DNA of 64,000 nucleotides from positions 310,001-374,000 of the forward strand of contig NZ_CP102850.1 of the NCBI RefSeq assembly GCF_024734075.1, read 5' to 3'. Under the pieces are notes generated by a model that saw only the letters and a program-made list of their open reading frames with translations, searched no databases and had not been told where the DNA came from. Source of the DNA: Gordonia mangrovi. Lineage in GTDB: Bacteria > Actinomycetota > Actinomycetes > Mycobacteriales > Mycobacteriaceae. The first letter of the stretch is position 1. Each line of letters begins with the position of its first letter. This document shows positions 1 to 64,000 of this stretch, piece by piece. Position numbers and translations under genes: made by a program.

Positions 1-194
1 CGGATGAGACCCCACACCCCGCAGCCGCCGAGCACGAGAAGGCCGAGTACGGTACCGACGAGCAGCGCCTGGATTTGTGAGCGCATCGGATCGTGCAGCA
101 TCCGCACGTCTCGCCGAACCAGTGCATGTTCCAGACGGCGCAGCAGGAAACGGTAACCGTTCACCTGCGCCCTGGTGGTGAGCTGCCGGGCCAT
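1..194 (-). CDS. eccB: Type VII secretion protein EccB (N-terminal fragment)
   Basis: The gene runs off the left edge, so only about the first 64 residues are present, starting at the ATG complementary to 192-194. The fragment reads as a short basic cytoplasmic head with the family-typical stretch GYRFLLRRLEHALVRRD, then HDPMRSQ, then a hydrophobic segment (about residues 42-60) that would be the single membrane anchor. EccB is a core inner-membrane component of ESX secretion systems with a large extracytoplasmic domain, which lies outside the window. It is divergent from eccE, with 146 bp between the start codons. The identification rests on the recognisable N-terminal signature only; which ESX type it belongs to cannot be read here. 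Confidence 0.85.
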   Translation of the reverse strand, partial: MARQLTTRAQVNGYRFLLRRLEHALVRRDVRMLHDPMRSQIQALLVGTVLGLLVLGGCGVWGLI

Positions 195-340
195 CGTCCC
201 CCTTCCGACTGCGTGGCAGACACGGGCATATCCCCGGTCACCGAGTATCACGTGGTCACCGAGGATTCGCCGCGTAGTAGCGTAGCCGATACGTTTCCGC
301 GGGTGTCGTGGCTGTCATCCGGAGAACTGAGGGGGGTTCC

Positions 341-2104
341 ATGGTGATGCGGGGCGCACCGACAACTACCGCGACGAGCCCGCGACCCACGCGGTCGTCG
401 GCGACAGTCGAGCAGCCCGAGGCCACGCACCGTGGGCGCCGGAATCTGCCGCTGCCCACCCTGGTGCTGATCGAGGGGGTGCTCGCGGCCGGACTCGTCG
501 GGTGGGCGGTGAGCGGGTCCTCGCTCGGATGGATCGCGCTGATCATCGCAGCACTCGCCTCATTGGCGCTCATTCCGCTGCGCGGGCGCCGCTCGATGGC
601 CGGCGCCTGGTCGCACCGTGCCGGCTTCCGCTGGGCTCGGGCCCGGCGGGCCACCACCGACCTCATACCGGCATCCTTCGACATCCCGGCCGGACCGCAG
701 ACCGGACGCACCCCGCTGCGGACCCCGACCTCGGGAACCGACACGATCGGGGCCCGATGGGTGGGCGACACACTGATCACCGTGCTCCGGGTGTCGCCCG
801 GGACGCCTGCGGTGACCTATCTGACGCCGGCCGGCGCGACGGTGAGCGATCCGACCGGCCAGCTGGTGCCTCTCGACGCGCTCGCCGAGTGCATCAACCC
901 GTTCGACATCCGGTTGGACTCCATCGAGGTCATCAGCCACGGTGTGCGCAGTTGGGGTGGTGGCCCGATCGCCCAGACCTACCACCGCACGCTGGGCCCG
1001 CTGGCCGCGACCGCCCACCGCTCGGTGCTGGTGGTGCTGCGTCTCAATCCTCTCGATTGCGCAGACGCGGTGGCCCGTCGCGGCGGCGGCGCGGTCGGAG
1101 CACTGCGGACGGCCACCATCAGTACGCGTCGCGTGGCCAACCGGCTGTCCGAGAGCGGCCTGCGGGTCGCCGTCCTCAATGCCGCCGAGATCACCACGGT
1201 CACCACCCAGTTGTCCGAGGGCGCACCGATCGACGACATGGGCGAAGAATGGGATTCGATCGCCGCCGGCGACCTGCGGTTCCGTAGCGCGCTCATCGAC
1301 CCGGCCGTCCTCGACACCGTGTTGTCGACGATCTGGGTCAACACCGCACTGTCGACCACCACCACGGTGCGACTACGACATGATTCCGAGGGCGGACTCG
1401 AGGTCAGCGGGATGGTCCGGTTCGCCGAACTGCCGTCGGCGGGCCGTGCGGTGGATTCGCTCCCGGCGGGTCTCACCGTGCTGGAGGGATATCAGTTCGA
1501 CGCCCTCGCCGCGAGTCTGCCCATCGCGGTCCCCGGCCGCCTCGACCGTCACCTCCACGGGGCGCACGGCGATGATGCGCTCGCGCTGCTGCGTGCGATA
1601 CGGATACCGGCCGGCGGCTGCGGACAACTGGTGGGCGCCGACCACAGCGGCCGCGCCGTCGCCGTCCCGCTGCTCGGCCCGGATGTGCGGGCGGTCGCGG
1701 TGTGCGCCGGACCGCAGGTGGTCGGCCAGGTGATCCTGCGGGCGATCGCGATCGGCGCCGCGGTCACCGTGCACTCCGTGCGGCCGACGCACTGGCAGAA
1801 CCTGATCGCGCAAGTGGGTGATCAGCGTCGGCTCGCGTTGAGTTCCGATCGGGTCCAGACGCCGATGGGTCACCGCGTCGCCGTCTACGACGGACTCACG
1901 CCACCTCCGGCCGAGCCGCACACGACACACCTGACCGTCCTTGCACCCGGTGACCCGCGGGTGACCGACCTGGTGCCCGACGCCGCTGTCATCGTGCGTC
2001 AGAATCCTCGCGCGCCACAGGACATCTCGGTCACAACGGCGCACGAACGCGTGGCCGTGACGATGGTCGCCACCCCCGACGAATGGAAGATGCTCGGCCG
2101 CTAG
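341..2104 (+). CDS. eccE: Type VII secretion protein EccE
   Basis: The 587-residue protein has a Ser/Thr/Arg-rich head, two adjacent membrane segments (about residues 40-57 and 62-79) and a long soluble remainder, the layout of EccE. EccE is a peripheral member of the ESX membrane complex, with its soluble domain on the cytoplasmic side. The ATG at 341 is chosen because GGGGGG lies five bases upstream; an earlier in-frame start at 308 has no ribosome site. Divergent eccB supports the assignment. The last codons overlap by 4 bp the convergent manA gene. The ESX-4 locus of M. tuberculosis lacks eccE, whereas related ESX-4 loci in other actinobacteria carry it, so this may be an ESX-4-type locus (inference). 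Confidence 0.8.
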   Translation: MVMRGAPTTTATSPRPTRSSATVEQPEATHRGRRNLPLPTLVLIEGVLAAGLVGWAVSGSSLGWIALIIAALASLALIPLRGRRSMAGAWSHRAGFRWARARRATTDLIPASFDIPAGPQTGRTPLRTPTSGTDTIGARWVGDTLITVLRVSPGTPAVTYLTPAGATVSDPTGQLVPLDALAECINPFDIRLDSIEVISHGVRSWGGGPIAQTYHRTLGPLAATAHRSVLVVLRLNPLDCADAVARRGGGAVGALRTATISTRRVANRLSESGLRVAVLNAAEITTVTTQLSEGAPIDDMGEEWDSIAAGDLRFRSALIDPAVLDTVLSTIWVNTALSTTTTVRLRHDSEGGLEVSGMVRFAELPSAGRAVDSLPAGLTVLEGYQFDALAASLPIAVPGRLDRHLHGAHGDDALALLRAIRIPAGGCGQLVGADHSGRAVAVPLLGPDVRAVAVCAGPQVVGQVILRAIAIGAAVTVHSVRPTHWQNLIAQVGDQRRLALSSDRVQTPMGHRVAVYDGLTPPPAEPHTTHLTVLAPGDPRVTDLVPDAAVIVRQNPRAPQDISVTTAHERVAVTMVATPDEWKMLGR

Positions 2105-3345
2105 CCGACCGGGACGAGCGCCCGGAAGAACACCGCCCGCGACGACGAGGCGTGCACCACCACATCGGGTTCGGAATCGGCGATCCACACCGCCTGCCCG
2201 GCGCGGACCGTGATCGCTCGACCACCCGCCGGTCGGACCTCGATCGTGCCGGCCAGTACCGCCAGAATCTGCGGGCCGGGCATGTCGAAGCAGATCGACG
2301 ACGCATACCGCAACCCGGTGCCGTCGAGTTCCACCCGCGACAACCGGAATTCGGGTGCGGCGGTCACGTAGACGCGTTCGGCACCGACGGTGCGCACCGA
2401 CGGGACGAGATCGTCGACAGCGGCGGGAGTGAAGTCGAGGACGCGCAGCAGTTCGGGCACGTCGATGTGCTTCGGGGTCAATCCCCCGCGCAGCACGTTG
2501 TCGGAGTTCGCCATGATCTCCACGCCGGTACCACGCAGGTAGGCATGCAGATTCCCGGCCGGCATATACAGTCCCTCACCCGGCTCGAGATGAATCCGGT
2601 TGAGCAACAATGACGCCAGTACCCCCGGATCACGCGGATAGACCTCACCGAGTTCGAGGACGGTGCGCAGTTCCGCGGCGAATCGCGGTGTCCCCGAGCT
2701 GAGGAGTTGCACCGCAGCGGCCAGTACCGCCGGCACCAGCGTGGTGATGGTGGCGTCCGGCAGGGTCAGCCAGGTGGTGAACAGTGCCCGCAGACCCTCT
2801 GAATCTGGTTGCCCGGCAAGCATTCCGAGATAGGGGTCGAGTTCGGCCACCTGCAGCTCGCGGAGTAGCTCGACGGTCTCGGACGGATCGCGGAATCCGG
2901 CCAACGCCTCGAACTCGGTGAGCGCCACCATGAGTTCGGGTTTGTGCCAGGGATCCCGGTAGTTGCGATCGGAGGCATCGATGGGCAGGCCCAGCGCATT
3001 CTCCCGCTCGTACCCGTCGCGCGCCTGGTCGGCACTGGGATGCGCCTGCAACGACAACGGCTCCTCGGCAGCGAGCACCTTCATCAGGAACGGCAGCCGA
3101 CCGCCGAATCTCTCGACTGTGTGCGCACCCAACATCGCGGCCGGGTCCGCGTCGATGGCGGTCAACAAGTCGGTGTCGATCTGCCCATCGGCGTCGAGGC
3201 AGGACGCCGGGCCGGCCGGGTGCGCACCGAACCACAATTCGGCCTCCGGGTGCGGAGACGGTACCGCCTTGCCCCGCATCGACGCGATCGCGGTTCGGGA
3301 GCCCCACGCGTAGGGCCGCACGACGCCTTCCAGAGTTCTCATCAC
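2101..3345 (-). CDS. manA: Mannose-6-phosphate isomerase, class I
   Basis: This 414-residue type I phosphomannose isomerase interconverts fructose 6-phosphate and mannose 6-phosphate, feeding GDP-mannose for mannosylated lipids and glycans. Visible family features are the YAWGS opening, the zinc-binding SLQAHPS segment, HKPELMVALTEFEALAGFR, and the late PAGNLHAYLRGTGVEIMANSDNVLRGG region (split here: PAGNLHAYL, then EIMANSDNVLRGGLTPKH). The frame opens with GTG at 3345 immediately followed by ATG at 3342; either could be used. The start lies one base after the stop of the upstream TobH/SIS-like gene, so the two are co-transcribed. Gene order matches Rv3255c-Rv3256c. Confidence 0.93.
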   Translation of the reverse strand: MMRTLEGVVRPYAWGSRTAIASMRGKAVPSPHPEAELWFGAHPAGPASCLDADGQIDTDLLTAIDADPAAMLGAHTVERFGGRLPFLMKVLAAEEPLSLQAHPSADQARDGYERENALGLPIDASDRNYRDPWHKPELMVALTEFEALAGFRDPSETVELLRELQVAELDPYLGMLAGQPDSEGLRALFTTWLTLPDATITTLVPAVLAAAVQLLSSGTPRFAAELRTVLELGEVYPRDPGVLASLLLNRIHLEPGEGLYMPAGNLHAYLRGTGVEIMANSDNVLRGGLTPKHIDVPELLRVLDFTPAAVDDLVPSVRTVGAERVYVTAAPEFRLSRVELDGTGLRYASSICFDMPGPQILAVLAGTIEVRPAGGRAITVRAGQAVWIADSEPDVVVHASSSRAVFFRALVPVG

Positions 3346-3346
3346 C

Positions 3347-4465
3347 TCAGGTCCTGATCAGCCGGAGATACACGGCAGCCATCTCGATCCGCACCACCAC
3401 CAGCAGCAGGGATTCGATGTCGGCCGGGGCGTCGGCGGCCGCTTCGTCGGGCGCCGGCGGCGCCGCCGTGCCCGACGGTGGCGTGGCGTCACCCGGTTCG
3501 CCGGTCAGCACGTCGAGATCGCCGATCGGCTCGAGGCGCCGGCGCAGATACCATTCCCGTCCCGGGGTCGTGACCGCGAGGACACGCGGCGGCGACTCCG
3601 CGGCGGGGCCGTCGAGCTCGGGGTCGTAGAAGATCGAATCGGTGGGGGCCGAACCGGTGCGCTCGGACCATTCCCGGTTCACCCGCACGACGTCGCCGAT
3701 CTCGGCGCTCGCCGAGATGACGCCCGCCAGCGCGATCAACGCCCGGGAGGCCTGCGCGGCCACCACCGCGGTCGCGGGGGTGTCGCCGACCCAGAGAACC
3801 GAGCGCCCGTCGAGTCGCCCGGCGAGGGCCTTCGCACGGTTGTGGAAACTCTCCTGACGTGGATGGTTGGCGCCGGCCTCCGCGTCGATGGCGTCGGCGA
3901 GCTCGGCCAGACCGGGAGCCCGGCCCGTGAAGCGGACCTGCGACAGCGACGCGACAACCGCCAGCAACGCTGCGACGAATCCGGGGAACCGGAAACGCGG
4001 ATCGACTCCGACCCGCGGCGACAGATCGATACCGTTACCACCCAGCGCTTCCCGCAGTGGACCTTCGACCGGCGCGGCGACCACGACCTCCGCGCGACGA
4101 CGCAACGATCGCGCCGCGGCATCGGCGAGCATCATGTCGCCGGCATCGTCGCCGGCGATCACCACCACATCGAGCGGACCGATCCAGCCCGGCAGAACCG
4201 AGCCACACACGATGGGGACGTCGACCCGAGCGCCCACCGCCGCGGTCACCAGCGCGGCCGCGGGCGCCGCAGCACCGGTGGCCGAACACACGATCACCAC
4301 GCTGCGCGGACGGAGGTGCCCGAGAGGGTCCAGCACACCTTCACGGTGCGCCTCGGCCACCGCGCGCACCTGGGCGCCCGCGAGAGCCGCCGCCGGCAAC
4401 AAGCCGTCCACGTCGGCATCGATCAGCTCCTCGACGTCATCGAGGTCGAGGGAACCGGTGCGCAT
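3347..4465 (-). CDS. TobH/SIS-domain-like conserved protein (Rv3256c type)
   Basis: The 372-residue protein is rich in Ala, Val and Asp, with a Rossmann-like first half (segments such as SVVIVCSATG and VVVIAGDDAGDMMLADAA) and a second half typical of SIS-like sugar isomerase folds. It corresponds by position to Rv3256c, annotated in related genomes as TobH. Its reaction is unknown; the location just upstream of manA suggests a role in mannose-phosphate metabolism (inference). ATG 4465 is preferred over the upstream GTG at 4564 because a TAGGCT hexamer lies seven bases before it. The C-terminus has a low-complexity Pro/Ala/Asp stretch. Confidence 0.75.
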   Translation of the reverse strand: MRTGSLDLDDVEELIDADVDGLLPAAALAGAQVRAVAEAHREGVLDPLGHLRPRSVVIVCSATGAAAPAAALVTAAVGARVDVPIVCGSVLPGWIGPLDVVVIAGDDAGDMMLADAAARSLRRRAEVVVAAPVEGPLREALGGNGIDLSPRVGVDPRFRFPGFVAALLAVVASLSQVRFTGRAPGLAELADAIDAEAGANHPRQESFHNRAKALAGRLDGRSVLWVGDTPATAVVAAQASRALIALAGVISASAEIGDVVRVNREWSERTGSAPTDSIFYDPELDGPAAESPPRVLAVTTPGREWYLRRRLEPIGDLDVLTGEPGDATPPSGTAAPPAPDEAAADAPADIESLLLVVVRIEMAAVYLRLIRT

Positions 4466-4472
4466 GACATCT

Positions 4473-4478
4473 AGCCTA
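4473..4478 (-). promoter_or_regulatory. -10 hexamer TAGGCT of the TobH/SIS-like gene
   Basis: Read on the minus strand, TAGGCT is followed by seven bases and then ATG 4465. This spacing would put the transcription start at the start codon (leaderless). No convincing -35 was identified. Confidence 0.5.
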
Positions 4479-4591
4479 ACCACGGAGCCGACCCGCCAAC
4501 CACTTTGCCGATCGCCCGGGCACGACGCCGGCCCCGGCCGCGCCGTCGGCGGGCGAACCGCCACGGATTCGGCCGTCGCCGATCAATGCAC

Positions 4592-5071
4592 TCAGTCGAT
4601 GGGGTCGGGCAGCACCCGCAGATGCCCGCGCCGTCCGGGTCGCGGCCGGGCCGAATGCGGCGAGCGACCCGTCGGCCCCTCGGCCGGCGGCGGGGGTTCC
4701 GGCGACGACACCCCGCGACCGCGCCGATGGCGACCGGACGGCGTGTCGTCCACCGGGTCGAACAGATCGGGAAAGCCCGGCGCCACATCGACGCGGTCGG
4801 ACCCGCCGACCTCTCGGACCGCCTCGGCGAGCGCGGTGAGCTCGTAGTCCTCGGCGATCGGCGCGGAGAACCCGCTCTCGCTGCGCAGCATCTCCCAACC
4901 TCGCGGCACGGTGATCCTTCGGGCATGTTCGTCGCACAGATCCCACGAATGCGGCTCGGCACTGCCGGCCAACGGACCGATCACCGCGGTCGATTCGGCG
5001 TAGACGAAGGTCAGGGTAGCCACCGCGGAACGGGCGCAGCCGGGCCTGCAGCACTGTCGGGGGAGCTTCAC
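4592..5071 (-). CDS. DUF3499 family protein (Rv3258c type)
   Basis: Starting from GTG 5071, this is a 159-residue protein whose first 50 residues carry CCRPGC (C7, C8, C12) followed by a CDEH site (C46, H49), a likely small metal-binding module. The middle contains the conserved VATLTFVYAESTAVIGPLA and SWDLCDEHARRITVPRGWE segments that mark the DUF3499 family. The last 60 residues are disordered and Pro/Arg/Gly-rich. Function is unknown. In M. tuberculosis a phosphomannomutase gene (manB/pmmA) lies between this family and the TobH-like gene; here only 126 bp of non-coding DNA is present. Confidence 0.75.
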   Translation of the reverse strand: MKLPRQCCRPGCARSAVATLTFVYAESTAVIGPLAGSAEPHSWDLCDEHARRITVPRGWEMLRSESGFSAPIAEDYELTALAEAVREVGGSDRVDVAPGFPDLFDPVDDTPSGRHRRGRGVSSPEPPPPAEGPTGRSPHSARPRPGRRGHLRVLPDPID

Positions 5072-5144
5072 GCAGTCGAGGTTAGCCCCGCGGGGCGGTC
5101 GCCGCCCGCGGCGACACGCGCGCACGGCGAAACCCACCTCACCC

Positions 5145-5173
5145 GAGACAGCGCCGTGACAACTACCTACACT
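5145..5173 (+). promoter_or_regulatory. Promoter of the metallopeptidase-like gene
   Basis: GAGACA at 5145-5150 and TACACT at 5168-5173 are separated by a 17-bp spacer. Six bases follow before ATG 5180, so the mRNA would begin at or next to the start codon. Confidence 0.55.
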
Positions 5174-5179
5174 CTCGAC

Positions 5180-5773
5180 ATGCGCTTCGATCCGCCCCGC
5201 CCGTCGCGTGGCCGTGCCGACGACCCACGCGGTCGTGGGCAGGATGGGCGGGGGCGGGTGAACCAGATCCGCGGCCGGTCCACCGAGTCGCGAACCGGTG
5301 GGCCCGCCCGTCGGTCCGGCCGGCGGATGGGAGTGCGCGACCGGCGCGGGCGAGGCCTGCGCTCACCGTTGTTGCCGCAGTCGGTGCCGGCGTTCGCCAG
5401 CCGGGCCGATTCGTTCGACGTGGTCGCGCTCGAAGCGTTCGCAGAGATCGATGCGCGCTGGCACGAGCAACTCGTGGGACTCGACATCGCCGTCGACGAC
5501 ATCCCGCGCATGCTGCCGAGAGATCCGGAGTCGATCCAGTGGCCCGACGAGGTCACCGCCGACGGTGCCGTACCGCTGGCCCGCCTCATTCCCGCCGGCG
5601 TCGATGTGACCGGTCAACCGACCCGGGCCCAGATCATCCTGTTTCGTCGGCCGTTGGAGATCCGCGCCAAGCGTGGTGCCGATCTGCTGGAGCTGGTGCA
5701 CGAAGTGCTGGTCCAGCAGGTGGCCACCCACCTCGGCGTCGACGAGGACACCGTCGACCGCGGACCGGAGTGA
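5180..5773 (+). CDS. Metallopeptidase-like family protein (Rv3259 type)
   Basis: The 197-residue protein has an Arg/Gly-rich, probably disordered first 50 residues and then a compact domain starting around SPLLPQSVPAFASR that matches the Rv3259 family. Databases group this with zincin-like metallopeptidases, but the HEVLVQQVATHLGVDE segment keeps only the first His-Glu of an HExxH site, so zinc-dependent peptidase activity is doubtful. ATG 5180 is supported by the promoter directly upstream. ATG 5327 (MGVRDRRGRG) would give a protein closer in length to Rv3259 and remains possible. Confidence 0.7.
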   Translation: MRFDPPRPSRGRADDPRGRGQDGRGRVNQIRGRSTESRTGGPARRSGRRMGVRDRRGRGLRSPLLPQSVPAFASRADSFDVVALEAFAEIDARWHEQLVGLDIAVDDIPRMLPRDPESIQWPDEVTADGAVPLARLIPAGVDVTGQPTRAQIILFRRPLEIRAKRGADLLELVHEVLVQQVATHLGVDEDTVDRGPE

Positions 5774-5835
5774 GTGCCGGCCCGATGACCCCGGCCGCGC
5801 GATCGGGACGATCCGGTCCGGTCAGATGAAGCGGG

Positions 5836-6315
5836 TCAGATGATCCCGCGCTTGAGGCGACGCCGCTCACGCTCGGAGAGGCCGCCCCAGATGCCGAAGC
5901 GCTCGTCGTTGTGCAGTGCGTACTCGAGGCACTCCGACTTCACCTCGCAGCCCTGGCAGATCCTTTTGGCCTCGCGCGTCGACCCGCCCTTCTCGGGAAA
6001 GAAGGCCTCCGGATCGGTCTGCGCACACAACGCGCGGTCCTGCCACTGCTCCTCGACCGCGTCGAAGAGGTCGTCGAAGTCATTGGGCACCAGGGAAAGA
6101 TGGCGGCGCTGAGGCCACGGCGAATTCTCCACCGGCTCAGCGGAATCCACGCTGATCATCGTCGGCATGGACGAATCAGGGGCCAGCCCAATGGGATTGA
6201 TCCCCATGTCGGCCCCGGCAAGCTCTTCCGTCCGATCGATCGGCGCGGCAGGGCTGTATTGATCGGAAACATTACGTGGTTCAAGGGGATTGCCGATCGG
6301 GTTCTCAAAAGCCAT
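5836..6315 (-). CDS. whiB2: WhiB2-type iron-sulfur transcriptional regulator
   Basis: This 159-residue WhiB protein carries its domain at the C-terminus: cysteines at 97, 120, 123 and 129 (C-x22-C-x2-C-x5-C) ligate a [4Fe-4S] cluster, followed by the GIWGG turn (141-145) and a basic tail RRRLKRG for DNA contact. The first 80 residues are an acidic, Pro/Ser-rich extension. WhiB2 (WhmD in mycobacteria) is linked to septum formation and cell division and partners the primary sigma factor. AGGAGG lies eleven bases before the ATG. The long upstream region and a possible leader stem-loop suggest regulated expression. Synteny with Rv3260c supports the name. Confidence 0.92.
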   Translation of the reverse strand: MAFENPIGNPLEPRNVSDQYSPAAPIDRTEELAGADMGINPIGLAPDSSMPTMISVDSAEPVENSPWPQRRHLSLVPNDFDDLFDAVEEQWQDRALCAQTDPEAFFPEKGGSTREAKRICQGCEVKSECLEYALHNDERFGIWGGLSERERRRLKRGII

Positions 6316-6362
6316 CGTCGGCGCCTCCTAGCTCGAGAGTCTGTCAGTTCCAGTTACCGCCG

Positions 6363-6392
6363 GATGCGGCCACCCTGCCGCTCCGCCGCATC
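6363..6392 (-). promoter_or_regulatory. Potential stem-loop in the whiB2 leader
   Basis: GATGCGGC (6363-6370) and GCCGCATC (6385-6392) are perfect complements separated by 14 bases. The element sits about 50 bp upstream of the whiB2 start codon, on its likely 5' untranslated region. Confidence 0.35.
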
Positions 6393-6772
6393 TGCCCACA
6401 CCGTCGATCTCACCGCGTGTCCGGGTGCATACCCTCCGAGCCCTTCGAACATGTGAGCGAAAGCCTTGCGCTCCATCGATTCTCGATCTCGAAACTCGGA
6501 ATGACACTGATGTGATTACACACGGCCGAGGCCATCGCGGTCAAGTTAAACCGAAAGATTCCTTATTACCACCTGTATTCGGGATCCCTCGGTCCGACAC
6601 GGACCGGCGGGTGGACATCTGCAATCTCACAGATTGTCGATCTCCTCCCCCCAGAGTGGCACCCATGATAGCGAATGCCGCGGCAGATGGACGCCCCCTT
6701 GTCTCCCCACCCACCGTGACCTCCACCTTTCGGCGGACGCACCGCGGTCGCGAGATCCGGTCCGGACATCAC

Positions 6773-6778
6773 TAGAGT
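6773..6778 (+). promoter_or_regulatory. -10 hexamer TAGAGT of fbiA
   Basis: TAGAGT lies seven bases before GTG 6786. It argues for GTG 6786 as the start of FbiA, rather than the GTG at 6777 that overlaps the hexamer. Confidence 0.5.
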
Positions 6779-6785
6779 GAACAAG

Positions 6786-7826
6786 GTGAGAGTGACGGTC
6801 CTCGTGGGCGGCGTCGGTGGCGCCCGTTTCCTGTCCGGCGTGCGGGAGATATTCGGCCCCACACCCTTTCCCGATCCGGTCGACGATGCCGATGGCCGGG
6901 AGCACGAGGTGACCGCGATCGTCAACGTCGGCGACGATGCCTGGATGCACGGTGTGCGCATCTGCCCGGACCTCGACACCTGCATGTACACCCTCGGCGG
7001 CGGCATCGACACCACCCGCGGCTGGGGCCGGACGGGCGAGACGTGGCACGCCAAGGAGGAGTTGGCCGTTTATGGTGCCGACCCGGATTGGTTCGGCCTC
7101 GGAGACCGCGACCTGGCCACCCATCTGATCCGCACCCAGATGCTCGATGCCGGCTACCGACTCTCCGACGTGACCGCCGCCCTCTGTCGCCGATGGCAGC
7201 CCGGGGTGCGCTTGCTGCCGGCCACCGACGACCGGCACGAGACCCATGTGGTGGTGGCCAAACCCGACGGCGACGAGGGCGACCGGGTGGCGATCCACTT
7301 CCAGGAATGGTGGGTCCGCCATCGCGCCCGCATACCCACCTTCGGATTCGCACAGGTCGGCTCGGACGACACCCGGGCGGCACCGGGGGTCGCCGAGGCG
7401 ATCGCCGACGCCGACGTCGTACTGATCGCCCCGAGCAATCCGGTGGTCAGCATCGGCGCAATCGTGAGCGTGCCCGGCATCCGCAGTGCGCTGCGGACCA
7501 CATCCGCGCCGGTGGTCGGCATCTCTCCGGTGATCGACAATCGGCCGCTGCGTGGGATGGCAGATGAATGCCTGTCGGTGATCGGTGTGCAGTCCTCCGC
7601 AGAAGCCATCGCGGCCCACTACGGCGCCCGCAGCGGCAACGGAATCCTCGATGGCTGGCTCGTGGCCGAGGGCGACCACGCCGTCGTCGACGGCATCGCC
7701 ATCGGCTCGGCGCCGTTGTTGATGAGCGATCCGGCCGCCACCGCGCAGATGGTGCGCGATGCGTGTGCACTCGTGGGCGTCACCACTCCCGACGTGAACC
7801 TCGGCCCCGCCGGAGAGCCGTCATGA
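6786..7826 (+). CDS. fbiA: Phosphoenolpyruvyl/2-phospho-L-lactate transferase FbiA
   Basis: FbiA (CofD family, 346 residues from GTG 6786) joins the deazaflavin Fo to a phosphoenolpyruvyl or phospholactyl group, giving (dehydro)F420-0. The opening [13 protein letters not shown] is the family's nucleotide-binding loop, and [19 protein letters not shown] followed by [18 protein letters not shown] forms the Fo/phosphate site. Length is normal for the family. The stop overlaps the fbiB start (ATGA), so the two are translationally coupled, as in mycobacteria. An alternative GTG at 6777 would add three residues. Confidence 0.93.
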
Positions 7827-9181
7827 CCGGTGAAACCGGCCCGGTCGATCACGCGGCGACCGCCGGCCTCGAGATCCGGCCGGTCACCGGCCTCGGCGAG
7901 TTCGCGGCCGGTATGGACATCGCCGCCGAACTCCTCGCCGCGGCCCCGTGGCTCGCCGACGGCGACGTGATCGTGGCGACCAGCAAGATCTTCTCCAAGG
8001 TCGAGGGGCGCATGGTGACCGCGCCGACCGACCCCGATGAGCGAGATGCCCTGCGCCGCCGGTTGATCGAGGCAGAATCGGTGCGGGTTCTGGCGCGCAA
8101 GAACCGAACCCTGATCACCGAGAACCGCAACGGCCTCGTGCAGGCCGCCGCCGGGGTCGACGGCTCAAACGTCGCAACCGACCGACTCGCACTGCTGCCG
8201 GTCGACCCGGACGCCAGCGCGGCCGCCCTCCGGAGTCGCCTCCGGGAGCTGGCCGCGCTCGACGTGGCGGTGGTGGTCACCGACACCATGGGCCGGGCCT
8301 GGCGCAACGGCCAGACCGACGTCGCGATCGGTTCAGCGGGGGTGGCCGTCTCCCATCCCTATGACGGCCGCGTCGATGCGCACGGCAACCCATTGATCGT
8401 CACCGACATCGCCGTCGCCGACGAGATCGCCGCTGCGGCCGACCTCGTCAAGGGCAAACTCGGCGGCGTGCCCGTGGCGGTGATCCGTGGCCTGGATCCC
8501 ATCGACGATGGTTCGCGAGCGGCCGACCTGGTCCGGCCCGCCGAGGAGGATCTGTTCCGGCTCGGCACCGCCGAGGCGATCGAGGTCGGCCGACGCGAGG
8601 CGCTGCTGACCCGCCGATCGGTCCGGTCGTTCGCGCCCGAACCCATCGACAGCGAGATCATGCACGCCGCGTTCGCGGATGCGTTGACCGCGCCCGCCCC
8701 CCACCACACCCATCCCGTCCGCTTCGTCTGGGTGCGGTCCGGGGATCGACGAGCGCAGCTGCTCGACGAGATGCGGCAGGCCTGGCGTGTCGATCTGGAG
8801 GGCGATGCGAAGTCACCGGAGTCGGTGACCAGGCGACTGAACCGAGGCCAGATCCTTTACGACGCACCGGAGCTGGTGATCCCCTTCCTGGTTCCCGACG
8901 GCGCCCACGAGTATCCCGACGCGCGACGCAACGCCGCCGAGCACACGATGTTCACCGTCGCCGCGGGCGGCGCGGTGAACGCACTGCTGGTGGCGTTGTC
9001 GGTGCGCGGGGTCGGCAGCTGCTGGATCGGTTCCACCATCTTCGCACCGGAGGTGGTGCGCCGGGTGCTCGAGCTCGACGCCCGCTGGCACCCGCTCGGT
9101 GCGGTCGCCGTCGGCCGACCGCTGACCGACAGCCCGACGCGCGCACCCGCCGACACCGCGGGCCTGGTGATCGAGCGATGA
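7823..9181 (+). CDS. fbiB: Bifunctional F420:L-glutamate ligase / dehydro-F420-0 reductase FbiB
   Basis: The 452-residue protein has the two FbiB domains. Residues 1 to about 250 are a CofE-type F420-0:gamma-glutamyl ligase, with [35 protein letters not shown] and [16 protein letters not shown]. The remainder is an FMN-dependent nitroreductase fold starting at [10 protein letters not shown], which in mycobacteria reduces dehydro-F420-0. Together they add the oligoglutamate tail and finish the coenzyme. The start overlaps fbiA and the stop overlaps the NUDIX gene, both as ATGA, giving a tight three-gene operon. Confidence 0.93.
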
Positions 9182-9747
9182 GCGTGTCGTCGCTGCATGC
9201 GTCGACGGTGGCCGCCCTGGAGTCGTGGGGTGCTCCCGGGGCCGAGCAGGACTCGTTGCGACACACCTACCTCGCATTCCTGGCCGCGTCCCCGGATGCC
9301 TGTCTGCGTGCCAGCGAACCTGGCCACATCACCGCGTCGGCGATCGTCTTCGACGCGACGCTGCGCCATGTGCTGCTGACGCTGCATCCGCGGGTGGGCA
9401 AGTGGATTCAGCTCGGCGGCCACTGCGAACCCGACGACGCGACGATCGCGGACGCAGCCGCCCGGGAGGCGGGCGAGGAGTCCGGTATCGCGACCCTGCA
9501 TCTCTCGTCGTCGCCGGTGCACCTGCACACCCACCCGATCACCTGCTCGCTCGGCCTGCCGACCCGGCATCTCGACGTGCGCTACGCCGCCGTCGCCGAG
9601 CCGACCCCCGACGGATCGCCCCCACCGATCGTGCGCAGCGACGAGTCGATCGATCTGGCGTGGTGGTCGATCGACGCACTTCCCGACAACGCCGACAACG
9701 CCGACGTGCCGGAGCTGATCCGACAAGGCCTCGACGTCCTTCGGTAG
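9178..9747 (+). CDS. NUDIX hydrolase, coupled to fbiB
   Basis: This 189-residue protein contains a complete Nudix box, opening GGHCEPDD and closing [11 protein letters not shown], with the catalytic RExxEE core intact. NUDIX enzymes hydrolyse nucleoside diphosphates linked to another group; the substrate here cannot be read. The ATG overlaps the fbiB stop by 4 bp, so it is expressed with the F420 genes, which raises a possible role in F420 nucleotide chemistry or housekeeping (inference). It ends 34 bp before the convergent glgC. Confidence 0.85.
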
Positions 9748-9781
9748 CCGATACGGTCCTGCGGGCGTCGCAGACGTGGAC

Positions 9782-10996
9782 TCAGACGCGGAAACCCTTG
9801 CCCACGGTCACGACACCCCCGCCGCTCACCGAGAATCGCTCCCGATCGGCGGTGGCGTCGACCCCGAGCTGCACCCCTTCACCGACCGTGACGTTCTTGT
9901 CGAGGATGGCGTGACGAACCACGGCGCCCTTGCTGATCCGCACGCCGGGCATCAGCACGCTGCCCTCGACGATCGCACCGTCTTCGATGACCACATTCGC
10001 CGACAGCACCGAGTCACTGACGGTCCCGGCGGAGATGATGCAGCCGGCGCCGACCACCGAATCCTGCGCGGTACCGCCCTGGACGAACTTCGCGGGCGGC
10101 AGATTGACGGTCTCGCCCCGGATCGGCCAGCGCTGGTTGTAGAGATTGAAGACCGGATGCACGGACACCAGATCCATATGGGCGTCATAGAACGCGTCGA
10201 GCGTACCGACGTCTCGCCAGTATCCCTTGTCCCGCTCCGTCTCCCCCGGCACCTCGTTGTCCTTGAAATCGTAGACGTATGCGCGTTCCCGTCGCACGAA
10301 CGCCGGGATGATGTCGCCACCCATGTCGTGGTCGGAGTCCGAGTCGGCGGCGTCGGCGCGGATCGCATCCACCAGGGCATCGGTGGTGAACACATAATTG
10401 CCCATCGACGCAAAGGTGACGTCGGGATCGTCCGGGGTCCCGGGCGGCTCGGCCGGCTTCTCCAGGAATCGGGTGATCCGGCCCGACGCATCGGAGTCGA
10501 TGCAGCCGAACGCGGTCGCCTCGGCCCGGGGGACCCGGATGCCGGCGACGGTGACGTCGGCGCCCGAATCGATGTGGGCCTCGACCATCTGCGAGGGATC
10601 CATCCGGTAGACGTGATCGGCACCGAAGACGACGATGTACTCGGGCCGCTCGTCGGTTATCAGGTTCATCGACTGGAAGATCGCGTCGGCGCTGCCGGTG
10701 TACCAGCGCGGGCCGAGCCGCTGCTGCGCGGGCACCGGGGTGATGTACTCGCCGTGAAAGCCCGAGGAGAACCAGGTCTGGGAGATGTGACGGTCGAGTG
10801 AATGAGACTTGTACTGCGTGAGAACACAGATGCGTTCGTAGCCGGCGTTGACGAGATTGGAGAGCACGAAGTCGATCAGGCGGTAGGAACCGCCGAATGG
10901 CACCGCCGGTTTCGCACGATCCATCGTCAGGGGGTACAGGCGCTTCCCCTCACCGCCTGCGAGAACGATTCCGAGCACGTGCGGCTGTGATCTCAC
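9782..10996 (-). CDS. glgC: Glucose-1-phosphate adenylyltransferase
   Basis: GlgC makes ADP-glucose from glucose 1-phosphate and ATP, the donor for glycogen and maltose-1-phosphate synthesis. The nucleotide-binding motif [13 protein letters not shown] (residues 12-24), [28 protein letters not shown] and the C-terminal left-handed beta-helix are all present. GTG 10996 gives 404 residues, the length I recall for the M. tuberculosis enzyme, and lies seven bases after a TAAGTT hexamer; a start at ATG 11017 would overlap that hexamer. It is divergent from glgA, as in Rv1212c/Rv1213. Confidence 0.94.
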
Positions 10997-11003
10997 ATGG
11001 TCC

Positions 11004-11009
11004 AACTTA
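11004..11009 (-). promoter_or_regulatory. -10 hexamer TAAGTT of glgC
   Basis: On the minus strand TAAGTT is followed by seven bases and GTG 10996, fixing the preferred glgC start and implying a leaderless message. Confidence 0.5.
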
Positions 11010-11110
11010 ACTGGCATCGAACGTCGCGGCTAGGTGAATGGCCGCTACCGGCCCCCGGTGTCGTGCGACACCAGTTTCCGGCACCGATGGCGAAGTCGCG
11101 ACGATCCGGT

Positions 11111-11116
11111 TAGCGT
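11111..11116 (+). promoter_or_regulatory. -10 hexamer TAGCGT of glgA
   Basis: TAGCGT is followed by seven bases and ATG 11124. It lies about 100 bp from the glgC hexamer, so the two divergent genes have separate promoters in one 127-bp gap. Confidence 0.5.
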
Positions 11117-11123
11117 CGTGCCC

Positions 11124-12290
11124 ATGAGGGTGGCGATGATGACCCGGGAATATCCACCCGAGGTGTACGGCGGTGCCGGCGTACACGTCACGGAACTCGT
11201 CAGACATCTGCGCGCACTCACCACGGTGGATGTGCACTGCATGGGTGCCGACCGGGAGACGGCGCACGTCTACCAGCCCGATCCGGGCCTGGCCGGAGCG
11301 AATGCGGCGATCACCATGTTGTCGACGGACCTGCGGATGGCCATCGGGTCCCAGCGCGCAGACATCGTCCATTCACACACCTGGTACACGGGTCTGGCGG
11401 GCCACCTGTCGGCTGCGCTGCACGGTGTTCCGCATGTGCTCACCGCCCATTCCCTCGAGCCGATGCGGCCGTGGAAGGCCGAGCAACTCGGCGGCGGGTA
11501 CCGCGTCTCGAGCTGGGTGGAGCGCAATGCCGTCGAGTACGCGGACGCTGTCATCGCCGTCAGCTCGGGAATGCGCACCGATGTCTGCAACACCTATCCC
11601 CGTCTGGATCCGGAGCGGGTTCACGTGGTGCGCAACGGCATCGACACCACGAGCTGGTTCCCGGTGGAGGACCCGTTCGGACCGGAATCGGCGCTCGTCG
11701 GACTCGGGGTGGACCCGAGCCGCCCGATCGTCGCATTCGTCGGTCGGATCACCCGCCAGAAGGGCGTCGCCCACCTCGTCGCCGCCGCCCACCACTTCCA
11801 CCCGGACATCCAGTTGGTCCTGTGCGCGGGCGCTCCCGACACCCCGGAGATCGGCGCGGAGATCGAGGCGGCGGTCGGCGAACTAGCGGAGTCCCGCGAC
11901 GGCGTGTTCTGGGTACGCGACATGCTCCCGCAACCTCGGATTCGCGAGATCCTCACCGCAGCAACCGTTTTTCTGTGCCCGTCGATCTATGAACCGCTCG
12001 GAATCGTCAACCTGGAGGCGATGGCGTGCGGCACCGCGGTCGTGGCGTCGGCGGTCGGCGGTATTCCGGAGGTGGTCCGCGACGGCGTCAGCGGACGCCT
12101 GGTGCCCTACGACCCGGTCGAGCCCCGTGCGTTCGAGGTGGGCCTCGCCGAGGCGGTGAACGCCGTCGTGGCGAACCCGGCCGACGCCGAGGCGATGGGC
12201 ACCGCGGGGCGCGAACGTGCGCAGGCGGAGTTCTCCTGGGCGTCGATCGCCGAACAAACTCTCGAGGTCTATCGACTCACTCTGCAGTGA
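11124..12290 (+). CDS. glgA: Glycogen synthase / maltose-1-phosphate synthase (GT4)
   Basis: The 388-residue GT-B glycosyltransferase opens with MMTREYPPEVYGGAGVHV, the acceptor/donor loop of actinobacterial GlgA. The C-terminal half has FVGRITRQKGV and the family-4 site PSIYEPLGIVNLEAMACGT with the paired glutamates. In mycobacteria the orthologue (Rv1212c, GlgM) mainly uses ADP-glucose and glucose 1-phosphate to make maltose 1-phosphate for alpha-glucan, so GlgM activity is as likely as classical glycogen elongation. Its 3' end overlaps the convergent rlmA by 14 bp. Confidence 0.92.
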   Translation: MRVAMMTREYPPEVYGGAGVHVTELVRHLRALTTVDVHCMGADRETAHVYQPDPGLAGANAAITMLSTDLRMAIGSQRADIVHSHTWYTGLAGHLSAALHGVPHVLTAHSLEPMRPWKAEQLGGGYRVSSWVERNAVEYADAVIAVSSGMRTDVCNTYPRLDPERVHVVRNGIDTTSWFPVEDPFGPESALVGLGVDPSRPIVAFVGRITRQKGVAHLVAAAHHFHPDIQLVLCAGAPDTPEIGAEIEAAVGELAESRDGVFWVRDMLPQPRIREILTAATVFLCPSIYEPLGIVNLEAMACGTAVVASAVGGIPEVVRDGVSGRLVPYDPVEPRAFEVGLAEAVNAVVANPADAEAMGTAGRERAQAEFSWASIAEQTLEVYRLTLQ

Positions 12291-13173
12291 GGGGTCCTGG
12301 TGGGGTCGGCCGGCAGACCGTCACCGACACCGACACCGACACCGACACCGCTGATCGACCGGATCCGTGGGTCACCGCCTCGGCGGCGGACCGGATCTCG
12401 TCGGCGGTGCGATGGAAGGCCGACGGCCCCATCGCCACCAGGTCGCCGATGGCCGTCGCATCGAGATCGGCGCGGTGACGCACCTCGTGCTCCGCAGTGA
12501 TCTCGAAACGGTCACCGAGCGCCGTACGCAGCCGTTGGTCCTTGTCCTCCGCGATGCCCAACATGTCCATCGGCCCGACGATCTCGGCGAGATGGTCGGC
12601 GTTGGGTGTCACCACCACCAGCACCCCACCGGAATGCAGTACCCGGGCGAACTCGTCGATGTTGCGGGGTGAGAACACCGAGAGGACGACACCGACCGAC
12701 GCGGTACGGATCGGCAACGGACGCCAGATGTCGGCGACCACCGCCGCCGCACGCGGATGGACGCGCGCGACGGCGCGCGCGCAGTATTTGGACAGGTCCA
12801 GGCCGATTCCCCACCACGCATCGGAACCGGCGAGAGCGCCGGCGAGGTAGCGACCGGTTCCGGCGCCCGCGTCCAGCACGAGCGGGGGCCGGTCGGATGT
12901 TCCGGCGCGGTCTGTCGGTGTGCCCGAAGCGTCGGCGACCGCGCGGACAACCGGGTCGAACAGTCCGGATTCGTGGACACGACGCCGCGCGGCGACCATT
13001 GCGGCGGTGTCGGAGCGATGAGGTGTCGATCGGCCATCGAGAAGCGAGACATAACCCTGCCGGGCGATGTCGAATCGGTGCGACGCCACACAGATCAGCG
13101 ATCGATCGTCGCCGGCGACCTCGAGGGCGGCGGAACAGACAGGACACCGTAGCGCGGACCCGGCGACGTGCAG
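12277..13173 (-). CDS. 23S rRNA (guanine-N1) methyltransferase RlmA family
   Basis: The reading frame encodes a complete RlmA-type enzyme. It has an N-terminal zinc finger LRCPVCSAALEVAGDD, then ICVASHRFD, the conserved RQGYVSLL, an S-adenosylmethionine loop VLDAGAGTGRY and a Rossmann methyltransferase domain. These modify a guanine in 23S rRNA helix 35 and can affect macrolide or tylosin sensitivity. The start is unresolved. The zinc finger lies upstream of the first standard start (GTG 13089), and the frame back to the DUF3117 gene holds only CTG codons (13173, 13203). I report CTG 13173; a sequencing indel joining ATG 13190 is an alternative. The C-terminus ends in a Ser-Val repeat encoded by a hexanucleotide repeat. 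Confidence 0.75.
   Translation of the reverse strand: MHVAGSALRCPVCSAALEVAGDDRSLICVASHRFDIARQGYVSLLDGRSTPHRSDTAAMVAARRRVHESGLFDPVVRAVADASGTPTDRAGTSDRPPLVLDAGAGTGRYLAGALAGSDAWWGIGLDLSKYCARAVARVHPRAAAVVADIWRPLPIRTASVGVVLSVFSPRNIDEFARVLHSGGVLVVVTPNADHLAEIVGPMDMLGIAEDKDQRLRTALGDRFEITAEHEVRHRADLDATAIGDLVAMGPSAFHRTADEIRSAAEAVTHGSGRSAVSVSVSVSVTVCRPTPPGPLTAE
12322..12350 (-). repeat. Hexanucleotide tandem repeat in the rlmA 3' end
   Basis: About 4.8 copies of a 6-bp unit (CACCGA on the plus strand) encode alternating Ser-Val near the RlmA C-terminus. Unit changes would keep the frame. Confidence 0.7.
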
Positions 13174-13199
13174 CGGTGACTGCCGATCATCTGATCGGC

Positions 13200-13367
13200 T
13201 CAGCCGGTGACTCCGCGCAGTTCCTCACCGAGGGCAGCTGCCTCGTCGGCACTCAGTTCCACCACCAGGCGTCCACCACCTTCGATCGGAATCCGGACAA
13301 CGATTCCACGTCCCTCCTTGGCCGCTTCGAGGGGGCCATCCCCAGTACGTGGCTTCATCGCCGCCAT
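13200..13367 (-). CDS. DUF3117 domain small protein (Rv1211 type)
   Basis: A 55-residue protein begins MAAMKPRTGDGPLEAAKEGR and ends GEELRGVTG. This is the hallmark sequence of the short DUF3117 family found in almost all mycolate actinobacteria, here matching Rv1211 in place and content. Function is unknown. A strong ribosome site (AAGGAGTT) lies just before the ATG at 13367. It is too short for many ORF cut-offs. The following rlmA frame starts within about 30 bp of its stop. Confidence 0.88.
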   Translation of the reverse strand: MAAMKPRTGDGPLEAAKEGRGIVVRIPIEGGGRLVVELSADEAAALGEELRGVTG

Positions 13368-13528
13368 TCTCGAACTCCTTTCAGAGCATCCGCCACACGG
13401 TGTGGAACGACATCCGGTGCATCGAACGGACTGCTACAGGTGCCAGGACAATGATACGTGGTGGCGTCGGCGATCACCGCTGCACTGTGCCGCGACGTGC
13501 CGAAAGCGGTCTCCTCACGCCCGGTCTG

Positions 13529-13906
13529 TCACGTGGTGTCGGTGCGGGGTGGGTAGACGTCGGGACTCGCCGCGTCGAGGACATCGGAGTCGTCGCGCAC
13601 CGCTTGCGCGTCTGCCGAGTCGCGTGCCTGCAGGTCGAGCACCACCCCGCGCAGTTCGTCGAGTTCCCGGGCGAGCTTCTCCATCGCCCAGTCCACCTCC
13701 GCCGTCGAGTAACCCCGCAGATTCTGCCGAAAGACGAGGCCGCGGACGTGGTCTCCGGTGATGCCGGCGCGAGGCAGACGGGTCAGCGTGGTACCCCGAT
13801 CGATCGGGGGCACCTCCTCGCCGCGACCGAACACGAACCAGACCACGGCGAAGACCGCCGCGACCACCACGGCCATGATCAGCAGATACAGCAGCATCGT
13901 CTGCAT
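13529..13906 (-). CDS. DivIVA-domain-like membrane protein (Rv1209 type)
   Basis: The 125-residue protein begins with one membrane segment (about residues 4-27, LLYLLIMAVVVAAVFAVVWF). It continues with a short DivIVA-like region, FRQNLRGYSTAEVDWAMEKLARELDELR, that resembles the lipid- or pole-binding start of DivIVA proteins plus a short coiled coil. The tail is acidic and disordered. It lies between gpgS and the DUF3117 gene exactly as Rv1209 does; the M. tuberculosis tagA (Rv1210) that would lie next is absent. A role at the growing pole or septum is plausible but unproven. Confidence 0.72.
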   Translation of the reverse strand: MQTMLLYLLIMAVVVAAVFAVVWFVFGRGEEVPPIDRGTTLTRLPRAGITGDHVRGLVFRQNLRGYSTAEVDWAMEKLARELDELRGVVLDLQARDSADAQAVRDDSDVLDAASPDVYPPRTDTT

Positions 13907-13979
13907 GGCACCAATAGTGGCAGACGTCCGGTCGGACGGGTCGCGACGGTCGTTGCCTCAGCGGTGAGCCGATGACCCG

Positions 13980-15047
13980 CTAGGACGCCATCTCCTCGTC
14001 GTCGGGTTCCTCGAGGATGACAGAGCTCATGGGCGGCCGGTCCTCGAGGTAGACCTCGGTGGTGTGCGGGGTGAACGAGCCGTCGGGCTCGGCGGTGAAC
14101 TGGGTCAGTCCGATGCCCGAGTCGTCGATCCCGCAGCGACGCATCAGTGTGCCCACGATCTGCCGGCTCATCACACCCAGTTCGATCAGTGGACGGTTGC
14201 GGTGGGTCCGGACCCCGAGGTTCACCTGACCGATGCCGTCGAGTCCGTAGCGGTCGAACGTGTCGATCAGCAACCCGATCTCGACGCCGTAGCCCGGCGC
14301 GAAGGGCACCGACGACAGCAGTTCGCGGGTGCCGGCGTACTCCCCGCCGAGGGGCTGGAGAACGCCGGTGAGGTCGGGCCGCTGGGAGGCGAGCAACGGA
14401 CGTGCGACCAACTCGGTGACCCGGCCGCCGCCGTTGGCATCCTGCTGACCCCCGGTGCGCAGCGGCCGGCGGTAGTAGCCCTTCACCAGCTGGATCTTGG
14501 GGTCGACGAGCAGCGGTCCGAGCATCTTCGGCACGAACATGGGGTCCGGGTCGATGAGATCGGAGTCGACGAAGGCGATGATGTCACCGGTGGCCACGGC
14601 GATCGACCGCCACAGCACCTCGCCTTTGCCCTTGACGGGTTCGAGACCGGGCACCGCCTCCTCACGGCTGACCACCGTGGCGCCGGCCTCCCGCGCCAGC
14701 TCTGCAGTGGCGTCGGTGGAGCCGGAGTCCAGGACGATCAGTTCGTCGACGAGGGTGCCGTACAGCGGCCGGATCGAGGCGATGACGTCGGCGACGGTCT
14801 CCTCCTCGTTGAGCGCGGGCAGGACCACCGAGACGGTGCGTCCGTCCTTGGCCGCGACGAGCTCGTCGATGGTCCAGTCCGGCTGCTCCCACGTGTTGGT
14901 GGCCGACCACCGCTGTTTGGCACCCATGGTGTCCGCCGGTGTCGGCCACATGGTGGTCTTGTCCCGATTGTTGGCAACGGTCGCGGTGCGACCCCCGGCA
15001 CGAGCCGGCCGACGTTGTTGTTGGGTTCGACGTACCTGTTCGGTCAT
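13980..15047 (-). CDS. gpgS: Glucosyl-3-phosphoglycerate synthase
   Basis: GpgS transfers glucose from a nucleotide sugar to 3-phosphoglycerate, the first step towards methylglucose lipopolysaccharides that bind long acyl chains. The GT-A fold is evident: SVVLPALNEEETV near residue 75, DELIVLDSGSTD, the metal-binding FVDSDLIDPDP, then the acceptor region GVLQPLGGEYAGTRELL and APGYGVEIGLLID. The protein is 355 residues, with about 30 extra Arg/Gln-rich N-terminal residues compared with Rv1208. Its ATG overlaps the folP2 stop (ATGA). Confidence 0.93.
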   Translation of the reverse strand: MTEQVRRTQQQRRPARAGGRTATVANNRDKTTMWPTPADTMGAKQRWSATNTWEQPDWTIDELVAAKDGRTVSVVLPALNEEETVADVIASIRPLYGTLVDELIVLDSGSTDATAELAREAGATVVSREEAVPGLEPVKGKGEVLWRSIAVATGDIIAFVDSDLIDPDPMFVPKMLGPLLVDPKIQLVKGYYRRPLRTGGQQDANGGGRVTELVARPLLASQRPDLTGVLQPLGGEYAGTRELLSSVPFAPGYGVEIGLLIDTFDRYGLDGIGQVNLGVRTHRNRPLIELGVMSRQIVGTLMRRCGIDDSGIGLTQFTAEPDGSFTPHTTEVYLEDRPPMSSVILEEPDDEEMAS

Positions 15048-15907
15048 GCGAGTCCCCTGACTGTTCGGGCGGGAGGGCGTGTTCCCGCGATGGCAGCGAC
15101 CATGTCGACCACGCGACGGGTGGCGGCAACTTCGTGGACGCGAAAGATCCGGGCGCCGGCAGCGGCACTCAGAGCGGTCGCGGCCAGGGTTCCCTCCAGC
15201 CGAGCATCGAGATCCACACCCAGAGTCTCCCCTACAAAGTCCTTGTTGCTCAGTGCCATAAGCACTGGCCAGCCGGTATTAACAAGAACGTTTACGTGGC
15301 GTAACAAGGCAAGCCCGTGGTGGGTGTTCTTGCCAAAATCATGTGTCGGATCGATCACGATCGAGTCACGTGCGACACCGGCATCGGCGGCTCTGCGGGC
15401 CGCCTCGGTGATGTCTGCCACAACCTCGGCGACCACATCGGCGTAGGCGACGCGATGCGGCCGGGTCCGGACGGTGGCCCCACCGGTGTGTGAACACACG
15501 ATGCCTGCACCGTGCGCCGCGGCCACCTTCACCAACCCCGGGTCGACACCCGCCCAGGTGTCGTTGATCAGATCCGCACCCGCCTCACACGCCTGCTCGG
15601 CCACCTCGCCGCGCCAGGTGTCGACGCTGATCAACACATCCGGAAACCGCTCGCGGATCCAGCCGATCATCGGCACCACCCGCGCGGTCTCGGTGGCCAC
15701 ATCCACCTCGTCGCCCGGCCCGGCCTTCACCCCACCGACGTCGATGATGTCGGCTCCCTCGGCCACGACCTGTGCGATCCGCTCCTGGGCAGCCGTGTCG
15801 GTGAAGCTGGCGCCCCTGTCGTAGAAGGAGTCGGGCGTCCGGTTCACGATGGCCATCACCAGGGCGCGGTCGGTGGCCACGGACTTGCCGCACAGCGTGG
15901 GGAGCAT
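15044..15907 (-). CDS. folP2: Dihydropteroate synthase homologue FolP2
   Basis: The 287-residue TIM-barrel protein has the pterin-binding signatures MAIVNRTPDSFYDRG, EGADIIDVGGVKAGPG, INDTWAG and IVIDPTHDFGKNTHH. It belongs to the FolP2 branch next to gpgS (as Rv1207), not the canonical FolP1 of folate operons; the M. leprae FolP2 was reported to lack dihydropteroate synthase activity. Its coupling to gpgS by a 4-bp overlap suggests a conserved but unknown link to methylglucose lipopolysaccharide metabolism. The start is 68 bp after the fadD6 stop, across a short repeat-like element. Confidence 0.88.
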   Translation of the reverse strand: MLPTLCGKSVATDRALVMAIVNRTPDSFYDRGASFTDTAAQERIAQVVAEGADIIDVGGVKAGPGDEVDVATETARVVPMIGWIRERFPDVLISVDTWRGEVAEQACEAGADLINDTWAGVDPGLVKVAAAHGAGIVCSHTGGATVRTRPHRVAYADVVAEVVADITEAARRAADAGVARDSIVIDPTHDFGKNTHHGLALLRHVNVLVNTGWPVLMALSNKDFVGETLGVDLDARLEGTLAATALSAAAGARIFRVHEVAATRRVVDMVAAIAGTRPPARTVRGLA

Positions 15908-15924
15908 GTCTGCCAGGGTAACGA

Positions 15925-15961
15925 GGGGTCTCGATACGGCTCCTCGCTGCGCTCGACCAGC
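15925..15961. repeat. Short intergenic repeat-like element
   Basis: The fadD6-folP2 gap contains GGTCTCGATACGG, then CTCGCTGCGCTCGACCA. From memory, closely similar sequences recur between genes in Gordonia and Rhodococcus genomes; only one copy was noticed in this window. Confidence 0.45.
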
Positions 15962-15975
15962 AGGATGCCGCTGAC

Positions 15976-17772
15976 TCAGCCCGTCGGGGCCTTCGCGTTC
16001 GCGACGTCGTCGGGGTAATCGGCATAGAACTCGACATAGCCTTTGTCGCGACCGGCCAACACGTAGAGCGGGTCGTCGCCGGTGTCGGAATAGCCCTCGT
16101 CGCGTAGCTCCACTTTGCGGTTCTTGAACGTGGAGGTCTGCTCGAAATGGTCGACCACCCGCACGAAGAGCGGGACCGCATACGACGGCAGATGCGAGTA
16201 CAGGTGGCTCGACAATTCGGTCGGGTCGAGATCGACACCCTCGCGGAGTTTGATCGCGGCCATCCCGGCGCGGCCGTCGGTCTTGGGGACCTCCACGCCG
16301 TAGACCACGGACTGCGCGACCGCTCGATGCGAATCGAGCGCTCCCTCCACCTCGGTGGTGGCCACGTTCTCGCCCTTCCAGCGGAAGGTGTCACCGAGCC
16401 GATCGACGAAGGCGATGTGCGCGTAGCCCAGATCGCGCACCAGGTCACCCGAGTTGAAGTAGGCATCGCCGTCATCGAAGGCGTCGCGGATGATCTTCTT
16501 CTCGGTGGCGTCGGAGTCGGTGTAGCCGTCGAGCGGCACCCGTTCGCTGATCTCCGCGATCAGCAGACCGACTCCTCCCTTGCCCACCGCGGTGAGGCGT
16601 CCGTTCGCATCGCGCACGGGTTCGCCGTGTTCGTCGTACTCGACGATCTTGTACGGCAGCGGAGAGAAACCCGCGGTGCGTTTCACACTGAATGCGTTGA
16701 CGAACGCGAGGTTCAGTTCGCTGGCGCCGTAGAACTCCACGATGCGGTCGATGCCGAAACGCTCGGCGAACTCATCCCAGATCTCGGGGCGCATACCGTT
16801 GCCGATGATCACCTTCACCGCATGGCGGCGATCGGTGGGCTTCTCCGGCTGCGCCAACAGGTAGCGGCACAATTCACCGATGTAGCAGAACGCGGTGGCC
16901 CGGTTGAGGATGACGTCGTCCCAGAACCTGGAGGCCGAGAAGGACCGGCCGATCGCGATACACGCACCCGAGGCGAGAACCGAGCCGAGTGACACCGACA
17001 GCGCGTTGTTGTGATAGAGCGGCAGCGGGACGTACATGGTGTCGTTGTGTCGCAGCCGGACTGCCAGTCCACCGATTCCCGAGAGATTCGCCAGCCACCG
17101 GTTGTGGCTCATCACACTGGCCTTGGGCATACCGGTGGTGCCCGAGGTGAAGATGAGGAACGCCTTGGTCGACGCCGGCAGACTCTCGGTGATCGCCGGA
17201 TTGTCCTCGGCACGCCCCTCGGCGGCCGCGTCGAACTCGGCGAAGTCGAAGACATGCGGCGGCAGGACGTCGGCCGGAATCGACTCGAAGGCCTCGGCAC
17301 AGTCCGGATCGCGCACGAAGACCTTCGCCTCGAGCAGCGACACACTGTGCGCCAGCACCTTGTCGCGCTGGTTGTAGTTCAGCATGCCCGCCACGGCCCC
17401 GAGTTTCACCGTCGCGAGGATCAGCATCAGGTCGGTCGGGTTGTTCTTCGACAGGATGGCGACCACGTCACCGGTGCCCACCCCCTTGTCGGCCAGCAGC
17501 GCGGCGTAGCGGTTGACCCGGCGGTTCACCTCGCCGTACGTCATCGACCGACCCTCGAAGCGGATGAACGGACGATCGGGGTGATCGGCCGCGTGCTTCT
17601 GGAAGACCGAACCGATCGTCCGCTTGGCCTCCGGCGGGCGGTGGATCAGACCCGGCGCGTGCTTGATCATGTTGAGCGCGTGCGGCGCCATCTTGACCAC
17701 TCCCCGCAGCAGGTCGGTCAGCCGGACCGGCTGGGCCTTGGGTGCGTCCGTGTGGGTGTCACTGCTCGGCAT
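15976..17772 (-). CDS. fadD6: Long-chain fatty acid-CoA ligase FadD6
   Basis: This adenylate-forming enzyme of the FATP/very-long-chain acyl-CoA synthetase type activates fatty acids with ATP and CoA. Motifs include the P-loop FTSGTTGMPKAS, YVPLPLYHNNAL, the EFYGASE box, the hinge region with NSGDLVRDLGYAHIAFVDRLGD, and TFKNRKVELRDEGY near the end. ATG 17772, preceded by GGAGTAGAG, gives 598 residues, matching the usual FadD6 length. Upstream in-frame codons lack support. Position between folP2 and a LOG gene mirrors Rv1205-Rv1207. Confidence 0.9.
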   Translation of the reverse strand: MPSSDTHTDAPKAQPVRLTDLLRGVVKMAPHALNMIKHAPGLIHRPPEAKRTIGSVFQKHAADHPDRPFIRFEGRSMTYGEVNRRVNRYAALLADKGVGTGDVVAILSKNNPTDLMLILATVKLGAVAGMLNYNQRDKVLAHSVSLLEAKVFVRDPDCAEAFESIPADVLPPHVFDFAEFDAAAEGRAEDNPAITESLPASTKAFLIFTSGTTGMPKASVMSHNRWLANLSGIGGLAVRLRHNDTMYVPLPLYHNNALSVSLGSVLASGACIAIGRSFSASRFWDDVILNRATAFCYIGELCRYLLAQPEKPTDRRHAVKVIIGNGMRPEIWDEFAERFGIDRIVEFYGASELNLAFVNAFSVKRTAGFSPLPYKIVEYDEHGEPVRDANGRLTAVGKGGVGLLIAEISERVPLDGYTDSDATEKKIIRDAFDDGDAYFNSGDLVRDLGYAHIAFVDRLGDTFRWKGENVATTEVEGALDSHRAVAQSVVYGVEVPKTDGRAGMAAIKLREGVDLDPTELSSHLYSHLPSYAVPLFVRVVDHFEQTSTFKNRKVELRDEGYSDTGDDPLYVLAGRDKGYVEFYADYPDDVANAKAPTG

Positions 17773-17868
17773 CAGATCTCTACTCCACATCCTTGTGTTG
17801 GCTCTGTTCGGGCGTTCACGCTGGTGGGGCGCCGTGGGCACACGCCGCGACCCGCTGTGCGCACTACC

Positions 17869-18405
17869 TTACCGAGCAGTAGCAAGTTCGATCGCGGTCG
17901 GGATGGATCGGGCAAGGAGCAGTCGGTCCAGCGCACGTCGGGAGACAAATCCTCGCCCGCACAGATCATCCAGCCAGCCGAGCAGCGGCGCATAGAAATC
18001 GGTCGGATCCAGCAGCACCACCGGTTTGCTGTGCATGCCCAGGTAGCCTCCGGTCCACGTCTCGAACAGCTCCTCGAGCGTGCCGATCCCGCCGGGCAGG
18101 GTGATGAAGCCGTCGGCCCGCTCGTCCATCAGTCGCTTGCGCTCGCGCATGGTGTCGGTGACCACCAGTTCGTCGGCACCGAGGTCGGCCACCTCACGCT
18201 CCATCAGCGCGCGCGGGATGATCCCGACAGTGGTGCCGCCGGCCGCCCGCGCCGCCTCCGCGAGGGCACCCATCATGGAGATGTTGCCGCCACCGGACAC
18301 CACCGTGTGACCGGCCGCGGCGATCGCGGCGCCGAGATCGGCGGCGAGATCGAGATAGCTCTGATCGACCGGGCCGGAGGCGCAGTAGACACAGATCGCG
18401 CTCAT
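17869..18405 (-). CDS. LOG family protein, short form (Rv1205 type)
   Basis: A 178-residue Rossmann protein with the LOG signature LPGGIGTLEELFE and the early SGGGNISMMGALAEAA phosphate loop. LOG enzymes release free cytokinin bases from riboside monophosphates (phosphoribohydrolase); Rv1205 of M. tuberculosis is one. Its start overlaps the stop of a second, longer LOG paralogue (ATGA), so the pair is translated together. Many bacterial LOG proteins act as nucleotide 5'-monophosphate nucleosidases, so the substrate here is open. Confidence 0.88.
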   Translation of the reverse strand: MSAICVYCASGPVDQSYLDLAADLGAAIAAAGHTVVSGGGNISMMGALAEAARAAGGTTVGIIPRALMEREVADLGADELVVTDTMRERKRLMDERADGFITLPGGIGTLEELFETWTGGYLGMHSKPVVLLDPTDFYAPLLGWLDDLCGRGFVSRRALDRLLLARSIPTAIELATAR

Positions 18406-19229
18406 CGATCACCGCGCCCGGCGGCCGCGGCGGCGATGATCTCGACCGCTTCGGCGGGCTCGTCGACCACGAAGAGCAGGTCGAGGTCGTCGGCCGAGAT
18501 CATCCCCTTGGCCAGCAATACATCACGCATCCACTCCAGCAGCCCGGCCCAGTGGTCCCGACCGATCAGCACGATGGGAAACCGCACGACCTTCTTGGTC
18601 TGGACCAACGTCAGTGCCTCGAACATCTCGTCGAGGGTGCCGAAGCCGCCGGGTAGGCACACGAAGGCCTGCGCGTATTTGACGAACATCGTCTTGCGCA
18701 CAAAGAAATACCGGAAGTTCATGCCCACATCGACCCACTCGTTGAGGTGCTGTTCGAAGGGCAACTCGATGTTGAGCCCGATGCTCTGCGCACCGGCGCC
18801 CGATGCTCCTCGGTTCGCCGCTTCCATCGCGCCGGGACCACCGCCGGTGATGACCGCGTAGCCGGCCTCGCCCAACGCCCGACCGAGGCGGATCGCCAGA
18901 TCGAATTCGTCGCTGCCGGGAACCAAGCGGGCCGACCCGAAGACGGTGACCGCCTCGGCGACCTCGCTCAGCGCATCGAACCCGGCGACGAATTCCGATT
19001 GGATGCGCAAGACCCGCCACGAGTCGCGCATGGTGCGGTCGGCCCGCAGGGCCCGGTCCCGCGGATCGACCCACTCGAGAAGGCGCCGGTCGGTGGTCTC
19101 TGCCGCCTCATCGGGTTCCCGACGCACGCGGATCGGACCGACGTAGCAGGTTTCCAGGCCCGCCGACGGATTGTCTGCGCGGTGACGACCCGACTCGTCG
19201 GGGTCGGAGTCGTACTGGGTGGAGGACAT
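18402..19229 (-). CDS. LOG family protein, long form (TIGR00730)
   Basis: This 275-residue protein shares the LOG core (ITGGGPGAMEAANRGA and CLPGGFGTLDEMFEAL) with an N-terminal extension of about 75 polar residues and extra loops such as FRYFFVRKTMFVKYA. It is the larger TIGR00730 subtype, found beside dapE in actinobacteria. ATG 19229 is chosen because it starts just after the dapE stop; earlier codons lie inside dapE. Tandem placement with the short LOG gene suggests related nucleotide-recycling roles. Confidence 0.85.
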   Translation of the reverse strand: MSSTQYDSDPDESGRHRADNPSAGLETCYVGPIRVRREPDEAAETTDRRLLEWVDPRDRALRADRTMRDSWRVLRIQSEFVAGFDALSEVAEAVTVFGSARLVPGSDEFDLAIRLGRALGEAGYAVITGGGPGAMEAANRGASGAGAQSIGLNIELPFEQHLNEWVDVGMNFRYFFVRKTMFVKYAQAFVCLPGGFGTLDEMFEALTLVQTKKVVRFPIVLIGRDHWAGLLEWMRDVLLAKGMISADDLDLLFVVDEPAEAVEIIAAAAAGRGDR

Positions 19230-19246
19230 GAGATTCTCGCTATCGG

Positions 19247-20347
19247 TCAGCCGGACAGGAATGCGCGCAGCAGATCCGCGACCTGCCCGATCTGGGCCAC
19301 CGGCACCCGTTCGTCGACGCGATGGGCCAGGCTCGGATCGCCGGGGCCGAGGTTCACCGCCGGGATGCCCAACGCCGAGAATCGGGAGACGTCGGTCCAC
19401 CCGTATTTCGCCCGGAATCGGCCGTCGGCGGCATCGACCAACGCGGCTGCGGCCGGGTTCGACAGCCCCGGCAGGGCTCCCGCCGCCGAATCGGTCACCT
19501 CGAAACCGAGTTCGGCACCGGAAATGTCGTCGGCGAACACCTCTCGGACATGCCCGACCGCCTGATCGATACTGCGGTCCGGCGCGAAGCGGAAGTTCAC
19601 GTCGACATGCGCCTCGTCGGGCACCACGTTGCCCGCGACACCGCCGCCGACACCGACCGCCGACATCCCTTCCCGGTATGCACAGCCGTCGATGTCGACC
19701 GTCCGTGGCCGGTACTCCGAGAGTGTGGTCAGCACACCGCCGAGTTTGTGAATGGCGTTGTCACCCATCCACGATCGCGCCGAGTGAGCGCGTACGCCGG
19801 CCGCCGACAGCCGGACCCGCAGGGTGCCCTGGCAACCCGCCTCGATGAGACCACCGGTCGGTTCCCCGAGGATGGCGACGTCGCCGTGCAGCCAGTCCGG
19901 CAGTTCTCGCTCGATCACCCCGAGCCCGTTGTACTTCGCGGCGATCTCCTCGCAGTCGTAGAAGATCAGCGTCAGGTCGTGTGCCGGGTCGGCCAGGGTG
20001 GCAGCGAGGTGCAGGAACACCGCGTCGCCGGATTTCATGTCGACGGTGCCGCAGCCGTGCAGGACGTCGCCCTGATCGTCGTCGGTACGGCGGTGTGGCA
20101 GATTGTCGGCCACCGGCACCGTGTCGAGATGGCCCGCGAGGATCACCCGGCTCGACAGGCCCCGATCGGTCCGCGCCAGCACGCGGTTGCCGTGCCGAAC
20201 GATGTCGAAACCGGTTGTCTGGGAACGTAACGCACTCTCCACGGCGTCGGCGATGGCCGCCTCGTCGCGCGATTCGCTCCGGATGTCGACGAGTGCCGCG
20301 GTCAGGTCGACCGGATCGGCATGCAGATCGAGAGCGGCAGCAGTCAT
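19247..20347 (-). CDS. dapE: Succinyl-diaminopimelate desuccinylase
   Basis: DapE removes succinate from N-succinyl-LL-diaminopimelate, supplying peptidoglycan cross-links and lysine. The M20 metallopeptidase motifs are in order: [47 protein letters not shown] and the late [15 protein letters not shown] 20347 gives 366 residues and is supported by a TACGGT hexamer six bases upstream; the longer frame to 20548 runs back over the divergent VOC gene. It heads the minus-strand run to the LOG genes, with 17 bp between them. Confidence 0.93.
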
Positions 20348-20353
20348 CCCATC

Positions 20354-20359
20354 ACCGTA
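20354..20359 (-). promoter_or_regulatory. -10 hexamer TACGGT of dapE
   Basis: Minus-strand TACGGT is followed by six bases and ATG 20347, setting the dapE start. Confidence 0.5.
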
Positions 20360-20470
20360 GCGGTCGGCCGCATCCTGCTGCTGCCCACCGCGGGGAGGTA
20401 TCTCGGCCCGCCGGCGACGCCGGATGTGGCAGCTGTCCGAAACGTTCAAGACCCCGACCACCCAGCGCAG

Positions 20471-20476
20471 TAGCGT
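20471..20476 (+). promoter_or_regulatory. -10 hexamer TAGCGT of the VOC gene at 20484
   Basis: TAGCGT is followed by seven bases and ATG 20484; the same hexamer and spacing occur before glgA. Confidence 0.5.
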
Positions 20477-20483
20477 CGCGGTC

Positions 20484-20894
20484 ATGACCTCAGTCGACCC
20501 CGCCCCGACTCCCGTACCCAACGCCGTGTCCATCGTCACCCGCGACATGGGCGCAACTCTCGCCTTCTACCGGCTCTGCGGCCTCACATTTCCCGATGAT
20601 GCCGACGACCAACCACATGCCGACATCACCGTGGGCGGGTTGCGGATCATGTTCGACACCCGAGACGTCGTCAGATCATTCACGCCCGACTGGACCACAC
20701 CGTCGGGTGGTCATCGCATGGCGTTGGCCTTCGAGTGCGCCTCACCCGCGCAGGTGGATGCACTGTACGCACGTCTCGTCGACGCCGGCCACCTGTCCGC
20801 CCATGAACCGTTCGACGCGTTCTGGGGCCAGCGCTACGCGGTGGTCTGCGATCCCGACGGCAACCCGGTCGACTTCTACTGCGCGCTCGACTGA
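20484..20894 (+). CDS. VOC family (glyoxalase/bleomycin-resistance fold) protein
   Basis: A 136-residue protein with the paired beta-alpha-beta-beta-beta modules of the VOC superfamily: [20 protein letters not shown] at the start and [19 protein letters not shown] at the end. These proteins are metal-dependent isomerases or dioxygenases, or drug-binding proteins; the substrate cannot be told. It overlaps the convergent AraC-type gene by 19 bp at its 3' end and faces dapE across 136 bp. Confidence 0.8.
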
Positions 20895-21583
20895 TCCGTG
20901 GCCGACCCGGGCGTGCGTGCAAATGTGCCCGGCGCGCGTCCCACGAGGTCGACGAACTCCCGATGCATATGCGACTGATCGGCGAAACGTCGATCGGCGG
21001 CGACGGCAGCGGGTTCGGCGCCGGCCGCGAGGTCGGCCCGGGCCGCGCGGACCCGCAGAATACGCTGCAACGTCTTGGGTCCGTAGCCGAAATGCCGTAG
21101 CGAGCGGCGATGGAAGGTGCGGGTCGTGCCGCCGAGCAGGTCGACAGCGTCGTCGACGCGGCTGCCGTCGGCCAGCGCAACCGCCACCGGCGCGACCCAC
21201 CCCGGTAGTTCCCATCGTCGGGTGTCCGACAGCCGTTTCAGCACCGCGGCCGGTTGTCCGGCGGCGGCGAGTTTCTCGATCCAGGGCGCCGCGTCCGCCG
21301 GCGACCACAGGTCCGTGAGATCCACCCGCAGGTCGCGGAGCTCCTGGGCCGGAACACCGAGCACGCAGGGGGCCACGCCGGGAGCGAGACGAATTCCCAC
21401 CATGTGCTCGACGGCATCACAGACACGATGATGTGGGCGGGTGTCGGGACCGGCCACCAGCAGACGCCGACCGGTCCAGATCAGGTCCATGCAGCCATCC
21501 GGCAGGATCTCGGCCGGGCCGACGGGGTGGCGAGCCGACCACACGGTGCCCCGTGCGGCGTCCGTTGACTGCGCCCTGGCCAT
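20876..21583 (-). CDS. AraC family transcriptional regulator
   Basis: The 235-residue protein has an N-terminal sensor part ([23 protein letters not shown] is the DUF6597-like segment) and a C-terminal helix-turn-helix pair. The DNA-binding part includes the typical [22 protein letters not shown] run (split: [21 protein letters not shown]) and [23 protein letters not shown] 21583 sits six bases after GATACT, back to back with the dapD promoter. Targets are unknown; the convergent VOC gene is one candidate. Confidence 0.85.
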
Positions 21584-21589
21584 GGATCG

Positions 21590-21595
21590 AGTATC
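21590..21595 (-). promoter_or_regulatory. -10 hexamer GATACT of the AraC-type gene
   Basis: Minus-strand GATACT precedes ATG 21583 by six bases. Only 12 bp separate it from the dapD hexamer on the other strand. Confidence 0.4.
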
Positions 21596-21607
21596 ACCCG
21601 TCCCCGG

Positions 21608-21613
21608 TAGGCT
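21608..21613 (+). promoter_or_regulatory. -10 hexamer TAGGCT of dapD
   Basis: TAGGCT is followed by eight bases and GTG 21622. Confidence 0.5.
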
Positions 21614-21621
21614 GTGCACCC

Positions 21622-22590
21622 GTGACGACTAACGGCGCTTTCGCAACCGGTATTGCCACGGTGACCAACGGCGGGTCCGCGGACCCGGGCGTGGTCCTCG
21701 ACGTCTGGTTCCCCGAGCCGGAACTCGACAGTCCCGCGACGAGCGAGACCATCACACTCGACGGTGACGCCGTCCCGCACGACCTGCGCGATCTGGTCGG
21801 CGAGGACGCCGCCCGCGGTGTGAAGACCGTTGCGGTGCGGACCTCGATCACGGACCTGTCGTCGGCGCCGGTCGACGCCTACGACGTCTACCTACGCCTG
21901 CACCTGCTCTCCCACCGCCTGGTGACGCCGCACGGCACGAGCCTCGAGGGCATCTTCGGTCTGCTGACCAATGTCGTGTGGACCAACCACGGACCCTGCC
22001 CGATCGACGGTTTCGAGACCACCCGGGCGCGTCTGCGTTCGCGCGGTCCGGTCACCGTGTACAGCATCGACAAATTCCCCCGGATGGTCGACTACGTGTT
22101 GCCCGGCGGCGTGCGGATCGGGGACGCGGACCGGGTGCGGCTCGGCGCGCACCTCGCCCCCGGGACCACCGTGATGCATGAGGGTTTCGTCAACTACAAC
22201 GCGGGCACCCTCGGGTCGTCGATGGTCGAGGGCCGCATCTCGGCCGGCGTCGTGGTGGGTGACGGGTCCGACATCGGTGGCGGAGCATCCACCATGGGTA
22301 CCCTGTCCGGCGGCGGCAAGGAGATCATCTCGCTGGGCAAGCGTTGTCTGCTGGGTGCCAACTCCGGCTGCGGCATCCCGCTCGGCGACGACTGTGTGAT
22401 CGAGGCCGGTCTGTATGTGACCGCCGGCACGAAGGTCACCGGTCCCGACGGCACTGCGGTCAAGGCCCGGGAGTTGTCCGGACAGTCCAACCTGCTGTTC
22501 CGCCGCAACAGCCTCACCGGCGCGGTCGAGGTGGTGCCGTGGAAGGGCGACGGTATCGCGCTGAACGAGGCGCTGCACAAGCACAACTGA
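21622..22590 (+). CDS. dapD: 2,3,4,5-tetrahydropyridine-2,6-dicarboxylate N-succinyltransferase
   Basis: DapD succinylates tetrahydrodipicolinate in the lysine/diaminopimelate pathway. The 322-residue protein is of the actinobacterial type, with a long N-terminal domain and a C-terminal left-handed beta-helix of hexapeptide repeats ([55 protein letters not shown]). GTG 21622 is the first codon compatible with the promoter. A strong hairpin follows directly after the stop. Confidence 0.94.
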
Positions 22591-22631
22591 CCGCTGACTG
22601 TGCCCGGTCTTCCACCGGGCACAGTCAGCGG
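22591..22631. terminator. Bidirectional hairpin between dapD and dapC
   Basis: A perfect 18-bp stem (22591-22608 with 22614-22631) closes a 5-base loop (CTTCC). It starts right after the dapD stop and contains the dapC stop codon inside its right arm. There is no T-run, as is common for actinobacterial terminators. Confidence 0.8.
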
Positions 22632-23746
22632 TTCAGACGCTCGGCGGCCGCGGCGACGCGTTCGTCGGTCGCGGTGAGTGCGATGCGCACATGCTGCGCG
22701 CCCGCGGGGCCGTAGAAGTCGCCGGGTGCTGCGAGGATGCCGCGGTCGGCGAGCCAATCCAGGGTGGTGCGCGAATCCTCGTCCCGGGTGGCCCACAGAT
22801 ACAGGCCGGCCTCCGAGTGGTCGACCCGGAACCCGGCCGAGGTGACCGCGGTGCGCAACACTTCACGGCGGGCCCGGTAGCGCTCGTGCTGGACGCGCGC
22901 GTGCTCATCGTCGTCGAGGGCGGCCACCATCGCGCCCTGGATGGGGAACGGGACCATCATCCCGGCATGCTTGCGGACCGCGAGCAGTTCGCCGATCAGT
23001 TCCCGGTCGCCGGCAAGAAATCCCGCGCGGTAGGACGCAAGGTTGGAGACCTTCGACAGGGAATGCACCGCGATGAGGCCGCGGTGATCCCCGCCGCTGA
23101 CGCGGGGATCGAGGATCGAGTAGGCCTCGCCCTCCCACGTCAGGCCGAGGTAACACTCGTCGGACACCACGATCGTGCCGCGTTCACGGGCCCATTCGAC
23201 GACTTTGCGCAGGTGGTCGATGCCGAGCACCTTGCCCGTGGGGTTGGATGGCGAGTTCAGGAACAGCAGCGCCGGCGCAGTGGGGCCGAGCTGTACAGTC
23301 GAATCCGCCCGCACGGCTGTGGCGCCGGCCAGCAGCGCCCCGACCTCGTAGGTCGGGTAGGCGACCTCGGGGATCACCACCACGTCGCCGGCGCCGATAC
23401 CGAGCATCGACACCATCCCGGCGATCACCTCTTTGGTGCCGATGACGGGCAGGATCGAGGACTCGTCGAGACCGGTGGTCCCGAACCGGCGTTCCAGTGC
23501 ACCCACTGCGGCGGCACGGAGTTGCGGGGTTCCGATCGTCGTCGGGTAACCGGGGAACTCCGCGGAGGCTGCCAACGCCGCGCGGATCACGGGGTCGACC
23601 GGATCGACCGGTGTCCCGACCGACAGGTCGACGATGCCGCCGGCGTGTTCGGCGGCTCGCGCGCGGGCAGCGCCGATGGTGTCCCAGGGGAAGTCCGGGA
23701 GTACCGAGCTGACCCGCCGTCGTGTCGCGAAACCAGACGTGCTCAC
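22625..23746 (-). CDS. dapC: Succinyldiaminopimelate transaminase
   Basis: This fold-type I PLP aminotransferase (373 residues) converts N-succinyl-2-amino-6-ketopimelate to N-succinyl-diaminopimelate, the step between DapD and DapE. Key features are DLSVGTPVDPVDP, LNSPSNPTGKVL, the DECYLGL segment and the PLP lysine in HSLSKVSNLASYRAGF. It starts at GTG 23746, nine bases after the fdxC stop, so ferredoxin and transaminase are co-transcribed, as in Rv1177-Rv1178. Confidence 0.9.
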   Translation of the reverse strand: MSTSGFATRRRVSSVLPDFPWDTIGAARARAAEHAGGIVDLSVGTPVDPVDPVIRAALAASAEFPGYPTTIGTPQLRAAAVGALERRFGTTGLDESSILPVIGTKEVIAGMVSMLGIGAGDVVVIPEVAYPTYEVGALLAGATAVRADSTVQLGPTAPALLFLNSPSNPTGKVLGIDHLRKVVEWARERGTIVVSDECYLGLTWEGEAYSILDPRVSGGDHRGLIAVHSLSKVSNLASYRAGFLAGDRELIGELLAVRKHAGMMVPFPIQGAMVAALDDDEHARVQHERYRARREVLRTAVTSAGFRVDHSEAGLYLWATRDEDSRTTLDWLADRGILAAPGDFYGPAGAQHVRIALTATDERVAAAAERLNR

Positions 23747-23755
23747 GGGGTCAGG

Positions 23756-24082
23756 TCATTCCTCTTCGTTCATCGGCGGCAGCCCCTTGATGAACGCGGG
23801 GTCGGCCTCGGTCTTGCCGACCTTGCTCGCGCCACCCGGCGAGCCCAGGTCGTCGAAGAAGTCGGCGTTGGCGCTGACGTATGGCTCCCACTCGTCGGGC
23901 ACATCATCTTCGTAGAAGATCGCCTCGACCGGACACACCGGCTCACAGGCACCACAGTCGACACACTCGTCGGGCTGGATGTAGAGCATCCGGTCCCCTT
24001 CGTAGATGCAGTCCACCGGGCATTCCTCGACGCAGGCCTTGTCCAAGACGTCGACACAAGGCTCCGCGATGATGTAGGTCAC
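23756..24082 (-). CDS. fdxC: Seven-iron ferredoxin FdxC
   Basis: A 108-residue ferredoxin with an N-terminal CVDVLDKACVEECPVDC cluster region and a full CVDCGACEPVCPVEA motif, as expected for a [3Fe-4S][4Fe-4S] protein. The acidic tail GASKVGKTEADPAFIKGLPP is typical of mycobacterial FdxC. GTG 24082 is favoured because MTYIIAEPC is the conserved opening and GAAGGAG lies six to eight bases upstream; GTG 24085 is adjacent. It is an electron carrier for P450s or other redox enzymes. Confidence 0.92.
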   Translation of the reverse strand: MTYIIAEPCVDVLDKACVEECPVDCIYEGDRMLYIQPDECVDCGACEPVCPVEAIFYEDDVPDEWEPYVSANADFFDDLGSPGGASKVGKTEADPAFIKGLPPMNEEE

Positions 24083-24603
24083 CACACTCTCCTTCGCTGC
24101 AAAACACTCGCGGCCCGGCAACGATCGCGGTCACGGGGGTCGTCGCCGGGGTCGGTGCGTGGGCTGAACGCACCGGATCACGGACCGCGCGGCGACCACG
24201 AACGATCGGGCCACATACACATGAGTCCGTGTCCAAGAGTATCGGGCGGCCGCCCCCCGGTTCGACACCCGCCCCCGTTCCATGAGGCCAGACGTAATGC
24301 GGATCACACCATGGCCTATCGTTGCGGTCGCTGCGCGTCCAATCCTCGACGGCGTGTACGACCGCCTACTGCCGCCTCGCTGGGACGCGGTCGAGCGGTG
24401 GACGGCACCGCTGGCCTCGAGTGTCCGTGCGTATTCACCGCGGCTGACGGCCATGTCCTTCTACGACGTGGTCGGCCCGGTAGATTGCGCCGTTCCTGTA
24501 CCGAACTGACCGACCGACCGACCGGAGTGATCGACATGCCGGCGCCGCCGGGTTCCGTCGGCGGGATTTGGGGTTCCGTCGGCGGGACGGCGGGCGGGCC
24601 CGA
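24083..24603. other. Intergenic region between fdxC and cofG
   Basis: This 521-bp gap holds no gene I can support. A 75-codon frame at 24285-24509 has no family features and no ribosome site. The fdxC promoter should lie on its left side. Near the cofG end there is a GACC-type tetranucleotide run (24507-24524) and a 16-bp direct repeat (24551-24566 and 24572-24587). Confidence 0.55.
24551..24587. repeat. 16-bp direct repeat downstream of cofG
   Basis: GGTTCCGTCGGCGGGA occurs at 24551-24566 and again at 24572-24587, five bases apart, just past the cofG stop. Confidence 0.7.
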
Positions 24604-25848
24604 TCAGGCGACGGCGGGCCAGGGACGGCCCTGTGGATGGACCTCGGCGGCGAGACCGGTCGTGGGATCGGCCACCGCCGCGACGTGATCGGCCAGCGAC
24701 GCATCGATCCAGTCCGCACCGGCGAGCACATAGGGCGGCTGCGCGGTGATGCGTTCGGTGAGCACATGGCCCATCTGCGCGGTGATGTCGGCGAGCGCGT
24801 CGAGGTTGGGCCACGGACGCTCCGGGTTCACATGATCGGGGGTCAGCGGTGACACGCCGCCCCAGTCGTCGACACCGGATGCGATGAGCGCCGCACACTC
24901 CCGGGCCGACACCAGATTCGGCGGCGCCTGCACCCGCATCTGCGGTCCCAGCACAATTCGGGCGACGGCGACCGCGGCCAGGAACTCGGTCATCTCGGCG
25001 TCCGGTGCGCCGCGCATCGCAGTGTCCGGCTTGGCCCGGAAGTTCTGCACGATCACTTCCTGGATGTGGCCGTGCGCCCGATGTACGTCGCGGATGGCCA
25101 GGAGGGATTCGGCCCGCTCCCCCACGGTCTCGCCGATCCCGACGAGAATGCCGGTGGTGAACGGGATGCGCTCGGCGCCGGCGTCGTGCAGCACCTGCAG
25201 TCGGACGAGTGGGTCCTTGTCCGGGCTGCCGTAGTGGGCCTGCCCCTTCTCGGTGAACAGTCGACGCGAGGTGGTCTCGAGCATCATCCCCATCGACGGC
25301 GCGACGGGTCGCAGCGCGCGCATCTCCTCGGCACTCATCACGCCCGGGTTCAGATGCGGAAGCAGGCCCGTCTCCTCCAGGACGGCCACCGCCGCGGCCC
25401 GGACGTAGTCGAGCGTGGAGTCGTGGCCGCGAGCGGCGAGCCACTCGCCCGCCTGCGCCCACCGCGCCTCCGGGCGGTCGCCGAGCGTGAACAGTGCCTC
25501 TTTGCAACCGAGCGCGGCTCCGTTGCGGGCGATCTCGAGTACCTCGTCGATCTCGAGATACATGCCGTGGCCCGCACGGGTGAGCTTGCCCGGCACCGTG
25601 ACGAAGGTGCAGTAGTGACACCGATCTCGGCACAGCCGGGTGAGGGGGACGAACACCTTGCGGGAGTAGGTGATCTGGCGGTCGCGGCCGACCTCCGCGA
25701 GCCCCTCGTCGCGCAGCCCCGACGCGATCTCCTGCACCGCGGTCAGATCCTCCCCGGAGCACGTCAGCAACGCCGCGGCCTGTGCCACATCGAGATCCGC
25801 GCCGTTGCGGGCGGCGTCGAGTGCTTCGGCGATCGTCTTGGCTGTCAC
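24604..25848 (-). CDS. cofG: 7,8-didemethyl-8-hydroxy-5-deazariboflavin synthase subunit CofG
   Basis: CofG is the radical SAM half of Fo synthase that closes the deazaflavin ring. The 414-residue protein keeps the cluster motif [10 protein letters not shown] (CxxxCxYC) near residue 80. It also has [56 protein letters not shown], and [19 protein letters not shown]. The start is GTG 25848, overlapping the upstream monooxygenase stop (GTGA) with GGAGG ten bases away. It is a stand-alone CofG; in mycobacteria this domain is the N-terminal half of the fused FbiC at this chromosomal position. Confidence 0.9.
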
Positions 25849-27350
25849 GGGTTTCGACCTCCCTCGTCGACGGGTCGGGACTCGATCAGATACGGCTGCG
25901 GATCGAAGGTGCCGTTGCGTTCCCGGAAGGATGCGGCGGTGCCGGGCCACAGCAGGGTGAGCCGCCCACTTCGGGGATCCACGTACCAGCTGTTGCATCC
26001 GGTCAGCCACACCGTCGAGGCGCTGCGCTGATCGATCTCGCGCGTGTAGGCCTGCTCTGCCGCAGCGGTGACTTCCATCGCGTCGAAGGTGTTGCGCGCC
26101 ATGTGATCCAGCGCGCCCAGGACATAGCCGAGCTGGGTCTCGATCATGTAGATCGCCGAGTTGTGGCCCAGTGCCGCGTTGGGTCCGTCGAGGACGAACA
26201 TGTTCGGGAAACCACTGACCGCGGTGGAGGCGAACGAGACCATTCCCGCCGACCAGTGATCGGAGAGGACCTCACCGTGGCGCCCCTGTACGCGGACCGC
26301 GACGGGCAGCCGGGTCGCCTCGAAACCGGTGGCCATCACCAGCACATCGAGATCGTAGGTGTGCCCACTGACCGCGCGCGCCTTGCACTCGACGACCGAG
26401 TCGAGTGCGGTCGGCTCGAACACGACGTTCGGGCGTTGCAGGGCCGGATAGAAATCATCGCTGAGAAGGATTCGCTTGCAACCGATCTCGTAGTCCGGAG
26501 TGAGTGCCGCCCGCAGTCCCGGCGCCGCGACCTGCCGGCGCAGATGCCCGAGGGCACGATCGCGAATGGCGTCGATGTCGGGCTGCAATCCCAATCGCTG
26601 CCGGAAGGCCCGGTCGGCGTCGACGAGCATCTGTTCGCGCACGGCGCGCGCATGGTCGGGTACGGCGAGCCGGGCTCGTTCCTCGGCGGTGAATCGCCGG
26701 TCTTCGCGAGGCACCACATACGGAGGAGTCCGGGAGAACACGACCAGTTCGTCGGCGTCCGCGGCGAGATGCGGGATCACCTGCACGGCGGAGGCGCCGG
26801 TGCCCACCACACCGATCCGTTCACCGCCGGTGAGCAGGTCGGAACGCCACTGGGCCGTGTGAACGACTGTGCCGGTGAAGGATTCGAGACCCTCGATATC
26901 GGGTACGTGCGGGTCGGAGAGCCGTCCGACGGCCATCACCAGGACCCGGGCGTGTACCGATCCCGCAGTGGTCGCTATCTCCCACCGGGAGGTGGAGTCG
27001 ACCCAGCGAGCATTCCGGAGTTCACAGCCGAATCTGATGTGCGGGGTCAGCCCCTCGTCCAGCACCGTCTGTTCGAGATAGCGGCGGATCTCGGCTCCTC
27101 GGGGATACAGCGTTTCCCACTCCCACGGGGGCCGGAAGGAGAACGAGTACAGCTGCGCCGGAATGTCACAGGCGATGCCGGGGTAGGTGTTGTCGCGCCA
27201 GGTTCCGCCGACGCCGGTGGCACGTTCGAGTACCACGAACGACTCACGCCCACGCCGGGCCAACTGCGTGGCCATGCCGATGCCGGCGAATCCGGCACCG
27301 ACGATCGCCACATCGATGACGTGCGGCATGGCGTCCGGCACCCCGCTCAC
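25845..27350 (-). CDS. Flavin-containing (Baeyer-Villiger type) monooxygenase
   Basis: The 501-residue protein has an FAD-binding GAGFAGIG near residue 18, the class B monooxygenase fingerprint [11 protein letters not shown] (F-x-G-x3-H-x3-W), and the NADPH-binding [11 protein letters not shown]. It also has the late [10 protein letters not shown] segment. Such enzymes insert oxygen next to ketones or oxidise heteroatoms using NADPH and O2. Its start overlaps the cofH-like stop and its stop overlaps the cofG start, both as GTGA, so it is translated as the middle gene of that operon. A monooxygenase between Fo-synthase genes is unexpected; its substrate is unknown. Confidence 0.88.
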
Positions 27351-28471
27351 CGACGAACCTGCGGAATCGGTATCTGTCGCTCCACGGGCGGGTCGGCGTA
27401 GCCGGTGGTTCGTTGTCTCGGGGTGCGACCGGTTCGAGCGGCGAGATCGGCCAGGGTGTCGACGCCGAGCACACGCCCGGCCTCCTGCCCGGCGGCGGGC
27501 ATCAGCTCGCCGTCGATGAGCAGACCGCCGATGTCGTCGGCCCCGCCGGCCAGCAACGCCTCGGTGGTCTCGGGGTCGTGTTTGGTCCAGGCGACCTGAA
27601 TATGGTCGAAGCTGCCCTGGGTGAGCAGTCGGGCCACCGCATGCACGGCGCGGGTCTCACGTCGGGTGGCCCGCGCGGTGGCCGCCTCGCGTAGATGCGG
27701 CGGCGCGTTCGCCGGCAGCATGGGCATCACGATGAGCTCACTGAACCCCCCGGTGCGGCGCTGGATCTCGCACAGCATCCGCAGGTGGGCGACTTGGTGA
27801 TGCGGCGTCTCGACGTGGCCGTAGAGCATCGTCGCCGTGGAGAACAATCCGACCTGGTGGGCGGTTTCGATGGTCGACACCCAGTCGGCCACCGATGGGC
27901 ACGCTCCGCCGGCGAGGTGGGCGCGGACATCGTCGTCGAGGATCTGCGCGGCGGTGCCCGGCACCGAGCCCAGTCCCGCCGCGTGCGCGCGACGGAGGAA
28001 CTCGGTCACTCCGAGTCCCATCCGGGTGGCCGCGTCGCGGACCTCCGGCGGCCGGAACGCGTGCAGATGCAGGTCGGGAGCCGCCGCATGGATGGTGTGC
28101 ACCAGGCGCAGATATCCGTCGTCGGGAGCGTCGACGGGCAGCGGCCCCTGCAGGCAGATCTCGGTGGCACCCAGTGACCGCGCCTCGATGACCAGTTCCT
28201 CGAGGGTGGCAACCTCCGCGCGGCCGGACGCGATGACCGTGGTGTCGAGGTTGCGGTTGACCACGAAGGTGAGATCGTCGCCGCCGGTCACCATCCGGCG
28301 GGTGTCGTCGGCCAGTTCGCAGAGCTGCTCGAGTTCGGCGCCGGACGCACCGAGCAGCGCCACCCACTGTTCATCAGTGAGTGCTGCCGGGTCGTCGGCG
28401 ACGTGACGTAATGCCGCCCGGGCGGCCTGCGCCGTGGCGTGCGCGTCCCGAGCCCACTCCCGCAGGACCAT
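27347..28471 (-). CDS. CofH-like protein lacking the radical SAM cysteines
   Basis: The 374-residue protein follows the C-terminal half of FbiC (CofH) through VVNRN, GATEICLQG, HLHAFRPPEVRDAATRMGL, SVPGTAAQILDDDVR, TATMLYGHVETPHHQVAHL, DHIQVAWTKHD, GADDIGG and RQRTTGYADPP. Where CofH has its CxxxCxxC cluster loop directly after NRNINFTN, this protein reads NRNLDTTVIASGRAEVATLEE: the loop is shortened and no cysteine is present. The few cysteines elsewhere do not form a cluster motif. It should therefore not bind a [4Fe-4S] cluster or make the SAM radical. It leads an operon with the monooxygenase and cofG and has its own TAGAGT hexamer. It may be a scaffold, a substrate-binding subunit or a new activity. 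Confidence 0.82.
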   Translation of the reverse strand: MVLREWARDAHATAQAARAALRHVADDPAALTDEQWVALLGASGAELEQLCELADDTRRMVTGGDDLTFVVNRNLDTTVIASGRAEVATLEELVIEARSLGATEICLQGPLPVDAPDDGYLRLVHTIHAAAPDLHLHAFRPPEVRDAATRMGLGVTEFLRRAHAAGLGSVPGTAAQILDDDVRAHLAGGACPSVADWVSTIETAHQVGLFSTATMLYGHVETPHHQVAHLRMLCEIQRRTGGFSELIVMPMLPANAPPHLREAATARATRRETRAVHAVARLLTQGSFDHIQVAWTKHDPETTEALLAGGADDIGGLLIDGELMPAAGQEAGRVLGVDTLADLAARTGRTPRQRTTGYADPPVERQIPIPQVRR

Positions 28472-28477
28472 TCCCTC

Positions 28478-28483
28478 ACTCTA
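28478..28483 (-). promoter_or_regulatory. -10 hexamer TAGAGT of the cofH-like operon
   Basis: Minus-strand TAGAGT is followed by GAGGGA and ATG 28471. The operon thus appears to have its own promoter, separate from the mshB cluster upstream. Confidence 0.5.
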
Positions 28484-28537
28484 ACGGCAGGCGGTGAGCG
28501 GTCCACGAGCCCCCGCAGCGCGCGGCCGGGGCGCTGC

Positions 28538-28912
28538 TCAGGTGTCGTCGGGGGCCGGCAGCCGGCCAGACCGGACCAGCACGAACGGCAGACCTGCGCC
28601 GATCGCGAGCAGACCCAGGGTCGGCAGCATCAGCGCACCGTCCGGTGAGAGCACCACGTCGCCGCCCGGGCCGGGCAGCGCACCGACGACGAGGGCCAGC
28701 AGCCAGGCCAACAGTGGAAGATAGCGCGCCGGCCCGTCGCTGATCGCCGCCGTGAGCCACAGCAGCACACAGTTGACGATCCCGGCGAGCACCGCCGCCA
28801 CCGGGAAGGCGACCCCGCCGACACGCAGGTAGGCGAAGGCCACCGACAGCAGACCGACGACGAAACCGTCCACCACCAGCAACGCCAACAAGAAGCGGTC
28901 GACCGGGCGCAT
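28538..28912 (-). CDS. Conserved membrane protein (Rv1171 type)
   Basis: A 124-residue protein with four predicted membrane segments (about residues 6-28, 34-56, 65-80 and 93-111) and short loops. No enzymatic motif is visible. Its ATG at 28912 shares one base with the mshB stop (TGATG), so it is translationally coupled to mycothiol synthesis. Position matches Rv1171 next to mshB (Rv1170). Function is unknown. Confidence 0.75.
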   Translation of the reverse strand: MRPVDRFLLALLVVDGFVVGLLSVAFAYLRVGGVAFPVAAVLAGIVNCVLLWLTAAISDGPARYLPLLAWLLALVVGALPGPGGDVVLSPDGALMLPTLGLLAIGAGLPFVLVRSGRLPAPDDT

Positions 28913-29832
28913 CAGTCGAGTCCGGCGAACAGGTCGGTCTCGCGCTGCCCCGGCTCGGGCCACAGACCGTCGGCCGCCGATGTCAGCACGAAGTGCTCTC
29001 GATCGAGAATGGGTTGCAGGATGTTGTTGGACAGGGCGTATTCGGTCCCGGACGGTGCGACGGTCACCTGGGTGGCATGTGCGCGCAACCCGGCGGCCTT
29101 GCGGTCGACGACGGCACGGACGTCGATCTCGGTGGTGATGGTCTCGTCCGGATGGCTGGGCAGTTCGTCGGCGGCGGGCAGTCGCCAACCACCCGGTACC
29201 CGGCCGGACGCCGCCGACAACCCGGCGTGCAGGGCGGAGCGTTCGGTGATCGACTCGTAGACCTTGGCCGGCGCCGGCAACGGTCGGCCGGCCATCCGGG
29301 CCTCGACCCGTGGCAAGGCCGCGACGGTCGACGCGTGGACGAGCTTGTGGTCGGGATGTCCGTAGGTGCCGGCGTTGTCGTAGGTGACGACGACCTGAGG
29401 GGCGAACGAGACGATCTCGGCGACGACGGTGTCGACGAGATCGTCGAACCCGGCCTGCACCAGCGCTCGCGGATGCTGCGCCGAGGGCGCACCGGCCATC
29501 CCGGAGTCCCGCCAGTGCCCGGCGCCACCGAGAAATCGCGGTCGCAGCGCCGGCCGGCCGGCCGGACTCAACGCGGCCAGGGCACGGGTCAGCTCCAGGA
29601 TGCGGTAGCCACCGAGTTGATCGGCCCCGCCGTCGGCAGCCAGCTGCGCCCACTCGTCGCCGATGACCTCGCCTTCCTCACCGAGGGTGAAGGTCACTAC
29701 GCGCACATCGACGCCCTCGGCGAGGTAGCGGGCGATGGTGCCGCCGGTCATGATCGTCTCGTCGTCGGGGTGTGCGTGCAGCAGTAGCAGTCGCCGGACC
29801 GGATCGTTTGTCATCGCTGCGTCGTTCGTCAT
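28912..29832 (-). CDS. mshB: N-acetyl-GlcN-inositol deacetylase (mycothiol synthesis)
   Basis: MshB removes acetate from GlcNAc-inositol, the second committed step to mycothiol, the main thiol buffer of actinobacteria. The 306-residue LmbE-type metalloenzyme has the zinc motif HAHPDDET (residues 19-26) and the YGHPDHK site that supplies the third ligand. The start ATG 29832 overlaps the lpqW stop (ATGA). The N-terminus has a small duplication (MTNDAAMTND), so ATG 29814 is an alternative start. Confidence 0.93.
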   Translation of the reverse strand: MTNDAAMTNDPVRRLLLLHAHPDDETIMTGGTIARYLAEGVDVRVVTFTLGEEGEVIGDEWAQLAADGGADQLGGYRILELTRALAALSPAGRPALRPRFLGGAGHWRDSGMAGAPSAQHPRALVQAGFDDLVDTVVAEIVSFAPQVVVTYDNAGTYGHPDHKLVHASTVAALPRVEARMAGRPLPAPAKVYESITERSALHAGLSAASGRVPGGWRLPAADELPSHPDETITTEIDVRAVVDRKAAGLRAHATQVTVAPSGTEYALSNNILQPILDREHFVLTSAADGLWPEPGQRETDLFAGLD

Positions 29833-31763
29833 CGTTGCTCCCAGGCGACCGTATCGCCGAAGATGGCGACCTGGATCGGACCGGACAGCGGAACCCCCAC
29901 GACCTGGTCGGTGAGGCCGACGAACATGCTGTCCTGGTACAGCGGGACATAGATCGCCTGCTCGGCGAGCAGCGGCTCGGCCTCGGTGAGCAGCGGGATG
30001 GGGTTTGCCGCCGACAACGCCTCGCGGGCCAGCCCGATCAATTGCGGATCACAGATCCCGGAGACGTTGCTGGCGTAGCTGTCGTCGGCGGCGGCGTCCT
30101 GGCCCGGGGCCACGCCCGTCGGAGTGGGCGGCGTGGACAGTGACGGCGCGGTCCCCGGTTTGGGCTGGTCGCAATCGACCTGGGAGGCCAGCGACGCCGC
30201 AGCCGGGACACCGAGGCCCTGCCAGCCGACCACCAGGTCGACCCGCGCGTTGGTGAGCGCGACGCCGTAGAGCTCGCTGTTGGGCAGCGCGAGGACGGTC
30301 GCCCGGACGCCCTGCCCGCGCAACTGGTCGACGATGTTGGCGGCGGCCGACGTGGACCGCGGGTCACCGCTGATCGCGCCCACCCGGATCACCAGGTCGT
30401 CGCCGTCCCTGCGGTAGGGCTCGATCCCGGCCGGGAGCGGTTCTGCCTGCACGTCGCCGGTCGATTCGCTGCTGCCGTCGGGGTTCGACTCGCCGGCCGC
30501 ACTCGACGGGCTTCCCGACGCGGAAGTCGACGGCGAGTCGGACGGATTCGGGGGCTGCTCGCCGGGTGATGCTCGCTGGTAGCCTTCATCGGCCAGCAGG
30601 CCGGCGATCTGGTCGGCTGACGGACGCGCGCGGTCCACCGGGAAGTATCCGGGATCGGTCGGCGCGAACACCGTGTTGGCGAACGGCGTGACGATGTCGT
30701 CGCCGGCACCGGCCAGCGTCACCAGGGAAGGATCGATCATCCCCAGGACGGCGCGGCGCATCGGCAGCGACCGCATCGTCGAGGTGCGGGCGTTCACGCT
30801 GATCGACAACGCCCGGGACGTGGGGCTGCGACGGGTCTGCAACCCGGGGACGGCCGACAGTTCGGCGGTGGTAGCGGGACCGGAGCGCACCGCGGCGATC
30901 GCCGAATCGCCGGTGCGCACCGATTCGACCATCTGCGATGCCGTGCCGGCACGACGCAGCACCACCTGATCGAGACTCGGCGGTTCCATCCAGTACCGGT
31001 CGTTGCGGGCCAACCGCACCTCGTCTCGGGTCTGGTCGATGGAGACGATCGCGAACGGACCGGCCGACACCGGTTTGCCGCTGTCCATGCCGGTCTGGAA
31101 ACCGGCCGGTGCGCCCCGCAGCACGTGGCTGGGCAGCAGGCCGGTGAACAACTGACGCCACGCCGGATAGGGCCGGGCGAACGTCACCTGCACCTCCTTG
31201 CCGCCTGCCCGCGACTGGACGGAGTCGATGAGCCGGTAGCCCGCCGGAGCCACAACGTTGGGCTGGCGGGACATCTGCTGCCACAGATAGGAGAAATCGT
31301 CGCCGGTCACGGGTAGTCCGTCGGACCACTGGGCGTCGGTGTGGATCTGATAGGTGACCGTGAACGGGTCCCGCGAGGTGACCTCTGCCGAGGTGATCAA
31401 GGCGCCCTGGCGTTGCCAGACCACCCCCTCCGGGGTCGCGACGGGCTGGAAGGCACTGGGCAGGGTCATCGCCGCCACCGCGGTGGTGACGGTGCCCTGA
31501 TCGGCACCGATGTGCGGGTTGAAGCCGCCCCCGACGGAATCGGTGGCGACGTAGATGGTCTTCTCCGTCGGATACTCGGCGGGCGTCGGCGGCGGAGCAG
31601 TCTCCCGCACCGGCGGGGGTGGATTCGACATACATGCCGTCGAGAGCAGCGCGAGAGCGCCGAGCAGTGCCAGCAGTCGAGCGCGGTACCCGCCCGCGAG
31701 GGACCGTCGCGGGCGGTTCGCAACCGATCCCGCCTGCCAACGACTCACCAACACCACCCCCAC
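29829..31763 (-). CDS. lpqW: LpqW-like substrate-binding lipoprotein
   Basis: This large protein has a signal peptide ending in the lipobox LLSTAC, so it should be anchored at the outer face of the membrane. The rest is an SBP_bac_5-type (peptide-binding) fold with a Ser/Pro/Gly-rich low-complexity insert near residues 395-435. LpqW in mycobacteria tunes phosphatidylinositol mannoside and lipoarabinomannan synthesis. Its neighbours mshB and typA match the Rv1166 region. GTG 31763 lies only three bases after GAGGAG; GTG 31757, with a nine-base gap, may be the true start. Confidence 0.8.
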   Translation of the reverse strand: MGVVLVSRWQAGSVANRPRRSLAGGYRARLLALLGALALLSTACMSNPPPPVRETAPPPTPAEYPTEKTIYVATDSVGGGFNPHIGADQGTVTTAVAAMTLPSAFQPVATPEGVVWQRQGALITSAEVTSRDPFTVTYQIHTDAQWSDGLPVTGDDFSYLWQQMSRQPNVVAPAGYRLIDSVQSRAGGKEVQVTFARPYPAWRQLFTGLLPSHVLRGAPAGFQTGMDSGKPVSAGPFAIVSIDQTRDEVRLARNDRYWMEPPSLDQVVLRRAGTASQMVESVRTGDSAIAAVRSGPATTAELSAVPGLQTRRSPTSRALSISVNARTSTMRSLPMRRAVLGMIDPSLVTLAGAGDDIVTPFANTVFAPTDPGYFPVDRARPSADQIAGLLADEGYQRASPGEQPPNPSDSPSTSASGSPSSAAGESNPDGSSESTGDVQAEPLPAGIEPYRRDGDDLVIRVGAISGDPRSTSAAANIVDQLRGQGVRATVLALPNSELYGVALTNARVDLVVGWQGLGVPAAASLASQVDCDQPKPGTAPSLSTPPTPTGVAPGQDAAADDSYASNVSGICDPQLIGLAREALSAANPIPLLTEAEPLLAEQAIYVPLYQDSMFVGLTDQVVGVPLSGPIQVAIFGDTVAWEQR

Positions 31764-31807
31764 GAGCTCCTCACGCGCCGGCTCGGCGCCCGGCGCACAC
31801 GCGCCCG

Positions 31808-33733
31808 TTATCCGGCCGCCTGGTCACGCGACTTCGCCCGCGACCGTTCCCGGGCGCGCGTGGATGCATCGAGATGGACCTTACGCACCCGCACGACCTC
31901 GGGTGTCACCTCGACACACTCGTCGGCCGCGCAGAACTCCATCGCTCCCTCGAGGTCGAGTTGCATCGGCTTGGCCAGGGTCTCCATCACGTCGGCGGAA
32001 GACTGGCGCATGTTGGTCAGCTTCTTCTCGCGCGTCACGTTGATGTCGAGATCCTCGGCACGCGGGTTGATCCCGACGACCATGCCCTCATAGGTGTCGG
32101 CGCCCGGCTCGACGAAGAAGGTGCCGCGGTCGGCGAGCTGGATCATCGCGAACGGCGTGACGGTGCCGGTGCGGTCACTGACCAACGATCCGGTGTGGCG
32201 GGCGCGGATCTCGCCGGCCCACGCGTCGTACCCGTCGAAGACGGCGTTGGCGATGCCGGTTCCCCGCGTCTCGGTCAGGAAGTCGGTGCGGAAACCGATC
32301 AGACCTCGCGACGGCACGATGAACTCCATCCGCACCCATCCGGTGCCGTGGTTGTTCATGTGTTCCATCCGACCCTTGCGGGCGGCCAGCAGCTGGGTGA
32401 CCGCACCCAGGTACTCCTCGGGCACGTCGACGGTGAGATGTTCGAACGGCTCCTGCACCTTGCCGTCGACCTTGCGGGTGACCACCTGCGGTTTGCCGAC
32501 GGTGAGTTCGAAGCCCTCGCGTCGCATCTGCTCGACCAGGATTGCCAGTGCGAGCTCACCACGGCCCTGGACCTCCCAGGCGTCGGGGCGCCCGATGTCG
32601 AGCACGCGCAGGGACACGTTGCCCACGAGTTCGGAGTCCAGGCGCGACTTCACCATCCGGGCGGTCAGTTTGTGGCCCGACACCCGGCCGGCGAGCGGCG
32701 ACGAGTTGGTCCCGATGGTCACCGAGATCGCCGGCTCGTCGACGGTGATCCGCGGTAGCGGCTGCGGGTCCTCCAGGTCGGCGAGGGTGTCACCGATCAT
32801 GATCTCCGGCATACCGGCCACCGCGACGATGTCACCGGCGGCCGCGGACTCGGCCGGCGCCCGATCGACACCGATCGTCGCGAGCAACTCGGTGATCTTG
32901 GCCTTCTCGACGACGGCTTCCGCTGTACCGTCCTCTTTGGCTACCTCACGACACCAGGAGATCTGCTGGCCCTTGCGCATGGTGCCGTTGTGGATGCGGA
33001 CCAGCGCGAGGCGGCCGAGGAAGGCCGATGCGTCGAGGTTGGTGACGTGTGCCTGCAGCGGCGCCTCGGGGTCACCCTTGGGGGCGGGGACGTGCTCGAG
33101 GAGCACGTCGAAGAACGGGTCGAGATTCTCTCCCGAGGGCACCTCGCCGTCGGCGGGCTGCTCGGTGCTGGCGACTCCGGCGCGGCCGGAGGCGTAGAGG
33201 ACGGGGAGCTCGAGCGCGAGTTCCGCCGCGGCGGCGGCCTCGTCGTCGAGGTCGGAGGCCAGGTCGAGGAGCAGGTCCTGGCTCTCGTCGACGACCTCCT
33301 GGATACGCGCATCAGGGCGGTCGGTCTTGTTCACCACGAGGATGACCGGCAGCGAGGCGGCCAGCGCCTTGCGCATCACGAATCGGGTCTGCGGCAACGG
33401 GCCCTCGGAGGCGTCGACGAGCAGCACCACTCCGTCGACCATGGACAGACCGCGTTCGACCTCACCACCGAAGTCGGCGTGGCCGGGCGTGTCGATCACG
33501 TTGATGACGACCTCGGTGCCGTCGGGCTGGCGGCGGTGGACAGCGGTGTTCTTGGCGAGAATGGTGATGCCTTTCTCGCGTTCGAGGTCACCGGAGTCCA
33601 TGACCCGGTCGACGAGTTCGGCGCGCTCGCCGAAGACCCCCGACTGGCGCAGCATCGCGTCCACCAGCGTGGTCTTGCCGTGGTCGACGTGCGCGACGAT
33701 GGCGACGTTGCGGAAGTTGTGGACAGCGCTCAC
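31808..33733 (-). CDS. typA: Ribosome-associated GTPase TypA/BipA
   Basis: The 641-residue translational GTPase carries G1 AHVDHGKTT (residues 14-22), the switch I segment [13 protein letters not shown]3 [14 protein letters not shown] and G4 [15 protein letters not shown]-like domains III and V and the BipA C-terminal domain follow. BipA acts in 50S assembly and stress or low-temperature growth. GTG 33733 fits the conserved opening and has GAGAG upstream. The C-terminus is basic. It is the first gene of the typA-lpqW-mshB series. Confidence 0.93.
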
Positions 33734-33883
33734 TGAGCTCTCTTTCACTGCGATGGGTACCGGTCGATCACCGGTGGACAAGTCAACGCGTACAGGGTAT
33801 CGGGCCGGTGTCGTGCCGGCGCACGACACCCGACGCTGAGATCGCGATCACGCCTCCGGGTCGGGACACAAGTTAGGGCATGC

Positions 33884-33889
33884 TAATGT
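33884..33889 (+). promoter_or_regulatory. -10 hexamer TAATGT of the Cys-rich small protein
   Basis: TAATGT is followed by seven bases and ATG 33897. Confidence 0.5.
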
Positions 33890-33896
33890 CCGGCGC

Positions 33897-34073
33897 ATGG
33901 GCAAGGTCCACCCGGCGGACATCGCCGAACTGAAGCCGAAGCGCAAGTGCTGCCGCAAGTCGACCCGATGCGTGCGGTGCCCGGTCGTCATCCACCGGAT
34001 GCGCAAACTCGACGGCACGCAGATGTCGAAGAAGCAGCTCACCAAAGCGCTGAAGAAGGCGCGGGCCGCCTGA
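33897..34073 (+). CDS. Small basic Cys-rich protein
   Basis: A 58-residue protein, rich in Lys and Arg, with the cysteine pattern KCCRKSTRCVRCPVV in its middle: four cysteines in twelve residues, suited to bind zinc. A helical Lys-rich tail follows (KKQLTKALKKARAA). It has a leaderless-type promoter and lies 163 bp from divergent typA. I recall similar small proteins in actinobacteria but no function. Nucleic-acid or ribosome binding is a guess from charge and cysteines. Confidence 0.75.
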   Translation: MGKVHPADIAELKPKRKCCRKSTRCVRCPVVIHRMRKLDGTQMSKKQLTKALKKARAA

Positions 34074-34086
34074 GGTCCACACCTCA

Positions 34087-34092
34087 TAGAAT
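34087..34092 (+). promoter_or_regulatory. -10 hexamer TAGAAT of the VOC gene at 34099
   Basis: TAGAAT is followed by six bases and ATG 34099. It lies only 14 bp after the preceding stop, so the VOC gene appears to have its own start site. Confidence 0.5.
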
Positions 34093-34098
34093 CCGACC

Positions 34099-34536
34099 AT
34101 GGCCATCACACTCGAGAACGTCGCCATCGCCGTGCGCGACCTCGATGCGACGATCGCATTCTTCACCGACCTCGGCCTCGAGGTACTCGGCCGCGACACG
34201 GTCAGCGGAGAGTGGACCGACACCGCCGTCGGACTCGACGGCAACCACGCAAAGATCGCGATGCTGCAGACACCCGACGGGCACGGCCGGCTCGAACTCT
34301 TCGAATACCTCCACCCCGAGGCGATCGAAACCGCACCCACCCGGCCGAACGAGATCGGCATGCACCGCGTCGCGTTCTCGGTCGACGACCTCGACGCGGC
34401 GCTCGAGATCGCCGCACGCCACGGATGTCACCCCCTGCGTGGCGTGGGCACCTATCAGGACATCTATCGGCTCACCTACGTACGCGGCCCGAGCGGCATC
34501 ATCGTCATGCTCGCCGAGGACCTGCGCACGGGTTGA
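34099..34536 (+). CDS. VOC family protein
   Basis: The 145-residue protein has the VOC arrangement: LENVAIAVRDLDATIAFFTDLG at the start, the GRLELFEYLHP strand in the middle, and IGMHRVAFSVDDLDAALE opening the second module. Potential metal ligands (His in MHRVAF, Glu in RLELFEY) are present, so it could be a lactoylglutathione-lyase-like or epimerase-like enzyme. Substrate is not evident. It converges on mutT2 across 27 bp. Confidence 0.82.
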   Translation: MAITLENVAIAVRDLDATIAFFTDLGLEVLGRDTVSGEWTDTAVGLDGNHAKIAMLQTPDGHGRLELFEYLHPEAIETAPTRPNEIGMHRVAFSVDDLDAALEIAARHGCHPLRGVGTYQDIYRLTYVRGPSGIIVMLAEDLRTG

Positions 34537-34563
34537 GACGCCGCCGCCGGCGTGTCCCGAGGG

Positions 34564-34968
34564 TCACGGCCCGAGGTCGGCGAGCAACTCCGGGACCCAC
34601 ACGGTGTCCGCAGGCACCAATCGGCCCGCGTCGAGCATCGCCCGCAGCTGCGCGGCGTCCACCCACTGCAACGCCTCGTGCTCGGCGGGATGCGGTACGC
34701 CGGCCTCGATCCGCGCGCGCAAGGCGATCATCATCAGGTCGTCGCGCAAGGCGACCGATTCGCGCAGCGCCGCACCCACGGTGACGGAGACTCCGATCTC
34801 CTCGGCCAACTCACGCCGCAGCGCCGCCTCGGGGCTCTCCCCCGGCTCGGCCTTGCCGCCCGGCAGTTCCCATTTGCCGGCCACCTCGGGTGGGTATCGC
34901 CGCTGCGCGAGCAGCAATCGGCCGGGTTCGAGTACCGCCCCGGCAACCACCATCCGGTGTCGGGTCAT
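34564..34968 (-). CDS. mutT2: (Deoxy)nucleoside triphosphate pyrophosphohydrolase MutT2-like
   Basis: A 134-residue NUDIX enzyme with a canonical box GGKAEPGESPEAALRRELAEEIGV (GGKAEPGESPEAALRRE then LAEEIGV), preceded by LAQRRYPPEVAGKWELPG. This is the CTP/8-oxo-dGTP-type MutT2 family that cleans nucleotide pools. It overlaps by ATGA the ABC ATPase stop, although the functions look unrelated. Position corresponds to Rv1160. Confidence 0.85.
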   Translation of the reverse strand: MTRHRMVVAGAVLEPGRLLLAQRRYPPEVAGKWELPGGKAEPGESPEAALRRELAEEIGVSVTVGAALRESVALRDDLMMIALRARIEAGVPHPAEHEALQWVDAAQLRAMLDAGRLVPADTVWVPELLADLGP

Positions 34969-36002
34969 CCGTCGATTCCCGCCCCGTCGCCTTGGATCAC
35001 CGCGACCCGCTCGGGGACGAGCACGAGGGCGACCTGGTCACCGACACCGAACCGGTCCGATGTGATGGCGTCGAGTTCGGCGTCGGCGGTGCGCACCCGC
35101 AGCCGACGGCCGGTGGGCAGATCGGCCACGGCCGCGACGACACCGAGCGATCGATCCTCGCCGACGGCCCGTTCGGCACGCACCGACTCGGGCCGCAACC
35201 CCAGAGACGCGGCTCCGTCCGGCAGATCGAGCACGGTGTCGCCGAGCGAGGTCACCGCCCGGCCATCGGTGACCTCGGCCGCGAGCACCGTGGTCACCCC
35301 GAGGAACCGCGCGGTCCATTCATCGGTCGGGCGCAGCCACAGCTCTTCGGGCGCGCCGGTCTGCACCAACACCCCCGCACGCATCACCGAGATCGAATCG
35401 GCCATCAGCGCGGCCTCGGTGTGGTCGTGGGTCACCACGACCGTCGGGGTGGCGGTGGCCCGGACGATGTCGCTGATCTCGGTGGCCAGTCGATCGCGGA
35501 GCAGCCGGTCGAGCGCGGCGAGCGGCTCGTCGAGCAGCAACAGTCGTGGGCGGGGTGCCAGCGCCCGGGCGAGCGCGACACGTTGGGCCTGGCCACCGGA
35601 GAGCTCCTCGACGCGACGGTCGCCGAAACCGTTCAGGCGGACCAGGTCGAGCATCTCGTCGACCCGGCTGCGAATCGCGGGCCGTGACCACCGACGCATC
35701 CGCAGCCCGTAGGCGATGTTGGATGCGACCGAACGGCCGCCGAAGAGCTGGCCGTCCTGGAAGACGACCCCGAAATCGCGCCGATGGGCCGGTGTGTTCA
35801 CGAGGTCCCGGTCGTCGAACACGACCCGCCCGGCAGTCAGCGCCTCCAGACCCGCGATGGCGCGGATCAGCGTGGATTTCCCACACCCGGACGGCCCGAG
35901 CAGTGCGGTCACCACCGACCCGTCGGTACCCATCGACCAGCTGAGGTCGTCGATCACCTCGGTCGACCCGTAGTGCACGGCCACGTTGTCCAGTTCCAGC
36001 AT
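34965..36002 (-). CDS. ABC transporter ATP-binding protein (thiamine/iron type)
   Basis: The 345-residue ATPase contains Walker A GPSGCGKST, the Q-loop VFQDGQLF, the signature LSGGQAQR, Walker B LLLLDEP and the H-loop VVTHDH. A C-terminal TOBE-like part (LGLRPESV) indicates an importer. With the fused permease and lipoprotein upstream it forms a complete system of the ThiBPQ/FbpABC class. ATG 36002 is 17 bp after the permease stop. The best ligand guess is thiamine, from the binding protein. Confidence 0.85.
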   Translation of the reverse strand: MLELDNVAVHYGSTEVIDDLSWSMGTDGSVVTALLGPSGCGKSTLIRAIAGLEALTAGRVVFDDRDLVNTPAHRRDFGVVFQDGQLFGGRSVASNIAYGLRMRRWSRPAIRSRVDEMLDLVRLNGFGDRRVEELSGGQAQRVALARALAPRPRLLLLDEPLAALDRLLRDRLATEISDIVRATATPTVVVTHDHTEAALMADSISVMRAGVLVQTGAPEELWLRPTDEWTARFLGVTTVLAAEVTDGRAVTSLGDTVLDLPDGAASLGLRPESVRAERAVGEDRSLGVVAAVADLPTGRRLRVRTADAELDAITSDRFGVGDQVALVLVPERVAVIQGDGAGIDG

Positions 36003-36019
36003 CTCAACGACCCACCATC

Positions 36020-37621
36020 TCAGAGCAACGCCCCCTGGCGCGGCCGGACTGCCTCCACGATGGTCACCGCGAGCGTGGTCACGGCGACGAGCACCACCGA
36101 CGCCGCCATCGCGGTGGCCAGGTTCTCCGCACCGGGCCGATTCAACGCGGACCCGATCAGGACCGGCAATGTCGTGGTGTCCGCACGAGCCAGGAAACTC
36201 GTCGCGCCGAACTCGCCGAGCGCCATGACGAAAGCGAAGCCGCCTGCGGCACACAGTGACCGACCGATCATCGGGAGGTCGACGGTCAGGAACACCCGCA
36301 GCGGCGAGGCGCCGAGCGTCGAGGCGGCCTGCCGGAGGCGCCACGACACCGATTCCAGCGCCGGCACCGCCACCCGCACCACCACCGGGATGGCGATCAG
36401 GGCCTGCACGCAGGGGATGACCAGCGGCGAGGCCGCGACATCACGGGGCAACGCGGCGAGCACGATCAGGTATCCGAATCCCAGCGTCACGGCGCTGATC
36501 CCGAGCGGGATGGTGGTGACCACACCCCCCGCGGCCGCCCACGCCCCGGTGGAACGATGCATCGCGATCGCCGCGAGGAGTCCGATCGCCAGAGCGATCA
36601 CCATGGCGAGTGCGGCCGTGCCCAACGAGTAGCGCAACGACTCCAGCGGTGTCACGCCGTTGACCGACTCGTTGAGTGCGCGGTAGCCGGCCAACGTCCA
36701 CTCGCCGTCGGCACCCGGGCGGACCGATCGCAGCACCAGCACCGCCAACGGCGCCACCAGCACCAGCGCAACCCAGGCCAAGGCGGCCGACACCGGCAGC
36801 CATTGCCGGCCGTGTGGCCGGAAACGGGTCCGTGCGGCCGTCGACGCGGCCGAGCCACCGGGTTCGGTGAACAGCCGGGTGAACAACAGCGCGGCAACCA
36901 CCACGACGATCTGCAGCATCGACAGCATCACCGCTTCGGGGATACGGAAGTAGCTGATCGCCTGGGTGTAGATCTCGGTTTCCAACGTCCGGATCTCCCC
37001 GTTGCCCAGGATGATGATCACCCCGAAACTCGTCGAGCAGAAGAGGAAGACCAACGCCGCGGCAGCGCCCACCGCCGGGAGCAGTCGCGGCAGCGTGACG
37101 TCGAGGAAGGCGCGCAGCCGACCGGCGCCGAGCGTCTGCGCGGCCTCCCCGAGCCGCGGATCCAGCGACCCCCAGGCCGCCCCGACCACTCGCGCGATCA
37201 CCGCGACATTGAGGAACGCGTGCGCCAACAGGATCGGCCAGAGGCCTGACGAGATGTTCAGGAAGGCCAGCGGACCGTCGAGCAACGCGCGGAATGCGAC
37301 CCCGACGACGACCGTCGGCAGCACGAACGGCACCGTCACCACCACGGTCAGCAGCAGCGAGCCGGGGATGTCGACGCGGGCGATGAGCCAGACCATCGGC
37401 GCGGCGACCACCAGCGCGAGCATCGTCGACACGGCCGCCTGGAACAGGGTGAACCCCAACAGGTCCAGCGCGTGGGTGCGCCGCAGGAGTTCACCGATCC
37501 CCTCGTCGGACCGCGCCTCGACCGCGCGCCGGACCAGCGCACCGAGTGGCCACAGGAAGAAGATCAAGATGAACAGCGCGGGTACCACCCGCAGCATGAC
37601 CGTGCCCAGACCTCGAGTCAC
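36020..37621 (-). CDS. ABC transporter permease, fused two-domain (ThiP-like)
   Basis: A 533-residue protein with about twelve membrane segments in two homologous halves, each with a BPD_transp EAA-type loop (GEAAQTLGAGRLRAFLDVTLP and RQAASTLGASPLRVFLTVDLP). Such fused permeases are typical of thiamine (ThiP) and ferric iron (FbpB) importers. GTG 37621 overlaps the binding-protein stop (GTGA) and is preferred; ATG 37642 is the alternative. Confidence 0.85.
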   Translation of the reverse strand: MTRGLGTVMLRVVPALFILIFFLWPLGALVRRAVEARSDEGIGELLRRTHALDLLGFTLFQAAVSTMLALVVAAPMVWLIARVDIPGSLLLTVVVTVPFVLPTVVVGVAFRALLDGPLAFLNISSGLWPILLAHAFLNVAVIARVVGAAWGSLDPRLGEAAQTLGAGRLRAFLDVTLPRLLPAVGAAAALVFLFCSTSFGVIIILGNGEIRTLETEIYTQAISYFRIPEAVMLSMLQIVVVVAALLFTRLFTEPGGSAASTAARTRFRPHGRQWLPVSAALAWVALVLVAPLAVLVLRSVRPGADGEWTLAGYRALNESVNGVTPLESLRYSLGTAALAMVIALAIGLLAAIAMHRSTGAWAAAGGVVTTIPLGISAVTLGFGYLIVLAALPRDVAASPLVIPCVQALIAIPVVVRVAVPALESVSWRLRQAASTLGASPLRVFLTVDLPMIGRSLCAAGGFAFVMALGEFGATSFLARADTTTLPVLIGSALNRPGAENLATAMAASVVLVAVTTLAVTIVEAVRPRQGALL

Positions 37622-38661
37622 CGTCCGACGGCGTCGCGCCATTCCTGCAGCCACGCCTCCCGATTCTGCGCGACAAAGGCGGGCGGAAGGCTCACGGTCC
37701 AGGACGGCACCGGGGCGCGCTGCGCCCACCCGTCGGGCAAGGGGGTGCCCTGCTGTACCGGATAGACATACATCGACGACGGCAGCGCCTCCTGCACCGT
37801 CGGCGACAGCATGAAGTCGACCAGTTGCTGAGCACCCGCGAGGTTGTCGGTGCCCTTGAGGATTCCGACGTACTCGACCTGTCGCCAGCAGCTGTCGAGC
37901 AGCGCGGAGGTCCCCGGGGTGGCGGCCGGCGACGACGCATACGACAGCACGATGGGTTTGTCGCCTTTCGCCTCACCGGCCGAGAACAACTGGTTGTAGG
38001 CGATCTCCCAGCCGGAGACGACCGTGGCGCCACCGGCGGTCACCGTCGTCCAGTAGTCCTGCCAGCCCTGGGGAAACACTCCGATGGTGGTCAGCAAGAA
38101 CGCCAGCCCGGGCGAGGAGGTACCCGGGTCGAGCAGGGCCGCCTGCGACGCATATTTCGGGTCACGCAGATCACGCAGGCTCTTCGGGGGCTCTTCACCG
38201 CGCGACGCGTACCAGTCGTCGTCGACGTTGAGACAGACGTCGCCACGGTCGACCGCGGTCAGTTCGTTGTTGCTGTCGGGCAGCGCATACTCGGCCGCAC
38301 CGTCGGCGGCCATCGGAGACTGATACGGCTCCAGGGCCCCGGCCTCGATCGGACGAGAGGCGAAGGTGTTGTCGATACCGAACACCGCATCCGCCTTGGG
38401 CGACCCGGGGGTCAGCGACACGGTCGAGGCGAGTTGCCCGGCGTCCCCGGACTTGACGACCTTCAGGGTCAGCCCGGTCTCCTGCTGGAAGGTGTCGAAC
38501 ACCGAATCCGGCAACGTGAACGAATCGTGGGTCAGCAGGGTTACCTCGGCGCTCCGCTCGACGTCATCGGCACAGCCCACCACCGCGGTCGCAGCGGTCA
38601 GCAGTGCTGCGAGGGCGGCACCTGCCCTGGTCACGTATGTGCGCCTGCGGACACCGATCAC
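37618..38661 (-). CDS. Thiamine-type ABC transporter substrate-binding lipoprotein
   Basis: Starting at GTG 38661 with GAGGTGG nine bases upstream, this 347-residue protein has a basic start, a hydrophobic segment and the lipobox AVVGC. The mature part begins with TLLTHDSFTLPDSVFDTFQQ and continues LKVVKSGDAGQLASTV, a layout shared with ThiB. Thiamine or a thiamine phosphate is therefore the likely ligand, though iron-binding relatives are similar. No TPP riboswitch was found upstream. GTG 38694 is a less likely start. Confidence 0.8.
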   Translation of the reverse strand: MIGVRRRTYVTRAGAALAALLTAATAVVGCADDVERSAEVTLLTHDSFTLPDSVFDTFQQETGLTLKVVKSGDAGQLASTVSLTPGSPKADAVFGIDNTFASRPIEAGALEPYQSPMAADGAAEYALPDSNNELTAVDRGDVCLNVDDDWYASRGEEPPKSLRDLRDPKYASQAALLDPGTSSPGLAFLLTTIGVFPQGWQDYWTTVTAGGATVVSGWEIAYNQLFSAGEAKGDKPIVLSYASSPAATPGTSALLDSCWRQVEYVGILKGTDNLAGAQQLVDFMLSPTVQEALPSSMYVYPVQQGTPLPDGWAQRAPVPSWTVSLPPAFVAQNREAWLQEWRDAVGR

Positions 38662-38706
38662 GATGGACGGCCACCTCTCTGCTCGTCTGGCCACTGCTCG
38701 ATCTAA

Positions 38707-38785
38707 CCAGTAACTCCACGACTACACGAGCGCGCGGCCGATAAATCCCACCAGTAACAATTGCATCAATAACCTCATTGGTAAC
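38707..38785. promoter_or_regulatory. Three GTTAC-type repeats upstream of the thiamine-type importer
   Basis: CCAGTAAC occurs at 38707-38714 and 38751-38758, and the related TTGGTAAC at 38778-38785. All lie in the 224-bp divergent gap between the importer and the secreted protein gene and may be regulator half-sites. Confidence 0.3.
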
Positions 38786-38885
38786 AGCGCCAGGGGTTAG
38801 GCTCCCTGGACGGTGCCCGCCATCGGCGGGTGCATAGAATGACGCGCGACGCGATCTGCGTCGTCAGTCACTGACCGCGGAGTGT

Positions 38886-39794
38886 GTGGCCACGACCGGC
38901 CCGCACCGACGACCGATTGGACCGGAACCAGTGCGTTTGCCTGCACTCCCGAGCTCGCGCCCGCGCCGCGCTCATCGCATCACCGGCCGTCCGGCACGCC
39001 GGACCGCGATCGCGGCGATCAGCCTCGCCGCGGCGACCTCCCTGGCTCTGCCCGCCGTCGCCGAGGCCGCTCCCACACCCGCGCCGCCGAAGGTCGATCA
39101 GCGAGTTCTCGACTCGCTCGGCGCCTTCGCCCCGGCGATCATCGGCGCCGTGGCCACCAAGGGCCCGGATGGAAAGATCAGCCCGCAACTGCTCGATCAG
39201 GCCAAGGCGCTGTCGGCCGCGCCGGGCCTGCCACCCAAGGTCAGCGAGATATGGCAGGACGTGATCGACTTCCTCGGCGAGCCCGGACGGGTGGCCGCGC
39301 AACGGCACCTGGCCGCCGAACGCCGGCCCGGCGAGCCCGAGATCCCGCAAGGGCCCAACGCACCGAAGATCCAGGAGTTCCTCTATCCGACGCTGGGTTT
39401 CGGCTGCATGGAAGGCAACGGAAGCCCCGACGGCGGCAACTCGCTGGGTCGGGCACTCCTGACCGCCGGCCCGCAGGATGCACCCGCACCGGGCCCCAAG
39501 CGCGGCGAGGCCGGATACGTCTACACCGCCCTGGGCACCGGCCCGGCCATCAACAACCCGAACCGCAAGTTGTGGGTGACCTGGCTCAACATCGACAACG
39601 GGCGCACCGGTCAGCTGCAGCTCAAGCGCAATCCGAAGATCAACGTCGAAGACGGGCCGGGAACCTTCACCGGAATCGCCAAGACCGGCAAGGGCCGCGT
39701 CGTGTCGACGATCTACGGCGAAGTGACCACCAAGAGCGACGGCCGCATCAACAGCTGCCCCATCGTGCCGACGATCGGCCTCGCGATCGTCTGA
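38886..39794 (+). CDS. Secreted Ala/Pro-rich conserved protein A
   Basis: The 302-residue protein has an Arg-rich head of about 38 residues, a hydrophobic signal segment (AIAAISLAAATSLALPAVAEA) and a mature domain ending in CPIVPTIGLAIV. The late GYVYTALGTGP, LWVTWLNIDNGRTG and RVVSTIYGEV strands parallel segments of the next gene product, so the two are probably paralogues. They correspond in place to the Ala/Pro-rich Rv1157c/Rv1158c pair. Function is unknown. The start is GTG 38886; a 12-bp-stem hairpin lies about 40 bp after the stop. Confidence 0.68.
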   Translation: MATTGPHRRPIGPEPVRLPALPSSRPRRAHRITGRPARRTAIAAISLAAATSLALPAVAEAAPTPAPPKVDQRVLDSLGAFAPAIIGAVATKGPDGKISPQLLDQAKALSAAPGLPPKVSEIWQDVIDFLGEPGRVAAQRHLAAERRPGEPEIPQGPNAPKIQEFLYPTLGFGCMEGNGSPDGGNSLGRALLTAGPQDAPAPGPKRGEAGYVYTALGTGPAINNPNRKLWVTWLNIDNGRTGQLQLKRNPKINVEDGPGTFTGIAKTGKGRVVSTIYGEVTTKSDGRINSCPIVPTIGLAIV

Positions 39795-39835
39795 TCCGCG
39801 AGTCACCCGAGAACGGCTCGCCGCGCTCGCACCTT

Positions 39836-39870
39836 CGACACCCCCGGGACATCGGTCGCCGGGGGTGTCG
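39836..39870. terminator. Hairpin terminator after secreted protein A
   Basis: A perfect 12-bp stem (CGACACCCCCGG at 39836-39847 with its complement at 39859-39870) closes an 11-base loop, 41 bp past the stop. Confidence 0.75.
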
Positions 39871-40089
39871 TCGTTGGCGGCCCACTGTGACCAGCAACAC
39901 AGTTCTGACCAGCGGTTTCGTCGGATCTCCGAGCCCATGTCGCCCACTGATCGCGGCGATGTCACAGGTCGGACTCACGACTTGCCCCGGCGACTTCAAT
40001 CGTGCTCTCTTTTAACTTGAGCAACATCTGTCACATGCGTACCACGCTGGGCCAACCTCCCGGCGGGCTGGATCGATGAAGGAGAAGAC

Positions 40090-40926
40090 ATGCTTGGCAG
40101 CGAGATGGAAGACACCGGTGCGCGGACACGGTGCACTCGTCGTTCGTACCGCCTGCGGGCCGGCGTGGTCGGTGTTGCCGTCGCGGCCGCCGCCGGACTG
40201 TGCGTGCCGGCTCTGGCGGCGCCGGCCGCAGCCGAGCCGGTGGTGCAGCCCAATTCGCTGACCCTGCCCGACATCCCGTTCGACAGCGAACTCGCGGCCG
40301 CGGTCCGCCTGCTCAAAGACGCCGGGGTCGACCGCATGGCCCTCGACGCTGCGCAGGCCATCATGACCAGTGTCGGCCAGCTCTCGACCGAACAGCTCGC
40401 AGCCCGCAGCGCGGGCGTGCCCGTGGCCGACACAGACCCCATGACGCTGTTGAGCACCCTCGGTATCCAGCCGCTGACCCCCTCGGTCGCCCCGTTCTGC
40501 ACCGAACCCACCGACGACAACCCGTTGGGTCTGGTGACCGCCGGCGCGGGTGCTGTGGCGGGCCCCTGGCCGTTGGCGCAGGAGCCGCTGGCGCCGCTGC
40601 AGGAGCTGTTGGGTATCACGATGCCGAAGCTGAACCTCGTCGACGACGGCGAGACCGCGTATGCGTTCGTGCCGGCGTCCGCCGGGACGACCGACGCCAC
40701 GATGCAGGTCGCCTGGTTCAACGTCGCAACCCTCCAAGGCGGATTCGCCGACCTCGAACCGATCAGTGACGCGCCCGTCCTCGCCGCGATGCCGCTGCTG
40801 TCCGGAGTCCGCCTGGCTCCGGTGCAGACCGGCAACGGCACCGTGTTGTCGGCTGTCTACGGCACCGCCGAGAATGCCGGGCGATCGTGCTTCTTCCTGC
40901 CCGCCGTGGGCATCGTCGAGGCATGA
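40090..40926 (+). CDS. Secreted Ala/Pro-rich conserved protein B
   Basis: A 278-residue protein with a signal peptide (VVGVAVAAAAGLCVPALAAPAAA) and a mature domain with two probable disulfide cysteines (PFCTEP and RSCFFLP). AYAFVPASAGTTDATMQVAWFNVATLQGG and TVLSAVYGTA resemble strands of the preceding protein. GGAGAAG lies just before ATG 40090; ATG 40105 is an alternative. Probably exported to the envelope; no enzymatic motif seen. Confidence 0.7.
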   Translation: MLGSEMEDTGARTRCTRRSYRLRAGVVGVAVAAAAGLCVPALAAPAAAEPVVQPNSLTLPDIPFDSELAAAVRLLKDAGVDRMALDAAQAIMTSVGQLSTEQLAARSAGVPVADTDPMTLLSTLGIQPLTPSVAPFCTEPTDDNPLGLVTAGAGAVAGPWPLAQEPLAPLQELLGITMPKLNLVDDGETAYAFVPASAGTTDATMQVAWFNVATLQGGFADLEPISDAPVLAAMPLLSGVRLAPVQTGNGTVLSAVYGTAENAGRSCFFLPAVGIVEA

Positions 40927-40961
40927 GACCCCCGCCCCGACAACGAGAAACGGCCACGAAC

Positions 40962-42152
40962 ATGCCCACGCCCCGCCCCCGACGCACCTGTCGTGGTCGG
41001 CGAACCGCGCGCACCGCACTACCGGTCGTGGCCGCCGCGCTCCTGCTGAGCGCGACGTCGGTGCTCAGCCCGGCGACCGCGACCGGCGCACCGGGCGCCA
41101 CCCCCGCCGCAGGGGCCGCCGGGTCGGTGTTCGCCAACCGCGACCTGCCCGAGAACCGACTGACGCCGAAGGCCGCCACGGGCTCGGCATTCACCTACTG
41201 GAGCACGGGAACCGATCGCGAGCCGCGGCTGTCCACCGGGTCGGTCGAGGTGCCGCCCGGACAGGCACCCAAGGACGGCTGGCCGATCCTGGTGTGGGCC
41301 CATGGCAGCCGCGGAATCGCAGATCAGTGCGCGCCGTCGGCGCACCCGACCCGCGCGGACAGCGATGAGATCGGACGTTGGCTCGACCGCGGATATGCCG
41401 TGGTCACACCGGATTACGCCGGGTTGGGCACCAGCGGCACACCGGAGTACTTCGACACCGACACCACCTCGCGCAACATCGTCGACGCCGTCCGGGCCAG
41501 TCGCGATGTCACCGAGAATCTCGGCCGCCGATGGGTCGTCGTCGGTGAAGGTCAGGGCGCCGCGGCGGCAATCGAACTCGCCCGCACCGCGACCCGCCTC
41601 CAGGGGCCCAAACTGGACTACCGCGGCTCGGCCGTGTCGTCGATCCCGGTGGAGTTCGACACCTTGATCGGTGGGCTCGGACCCGACACCGGCACCATGG
41701 CCAGTGGCGTCGAGTCCACCGTGCTGTTCACCCTCAGCGCCATCCGCAACGCTCGTTCATCGGTCGATCTCGATGCGTTCCTGACCGAGTCCGGGATACG
41801 TTGGCTCGACCGCGCCGCCGCGGTGTGCGCCGACGACCTGACCGCCGAGTTCTCCGGCACGCCCCTCGGATCGCTGTTCCGGCAACCGTTGTCGGGCAAT
41901 GGGCAGCTACTCGACGTCGTCTCTCGCACCCACATGATCCCCATCAAGGGGTTCACCCGGCCGGTGATGATGACGCAGAGTCTGTTCGACCAGAACGTCG
42001 TCGTCCCGCTCTCGTTGCGGTACCTGAACGACGCACAGCACGCCGACCGCCGGGTGACCGCACGCACCTACCTCGCGTTCAATCAGCAGCAGTCCGAGTC
42101 GTTGTCCGACAACGACATGCGCTGGTTCGTGGCGCGTGTGGCCGGTCGGTGA
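40962..42152 (+). CDS. Secreted lipase-family alpha/beta hydrolase, catalytic Ser missing
   Basis: The 396-residue protein has a signal peptide (VVAAALLLSATSVLSPATA) and follows the secretory lipase family of actinobacteria: ILVWAHGSRGIADQCAPS (oxyanion region), RGYAVVTPDYAGLGT, and RWVVVGEGQGAAAAIEL. The last should be the nucleophile elbow GxSxG, but codons 41544-41558 read Gly-Glu-Gly-Gln-Gly, so the serine is a glycine. Other conserved parts, including PVMMTQSLFDQNVVVPLS, remain. It may be a binding protein rather than a lipase. Its stop overlaps the next start (GTGA). Confidence 0.8.
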   Translation: MPTPRPRRTCRGRRTARTALPVVAAALLLSATSVLSPATATGAPGATPAAGAAGSVFANRDLPENRLTPKAATGSAFTYWSTGTDREPRLSTGSVEVPPGQAPKDGWPILVWAHGSRGIADQCAPSAHPTRADSDEIGRWLDRGYAVVTPDYAGLGTSGTPEYFDTDTTSRNIVDAVRASRDVTENLGRRWVVVGEGQGAAAAIELARTATRLQGPKLDYRGSAVSSIPVEFDTLIGGLGPDTGTMASGVESTVLFTLSAIRNARSSVDLDAFLTESGIRWLDRAAAVCADDLTAEFSGTPLGSLFRQPLSGNGQLLDVVSRTHMIPIKGFTRPVMMTQSLFDQNVVVPLSLRYLNDAQHADRRVTARTYLAFNQQQSESLSDNDMRWFVARVAGR

Positions 42153-42853
42153 CGGCCTCCGCCGGGCGTATCCAGCGACGGCTCGACCGAGGCCGCGACG
42201 CCTACTTTGTCGCGGCCGCCGCAGCGACAGCGGCAGGTGCTGCCCACCATCGCTCTCTGGCAGCCCTCACCAAACCGCTGCCCCTGCTGCTGCTCGGCAC
42301 CCGTATCGCACGGCGCGCAGGTGCCCGGTCGGCGTTCGACAATGCCCTGCTCGCCGGCGCGATTGCGTTCTCCACCGCCGGCGATCGCGCGATGTTGCTC
42401 GAGGAGTTCGCCGATGAACCCACCGAGAAGGATCGGCATCTGCGGGTCGGCGCCTCCCTGTTCGCCGGCGCGCAGTTGTGCCTGACCGCCGCGATGATGC
42501 GTCGCGGGGCACGGCCCGGCGCGCGTGGCCTGATCACCCGCGCCGCGGTACTCGCCGAATCCGCGACCGTCCTCGCGCTGCACCGCCCCCGCCTGCTGCC
42601 GGTGCTCGGCGGCTACGGCAACACCCTGGCACTGATGTCGGCGACGGCGGCCGGGATGTCTGACCCCCAACCGGCGATGCGGACGGGCGGGCTGCTCTTC
42701 CTGGCCTCCGACCTGACGATCATCAACCGCCGCCATCTCGTCCGTAACCGACGCCTGGCGGCGGCCGGCGAGGCATGGGTACTCGCGAGCTACTTCGCCG
42801 CACAGTGGTTGCTGCTGACCGGTCTTGGCGCCACCCGCGGCGACGAGGACTGA
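42149..42853 (+). CDS. Lysoplasmalogenase-family (YhhN/TMEM86-like) membrane protein
   Basis: The 234-residue protein has about seven hydrophobic segments and the YhhN-type pattern KPLPLLLLGTRIA, AGAIAFSTAGDRAMLLEEF and LFLASDLTIINRRHL, where the acidic residues (Asp in GDRAML and SDLTI) match the proposed hydrolase site. YhhN members cleave vinyl-ether lysolipids in animals; the bacterial role is unclear. It is coupled to the pseudo-lipase gene through GTGA overlap and ends one base from the convergent sugar porter. Confidence 0.78.
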   Translation: MTASAGRIQRRLDRGRDAYFVAAAAATAAGAAHHRSLAALTKPLPLLLLGTRIARRAGARSAFDNALLAGAIAFSTAGDRAMLLEEFADEPTEKDRHLRVGASLFAGAQLCLTAAMMRRGARPGARGLITRAAVLAESATVLALHRPRLLPVLGGYGNTLALMSATAAGMSDPQPAMRTGGLLFLASDLTIINRRHLVRNRRLAAAGEAWVLASYFAAQWLLLTGLGATRGDED

Positions 42854-42854
42854 G

Positions 42855-44375
42855 TCAGCGCCGCCCGGCCTTCGCCGAGCGGATCGCCTCGAGTTGGGTG
42901 AGGCGCGATTCGGCGGCGGCATCCATCTCCTCGAGTTCCATCCCCTTGGTCTCCTCCACCTTGGATCGCACGAAGAAGAACGACGCTGCGGCACAGAAGG
43001 CGAAGAAGCCGTAGATCCATCCGAGCCCGACGGTCTTGCTCATCTCCGGGAACAGCATCGAGATGGTGAAGTTCGCCAGCCAATTCGCCGCGGTGCACAC
43101 ACCGAGCGCGACACCGCGGATGCGGTTGGGGAACATCTCGCCCAGCATCACCCACATCACCGGGCCCCACGTCGCGGCGAAGAAGATCACGAACAGGTTC
43201 GCGCCGACCAGCGCCACCGGGCCCCAGGGATCCGGAAGCGCAAGGCAATCGGCGTTGGTGTTGCCGGGCGTACAGGTCGTGTCACCGACGGTGCCGGAAT
43301 CGAGGTAGGACGCCTGGGTGAATGCGATACACGCCAAGACGAGTCCGATGAACATGCCGACGGAGCCACTCAGCAACAGCTTGCGCCGACCGACGCGGTC
43401 GACGAACAGGATTGCCACGAAGGTCATCCCGACATTGATCGCTGCGGTGATCACGGACGTGACGAATGCCTCGTCGGTGGTGAAGCCGACCGACTGCCAC
43501 AGGGTGGTCGAGTAGTAGAAGATCGCGTTGATGCCGACGAACTGCTGGAAGATCGCCAGCCAGATACCCACCCACAGCAGGGGATGCAGCCCGAAGGAGG
43601 GACCACGGATGTCCTTCAACGAGGTGCGGGCCTCGCGTTTGACCGTGATCCGGATCTCCTTGACCCGGTCCAGCGGATTGGGTTCGCCGGTGACCTCCTG
43701 CAGGATTCGCGCGGCCTCCTCGTCGCGGTGGCGCCCCACGAGGTAGCGGGGCGACTCGGGAATCAGCAGCGCGAGGATTCCGTACACCGCCGCGGGCACC
43801 ACGCCGACCAGGAACATCCAGCGCCAGGCCTCCAGGCCCCACCACAGATCGTTCTCCGGACCTCCGGCGGCGTTCTGCAGCAGCGTGTCCGACAGCAGGG
43901 CCGCGAAGATGCCGAGCGTGATCGCCAACTGCTGCAACGAACCGAGCGCGCCGCGGAACCGGGCCGGTGCGATCTCGGCGATGTAGGCGGGTGCGATCAC
44001 CGACGCGATACCGATACCGATGCCGCCCAACACACGCCACAGCAGCAGATCGGGCACGGTCTGGGTGTACGCGGTACCGATCGAGTTGATGATGAACAAC
44101 GCCGACCCGAGCAGCATGACGCGCTTGCGGCCCCACACGTCGGCGAGTCGGCCGGCGAACCAGGCACCGAGTGCGCAACCGAGCAGCGCGATGGCCACTG
44201 CGAATCCGGTGAGCAGCTCGGCCATGCCGAAGGTGTCCTCGATCGACTCGACGGCACCGTTGACGACCGAACTGTCGAAGCCGAACAGGAACCCGCCGAC
44301 CGCGGCGGCGACCGTGACGCCGATGACCTTCGCGGTATGTTGCTCAGCGGCCTCGGGGTTGTGCGACTGCGCCAT
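42855..44375 (-). CDS. MFS sugar porter
   Basis: A 506-residue, twelve-segment transporter of the sugar-porter family. Typical signatures are GGFLFGFDSSVVNGA in segment 1, GRLADVWGRKR, the PESPRYLVGRHR motif after segment 6, QQFVGINAIFYYS in segment 7 and DRVGRRKLLL. It should move a hexose or polyol with protons or by facilitated diffusion. ATG 44375 has GAGGACAC upstream; an earlier start at 44408 lacks support. No sugar kinase or regulator is adjacent, so the substrate is open. Confidence 0.9.
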   Translation of the reverse strand: MAQSHNPEAAEQHTAKVIGVTVAAAVGGFLFGFDSSVVNGAVESIEDTFGMAELLTGFAVAIALLGCALGAWFAGRLADVWGRKRVMLLGSALFIINSIGTAYTQTVPDLLLWRVLGGIGIGIASVIAPAYIAEIAPARFRGALGSLQQLAITLGIFAALLSDTLLQNAAGGPENDLWWGLEAWRWMFLVGVVPAAVYGILALLIPESPRYLVGRHRDEEAARILQEVTGEPNPLDRVKEIRITVKREARTSLKDIRGPSFGLHPLLWVGIWLAIFQQFVGINAIFYYSTTLWQSVGFTTDEAFVTSVITAAINVGMTFVAILFVDRVGRRKLLLSGSVGMFIGLVLACIAFTQASYLDSGTVGDTTCTPGNTNADCLALPDPWGPVALVGANLFVIFFAATWGPVMWVMLGEMFPNRIRGVALGVCTAANWLANFTISMLFPEMSKTVGLGWIYGFFAFCAAASFFFVRSKVEETKGMELEEMDAAAESRLTQLEAIRSAKAGRR

Positions 44376-44545
44376 GTGCCGTGTCCTCACCGTCGAATAC
44401 CGCCACATCGCGGCGGAGTGCGATTGTCAGGCTACTAGCCGCGAGCGAGTGCTCCGCGGCATTTGCGCGCACTATTCGATATCGACATCGACTGTGGCGC
44501 TGTGGACAGCAGGTGCCGCTCAGGGGATTCCGCTCAGGCGATGGT

Positions 44546-45073
44546 TCAGGCTGTTGCGCGACCACCGCACGTCGACGTGGTGGCACCCACCATCGGCACG
44601 AACGCCATGACGCCGATCTTCTGATGGATGCTGAACGCGACCGGGCCCGGACCGGGATGCAGGTCGACCTGCCAGGTCACCGTGCGAGCGCGAGTCGGCA
44701 CGGTCACCGTGCCGCTCCGGCCGCTGGCGAGGTTGCGCCAGGACACCCGCGTCTCGATGGTGTAGTCGAGGATCGCGGGCTGCGCGCGGTTGGAGGCGAT
44801 CAGCGAGATCGCCGGCCCCGGTAGCCCGTCGGCCGGAAAGGGAATCTGGTTGAACACATCGACGTGGATGGGGATGTCCGGGCCCGGCAGCGGGTTTGCG
44901 CTGTCGCAGCGCAGGGTGGTGACGAGGTTGGGCTCGGTGTATTCCGGGATGGCCGACCCCACCCCGGCTCCGCCCGCCATCACCGCGCCGAGCACAGCGG
45001 CCGAGACAAGCGTCGCACCGGCGAATCGGCCCACTCGCCCACGCCTATCGAACCCCCTGCGCACAATCCCCAT
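44546..45073 (-). CDS. Secreted protein of unknown function
   Basis: The 175-residue protein has a basic N-terminus, a signal segment (FAGATLVSAAVLGAVMAGGAGVGSA) and a beta-rich mature domain of about 130 residues with two cysteines (TLRCDSA and TSTCGG) that could pair. No family recognised. ATG 45073 follows a TAGACT hexamer by seven bases; the promoter is squeezed against that of the divergent HhH-GPD gene. Probably an exported envelope protein. Confidence 0.68.
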   Translation of the reverse strand: MGIVRRGFDRRGRVGRFAGATLVSAAVLGAVMAGGAGVGSAIPEYTEPNLVTTLRCDSANPLPGPDIPIHVDVFNQIPFPADGLPGPAISLIASNRAQPAILDYTIETRVSWRNLASGRSGTVTVPTRARTVTWQVDLHPGPGPVAFSIHQKIGVMAFVPMVGATTSTCGGRATA

Positions 45074-45080
45074 GGGGCCG

Positions 45081-45086
45081 AGTCTA
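45081..45086 (-). promoter_or_regulatory. -10 hexamer TAGACT of the secreted protein gene
   Basis: Minus-strand TAGACT is followed by seven bases and ATG 45073. Eight bases separate it from the opposite hexamer at 45095-45100. Confidence 0.5.
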
Positions 45087-45094
45087 GGGCCATC

Positions 45095-45100
45095 TACGAT
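45095..45100 (+). promoter_or_regulatory. -10 hexamer TACGAT of the HhH-GPD gene
   Basis: TACGAT is followed by six bases and ATG 45107. Its -35 position would fall on the start codon region of the divergent gene. Confidence 0.5.
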
Positions 45101-45106
45101 GACCCC

Positions 45107-45673
45107 ATGGCGAATCTCCAGATTGCGCAGGACCCGGCCGCCGATGCCCTGCTGTCCACCGACGCCTTCGCACTGCTGACCGGGATGTTGCTGGATCAGC
45201 AGTTTCCGATGGAGCGGGCATTCGCCGGGCCGGCCAAGATCCGCGATCGATTCGGGACCATGGAACCGAATGCCATCGCGGCCGCCGACCCGGAGGCGTT
45301 CGCCGATCTGTGTGCGACACCGCCCGCGATCCACCGCTACGGCCGCTCGATGGCCGGCCGGGTACAGGCGCTGGCCCAGGTCGTCGTCGACGAGTACGGC
45401 GGCGACACCGAGCAGATCTGGACCGGGGCGTCCTCGGGCGCCGACCTGTTCGACCGCATCCGCGCCCTGCCCGGTTTCGGCGATCAGAAGGCGAAGATCT
45501 TCACCGCGCTGTTGGCCAAGCAGCTCGGCGTGAAACCGTCCGGCTGGACGAAGGTGGTCGGCGACTACGGCAAGGCCGGCTTCCGGTCGGTCGCCGACGT
45601 GACCGACCCGGTGTCACTGCAGAAGGTGCGCGACTTCAAGAAGGCGGCCAAGGCGGCCGCCAAGAAGAGCTGA
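45107..45673 (+). CDS. HhH-GPD-type base excision repair protein
   Basis: The 188-residue protein begins MANLQIAQDPAADALLS and has LLTGMLLDQQFPMERAFAGP, the opening helices of HhH-GPD glycosylases. The helix-hairpin-helix region IRALPGFGDQKAKIFTALL follows. It lacks the four-cysteine cluster of endonuclease III and is a short family found across actinobacteria; a catalytic Lys/Asp pair is not clear to me. Ends with an Ala/Lys-rich tail (KKAAKAAAKKS). Probable role in DNA base repair. Confidence 0.82.
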   Translation: MANLQIAQDPAADALLSTDAFALLTGMLLDQQFPMERAFAGPAKIRDRFGTMEPNAIAAADPEAFADLCATPPAIHRYGRSMAGRVQALAQVVVDEYGGDTEQIWTGASSGADLFDRIRALPGFGDQKAKIFTALLAKQLGVKPSGWTKVVGDYGKAGFRSVADVTDPVSLQKVRDFKKAAKAAAKKS

Positions 45674-45718
45674 GCCGGCAGCAGTCGCGGGTCACTCCCG
45701 TCAGATCCTGACATCGCC

Positions 45719-45724
45719 TAATGT
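45719..45724 (+). promoter_or_regulatory. -10 hexamer TAATGT of the decapeptide-repeat gene
   Basis: TAATGT is followed by seven bases and ATG 45732, the same hexamer and spacing as before the small Cys-rich gene at 33897. Confidence 0.5.
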
Positions 45725-45731
45725 CAAGATC

Positions 45732-46706
45732 ATGAACGCCACCAATCCCGAGCCCCACAGCGTCGTGGAGTTGCCCTTTCGGCTCGGTTTCGCCGTCACC
45801 GGCGTCGTACTCACCGCCGCCGAGGCGGCAATCACGGTTGCCCGGCTCACCGCGAACAGCGTCCAACACGAGGTCAACACCGTACTCGGGCTCTCCGGCG
45901 ACGAACTCGGCAGCGCACGTACGCCGATCGCCCTGCTCAATCAGCTCGCCGAACTACTCGGACCGGATCGTCCGTTCGGCAAGATCCTGGCCGCCGGCGG
46001 ACCGTTGGAGCGATTGCTCAACCCCGACGGCGTCATCGACCGGCTGACCGCACCCGACGGCATACTGGAGAAACTCACCGCCGAGGGTGGACTGCTGGAC
46101 CAGATGACCGAAGACGGCGGCATCCTGGTGCGGCTGACGGCGAAAGACGGTCCGCTGGACCGGCTCACCCGACCGGGTGGCGTCGTCGACCAGTTCACGG
46201 AGAACGAGGGCATCCTCGAACGCTTGACCTCCCAGGGCGGCATCGTCGACAAGCTGACCGCACCGGACGGTGTGATGGAGAAGGTGACCGCCGACGGTGG
46301 GGTGCTCGACCGGATGGCCGCCGACGGCGGGCTGCTGGACCAACTCGTCGGCGAGAACGGCGCGGTGGAGCGGGCGATCGCCCCGAATGGTCCGCTGGAC
46401 CGCATCACCGAACTGACCGAAGTGATCGGACAGCTCGCCCCGAATCTGCTGGCGATGCAGGACACCGTGCACGAGTTGGCCGAGACCGTCGATCTGCTGA
46501 ATCAGACCGTCGCACCGTTGGGTGGACTCGCCGACCGATTGCCCAAGCGCCTCACCCGCGGCTCGCGCAGTGGATCATCCGCACCGTCGGGTGGATCCGC
46601 ACCGGCGGGCGGTCCCCCCGGTCCGGCCATCACGGACGGCTCCGAACGAAACGGCTCCGAACGAAACGGCTACGCGCGCGGGGGCGGCGAGTCGGCCGAT
46701 TCCTGA
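45732..46706 (+). CDS. Decapeptide-repeat protein
   Basis: This 324-residue protein has a first part with a hydrophobic/amphipathic segment (residues 15-40). It is followed by fourteen uninterrupted 10-residue units from residue 81 to 220, each ending in Gly. Typical units are VIDRLTAPDG, ILEKLTAEGG and IVDKLTAPDG: two aliphatic residues, an acidic residue, a basic or polar residue, Leu/Met, Thr, then a polar turn and Gly. A helical region and a Ser/Pro/Gly-rich disordered tail with a SERNG duplication follow. The strict period suggests a regular solenoid or a long turn-helix rod. No known function; similar repeats occur in related actinobacteria in my memory, without assigned role. Confidence 0.8.
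   Translation: MNATNPEPHSVVELPFRLGFAVTGVVLTAAEAAITVARLTANSVQHEVNTVLGLSGDELGSARTPIALLNQLAELLGPDRPFGKILAAGGPLERLLNPDGVIDRLTAPDGILEKLTAEGGLLDQMTEDGGILVRLTAKDGPLDRLTRPGGVVDQFTENEGILERLTSQGGIVDKLTAPDGVMEKVTADGGVLDRMAADGGLLDQLVGENGAVERAIAPNGPLDRITELTEVIGQLAPNLLAMQDTVHELAETVDLLNQTVAPLGGLADRLPKRLTRGSRSGSSAPSGGSAPAGGPPGPAITDGSERNGSERNGYARGGGESADS
45972..46391 (+). repeat. Fourteen in-frame 30-bp repeat units
   Basis: The DNA encoding residues 81-220 is a degenerate 30-bp period with no indels across 420 bp. Units differ at many third positions, so they are old and kept by protein-level selection. Confidence 0.75.
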
Positions 46707-46901
46707 TCGGGGGTGCCGTGGACCCCATGGGTCAGGCCCTGTGCGGGCGAGATCGCGGGAAAGCCTGCGGTGAACAGCGGACACCGGCACGGTGACCTGG
46801 ACGTCGAACACGCAGCGACCTCACCGGTGTGCAGGGACCCTCCGCGCTCCCGAGGTCTTCGGCGAGAGGTGAGGTCTCCGCGTGAGAAGCGCTACTCAGC
46901 C

Positions 46902-47420
46902 TCAGTCGACTGCGGGACCCGTGTCACGTACTTCGTCCACCCGCCGCATCGCGTCGCGGAGTTCGTTCAACCACGAATCCGTGTGTTGGCCGACGAGCTT
47001 CACGCACCACGCGAGGGCGTCGGACCGACTGCGCGCCACCCCGGCGGCCACCAGGGTGTCGAGCACCTGGCGTTGCGGCTGTCGCAGTCGGGTCATCACC
47101 GGCACGGCGAGGTGGGTGAACAACTGCGACGAATCGCCGCATCGCACACCCCACGCAACCTTGCGGTCGAATCGATGCTCGATCTCCCGTGCGACCTCGA
47201 TTCGTTGATCGCGGGTCGCCTCTCGGAACCGGGCGATCCGACCGGCCTCGGCCTGCGCCACCGCCGCCGCGTCGGTGCCCTCCTCGGTCTCGGGCACAGC
47301 GATGGCGCCGACGATCGTGATCTCCTCGCGGTCGATGGACACCTCGGGTGCGCCGGTGAACAGATCGTCGGGCAGACGCCCGGCGAGCCATCCTGACACC
47401 GCCGTTTCGGTCTCGGACAT
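46902..47420 (-). CDS. Conserved actinobacterial protein of unknown function
   Basis: A 172-residue soluble protein with the well-conserved core FDRKVAWGVRCGDSSQLFTHLAVPVMTRLRQPQRQVLDTLVAAGVARSRSDALAWCVKLVGQ (cited in parts: KVAWGVRCGD, THLAVPVMTRLRQPQRQVLD, ARSRSDALAWCVKLV). The second part looks like a ribbon-helix-helix or other small DNA-binding helix set. AGGAGG lies six bases before the ATG at 47420, and a GATTAC/GTAATC palindrome sits in the promoter. Possibly a regulator controlling itself; unproven. Confidence 0.72.
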   Translation of the reverse strand: MSETETAVSGWLAGRLPDDLFTGAPEVSIDREEITIVGAIAVPETEEGTDAAAVAQAEAGRIARFREATRDQRIEVAREIEHRFDRKVAWGVRCGDSSQLFTHLAVPVMTRLRQPQRQVLDTLVAAGVARSRSDALAWCVKLVGQHTDSWLNELRDAMRRVDEVRDTGPAVD

Positions 47421-47435
47421 GGTCGCCTCCTATGC

Positions 47436-47449
47436 GATTACTTGTAATC
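47436..47449. promoter_or_regulatory. Palindromic operator candidate before 47420 gene
   Basis: GATTACTTGTAATC has perfect 6-bp arms around TT. It follows, on the minus strand, a TACAGT hexamer directly, so it overlaps the expected transcription start. Confidence 0.4.
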
Positions 47450-47565
47450 ACTGTAGTTCGGTAATTTCTGAAAAGCGAGAGCTCAGAGTGGCGAATCTCC
47501 GGCGACCCGGGACAGATGCGGGGGTGTCTCAGCGCTCGTTGGTGGCGGGGTGAATAAATGGACAC

Positions 47566-49953
47566 ATGCCGAGTTCTGTCTCTAGCAACACGCTCGATCC
47601 GAACACCCCGGTCATCGTGGGAGTCGGCCAGGCGTCCGAGCGTCTCACCGACGACGACTACCGCGGACTCTGTGAAGCCGACCTCGCCTCGCGGGCGGTG
47701 GAGACGGCGCTGGCCGACACCGGCGTGACCGTGCCGTCGGTCGCCGCCGAGCTCGACACGATCGTCGGCGTGCGCACCTTCGAGGAATCCACTCCGATGT
47801 CGTCGTCCCCGCTGGGACGACCGGACAACATGCCGCGTGCCGTGGCCAAGCGGATCGGCATCGATCCGCGCAGCGCGGTACTCGGCGTGACCGGTGGACA
47901 GACCCCGCAGAGCCTGCTGACCGAGTTCGCCGGCACCATCGCCGCCGGCCGGTCCTCGGCAGTGCTGCTCTTCGGCGCCGAGGTCATGTCCACGGTGCGC
48001 CACCTGATGGCGACAACCGTGGACGACGCCCGACCCGACTTCACCGAACAGGTCGGCGGGCAACTCGACGACCGCGGCTTCGACATCGCGGGTCTCACCA
48101 CGCACCAGGAGGCCAAACACGGATTGCTGTCGCCGGTGGCGCAGTATGCGGTCCTGGAGAATGCCCGCCGGCACCGCATCGGGCTCCCCCGTGATCGGTA
48201 CTCCGCGGCCATGGGCGAACTGTTCGCCCCGATGTCGCAGGTGGCGGCGGAGAATCCGCATGCGGCCGCCCCGACTGCGCGCTCGGCCCGGGAGCTGGTC
48301 ACCGTCTCCGAGACCAACCGTGTCGTGGCCGACCCGTTCACCAGGTTCATCGTTGCGCGCGATCAGGTCAACCAAGCGGCCGCCGTCGTGGTCATGTCCG
48401 TGCAGACGGCACACCAACTCGGCATCGATCCGAGCCGATGGGTGTTCCTGCACGGCCACGCCGACACCCGCGAGCGACCGTTGATGCAGCGGCCGGACCT
48501 CAGTACCGGCCCTGCGGCCCCCGCAGCCGTACGGCATGCGCTGGCGGTGGCCGACATCGACCTCGATGATGTGCGTCACCTGGACATCTACAGCTGCTTC
48601 CCGATCGCGGTGTTCAACGTGATCGATCCACTCGGTATCGCTCCGGACGATCCCCGCGGACTGACCCTGACCGGCGGCCTGCCCTTCTTCGGTGGCCCGG
48701 GCAATAACTACTCGATGCACGCGATCGCCGAGGCGGTCGACCGCTGCCGCGGTGAGCGCGACTCGTTCGCGCTCGTGGTCGCCAACGGGGGCATCCTCAG
48801 CAAGACGTCGGTCGGCGTCTACAGCACCCGCCCGGTCGAATGGTCGCCCGACGACTCGAGCGGGGTACAGGAGCGACTCGATTCCGCTTCGCCCGTGCGG
48901 ACGTCGGACTATGCGGACGGTCCGGCGACACTCGAAGCATTCACGGTGCTGCCGGGACGCGACGGCGCACGTAAGGGCATCGTCGTCGGCCGCCTCGGCT
49001 CCGGCCGACGGTTCGTGGCCACCGTGAACACCGACGACGAACCGATGTTCGACCTGCTGGCGACCGACGACCCCATCGGCACCGACATCTACGTCCGGTC
49101 GAGCGCGAATGCCAACCGCGTGTTCACCGATCGCGCCGCGATGCTGCGTCGCCACCCACCCACCGCTCCGGCATTCCGTTCGTCCTACGAGCACGTCGAG
49201 GTACGCCGCGACGGTCACCTGCTCGAGGTGACGATCAACCGTCCCGACGCACGCAACGCACTGCATCCCGCCGCCAATGCCGAGCTCGATGAGATCTTCG
49301 ACGCCTACTTCGCCGATCCGGAACTCTGGGTGGCGATCCTGACCGGCGCCGGCGACAAGGCGTTCTCGGCCGGCAACGACCTCGCGCAGACGTCCGGCGC
49401 CGGGCTGGCCGTCCCGCAGAACGGTTTCGCCGGACTCACCGCACGCCGGTCGATGCCCAAACCCGTCATCGCCGCGGTCAACGGTTTCGCGTTGGGCGGC
49501 GGCTGCGAGATCGCCCTGGCCTGCCACATCGTCGTCGCCGACGAGCGAGCCACCTTCGGCCTCCCCGAGGTCAAGGTCGGCCTGGCCGCGCTCGCCGGCG
49601 GACTGGTCCGCCTGCCGGCCGCTGTGGGCGGCGCGCTGGCCCGGGACATGATCCTCACCGGACGACGACTCGACGCCGCGGCGGCACTGGCCGCCGGACT
49701 CGTCAGTCGGGTCGCACCCGCGGGCGAGGTGATGGGGCTCGCGCGCACCGTGGCCGGCGAGATACTGGCGGCATCACCGACCTCCGTCCGGGAATCGTTG
49801 CGCGCCATGGAAACAGCCGCAGCAATCCCCGACGAGATCGAGGCCATCGAAGCGACCTCGGCGGCGATGGACAGTCTGCTGGTGAGCAAGGACACGATCG
49901 AAGGAATCACCGCGTTCGTCACCAAACGACCGCCGCGCTGGACCGGCCGATGA
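47566..49953 (+). CDS. Thiolase-like / enoyl-CoA hydratase fusion protein
   Basis: The 795-residue protein joins two domains. Residues 1 to about 530 are a thiolase-superfamily (acetyl-CoA acetyltransferase-like) domain with HLDIYSCFPIAVF, TGGLPFFGGPGNNYSMH and VANGGILSKTSVGVYSTRP. At the usual nucleophile position it reads VTGGQTPQS, with no cysteine. Residues about 545-795 are an enoyl-CoA hydratase/isomerase (crotonase) domain, with VTINRPDARNAL, FSAGNDLAQ, NGFALGGGCEIALA and FGLPEVKVGLAAL. Both act on acyl-CoA, so a substrate-channelling lipid or steroid enzyme is plausible. A cysteine-less thiolase domain may bind or retro-cleave a CoA adduct. Confidence 0.85.
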   Translation: MPSSVSSNTLDPNTPVIVGVGQASERLTDDDYRGLCEADLASRAVETALADTGVTVPSVAAELDTIVGVRTFEESTPMSSSPLGRPDNMPRAVAKRIGIDPRSAVLGVTGGQTPQSLLTEFAGTIAAGRSSAVLLFGAEVMSTVRHLMATTVDDARPDFTEQVGGQLDDRGFDIAGLTTHQEAKHGLLSPVAQYAVLENARRHRIGLPRDRYSAAMGELFAPMSQVAAENPHAAAPTARSARELVTVSETNRVVADPFTRFIVARDQVNQAAAVVVMSVQTAHQLGIDPSRWVFLHGHADTRERPLMQRPDLSTGPAAPAAVRHALAVADIDLDDVRHLDIYSCFPIAVFNVIDPLGIAPDDPRGLTLTGGLPFFGGPGNNYSMHAIAEAVDRCRGERDSFALVVANGGILSKTSVGVYSTRPVEWSPDDSSGVQERLDSASPVRTSDYADGPATLEAFTVLPGRDGARKGIVVGRLGSGRRFVATVNTDDEPMFDLLATDDPIGTDIYVRSSANANRVFTDRAAMLRRHPPTAPAFRSSYEHVEVRRDGHLLEVTINRPDARNALHPAANAELDEIFDAYFADPELWVAILTGAGDKAFSAGNDLAQTSGAGLAVPQNGFAGLTARRSMPKPVIAAVNGFALGGGCEIALACHIVVADERATFGLPEVKVGLAALAGGLVRLPAAVGGALARDMILTGRRLDAAAALAAGLVSRVAPAGEVMGLARTVAGEILAASPTSVRESLRAMETAAAIPDEIEAIEATSAAMDSLLVSKDTIEGITAFVTKRPPRWTGR

Positions 49954-50043
49954 CGTCTTGAACTCCGGTTCGGTGGTCGGAGGGTTACCATTCCTCCGAC
50001 CATCGGCGAGGTATCGCCGAGGCCAGACGACGAGAGGCCCGGA

Positions 50044-51219
50044 ATGACGCTTGAGCAGGCAGGCACCGAAGAGCCCAAGGGCTGGTCGATGCCGCGAGGC
50101 ACGATCGTGTTGCTGTCGGCCACCGGGTTGATCGTCACCGTCGGCGGTATGAAGGCGGTGTCCGGCCTGGTCGGCCCGATCTTCCTGGCGCTGATGCTCA
50201 CCGTGGCGGTCCAGCCGATCCCGGTCTGGCTGCGTCGCAAGGGCGTGCCCACGTGGCTCGCCTTCATCGCCACTCTGCTCGCCGTCTACGGCATCCTGCT
50301 GACGCTCTTCGGGTCGCTGGCCTTCTCGATCGCCCGGCTCGCGACGATCCTGCCCGAATACGCCGACAAGTTCCAAGGTCTCGTCGACAACTTCCAGGAG
50401 TTCCTGACCAGTCATGGCGTGAGCTCGGACAACGTGCAGGACATGATCTCCCACATCGACCCCGGCAAGGCGCTGGGCTATATGTCCGAGGTCCTGGAGG
50501 GCACACTGTCGGTCGCCTCGGCACTGATACTCGTGGTCACGCTGCTGCTGTTCATGTCCGCCGACGCGCTGTCGTACGACAAGCGCATCAACGTCCTGCG
50601 CGGCATCCGGCCCGACATCGCCATGGCGTTTCAGAGCTTCGCCCAGGGCACTCGTAGCTACCTGCTGGTGTCGACGGTGTTCGGTCTCATCGTCGCCGTC
50701 TTCGATTCGGTCGCGCTGTGGATCGTCGGCATCCCGCTGCCGATCCTCTGGGGCCTGCTCTCGTTCATCACCAACTACATCCCGAACATCGGCTTCGTGA
50801 TCGGCCTGATCCCGCCGGCCCTGCTGGCGCTGCTCGACGGCGGCTGGGGACAGATGTTGCTGGTGATCGCCATCTACAGCGTCATCAACGTGGTGATCCA
50901 GTCGGTGATCCAACCCAAATTCGTCGGCGACGCCGTCGGATTGTCCACCACGTTGACGTTCCTGTCACTCGTGTTCTGGGCGTGGGTCATCGGACCGTTG
51001 GGCGCCATCCTCGCGGTGCCGCTGACCCTGATGTCCAAAGCCCTGCTCATCGACATCGATCCGTCCACGCGGTGGGCCGATATCCTGCTGTCGTCGTCGG
51101 CGCCCAAGTCCGAACCCGACTCGACCACCGGGCCTCCTCCCGACGCCGACGGTGATGCCGAGGCCGATCCCGGACCGGACAGCACGGGCGAGGCCGGCCC
51201 GTCGCCGCAGCCGGGCTGA
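50044..51219 (+). CDS. AI-2E family transporter
   Basis: The 391-residue protein has about eight membrane segments in the AI-2E (TqsA/YtqA-like) pattern, with a central soluble loop (ILPEYADKFQGLVDNFQEF). The conserved second half is FITNYIPNIGFVIGLIPPALLAL and IQSVIQPKFVGDAVGLSTTLTF. Members are putative efflux or ion-coupled carriers; mycobacterial Rv0205 is similar. The C-terminus is an acidic Pro/Asp-rich tail of about 40 residues. No regulator or partner is adjacent. Confidence 0.85.
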   Translation: MTLEQAGTEEPKGWSMPRGTIVLLSATGLIVTVGGMKAVSGLVGPIFLALMLTVAVQPIPVWLRRKGVPTWLAFIATLLAVYGILLTLFGSLAFSIARLATILPEYADKFQGLVDNFQEFLTSHGVSSDNVQDMISHIDPGKALGYMSEVLEGTLSVASALILVVTLLLFMSADALSYDKRINVLRGIRPDIAMAFQSFAQGTRSYLLVSTVFGLIVAVFDSVALWIVGIPLPILWGLLSFITNYIPNIGFVIGLIPPALLALLDGGWGQMLLVIAIYSVINVVIQSVIQPKFVGDAVGLSTTLTFLSLVFWAWVIGPLGAILAVPLTLMSKALLIDIDPSTRWADILLSSSAPKSEPDSTTGPPPDADGDAEADPGPDSTGEAGPSPQPG

Positions 51220-51335
51220 TGCTGCCGCGCTCGGACTGCACACCGTCACACTGACCGTCGGCAGGAATCCGTCGCCGCCAAAACCCGCATCTGCTTCCTC
51301 ACGCGGGCCAAGTCCGATACATTCGGCGTGTCACA

Positions 51336-51341
51336 TATATT
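51336..51341 (+). promoter_or_regulatory. AT-rich -10-like element TATATT before the acyl-CoA dehydrogenase pair
   Basis: TATATT stands out in an otherwise GC-rich 170-bp gap, 48 bp before ATG 51390. GTCAC (51329-51333) and GTGAC (51351-51355) flank it as short inverted arms. Confidence 0.35.
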
Positions 51342-51389
51342 TGATACGTAGTGACTCGGCGTCAGTGAAGACAGGGGTGGCAGCTCGAA

Positions 51390-52625
51390 ATGGACATGAC
51401 ATGGTCGGACTCCGACATCGCGTTTCGCGATGAGGTGCGCGAGTTCTTGGAAGCCAAGTTGACACCTGACCTCCGCGCCGCCGGACGTCTGCGGACCAGC
51501 GTGTACGCCGATCACGAGGCATCCATGAAGTGGCAGGCGATCCTGCACGAGCGCGGCTGGGCCGCCCCCGCGTGGCCGGTCGAATACGGCGGCTGCGACT
51601 GGAGCCTCGGCCAGCACTACCTCTTCAGCCGCGAATCGATCCTGGCCGGCGCGCCGGCGCTGTCCCCGATGGGCATCCGCATGGTGTCGCACGCGATCAT
51701 GGCGTTCGGCACTCAGGAACAGAAGGACTTCTACCTGCCCGGCATCCTCGACGGCAGCGTGTTCTTCTGCCAAGGCTACTCCGAGCCCGAGGCGGGATCG
51801 GATCTCGCGTCACTGTCGATGGCGGCGGTCAGCGACGGTGACGACTTCGTGGTGACCGGCAGCAAGATCTGGACGACGCACGCGGCCGAAGCCAACTGGA
51901 TCTTCTGCCTGGTCCGGACCTCGCGCCAGGAACGCAAGCAGCAGGGCATCACCTTCCTGCTGATCGACATGAACTCGCCCGGCATCGAGGTGCAGCCGTT
52001 GGTGATGGCTTCCGGCGAGCAGGTGCAGGCCCAGGTCTTCTTCGACGGCGTGCGGGTACCGAAGCGCAACGTGCTCGGCAAGATCGACGAAGGCTGGACC
52101 GTGGCCAAGTACCTGCTCATCTTCGAGCGTGGCGGCGGCGCTGCGGCGCCGGCCCTGCAGGTGATGGCCGAGAACATCGCCGACGAAGCCGCCTCGATGA
52201 CCGGCCCGTCGGGTGTACCGCTCATCGAGGAGCCGGCATTCGCCGCGAAGCTCGCCGACGTGCGGGTGCGAGCGAAGATCCTGGAGGTTCTCGAGTACCG
52301 CGCGCTGGCGGCCATGAGTTCCGGCGGTGACGCCGGGTCGCTCGCGTCGATGCTCAAGATCCTCGGCACCGAACTGAGTCAGAAGATCACCGAACTCGAC
52401 CTGGAGGCCGCCGGGATTCACGGCCGCGTGTATCAGCCGCATGCCGCCGCGCCCGGGGGGCCGATCAACCGGTACACCCCGCCGTCGGACGGCTATGTCA
52501 GCGGTGAGGCATGGCAGGCGGTGGCGCCGCTGCACTACATGAACGACCGCGCCGGATCGATCTACGCCGGTAGCAACGAGATCCAGCGAAACATCCTGGC
52601 CAAGGCCGCGCTGGGACTCGGGTAG
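51390..52625 (+). CDS. Acyl-CoA dehydrogenase, subunit A of a tandem pair
   Basis: A 411-residue FadE-type flavoenzyme with FCQGYSEPEAGSDLASL and VTGSKIWTTHAAEANWIFCLVRT (FAD/substrate region). The C-terminal FAD-binding IYAGSNEIQRNILAKAALGLG is also present. It is followed 49 bp later by a second, divergent acyl-CoA dehydrogenase gene. In actinobacteria such adjacent pairs usually form alpha2-beta2 enzymes for bulky steroid or branched side-chain acyl-CoA. The position equivalent to the YEG glutamate of medium-chain enzymes is Ala here. Confidence 0.88.
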   Translation: MDMTWSDSDIAFRDEVREFLEAKLTPDLRAAGRLRTSVYADHEASMKWQAILHERGWAAPAWPVEYGGCDWSLGQHYLFSRESILAGAPALSPMGIRMVSHAIMAFGTQEQKDFYLPGILDGSVFFCQGYSEPEAGSDLASLSMAAVSDGDDFVVTGSKIWTTHAAEANWIFCLVRTSRQERKQQGITFLLIDMNSPGIEVQPLVMASGEQVQAQVFFDGVRVPKRNVLGKIDEGWTVAKYLLIFERGGGAAAPALQVMAENIADEAASMTGPSGVPLIEEPAFAAKLADVRVRAKILEVLEYRALAAMSSGGDAGSLASMLKILGTELSQKITELDLEAAGIHGRVYQPHAAAPGGPINRYTPPSDGYVSGEAWQAVAPLHYMNDRAGSIYAGSNEIQRNILAKAALGLG

Positions 52626-52674
52626 AGCCCGATCCCACAACCAACCCGGCCAGACAACGGAGCACAGACAAACA

Positions 52675-53820
52675 ATGGACTTCACACTCACCCCGGAACA
52701 GCAACTGCTGCGCGACGGCCTCACCAAGTTCCTGGGCGCGCGCTACGACCTGGAAGCCAGTCGCGAGGCGGCCAAGGTGGGCGCCGGATGGCAACCCGAG
52801 ATCTGGCGTTCGTTCGCCGAGGAACTCGGCGTGATCGGCGCCTGCCTGCCCGAATCGATCGGCGGTGACGACGGCGGCCCCGAGGAACTGATGGTGGTCA
52901 CCGAGGCTCTCGGACACGCGCTCGTCGTCGAACCGTTCATCGACACCGTGGTGCTCGGCGCCCGACTGTTGGCGCGCACCGGCCACCCGCGGGCGATCGC
53001 GATCGGTGAGCAGATCGTCGGCGGTAGTGCGCTGACAGCGCTCGCCGCGGTCGAAGACGGTTCGGGCGGCATGCTCAATCATGTCGGGACGCGCGCCGAG
53101 AAGTCGGGCGACTCGTGGATCATCAACGGCGCCAAAGCCGTTGTGACCACTGCCCCGCTCGCCGATCATCTGATCGTCACCGCCCGGACCTCCGGCGACA
53201 CCCGCGACGGCGACGGGGTGTCGATGTTCTTGGTGGACCTCGGCGACGCCGTTCCCGACGGGTTGACGATTCATGCGGTACGCACCATCGACGACCGTCG
53301 TGCCGCCGACCTCACCTTCACCGACCTCCGGGTCGACGCCGATGCGCTCATCGGTACCGAGGGGCAGGCGCTCGGGCTGCTCGAGCACGCCTGGGACGAG
53401 GCAACCGCCGCCGTGGTGTCCGAGGCAGTCGGGGCGATGCGCAAGGTCTTCGACGACACCGTCGAGTACGCCAAGCAGCGTCAGCAGTTCGGCCAGTCCA
53501 TCGGCAGCTTCCAGGCCCTGCAGCATCGGATGGTCGACATGCACATCGAGCTCGAACAAGCGGTCGCCGCCCAGTATTACGCCGTCCTGACCCTCGATGC
53601 CGAACCCGCCGAGCGGGCGACGGCGGTGTCGGCGGCCAAGGCCACCGTCAGTCGCGCGGCCCGGTTCATCGGACAGAACGCGGTCCAGCTGCACGGCGGC
53701 ATGGGCATGACCGAGGAACTGGCCATCGGCCACTACTTCCGCCGACTGACCGCTGTCGAGTACGAGTTCGGCTCGGCGGACGCCCATCTGGCACGGTTCG
53801 CGAAGCTGGCCGGCGCCTGA
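52675..53820 (+). CDS. Acyl-CoA dehydrogenase, subunit B of a tandem pair
   Basis: The 381-residue protein has the acyl-CoA dehydrogenase fold with a weaker middle domain. It keeps RQQFGQSIGSFQALQHRMVDM and VQLHGGMGMTEELAIGHYFRRLT, which supply the arginine for FAD and the subunit interface. It lacks the EPEAGSD signature of subunit A. The division of motifs between the neighbours fits a heteromeric FadE complex in which each active site uses both chains. A hairpin terminator follows. Confidence 0.86.
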   Translation: MDFTLTPEQQLLRDGLTKFLGARYDLEASREAAKVGAGWQPEIWRSFAEELGVIGACLPESIGGDDGGPEELMVVTEALGHALVVEPFIDTVVLGARLLARTGHPRAIAIGEQIVGGSALTALAAVEDGSGGMLNHVGTRAEKSGDSWIINGAKAVVTTAPLADHLIVTARTSGDTRDGDGVSMFLVDLGDAVPDGLTIHAVRTIDDRRAADLTFTDLRVDADALIGTEGQALGLLEHAWDEATAAVVSEAVGAMRKVFDDTVEYAKQRQQFGQSIGSFQALQHRMVDMHIELEQAVAAQYYAVLTLDAEPAERATAVSAAKATVSRAARFIGQNAVQLHGGMGMTEELAIGHYFRRLTAVEYEFGSADAHLARFAKLAGA

Positions 53821-53837
53821 TCGATCGACGAGTCCGC

Positions 53838-53870
53838 AACGCCCCGGTGCGCCGGTGCGCACCGGGCGTT
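53838..53870 (+). terminator. Hairpin terminator after the acyl-CoA dehydrogenase pair
   Basis: AACGCCCCGGTGCG pairs with CGCACCGGGCGTT, with one bulged C and a short loop, 18 bp past the stop. Confidence 0.7.
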
Positions 53871-54045
53871 CCCGGCTCAACTCGCGATGTTGGCGCCGAT
53901 GAGCGCGGCACACGCGGCGACCACCGGTTCGACGATGGTGTACTGCGATCTGTCTTGTTCCATCGTGGATGCCGCCAATTCGCGGATACCGTCGGGTGGT
54001 ACATCTCCGTACCGATCGGCGTGGAAACAGGAAGGGGAGGCGGGC

Positions 54046-55362
54046 ATGAGTACCGCACAGGCTGCCGACGTCACACCCGTCCTGCCGCCCGGCCCCCATC
54101 TGCCACCACTCGTGCAAGGCCTCGGCTTCGTGACTCGCCGGCGGCAAACGGTGGCCGCCCTGTCGCGTCGCTACGGCTCGGCGTTCACGATCCGGATCCC
54201 GATCTTCGGCGAGACGGTGGTGATCGCGGACCCCACCATGGCTCGGCAACTGTTCACCACCTCCACCGATCGTGTCGTCAACGAACGCCCGAACCTCGGC
54301 CGCGTCCTGGGCCCGGGTTCCCTGTTCGCCCTCGAAGGCGCCGATCATCGTCGTCGGCGCCGGCTGCTCACACCTCCACTGCACGGCAAACGTGTTCGAC
54401 GCTACGAAACGGTGGTGGCCGAAGAGTTCCGCGCCGAGGCCCGCGACTGGCCCCTCGATACGCCGTTCGCGACGCTCGAGCCGATGATGCGGATCACCCT
54501 CAATGTCATCCTGCGCACCGTCTTCGGAGCGCAGGGCGCCCATCTCGCCACGCTGCGCCGCATCATCCCGCCGATGGTGGCCACCGGATCACGGCTGGCC
54601 ACGATCCCCGACCTGCCGGTGTCCCTGGGTCGCGTCGATCCCCGTCGCCGATTCGCCCACCGACGCGCGACCTACAACCGGGTCGTCGAAACACTCATTG
54701 CCGCTGCGCGTATCGACCCTGATCTCGGGAACCGTGACGACATCCTGGCGCTGATGGTGCAGAGCCGATATGACGACGGCTCGGCGATGACCGACGTCGA
54801 GATCGCCGACGAACTGCTCACCCTGCTCGTCGCGGGGCACGAGACGACCGCAACGACCCTCGCCTGGGCCGTCGAACGCCTACAGCGCCATCCCGCGGTA
54901 CTCGCGCGGCTGGCCGATGAGGTCGACGCCGGCGGCCAGGAGTACATGACCGCGACCATCACCGAGATCCAGCGCAGCCGACCGGTCATCGATCTCGCCG
55001 GCCGGCATGTGGTCGACGACATCGTCGAACTCGGCCCGTATCGAATCCCCAAGGGCCGCAACATCATGGTGTCCATATCTCTGCTGCACGACGACAGCCG
55101 GCAGTTCCGTGATCCACAGCGGTTCGACCCCGAGCGCTTTGTCGGCAGCACCCCCGGTCCGGCGTGGCTGCCCTTCGGCGGCGGCACCCGACGCTGCATC
55201 GGTGCAGCATTCGCACAGATGGAGATGGACGTGGTCCTACGCACGCTGCTGCGTGATTTCACGATCGAGCCCTCGACGGCGCCGGACGAACGCTGGCACT
55301 CCCGCGGCGTCGCCTACGCGCCGGCTCGCGGCGGACGCGTCGCACTGCACCGGCGCCACTGA
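54046..55362 (+). CDS. Cytochrome P450
   Basis: The 438-residue P450 resembles the CYP138-like branch of mycolate actinobacteria. It has LPPGPHLPP at the start, an I-helix LVAGHETTATTLAW, the ExxR pair in EIQRSRP, PERFVG, and the heme-binding loop LPFGGGTRRCIGAAFA with the axial cysteine. GGGGAGG is placed just before ATG 54046. Substrate unknown. No ferredoxin gene is adjacent. The 225 bp before it carries only the terminator of the previous gene. Confidence 0.9.
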   Translation: MSTAQAADVTPVLPPGPHLPPLVQGLGFVTRRRQTVAALSRRYGSAFTIRIPIFGETVVIADPTMARQLFTTSTDRVVNERPNLGRVLGPGSLFALEGADHRRRRRLLTPPLHGKRVRRYETVVAEEFRAEARDWPLDTPFATLEPMMRITLNVILRTVFGAQGAHLATLRRIIPPMVATGSRLATIPDLPVSLGRVDPRRRFAHRRATYNRVVETLIAAARIDPDLGNRDDILALMVQSRYDDGSAMTDVEIADELLTLLVAGHETTATTLAWAVERLQRHPAVLARLADEVDAGGQEYMTATITEIQRSRPVIDLAGRHVVDDIVELGPYRIPKGRNIMVSISLLHDDSRQFRDPQRFDPERFVGSTPGPAWLPFGGGTRRCIGAAFAQMEMDVVLRTLLRDFTIEPSTAPDERWHSRGVAYAPARGGRVALHRRH

Positions 55363-55517
55363 CCGCACGAGTCCGAATCATCGGACCGCTCTCTCGATCG
55401 CACACCACGCCGTGTTGGCGACCCGCGATTGATCAGGCCCCCGTCCGGGTAACGCCTCTCCAGACGGTGGGCGCCGCAGTCGACCGTGAGACGCCACCGC
55501 GAGACGAGAGGGTCACC

Positions 55518-56153
55518 GTGTCGAAGCACCACCAGCAGATCGCCTCTGCACTCCTCGAGCGCGCCGGTCGCACCTACGCCGACGAGGCCGGCATCACGCT
55601 GAAGAACACGCCCGCTCCCCTGTTCCAGCTCCTGGTGCTGTCACTGCTGCTGAGCGCAAGGATCTCCGCGGGCATCGCGGTGGCGGCCGCACGTGAGCTG
55701 TTCGCCGCGGGCTACCGCACACCGGCGAAGATGGCCGACGCCGACTGGCAGGATCTGGTGGACGCGCTCGGGCGCGGACACTACGTCCGCTACGACGAGA
55801 GCACCGCCACCAGGCTCGGCGAGGCCGGACGTAGGGTCGTCGACGACTATCAGGGAGATCTGCGCAGACTGGCCGATCGCGCCGACGGGGACGTGGACCA
55901 TGCCGCCCGACTGCTGCAGGAGTTCACCGGGATCGGCCCCACCGGTGCCTCGGTGTTTCTGCGTGAGGTGCAGGATGTGTGGGAGTGGGTCGCCCCCTAC
56001 TTCGACAAGCGTGCGCTCTCGGCCGCTACGGACGTAGGATTGACCGACGATCCGGCCGGCCTGGACGCGCTGGCCGACGGTCGTCGCGCGGTACTCGCAG
56101 CCGCGCTGGTGCGTGCGTCGCTCGACGACGATGTGCGGGCCGGCCTGCCCTGA
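55518..56153 (+). CDS. Endonuclease III-like HhH-GPD protein
   Basis: A 211-residue protein with LFQLLVLSLLLSARISAGIAVAAARELF at the start and the helix-hairpin-helix segment LLQEFTGIGPTGASVFLREVQDVW. The second part is shortened and lacks the cysteine cluster of classical endonuclease III, so it is a distinct branch common in actinobacteria. GTG 55518 has AGAGGG upstream. Likely a base-excision enzyme with unknown lesion range. Confidence 0.78.
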   Translation: MSKHHQQIASALLERAGRTYADEAGITLKNTPAPLFQLLVLSLLLSARISAGIAVAAARELFAAGYRTPAKMADADWQDLVDALGRGHYVRYDESTATRLGEAGRRVVDDYQGDLRRLADRADGDVDHAARLLQEFTGIGPTGASVFLREVQDVWEWVAPYFDKRALSAATDVGLTDDPAGLDALADGRRAVLAAALVRASLDDDVRAGLP

Positions 56154-56215
56154 GAAGTGGCCACACAACGGAACCTTTGGCACGCCGAGAGCAGTGACCG
56201 ATACCACATTTCCGC

Positions 56216-56231
56216 TGTGCTATTCGTCACA
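56216..56231. promoter_or_regulatory. CRP-type site upstream of rpf
   Basis: TGTGCTATTCGTCACA matches the CRP half-site spacing TGTG-N8-CACA, and extends to CTGTG/CACAG. It lies about 140 bp before the likely rpf -10 TACGGT (56375-56380). Confidence 0.5.
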
Positions 56232-56235
56232 GTAA

Positions 56236-56760
<525 letters not shown>

Positions 56761-56870
56761 CACCGAAAGCATTGACGCTGCGCGCGCATTGACACGCGCC
56801 ACACAGCGCCCGTGATCGTGCTGCGGCCGTCGTCCCCGACCGGGGCGGCGGCGGCACGCGTTTTCGCCAT

Positions 56871-58073
56871 CTACCCGCGTTCTCGACGCGTCATGAGCCG
56901 CGCGATGAGCGGGAACACCAGGACGGTGGTGGCGCCCGCGGCCACCAGAACCGACGCCAATTGCACCGACATCAGGTCGGCGGCGGTGGCAACCCCGGTG
57001 ACGGCCACGATGATCGGCAGACCGGTCGCGGCGTACAGGGCGAGCTGGGTCCGTTCACGCGGACTCACCAGGTTGCTGCCGTGCTGCACGTAGCGCTCAC
57101 TGAGCCACACCGGCAGACCCCGGGCCACGCCGATCGCCCCGACGAGCCCGAGCCACAACACCGGCTGCCCGAGAACGGCGGTCACATCGATGGACATTCC
57201 CGAGGCCACGAAGAAGACCGGGATCAGCACCCCGAAGCCGACGACCTCGAGCGACTTTCCGACCTCGTGGTTCTGCGGGCCGATGAGCCTCTGCAGGATC
57301 AGACCGGCGGCAAACGCGCCCAGCACCACGTCGAGATCGAAGACGGCAGCAACCGTCATGAGGGTCACCAGCAGCAGGAACACCACCCGGATCGGCAATT
57401 GAACTGTGCCACCACTCATCTCCGACACGGCATAGCGCACACCCGGAACGCGCTCGACGATGCGCTGGGGTACCGCGCCGATGAGCACGGCGGCGACACC
57501 GAACAAGATGAGCACGACGAGCGCACCGCCGACACTTCGGCTGGTGAGCAACAGCGACATCGCGATGATCGGCGCCAACTCACCGACCGCGCCGTGCGCC
57601 ATCACCGATCGTCCCAGAGGTGTGTCGAGCAACCCGTCCTGCTTGATGATGGGTAACAGGGTGCCCAGCGCGGTCGAGGTCAGTGCGATGGCCACCGCGA
57701 TGTGCGCGCTGAAGTTCTCCTCGGGTATGGCGAAGGTGACCGCGATCAGCGCGATCACGAGACCGACCAGCCAGGTCAGTCGCGCGACTCTGCCCGACGT
57801 CCCACCGAGCAGTTTCGGGTTCAATTCGTAGCCCGCCAGCAGGAACAACATACCCAGACCGAGTTCACTCAGGATCTGCACGCTGTCCACGTCGGCCAAG
57901 CCCAGCAGGTTGGGGCCGATCGCCATACCGCAGACCAACAACACCACCGCATCCGGCACGAACCCGCGGGAGATCCGGGCCACGATCGGCGACGCGACCG
58001 CGGCCACGGTGATCCAGAACAGTGATTCGATCGCGGAGGTATCGGCTGACGAGGATGCCTCGGCGATCACCAT
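56871..58073 (-). CDS. Cation:proton antiporter (CPA2 type)
   Basis: A 400-residue membrane protein with about twelve segments in the Kef/NapA fold: VLLVCGMAIGPNLLGL, LFLLAGYELNPKLL, IALTSTALGTLLPII and DLDVVLGAFAAGLILQRLI. The loop HGAVGELAPI contains acidic residues for ion exchange. There is no C-terminal RCK/TrkA-N domain, so it resembles simple Na+/H+ antiporters. ATG 58073 is preferred; ATG 58094 is also in frame. Divergent to the thioesterase gene across 157 bp. Confidence 0.85.
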   Translation of the reverse strand: MVIAEASSSADTSAIESLFWITVAAVASPIVARISRGFVPDAVVLLVCGMAIGPNLLGLADVDSVQILSELGLGMLFLLAGYELNPKLLGGTSGRVARLTWLVGLVIALIAVTFAIPEENFSAHIAVAIALTSTALGTLLPIIKQDGLLDTPLGRSVMAHGAVGELAPIIAMSLLLTSRSVGGALVVLILFGVAAVLIGAVPQRIVERVPGVRYAVSEMSGGTVQLPIRVVFLLLVTLMTVAAVFDLDVVLGAFAAGLILQRLIGPQNHEVGKSLEVVGFGVLIPVFFVASGMSIDVTAVLGQPVLWLGLVGAIGVARGLPVWLSERYVQHGSNLVSPRERTQLALYAATGLPIIVAVTGVATAADLMSVQLASVLVAAGATTVLVFPLIARLMTRRERG

Positions 58074-58230
58074 CACCCGGATATCCTGGCACATCGACGG
58101 GCGGCCAGCGCATTCGCAACGCTCACATCGCGCGCCCTGCGGACGTCGCCTCGCCTCGTCTCCGACCTGACCGGCCGGTAGGTGACAGGCTGATCGGGTC
58201 ACATCGGATCAGCCCGGACGGGAGCCATGA

Positions 58231-58713
58231 ATGGACAACTTCACCGACGATTCGGACGCCGCGGACGACGACCGGATCAGCTTGTCGATGTCGCTGTTGA
58301 TGACGCCGGACATGGCGAACTTCACCGGCAACGTACACGGCGGTACCCTGCTCAAACTTCTCGATCAGGTCGCCTACGCCTGCGCGAGCAGATACTCCCG
58401 CCGGTACGCGGTGACCTTGTCGGTGGATCGGGTGATCTTCCGCGAACCGATTCGCGTGGGTGAGGTGCTCACCCTGTCCGCGTCGATCAACTACACCGGC
58501 CGGACGTCGATGGAGGTCGGCATCCGGGTGGACACCGAGAACGTGCTCACCGGGCAGCGCCGGCACACCAACAGCTGTTACTTCACGATGGTCGCCACCG
58601 ATGACGACGGCCGTCCCCACCCGGTGCCGCAGCTGGTACCGCGCACCGAGGTACAGCGCCGGCGATTCGCCGAGGCCCAGGAGCGGCGCACGGCACTGCG
58701 GTCGGCCCAGTGA
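58231..58713 (+). CDS. Acyl-CoA thioesterase (hotdog fold)
   Basis: The 160-residue protein is a single hotdog domain of the cytosolic acyl-CoA thioesterase type: LMTPDMANFTGNVHGGTLLKLLDQVAYACASRY carries the conserved Asp/Asn and the GG-helix region. VIFREPIRVGEVL and SMEVGIRVDTENV are the following strands. It should hydrolyse acyl-CoA to free acid and CoA. GGGAG lies eight bases before ATG 58231; a competing out-of-frame ATG at 58227 is ignored. Confidence 0.88.
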   Translation: MDNFTDDSDAADDDRISLSMSLLMTPDMANFTGNVHGGTLLKLLDQVAYACASRYSRRYAVTLSVDRVIFREPIRVGEVLTLSASINYTGRTSMEVGIRVDTENVLTGQRRHTNSCYFTMVATDDDGRPHPVPQLVPRTEVQRRRFAEAQERRTALRSAQ

Positions 58714-58752
58714 CCGACTCGTCCGGCGGGTGTCGGGTGCGACCCGACCGGG

Positions 58753-59151
58753 TCAGTCCGCGGCTGTGTCGTCTTCGGCTGTGTCGTCCTCGTCCAGGGC
58801 GCTCACGGTGATGCCGTACGGCAGGAATCGCACCTTCCGTCGGGGATCGGTGTTGTGTTTGTTCGCCCGCAACGCGTCGATCTCCGAGGCGTAGACCTGC
58901 TCGACCCGGGCACCACCGTCATCGCTCACCACGAACACGGCCCACACACCGGTACCGGTCTCCCCCGCGGTCTCCGGCTCCCGCCGACGCGGGCGTGCGG
59001 TCTCCTCGAACAGGGTCGACCAGGCCGCGCCCTGGGCACCCGATCCCGACAGGAACTTCCCGACCATGTCGCGGACCCCGTCGGTGGCCTCACGGGCGAA
59101 GCGATCGAAGTCCTCCGGACTCATTCCGAACGGACCGTTGTTCTCCGCCAT
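58753..59151 (-). CDS. Conserved actinobacterial protein
   Basis: A 132-residue protein opens with FGMSPEDFDRFAREATDGVR and has the conserved second half GVWAVFVVSDDGGARVEQVYASEIDALRANKHNTDPRRKVRFLPYG (parts: VWAVFVVSDDGGARVEQVYA, LRANKHNTDPRRKVRFLPYG). It ends in an acidic repeat DEDDTAEDDTAAD. GAGGAGG lies close to the ATG at 59151. It is common in related genomes; function unknown. Confidence 0.72.
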   Translation of the reverse strand: MAENNGPFGMSPEDFDRFAREATDGVRDMVGKFLSGSGAQGAAWSTLFEETARPRRREPETAGETGTGVWAVFVVSDDGGARVEQVYASEIDALRANKHNTDPRRKVRFLPYGITVSALDEDDTAEDDTAAD

Positions 59152-59287
59152 GTGAGACCTCCTCGTGCAGCGGGTCGGCATCGTAGCCCTGTGGTGTCCA
59201 GTGTCCACAGGTTTGGACGACTCCGCCACATCCGACGCCTGGCCGGCCTCGGGCGCGCGGCGAGGGTCTCGCGGCCGTGGCCGGTGG

Positions 59288-60340
59288 TCAGGTCCGACCC
59301 GCCGCCCAGTCGACCACCCGATCGGCAGTCCAGGTGGTGACGATGCGATCGGGATCGATGCCGAGATGTTCGGCGCGGTGTGCGCCGAGCGCCTTGAAAT
59401 CGAGTTGGCCGGGGGCATGGGCATCGGAGTCGATTGCGAACAGACAACCGAGATCTCGCGCCAACTCGATGAGGTCATCGGGCGGATCGACGCGTTCGGG
59501 ACGCGAGTTGATCTCGACCGCGGTGTGGTGTTCGGCGCATGCGCCGAACACCGCTCGCGCATCGAAGGTCGACGGCGGACGGGCTCCACGACCGGACCCG
59601 ACCCGCCGGCCCGTGCAGTGGCCGAGCACGTTGACCCGCCGATCGCTGACGGCGGCCACCATGCGCCGGGTCATCGGGGCGGCGTCCATCCGGAGCCTGG
59701 AGTGAACCGATGCGGTGACGATGTCGAGCCGGTCGAGCATGTCATCGGTCTGGTCGAGCGTGCCGTCGTCGAGGATGTCGACCTCGATACCGGCGAGCAA
59801 CCGGATCTCGTCGCCGAAACGGTCGTTGTACGCCTCGATCTCGCCGAGTTGGCGGCGCAACCGCTCCGCGCTGAGGCCGTTGGCCACCGTCAGACGCGGT
59901 GAGTGGTCGGTGATCGCCAACCACTCATGTTCCAGTACCGCTGCCGCCGAGGCCATCTCGTCGATGGTGGCACCGCCGTCGCTCCAGTCGGTGTGCGCGT
60001 GCAGATCGCCGCGCAGCTGTGCGTACAGCGAATATCCGCCCTCGGCCAACGATTCGGGCGCCGACTCCTGTAGTCGCCGCAGGTAGTCGGGAAGATCGCC
60101 GGCGACGGCCTCGGCGATCACCGTCGCCGTGCTCGGGCCGATCCCCGCGATGTCGGTCAGGGTTCGCGCGATCGCGCGGCGGTGCAGTTCCTGCGGCCCG
60201 ACCTCATGCGCCGCGCGTGCTGCCCGGCGGAACGCCTCCACCCGATAGGTGATCTGCCGGTCACGTTCGAGCAGCCAGGCGATGCGGCGCAGCGCAGACA
60301 CCGGGTCCACCGGGGCATCGAGCGCCGGCAGGCCTCTCAC
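59288..60340 (-). CDS. PHP domain phosphoesterase with helix-hairpin-helix N-terminus
   Basis: The 350-residue protein starts with a DNA polymerase X-like helical part (ITYRVEAFRRAARAAHEV and LTDIAGIGPSTATVIAEAV). It continues with a PHP domain: GDLHAHTDWSDG, ITDHSPRLT, IEVDILDDGTLD, SVHSRL, LGHCTGR and FAIDSDAHA give the metal-binding His/Asp/Glu set. It resembles the PolX C-terminal part without a polymerase domain, so a phosphatase or exonuclease acting on DNA ends is plausible. GTG 60340 overlaps the preceding stop (GTGA). Confidence 0.85.
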   Translation of the reverse strand: MRGLPALDAPVDPVSALRRIAWLLERDRQITYRVEAFRRAARAAHEVGPQELHRRAIARTLTDIAGIGPSTATVIAEAVAGDLPDYLRRLQESAPESLAEGGYSLYAQLRGDLHAHTDWSDGGATIDEMASAAAVLEHEWLAITDHSPRLTVANGLSAERLRRQLGEIEAYNDRFGDEIRLLAGIEVDILDDGTLDQTDDMLDRLDIVTASVHSRLRMDAAPMTRRMVAAVSDRRVNVLGHCTGRRVGSGRGARPPSTFDARAVFGACAEHHTAVEINSRPERVDPPDDLIELARDLGCLFAIDSDAHAPGQLDFKALGAHRAEHLGIDPDRIVTTWTADRVVDWAAGRT

Positions 60341-60531
60341 CGTGGGCCACCACCGTCACCGTCATCGTCGTCGGCGCGCGCCCGGGCCTCCGCGTGCCGC
60401 TGATGCAGCCGCTGCCGCACGTCGTCGGCACTGTAGGAGTTGCGCTGTCGTTGATCCCGGGCCACGAGCACGCCGCCGGCCGCCACGCCGACGGCGCCGG
60501 CGAGCCCCACCCATTTCCACGCGTTGCGCAT
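60337..60531 (-). CDS. Small membrane-anchored protein
   Basis: A 64-residue protein: one membrane segment (about residues 7-23, WVGLAGAVGVAAGGVLVA) then a polar region and a strongly acidic tail (DDDDGDGGG). It has a TATCCT hexamer six bases before the ATG at 60531 and its stop overlaps the PHP gene start (GTGA), both arguing that it is real. Function unknown. Confidence 0.6.
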   Translation of the reverse strand: MRNAWKWVGLAGAVGVAAGGVLVARDQRQRNSYSADDVRQRLHQRHAEARARADDDDGDGGGPR

Positions 60532-60537
60532 GGCTCG

Positions 60538-60543
60538 AGGATA
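60538..60543 (-). promoter_or_regulatory. -10 hexamer TATCCT of the small membrane protein
   Basis: Minus-strand TATCCT is followed by six bases and ATG 60531; ten bases separate it from the divergent hexamer at 60554-60559. Confidence 0.5.
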
Positions 60544-60553
60544 GTGGCTGTCC

Positions 60554-60559
60554 TACGCT
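60554..60559 (+). promoter_or_regulatory. -10 hexamer TACGCT of the YiiX-like gene
   Basis: TACGCT is followed by six bases and GTG 60566. Confidence 0.5.
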
Positions 60560-60565
60560 GCTCTG

Positions 60566-61270
60566 GTGCGCACAGGTGAGGGAACCGGCGGGTCCGGGAT
60601 CGAACTCGAGCGGGCGCTGGACGTGACCCGCACCGGCGACATCTGGCTGTTCCGCGGTCGCTCGGGACCGGATCGGGCCATCCGGACCCTGACCAACGCG
60701 CCGGTCAACCACGTCGCGATGACCGTTGCCATCGACGATCTGCCGCCGCTGCTCTGGCATGCCGAACTCGGCGACCGGCTCACCGATGTGTGGACCGGCC
60801 GCCACCACCGCGGTGTGCAACTGCACGATGCGCGCGACGCCGTGCGGCAGTGGATGGATCGGTACGACCAGGATTGTTGGCTCCGACAGCTGACCCCCGA
60901 CATCAGCCGCGCCCAGGAGGACAGCCTGTTGCAGGTGATCGCGCGGCTCGACGGAACACCGTTCCCGGCGACCGCGCGGCTGGCCGGCCGATGGTTTCGG
61001 GGACGCGTACCCAACAGTGTCGACGTGGTCCGCGGCATCCCGTACCTCGATCGCCTCGCGCGCGACCGGCAAGCGCGCAGACACTCCCACGACACCGGAC
61101 TGGAGTCGGCCTATTGCGCCGAGGTCGTGGCGATCACCTACCGCGACATGGGCGTGCTCGACGCCGCGAAGGACTCCAATTGGTTCGACCCCGGCCGATT
61201 CTGGAGCGGCGACCAACTACCGATGACGCCCGGTTTCCGGCTGGGCGCGGAAATCGAGGTGCGGCGCTGA
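60566..61270 (+). CDS. YiiX-like permuted NlpC/P60 family protein
   Basis: A 234-residue protein with features of the circularly permuted papain-like group: RTGDIWLFRGRSG, then the histidine in APVNHVAMTVAI, and late in the sequence the cysteine in LESAYCAEVVAITYRDMG. In that group His precedes Cys, unlike ordinary NlpC/P60. Such proteins are thought to cleave amide or thioester bonds of lipids or peptides. No signal peptide is seen, so it is probably cytoplasmic. It ends two bases before the convergent oxygenase. Confidence 0.68.
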   Translation: MRTGEGTGGSGIELERALDVTRTGDIWLFRGRSGPDRAIRTLTNAPVNHVAMTVAIDDLPPLLWHAELGDRLTDVWTGRHHRGVQLHDARDAVRQWMDRYDQDCWLRQLTPDISRAQEDSLLQVIARLDGTPFPATARLAGRWFRGRVPNSVDVVRGIPYLDRLARDRQARRHSHDTGLESAYCAEVVAITYRDMGVLDAAKDSNWFDPGRFWSGDQLPMTPGFRLGAEIEVRR

Positions 61271-61272
61271 GA

Positions 61273-62334
61273 TCAGAGCGCAGCCTCCACCTCGGCGCGA
61301 GACAGGTCCGGGTCGCTGCCGAGGACGAAACTCGATTCGGTGTGCTCCACCGTGACACCGTCGGCGACCCGCGCCCGCGCCGCCACGAATTCGGGCAGGT
61401 CACCCATGGTCGCCTGCAGGCCGTTCAGCGCGCTCCACACCACGCTGCGCCGCGCGCGACGTTCGATGGGGTGCGGCGGCCGGTGCATAACCAGTTGGGC
61501 AGCCCACTCCGGCATGGTGTCGCGGATCGCCCAGTCCACCGCGGCCTGTGCCGGATTGGTCAGGTTCGAACCGGTGGCGACGGCGTTGCCGTGAGTGAGT
61601 GCGAGCCGCGGCAGGTACTCCGCCAGACACGCAAGGGTGTCGGCCTTCGTGGCGGGCAGGTCGACGCCGCCCAACGCATGCCCGACTCGAACGAACTCGC
61701 CGTAGTAGCGGTCGAGTTCCGCGCCACGCAGCGGACGCGGATGGTAGATCTCGTGCGCGGTGGCGATACCCCACACCACCGTGGCGTAGTTCCACCGGAG
61801 CCAGTCCGGATCATCGGCGTCGTAGACCAGTCCGTCGGGACGCGTTCCCTTGATGGTGTGATGCATCGCCCGCACCGTGCGGGCCAGTCGCTCGGCCGTC
61901 TCGCTCGATCCGTATGCGGTGCCGATGAAGAACGCCAGCGAATGACCCAACCGCACCGCAGCTCCGGCCGGATCGATCCGGCCGGTGGGTTCGCCGTCGG
62001 CGGCCTTCTCCACCAGACGCGAATGATGAACCCCCATCCAGAAGATGCTCGGGTCCAGACGTTCCAGATACGACGCGCACTGCAGACCGAAGATCAACGC
62101 CGGCGTGTGCTGGTGGACGTACCAGGTCGCACTGTCCGGGCCGAACCACCCCGGATCGCCCGGTGGTTCGTCGAACTGCATGCCCCGAAAGAACTTCGCC
62201 CGCACCATGTCGTCGAATCGGCCGTTGAGCCACATACCCATCAATTGATGCGGCAGTGGGAACTGCAGCGCCGTCGGGATCGGCGGCACCAGCGGCACTC
62301 GAGGAATTGACGGCGCGCTCAACGTCAGCGACAT
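61273..62334 (-). CDS. MpaB-type (DUF2236) oxygenase family protein
   Basis: The 353-residue protein has the alpha-helical DUF2236/rubber-oxygenase-type domain: FFRGMQFDEPPGDPGWFGPDSA, RTVRAMHHTIKGTRPDGLVYDADDPDWLRWNYATVVWGIATAHEIYHP (cited as MHHTIKG and DPDWLRWNYATVVWG). In well-studied members the last segment is WVHA with a heme-ligand histidine; here it reads WNYA, so heme binding may differ. GAAGGA lies upstream of the ATG at 62334. It is divergent from a TetR gene with a palindrome between them, so it is likely the TetR target. Confidence 0.78.
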   Translation of the reverse strand: MSLTLSAPSIPRVPLVPPIPTALQFPLPHQLMGMWLNGRFDDMVRAKFFRGMQFDEPPGDPGWFGPDSATWYVHQHTPALIFGLQCASYLERLDPSIFWMGVHHSRLVEKAADGEPTGRIDPAGAAVRLGHSLAFFIGTAYGSSETAERLARTVRAMHHTIKGTRPDGLVYDADDPDWLRWNYATVVWGIATAHEIYHPRPLRGAELDRYYGEFVRVGHALGGVDLPATKADTLACLAEYLPRLALTHGNAVATGSNLTNPAQAAVDWAIRDTMPEWAAQLVMHRPPHPIERRARRSVVWSALNGLQATMGDLPEFVAARARVADGVTVEHTESSFVLGSDPDLSRAEVEAAL

Positions 62335-62387
62335 CGCACATCCTTCGGGTAGTCGGCCAGAATTGCTTCTCGGCTCCCACACTACGT

Positions 62388-62409
62388 TCTGGTGACAGCT
62401 GTGACCAGA
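62388..62409. promoter_or_regulatory. TetR operator candidate
   Basis: A 22-bp interrupted palindrome has outer arms TCTGGT/ACCAGA around a perfect ACAGCTGT core, with one G at each joint. It lies midway between the divergent oxygenase and TetR genes. Confidence 0.55.
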
Positions 62410-62437
62410 CTTGGTGTGAACCGGGTCGCCGAGGACG

Positions 62438-62443
62438 TACGCT
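62438..62443 (+). promoter_or_regulatory. -10 hexamer TACGCT of the TetR gene
   Basis: TACGCT is followed by six bases and ATG 62450. The candidate operator ends 28 bp upstream of it, over the -35 region. Confidence 0.5.
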
Positions 62444-62449
62444 TGGGCG

Positions 62450-63049
62450 ATGTCCACCCCCACCCGCTGGGCAGGAGTTCCGCTCACCGACCGCCGGATC
62501 GAGCGACGCGGGCTGCTGATCGACGCGGCCTTCGACGTGTTCGGCACTCTCGGTGCCGCCGGCCTGTCGGTACGTTCGGTCTGCCGCGCATGTGACCTCA
62601 ACACCCGCTACTTCTACGAGAGTTTCGCCGACACCGACGAGTTGCTCGGCGCAGCCTACGACATGGTCGCCGGCCGGCTCGCCGTCCGGGTGGAGGAGGC
62701 GATGTCGGCGGCAGGTCCGTCGGTACGGTCGCGGACGGCGGCCGGGGTTCGCGCCGTTCTCGGGTTCGGTTCCGACGATCCCCGGTGCGGGCGCATCCTG
62801 TTCACCGAGGGCCGCACCCACCCGGTCCTGGCCGCACGGCGCTCGGCCTCCCGGGACCTGCTCACGGAGCTGACCCTCGCCGAGACCTCCGCGGCGGCGC
62901 GGTCGGCACGCGACCCGCTCGCGCTGCACACCGGCGCCACCATGTTCACCGGGGCGATGGCCGAACTCGCCCACCAGTGGCTGGCGGGGAATCTCGGCGA
63001 CGATCTCGACGCCGTCGTCGATCGGGCGGTGGCGTTCGTCCTTCGGTGA
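62450..63049 (+). CDS. TetR family transcriptional regulator
   Basis: The 199-residue repressor has an N-terminal helix-turn-helix: RRGLLIDAAFDVFGTLGAAGLSVRSVCRACDLNTRYFYESFADTDELL (cited as LSVRSVCRACDLNTRYFYES). A variable ligand-binding helical domain follows. It should control itself and the divergent MpaB-type oxygenase through the palindrome at 62388-62409. The ligand is unknown. The start is ATG 62450, directly after a TACGCT hexamer, so the message is probably leaderless. Confidence 0.88.
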   Translation: MSTPTRWAGVPLTDRRIERRGLLIDAAFDVFGTLGAAGLSVRSVCRACDLNTRYFYESFADTDELLGAAYDMVAGRLAVRVEEAMSAAGPSVRSRTAAGVRAVLGFGSDDPRCGRILFTEGRTHPVLAARRSASRDLLTELTLAETSAAARSARDPLALHTGATMFTGAMAELAHQWLAGNLGDDLDAVVDRAVAFVLR

Positions 63050-63167
63050 GCCGGCAAATCCCGGGGTGGGAATCTCTGATTTACCTGAGATTCCGACCAG
63101 TGTTTTGACAGTGAATCCGCAGCCCGATTCTTGCGGTCCTCTCATCCTGAGTGGGCATCGTGGTGTC

Positions 63168-64000
63168 GTGAACGCAACTCCTCCCGCCGATCCGGGTGAT
63201 GCACACCCCGAGCACGGCGCCCCCGAGACCCCGCCGGCCACCGACCATGTCACCGAACCGGTGACCACTCCGTTTGCCGCGCACCAGTCCCCATACGCAT
63301 CTGGGCAGCACCATCAGCCGTGGGTGCACGGACCCGCCGGCGGATACGCCACGACCTCGCACACCGCTGCGCACGCCACAGCCCACCACCCGGCCGGCCC
63401 GCAGAGCGCACCGGGGCGCCCCCGCGGCGGCGTGACCAAACCGATCATCGCGACCGCCCTGCTGGCCGGCCTGCTCGGCGGTGCGGTCGGGGTCGGCGGC
63501 AGCGCATTGCTGAACAACGACAGCTCCGGCTCGGTTCCGGTGCTGAGTTCGCAGCCCGACACCGCGAACAACGCCGCAGACGTCGCGCCCGGCTCGGTCA
63601 CCTACGCGGCCCAGGTCGCGTCGAAGTCGACCGCCGACATCAAGGTCGCCGGAGCACAGGGCTCTGCGGTCGGCAGCGGCATCGTCCTCTCCCCCGACGG
63701 CTATGTGCTGACCAACAATCACGTGGTCGCCATGGCGGGCAGCGGCAGCACGATCCAGGCCACCACCAGCGACGGCAAGACCTACGGGGCCGAGGTGACC
63801 GGCACCTCGCCCTCCTACGACCTGGCGGTGATCAAACTCGACGGCGCATCCGGTCTCACACCGGCGGCGCTCGGCGACTCCGATGGACTGCAGGTGGGCG
63901 ACCAGGTCGTGGCCGTCGGCAGCCCGGAGAATCTGTCCAACACCGTCACCTCGGGCATCGTGAGCGCGCTGTCGCGCACGGTGACCGCCGCTGACGAGAG
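63168..64000 (+). CDS. Trypsin-like serine protease of the HtrA/PepD type (3' truncated by the window)
   Basis: The first 277 residues are visible. A disordered His/Pro/Ala-rich cytoplasmic part (about 1-87) precedes one membrane segment (VTKPIIATALLAGLLGGAVGVGGSALL). The protease domain follows, with GSGIVLSPDGYVLTNNHVVA (catalytic His) and SYDLAVIKLD (catalytic Asp). The catalytic serine and any PDZ domain lie beyond the right edge. Such membrane-anchored HtrA proteins handle damaged envelope proteins. GTG 63168 is the most upstream plausible start. Confidence 0.9.
   Translation, partial: MNATPPADPGDAHPEHGAPETPPATDHVTEPVTTPFAAHQSPYASGQHHQPWVHGPAGGYATTSHTAAHATAHHPAGPQSAPGRPRGGVTKPIIATALLAGLLGGAVGVGGSALLNNDSSGSVPVLSSQPDTANNAADVAPGSVTYAAQVASKSTADIKVAGAQGSAVGSGIVLSPDGYVLTNNHVVAMAGSGSTIQATTSDGKTYGAEVTGTSPSYDLAVIKLDGASGLTPAALGDSDGLQVGDQVVAVGSPENLSNTVTSGIVSALSRTVTAADE

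Follow-up and report, generated by a model that had tools for sequence, protein, structure and literature searches.

How can a protein of the CofH family take part in FO synthesis when the loop for its radical SAM cluster is missing? The question is raised by the window, a stretch of 64,000 nucleotides from a Gordonia genome (a single contig of 5.39 Mb, 99.99% complete), which encodes a Cys-free CofH homologue, here CofH*, whose best named homologues are from Gordonia. According to the part of the source available to us, canonical CofH cleaves tyrosine with the help of SAM and joins its 4-hydroxybenzyl unit to the diaminouracil (PMC8498797). The features of the window are collected in Table 1.

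Table 1. Features of the window referred to in the text
Feature	Position	Strand	Remarks
cofH* (Cys-free CofH homologue)	27347..28471	-	374 aa; profile match, alignment, fold
Site of deleted radical SAM cluster loop, NRNLDTTVIASGR	28220..28258	-	residues 72-84 of CofH*
BVMO (Baeyer-Villiger-type flavin monooxygenase)	25845..27350	-	GTG start overlaps cofH* stop, GTGA 27347-27350
cofG, separate gene	24604..25848	-	radical SAM motif CRDRCHYC retained; GTG start (inferred) overlaps BVMO stop, GTGA 25845-25848
fbiA/cofD	6777..7826	+	TIGR01819, above cut-off
fbiB	7823..9181	+	exceeds the cut-offs of NF009810 and TIGR03553; start codon deduced from reading frame
Ferredoxin, downstream syntenic anchor	23756..24121	-	NF045480 FdxA_Actino, above cut-off
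DapC (succinyldiaminopimelate transaminase), downstream syntenic anchor	22625..23746	-	TIGR03539, above cut-off
MshB, upstream syntenic anchor	28912..29832	-	TIGR03445, above cut-off

The initial annotation had described this protein as a CofH homologue with a shortened, Cys-free cluster loop in an otherwise intact barrel, and the observation was borne out. CofH* matched the NCBIfam profile TIGR03551 (CofH) with 296.4 bits (E 2.1e-88), yet remained under the curated cut-off of 374.1. The altered loop was present where it had been reported, and an alignment of 128 Cys-free with 115 canonical rows showed VNRN to be retained and the canonical N(I/V)NFTN(V/I)CYTGCRFCAFAQ to be replaced, with gaps at ten columns in 94-100% of the Cys-free rows; in CofH*, VNRN is followed by LDTTVIA. 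For this alignment, loci with a match of less than 320 aa were dropped, as were identical canonical rows (119 reduced to 115); locus L041 is absent from it. CxxxCxxC was found in 0 of 121 proteins (CofH* and the 120 listed of its 1013 homologues), which contained a median of 2 cysteines each. Considering the missing motif alone, one could think of a decaying pseudogene, a frameshift or a sequencing error, but Cys-free open frames recur in 36 of 59 Gordonia genomes and residues are invariant across several genera. We therefore rejected this explanation as hardly credible; a sequencing error hiding a cysteine loop, which the initial annotation had named as the way in which it could be wrong, is excluded by the recurrence of the same form in related genomes, and its reading of loss rather than decay stands. 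Many Cys-free relatives are named 'FO synthase' in public sources despite the missing cluster motif.

On the minus strand, cofH* is followed by the BVMO gene and then by cofG, with GTGA start/stop overlaps at both junctions. CofG scored 466 bits in the profile search (cut-off 213). The initial interpretation is upheld in part: the loss of the loop was correctly seen, while the adjoining BVMO partner had been missed. A predicted model of the BVMO (pLDDT 80.5) gave a Type I Baeyer-Villiger fold (best Foldseek E 4.8e-43), the fold matches including cyclohexanone, phenylacetone and steroid monooxygenases, with 24-30% identity in the listed matches. The protein contains two Rossmann motifs (GAGFAG and GTGASA). 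The Type I Baeyer-Villiger fingerprint is FxGxxxHxxxW(P/D); its core FxGxxxHxxxW was found in 117 of 120 BVMO homologues, and the final P/D in 63 of 120, the window BVMO having R at that position. All 120 contained GCKR or GTKR, whose conserved Lys-Arg pair we take to be the equivalent of Arg337 in phenylacetone monooxygenase.

CofH* is a CofH/MqnE-type barrel without the cluster site, and, as is typical of CofH, it is encoded with CofG in a genome that carries F420 genes. In the alignment described above, 80 columns reached 90% identity or more in each class (among them H135, H137, E143, R183, W197, H205, H229, E245, Q292, W295, K297, D313 and R354), which fits a retained uracil site. Other positions changed with the class: the second glycine of the QGG motif was replaced by P in 88% of the 128 Cys-free rows, HAFS became HAFR, and GHVD became GHVE. 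These changes agree with SAM having been lost and a new partner gained. The constant absence of CxxxCxxC from the 121 proteins and the QGG to QGP replacement would also suit a non-catalytic scaffold or substrate-binding subunit, the chemistry being left to BVMO, or to BVMO with CofG. We consider such a role unlikely, the 80 common columns being seemingly more than a pure scaffold needs.

We then compared the locus among 59 Gordonia genomes. Cys-free cofH, an adjacent BVMO and a separate cofG were found together in 36 (the window's included), the other 23 having a fused FbiC with CYTGCRFC, without such a BVMO in the stretch fetched; there was no mixed class. The cluster motif of CofG was retained in 59/59. 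Genome-wide searches gave a single CofH match in 58/59, the exception (G158) having two, both of the canonical class. Among the matches listed, no BVMO exceeding 41% identity was found genome-wide in the 23 FbiC-type genomes, G187 and G191 having no listed row (weaker E-values). The surroundings were shared: MshB was upstream in 59/59 stretches, ferredoxin downstream in 55/59 and DapC in 54/59 (anchors missing from some stretches are past contig ends, beyond the stretch, or elsewhere), and many loci of Mycobacterium, Rhodococcus and Nocardia showed the same neighbours around FbiC. In Gordonia, CofH* occupies the place of canonical CofH in genomes where CofG and the other F420 genes are kept. 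The initial annotation had also suggested a decoy beside a complete FbiC, which did not hold up, as a search of the window's genome with a CofH query gave no other CofH- or MqnE-like match. The same search led us to reject the futalosine enzymes MqnE/MqnC as stand-ins.

The remaining genes for F420 were also searched for. FbiB was found in 59/59 Gordonia genomes, FbiD in 59/59 (58 above cut-off) and F420-dependent glucose-6-phosphate dehydrogenase (FGD) in 59/59, above cut-off; FbiA and FbiB are both encoded in the window. FbiD was located with NCBIfam TIGR03552, while Pfam CofC PF01983 matched nothing in the genome, which we ascribe to insensitivity of the latter since TIGR03552 found the protein. 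As far as gene content can tell, the presence of FbiA, FbiB, FbiD and FGD shows a need and a capacity for FO, short of production. In the literature, as far as accessible to us, no report came up of a Cys-free strain producing F420.

In 80 loci from named genomes, a relative of the window's BVMO was present at most 1 kb from cofH* in 15/15 Cys-free loci (four of which are Gordonia genomes also counted among the 59) and within the flanks of 0/65 canonical ones. In 150 genomes of the order, BVMO matches of at least 49% identity occurred, among the matches listed, in three (G000, G071 and G058). In G058, the 49% BVMO adjoins the place of CofH; the region was then fetched, and its CofH proved to be Cys-free (43-44% identical) and to group in the Cys-free clade of a 43-row tree. 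The 30 other CofH loci read alongside it, of which 28 were the best-scoring after G000 and G071, all had the cysteines. Altogether, 140 genomes of the order had a CofH match and the loop was read in 34, i.e. these 31 (30 with cysteines and 1 without), G000 and G071 (without) and G065 (with); for the remaining ones the places of BVMO and CofH were compared by eye among the matches listed. Wherever the surroundings of a Cys-free CofH* were read, BVMO lay next to it. Some divergent forms were also noted. G058 has a very divergent fused CofG-CofH* with its BVMO, and six sampled genomes of its genus had no CofH match; G070 and G005 have a divergent canonical CofH with CTFRCTFC or CTFRCGFC replacing CYTGCRFC.

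The pairwise distances of cofH* and BVMO correlated with r 0.87 over 51 loci (four genomes counted twice), 999 shuffles giving at most 0.23. The correlation with cofG was nearly as high (0.84 over 48 loci), and correlated trees would be expected from any linked cassette. In one Gordonia genome (G202), BVMO matches lay in two overlapping frames, due to a frameshift or an assembly error. A comparison of 12 Cys-free loci brought up no further conserved partner gene shared by the majority: the clusters present in at least 5 of them contained only cofH*, BVMO, cofG or overlapping frames of these. A few clusters joined three loci, namely those of Actinomycetospora and one of ORFs from L012, L017 and L037; the L017 member of the latter, though it passes no cut-off, is an F420/FMN-type oxidoreductase of the LLM class. 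L017 itself, on a contig binned as Acidobacteriaceae (Acidobacteriota), has a fused CofG-CofH* and a BVMO followed by this oxidoreductase, and may reflect transfer or a binning error.

Another possibility is that the cassette makes a different tyrosine- or uracil-derived compound, FO being taken from the surroundings by these Gordonia. Two Nocardia genomes (G210 and G215, loci L009 and L026) would agree with this, as they combine a cofH*-BVMO cassette that has no adjoining cofG with an intact canonical FbiC (CYTGCRFC) elsewhere in the genome. At locus L041 (Actinoplanes sp. DH11), the cassette is also present with no cofG nearby, and another product or role is thus possible in these organisms. 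For Gordonia we regard this explanation as highly improbable, because the complementarity with FbiC is exact in 59/59 genomes, with MshB upstream in all, and because CofG, which is of no known use without the product of CofH, keeps its cluster motif in 59/59. Crude gene calling on six loci shed no light on the cassettes of Nocardia and Actinoplanes. The L041 genome has two distant CofH-like matches (30-32%), perhaps MqnE/MqnC.

To follow the origin of the cassette, we compared the trees of CofH and CofG. In a tree of 70 of the 139 loci, the Cys-free forms were one clade with respect to canonical CofH (support 100/100). For CofG, a match of the required length was present in 135 of the 139 loci, and 67 rows were chosen, including Gordonia rows of both classes, 14 of them Cys-free and 12 canonical (a few genomes twice). 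CofG of the split Gordonia type formed one clade nested in the CofG of Gordonia FbiC (support 98/88 and 99/95). Since CofG is nested within Gordonia while CofH* belongs to a separate clade, CofG stayed and the CofH half was exchanged; on the tree evidence, Gordonia CofG is vertically inherited and the CofH half has been replaced. As the Gordonia Cys-free CofG rows are one clade, the 36 genomes represent one event by descent. The CofGs of other Cys-free lineages occupied at least two further places in the tree (one for Actinomycetospora, another for Microbacteriaceae and one Acidobacteriaceae bin), the placement of Kineococcus CofG being weak. Because these CofGs lie in several places, the cassette seems to have acquired different CofG partners on more than one occasion. 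Several of these lineages (L012, L064 and L239, the latter from G058) have cofH* fused to CofG, like an FbiC minus its second cluster.

These data make it quite probable that cofH* and BVMO constitute a two-protein, O2-dependent replacement of the radical SAM CofH half of FO synthase. With the cluster and SAM gone, the reaction requires a different oxidant, and what the linked gene has to offer is O2, via a flavin hydroperoxide. The chemistry can be proposed only tentatively. BVMO (with FAD, NADPH and O2) would oxidise a tyrosine-derived ketone, probably 4-hydroxyphenylpyruvate (the substrate being guessed), the benzyl group migrating; loss of oxalate from the resulting 4-hydroxybenzyl oxalate would give a p-quinone methide, and CofH*, devoid of SAM and cluster but with its old pocket retained, would guide C5 of 5-amino-6-ribitylaminouracil onto it. 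O2 would replace SAM as the two-electron oxidant. Phenylacetone monooxygenase converts phenylacetone to benzyl acetate, and 4-hydroxyphenylpyruvate, if it reacted likewise, would yield 4-hydroxybenzyl oxalate, from which a p-quinone methide is readily obtained. Calculated by hand, C9H16N4O6 + C7H6O gives C16H22N4O7 (382.15 Da), which minus NH3 and 2H is FO (C16H17N3O7), so that the proposed adduct matches the composition that CofG needs.

The same step could also proceed through another oxidation, BVMO acting on the amino group of tyrosine or on the diaminouracil, and CofH* joining the activated partner with tyrosine or the corresponding keto acid. Flavin monooxygenases of BVMO's superfamily can also N-hydroxylate, and the co-occurrence data are compatible with any O2-dependent coupling. 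We find this variant rather doubtful; FxGxxxHxxxW (117/120) and GCKR/GTKR (120/120) favour Baeyer-Villiger chemistry without deciding for it. To return to the p-quinone methide scheme, we put forward with due reserve that a former radical SAM barrel may have become a polar C-C bond catalyst, capturing the p-quinone methide that BVMO would make from 4-hydroxyphenylpyruvate and O2, in an aerobic FO route of maybe a single origin, by which canonical CofH has been displaced in several lineages.

The Cys-free genomes imply a second, O2-using way to the key C-C bond of FO. If this is true, a radical SAM protein has turned into a cluster-free enzyme, for which we know of few other examples, database entries now named FO synthase would need correction, and aerobic production of FO and F420 could become possible. 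The oxygen sensitivity of the known FO synthase is a suspected limit on aerobic production, in the part of the publication accessible to us (PMC11917521). Another (PMC8498797), in its available part, describes FO synthesis as universal, every F420 producer studied using two radical SAM domains. The open-licence literature searched (preprints excluded), insofar as its text was available, reported no Cys-free CofH and no BVMO in FO synthesis.

CofH and the C-terminal half of FbiC (TIGR03551) are homologous to CofH* over nearly its whole length, with about 40-51% identity, and have in common with it the barrel type, the CofG partner and the Gordonia locus; CofH* differs from them by the lack of the [4Fe-4S] cysteine loop, by QGP mostly replacing QGG, by its separate clade, by a score under the curated cut-off and by its adjacent BVMO. 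BVMO has the fold, the two Rossmann motifs, the FxGxxxHxxxW core and the conserved Lys-Arg of Type I enzymes (phenylacetone, cyclohexanone and steroid monooxygenases), but it is only 24-30% identical to the listed fold matches and belongs to an orthologue group of its own, tied to cofH*. MqnE (aminofutalosine synthase, 6xig/6xi9), a menaquinone-pathway enzyme of the radical SAM type, is 27% identical to CofH* in the alignment of the two. Thiamin synthesis offers a precedent, in which the counterpart, ThiO, is a flavin enzyme. This O2-dependent glycine oxidase is found in aerobes as opposed to ThiH, the radical SAM tyrosine lyase, according to the part of the source at our disposal (PMC9046217). 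There the radical protein is wholly absent, whereas here the barrel has been kept and the cluster lost.
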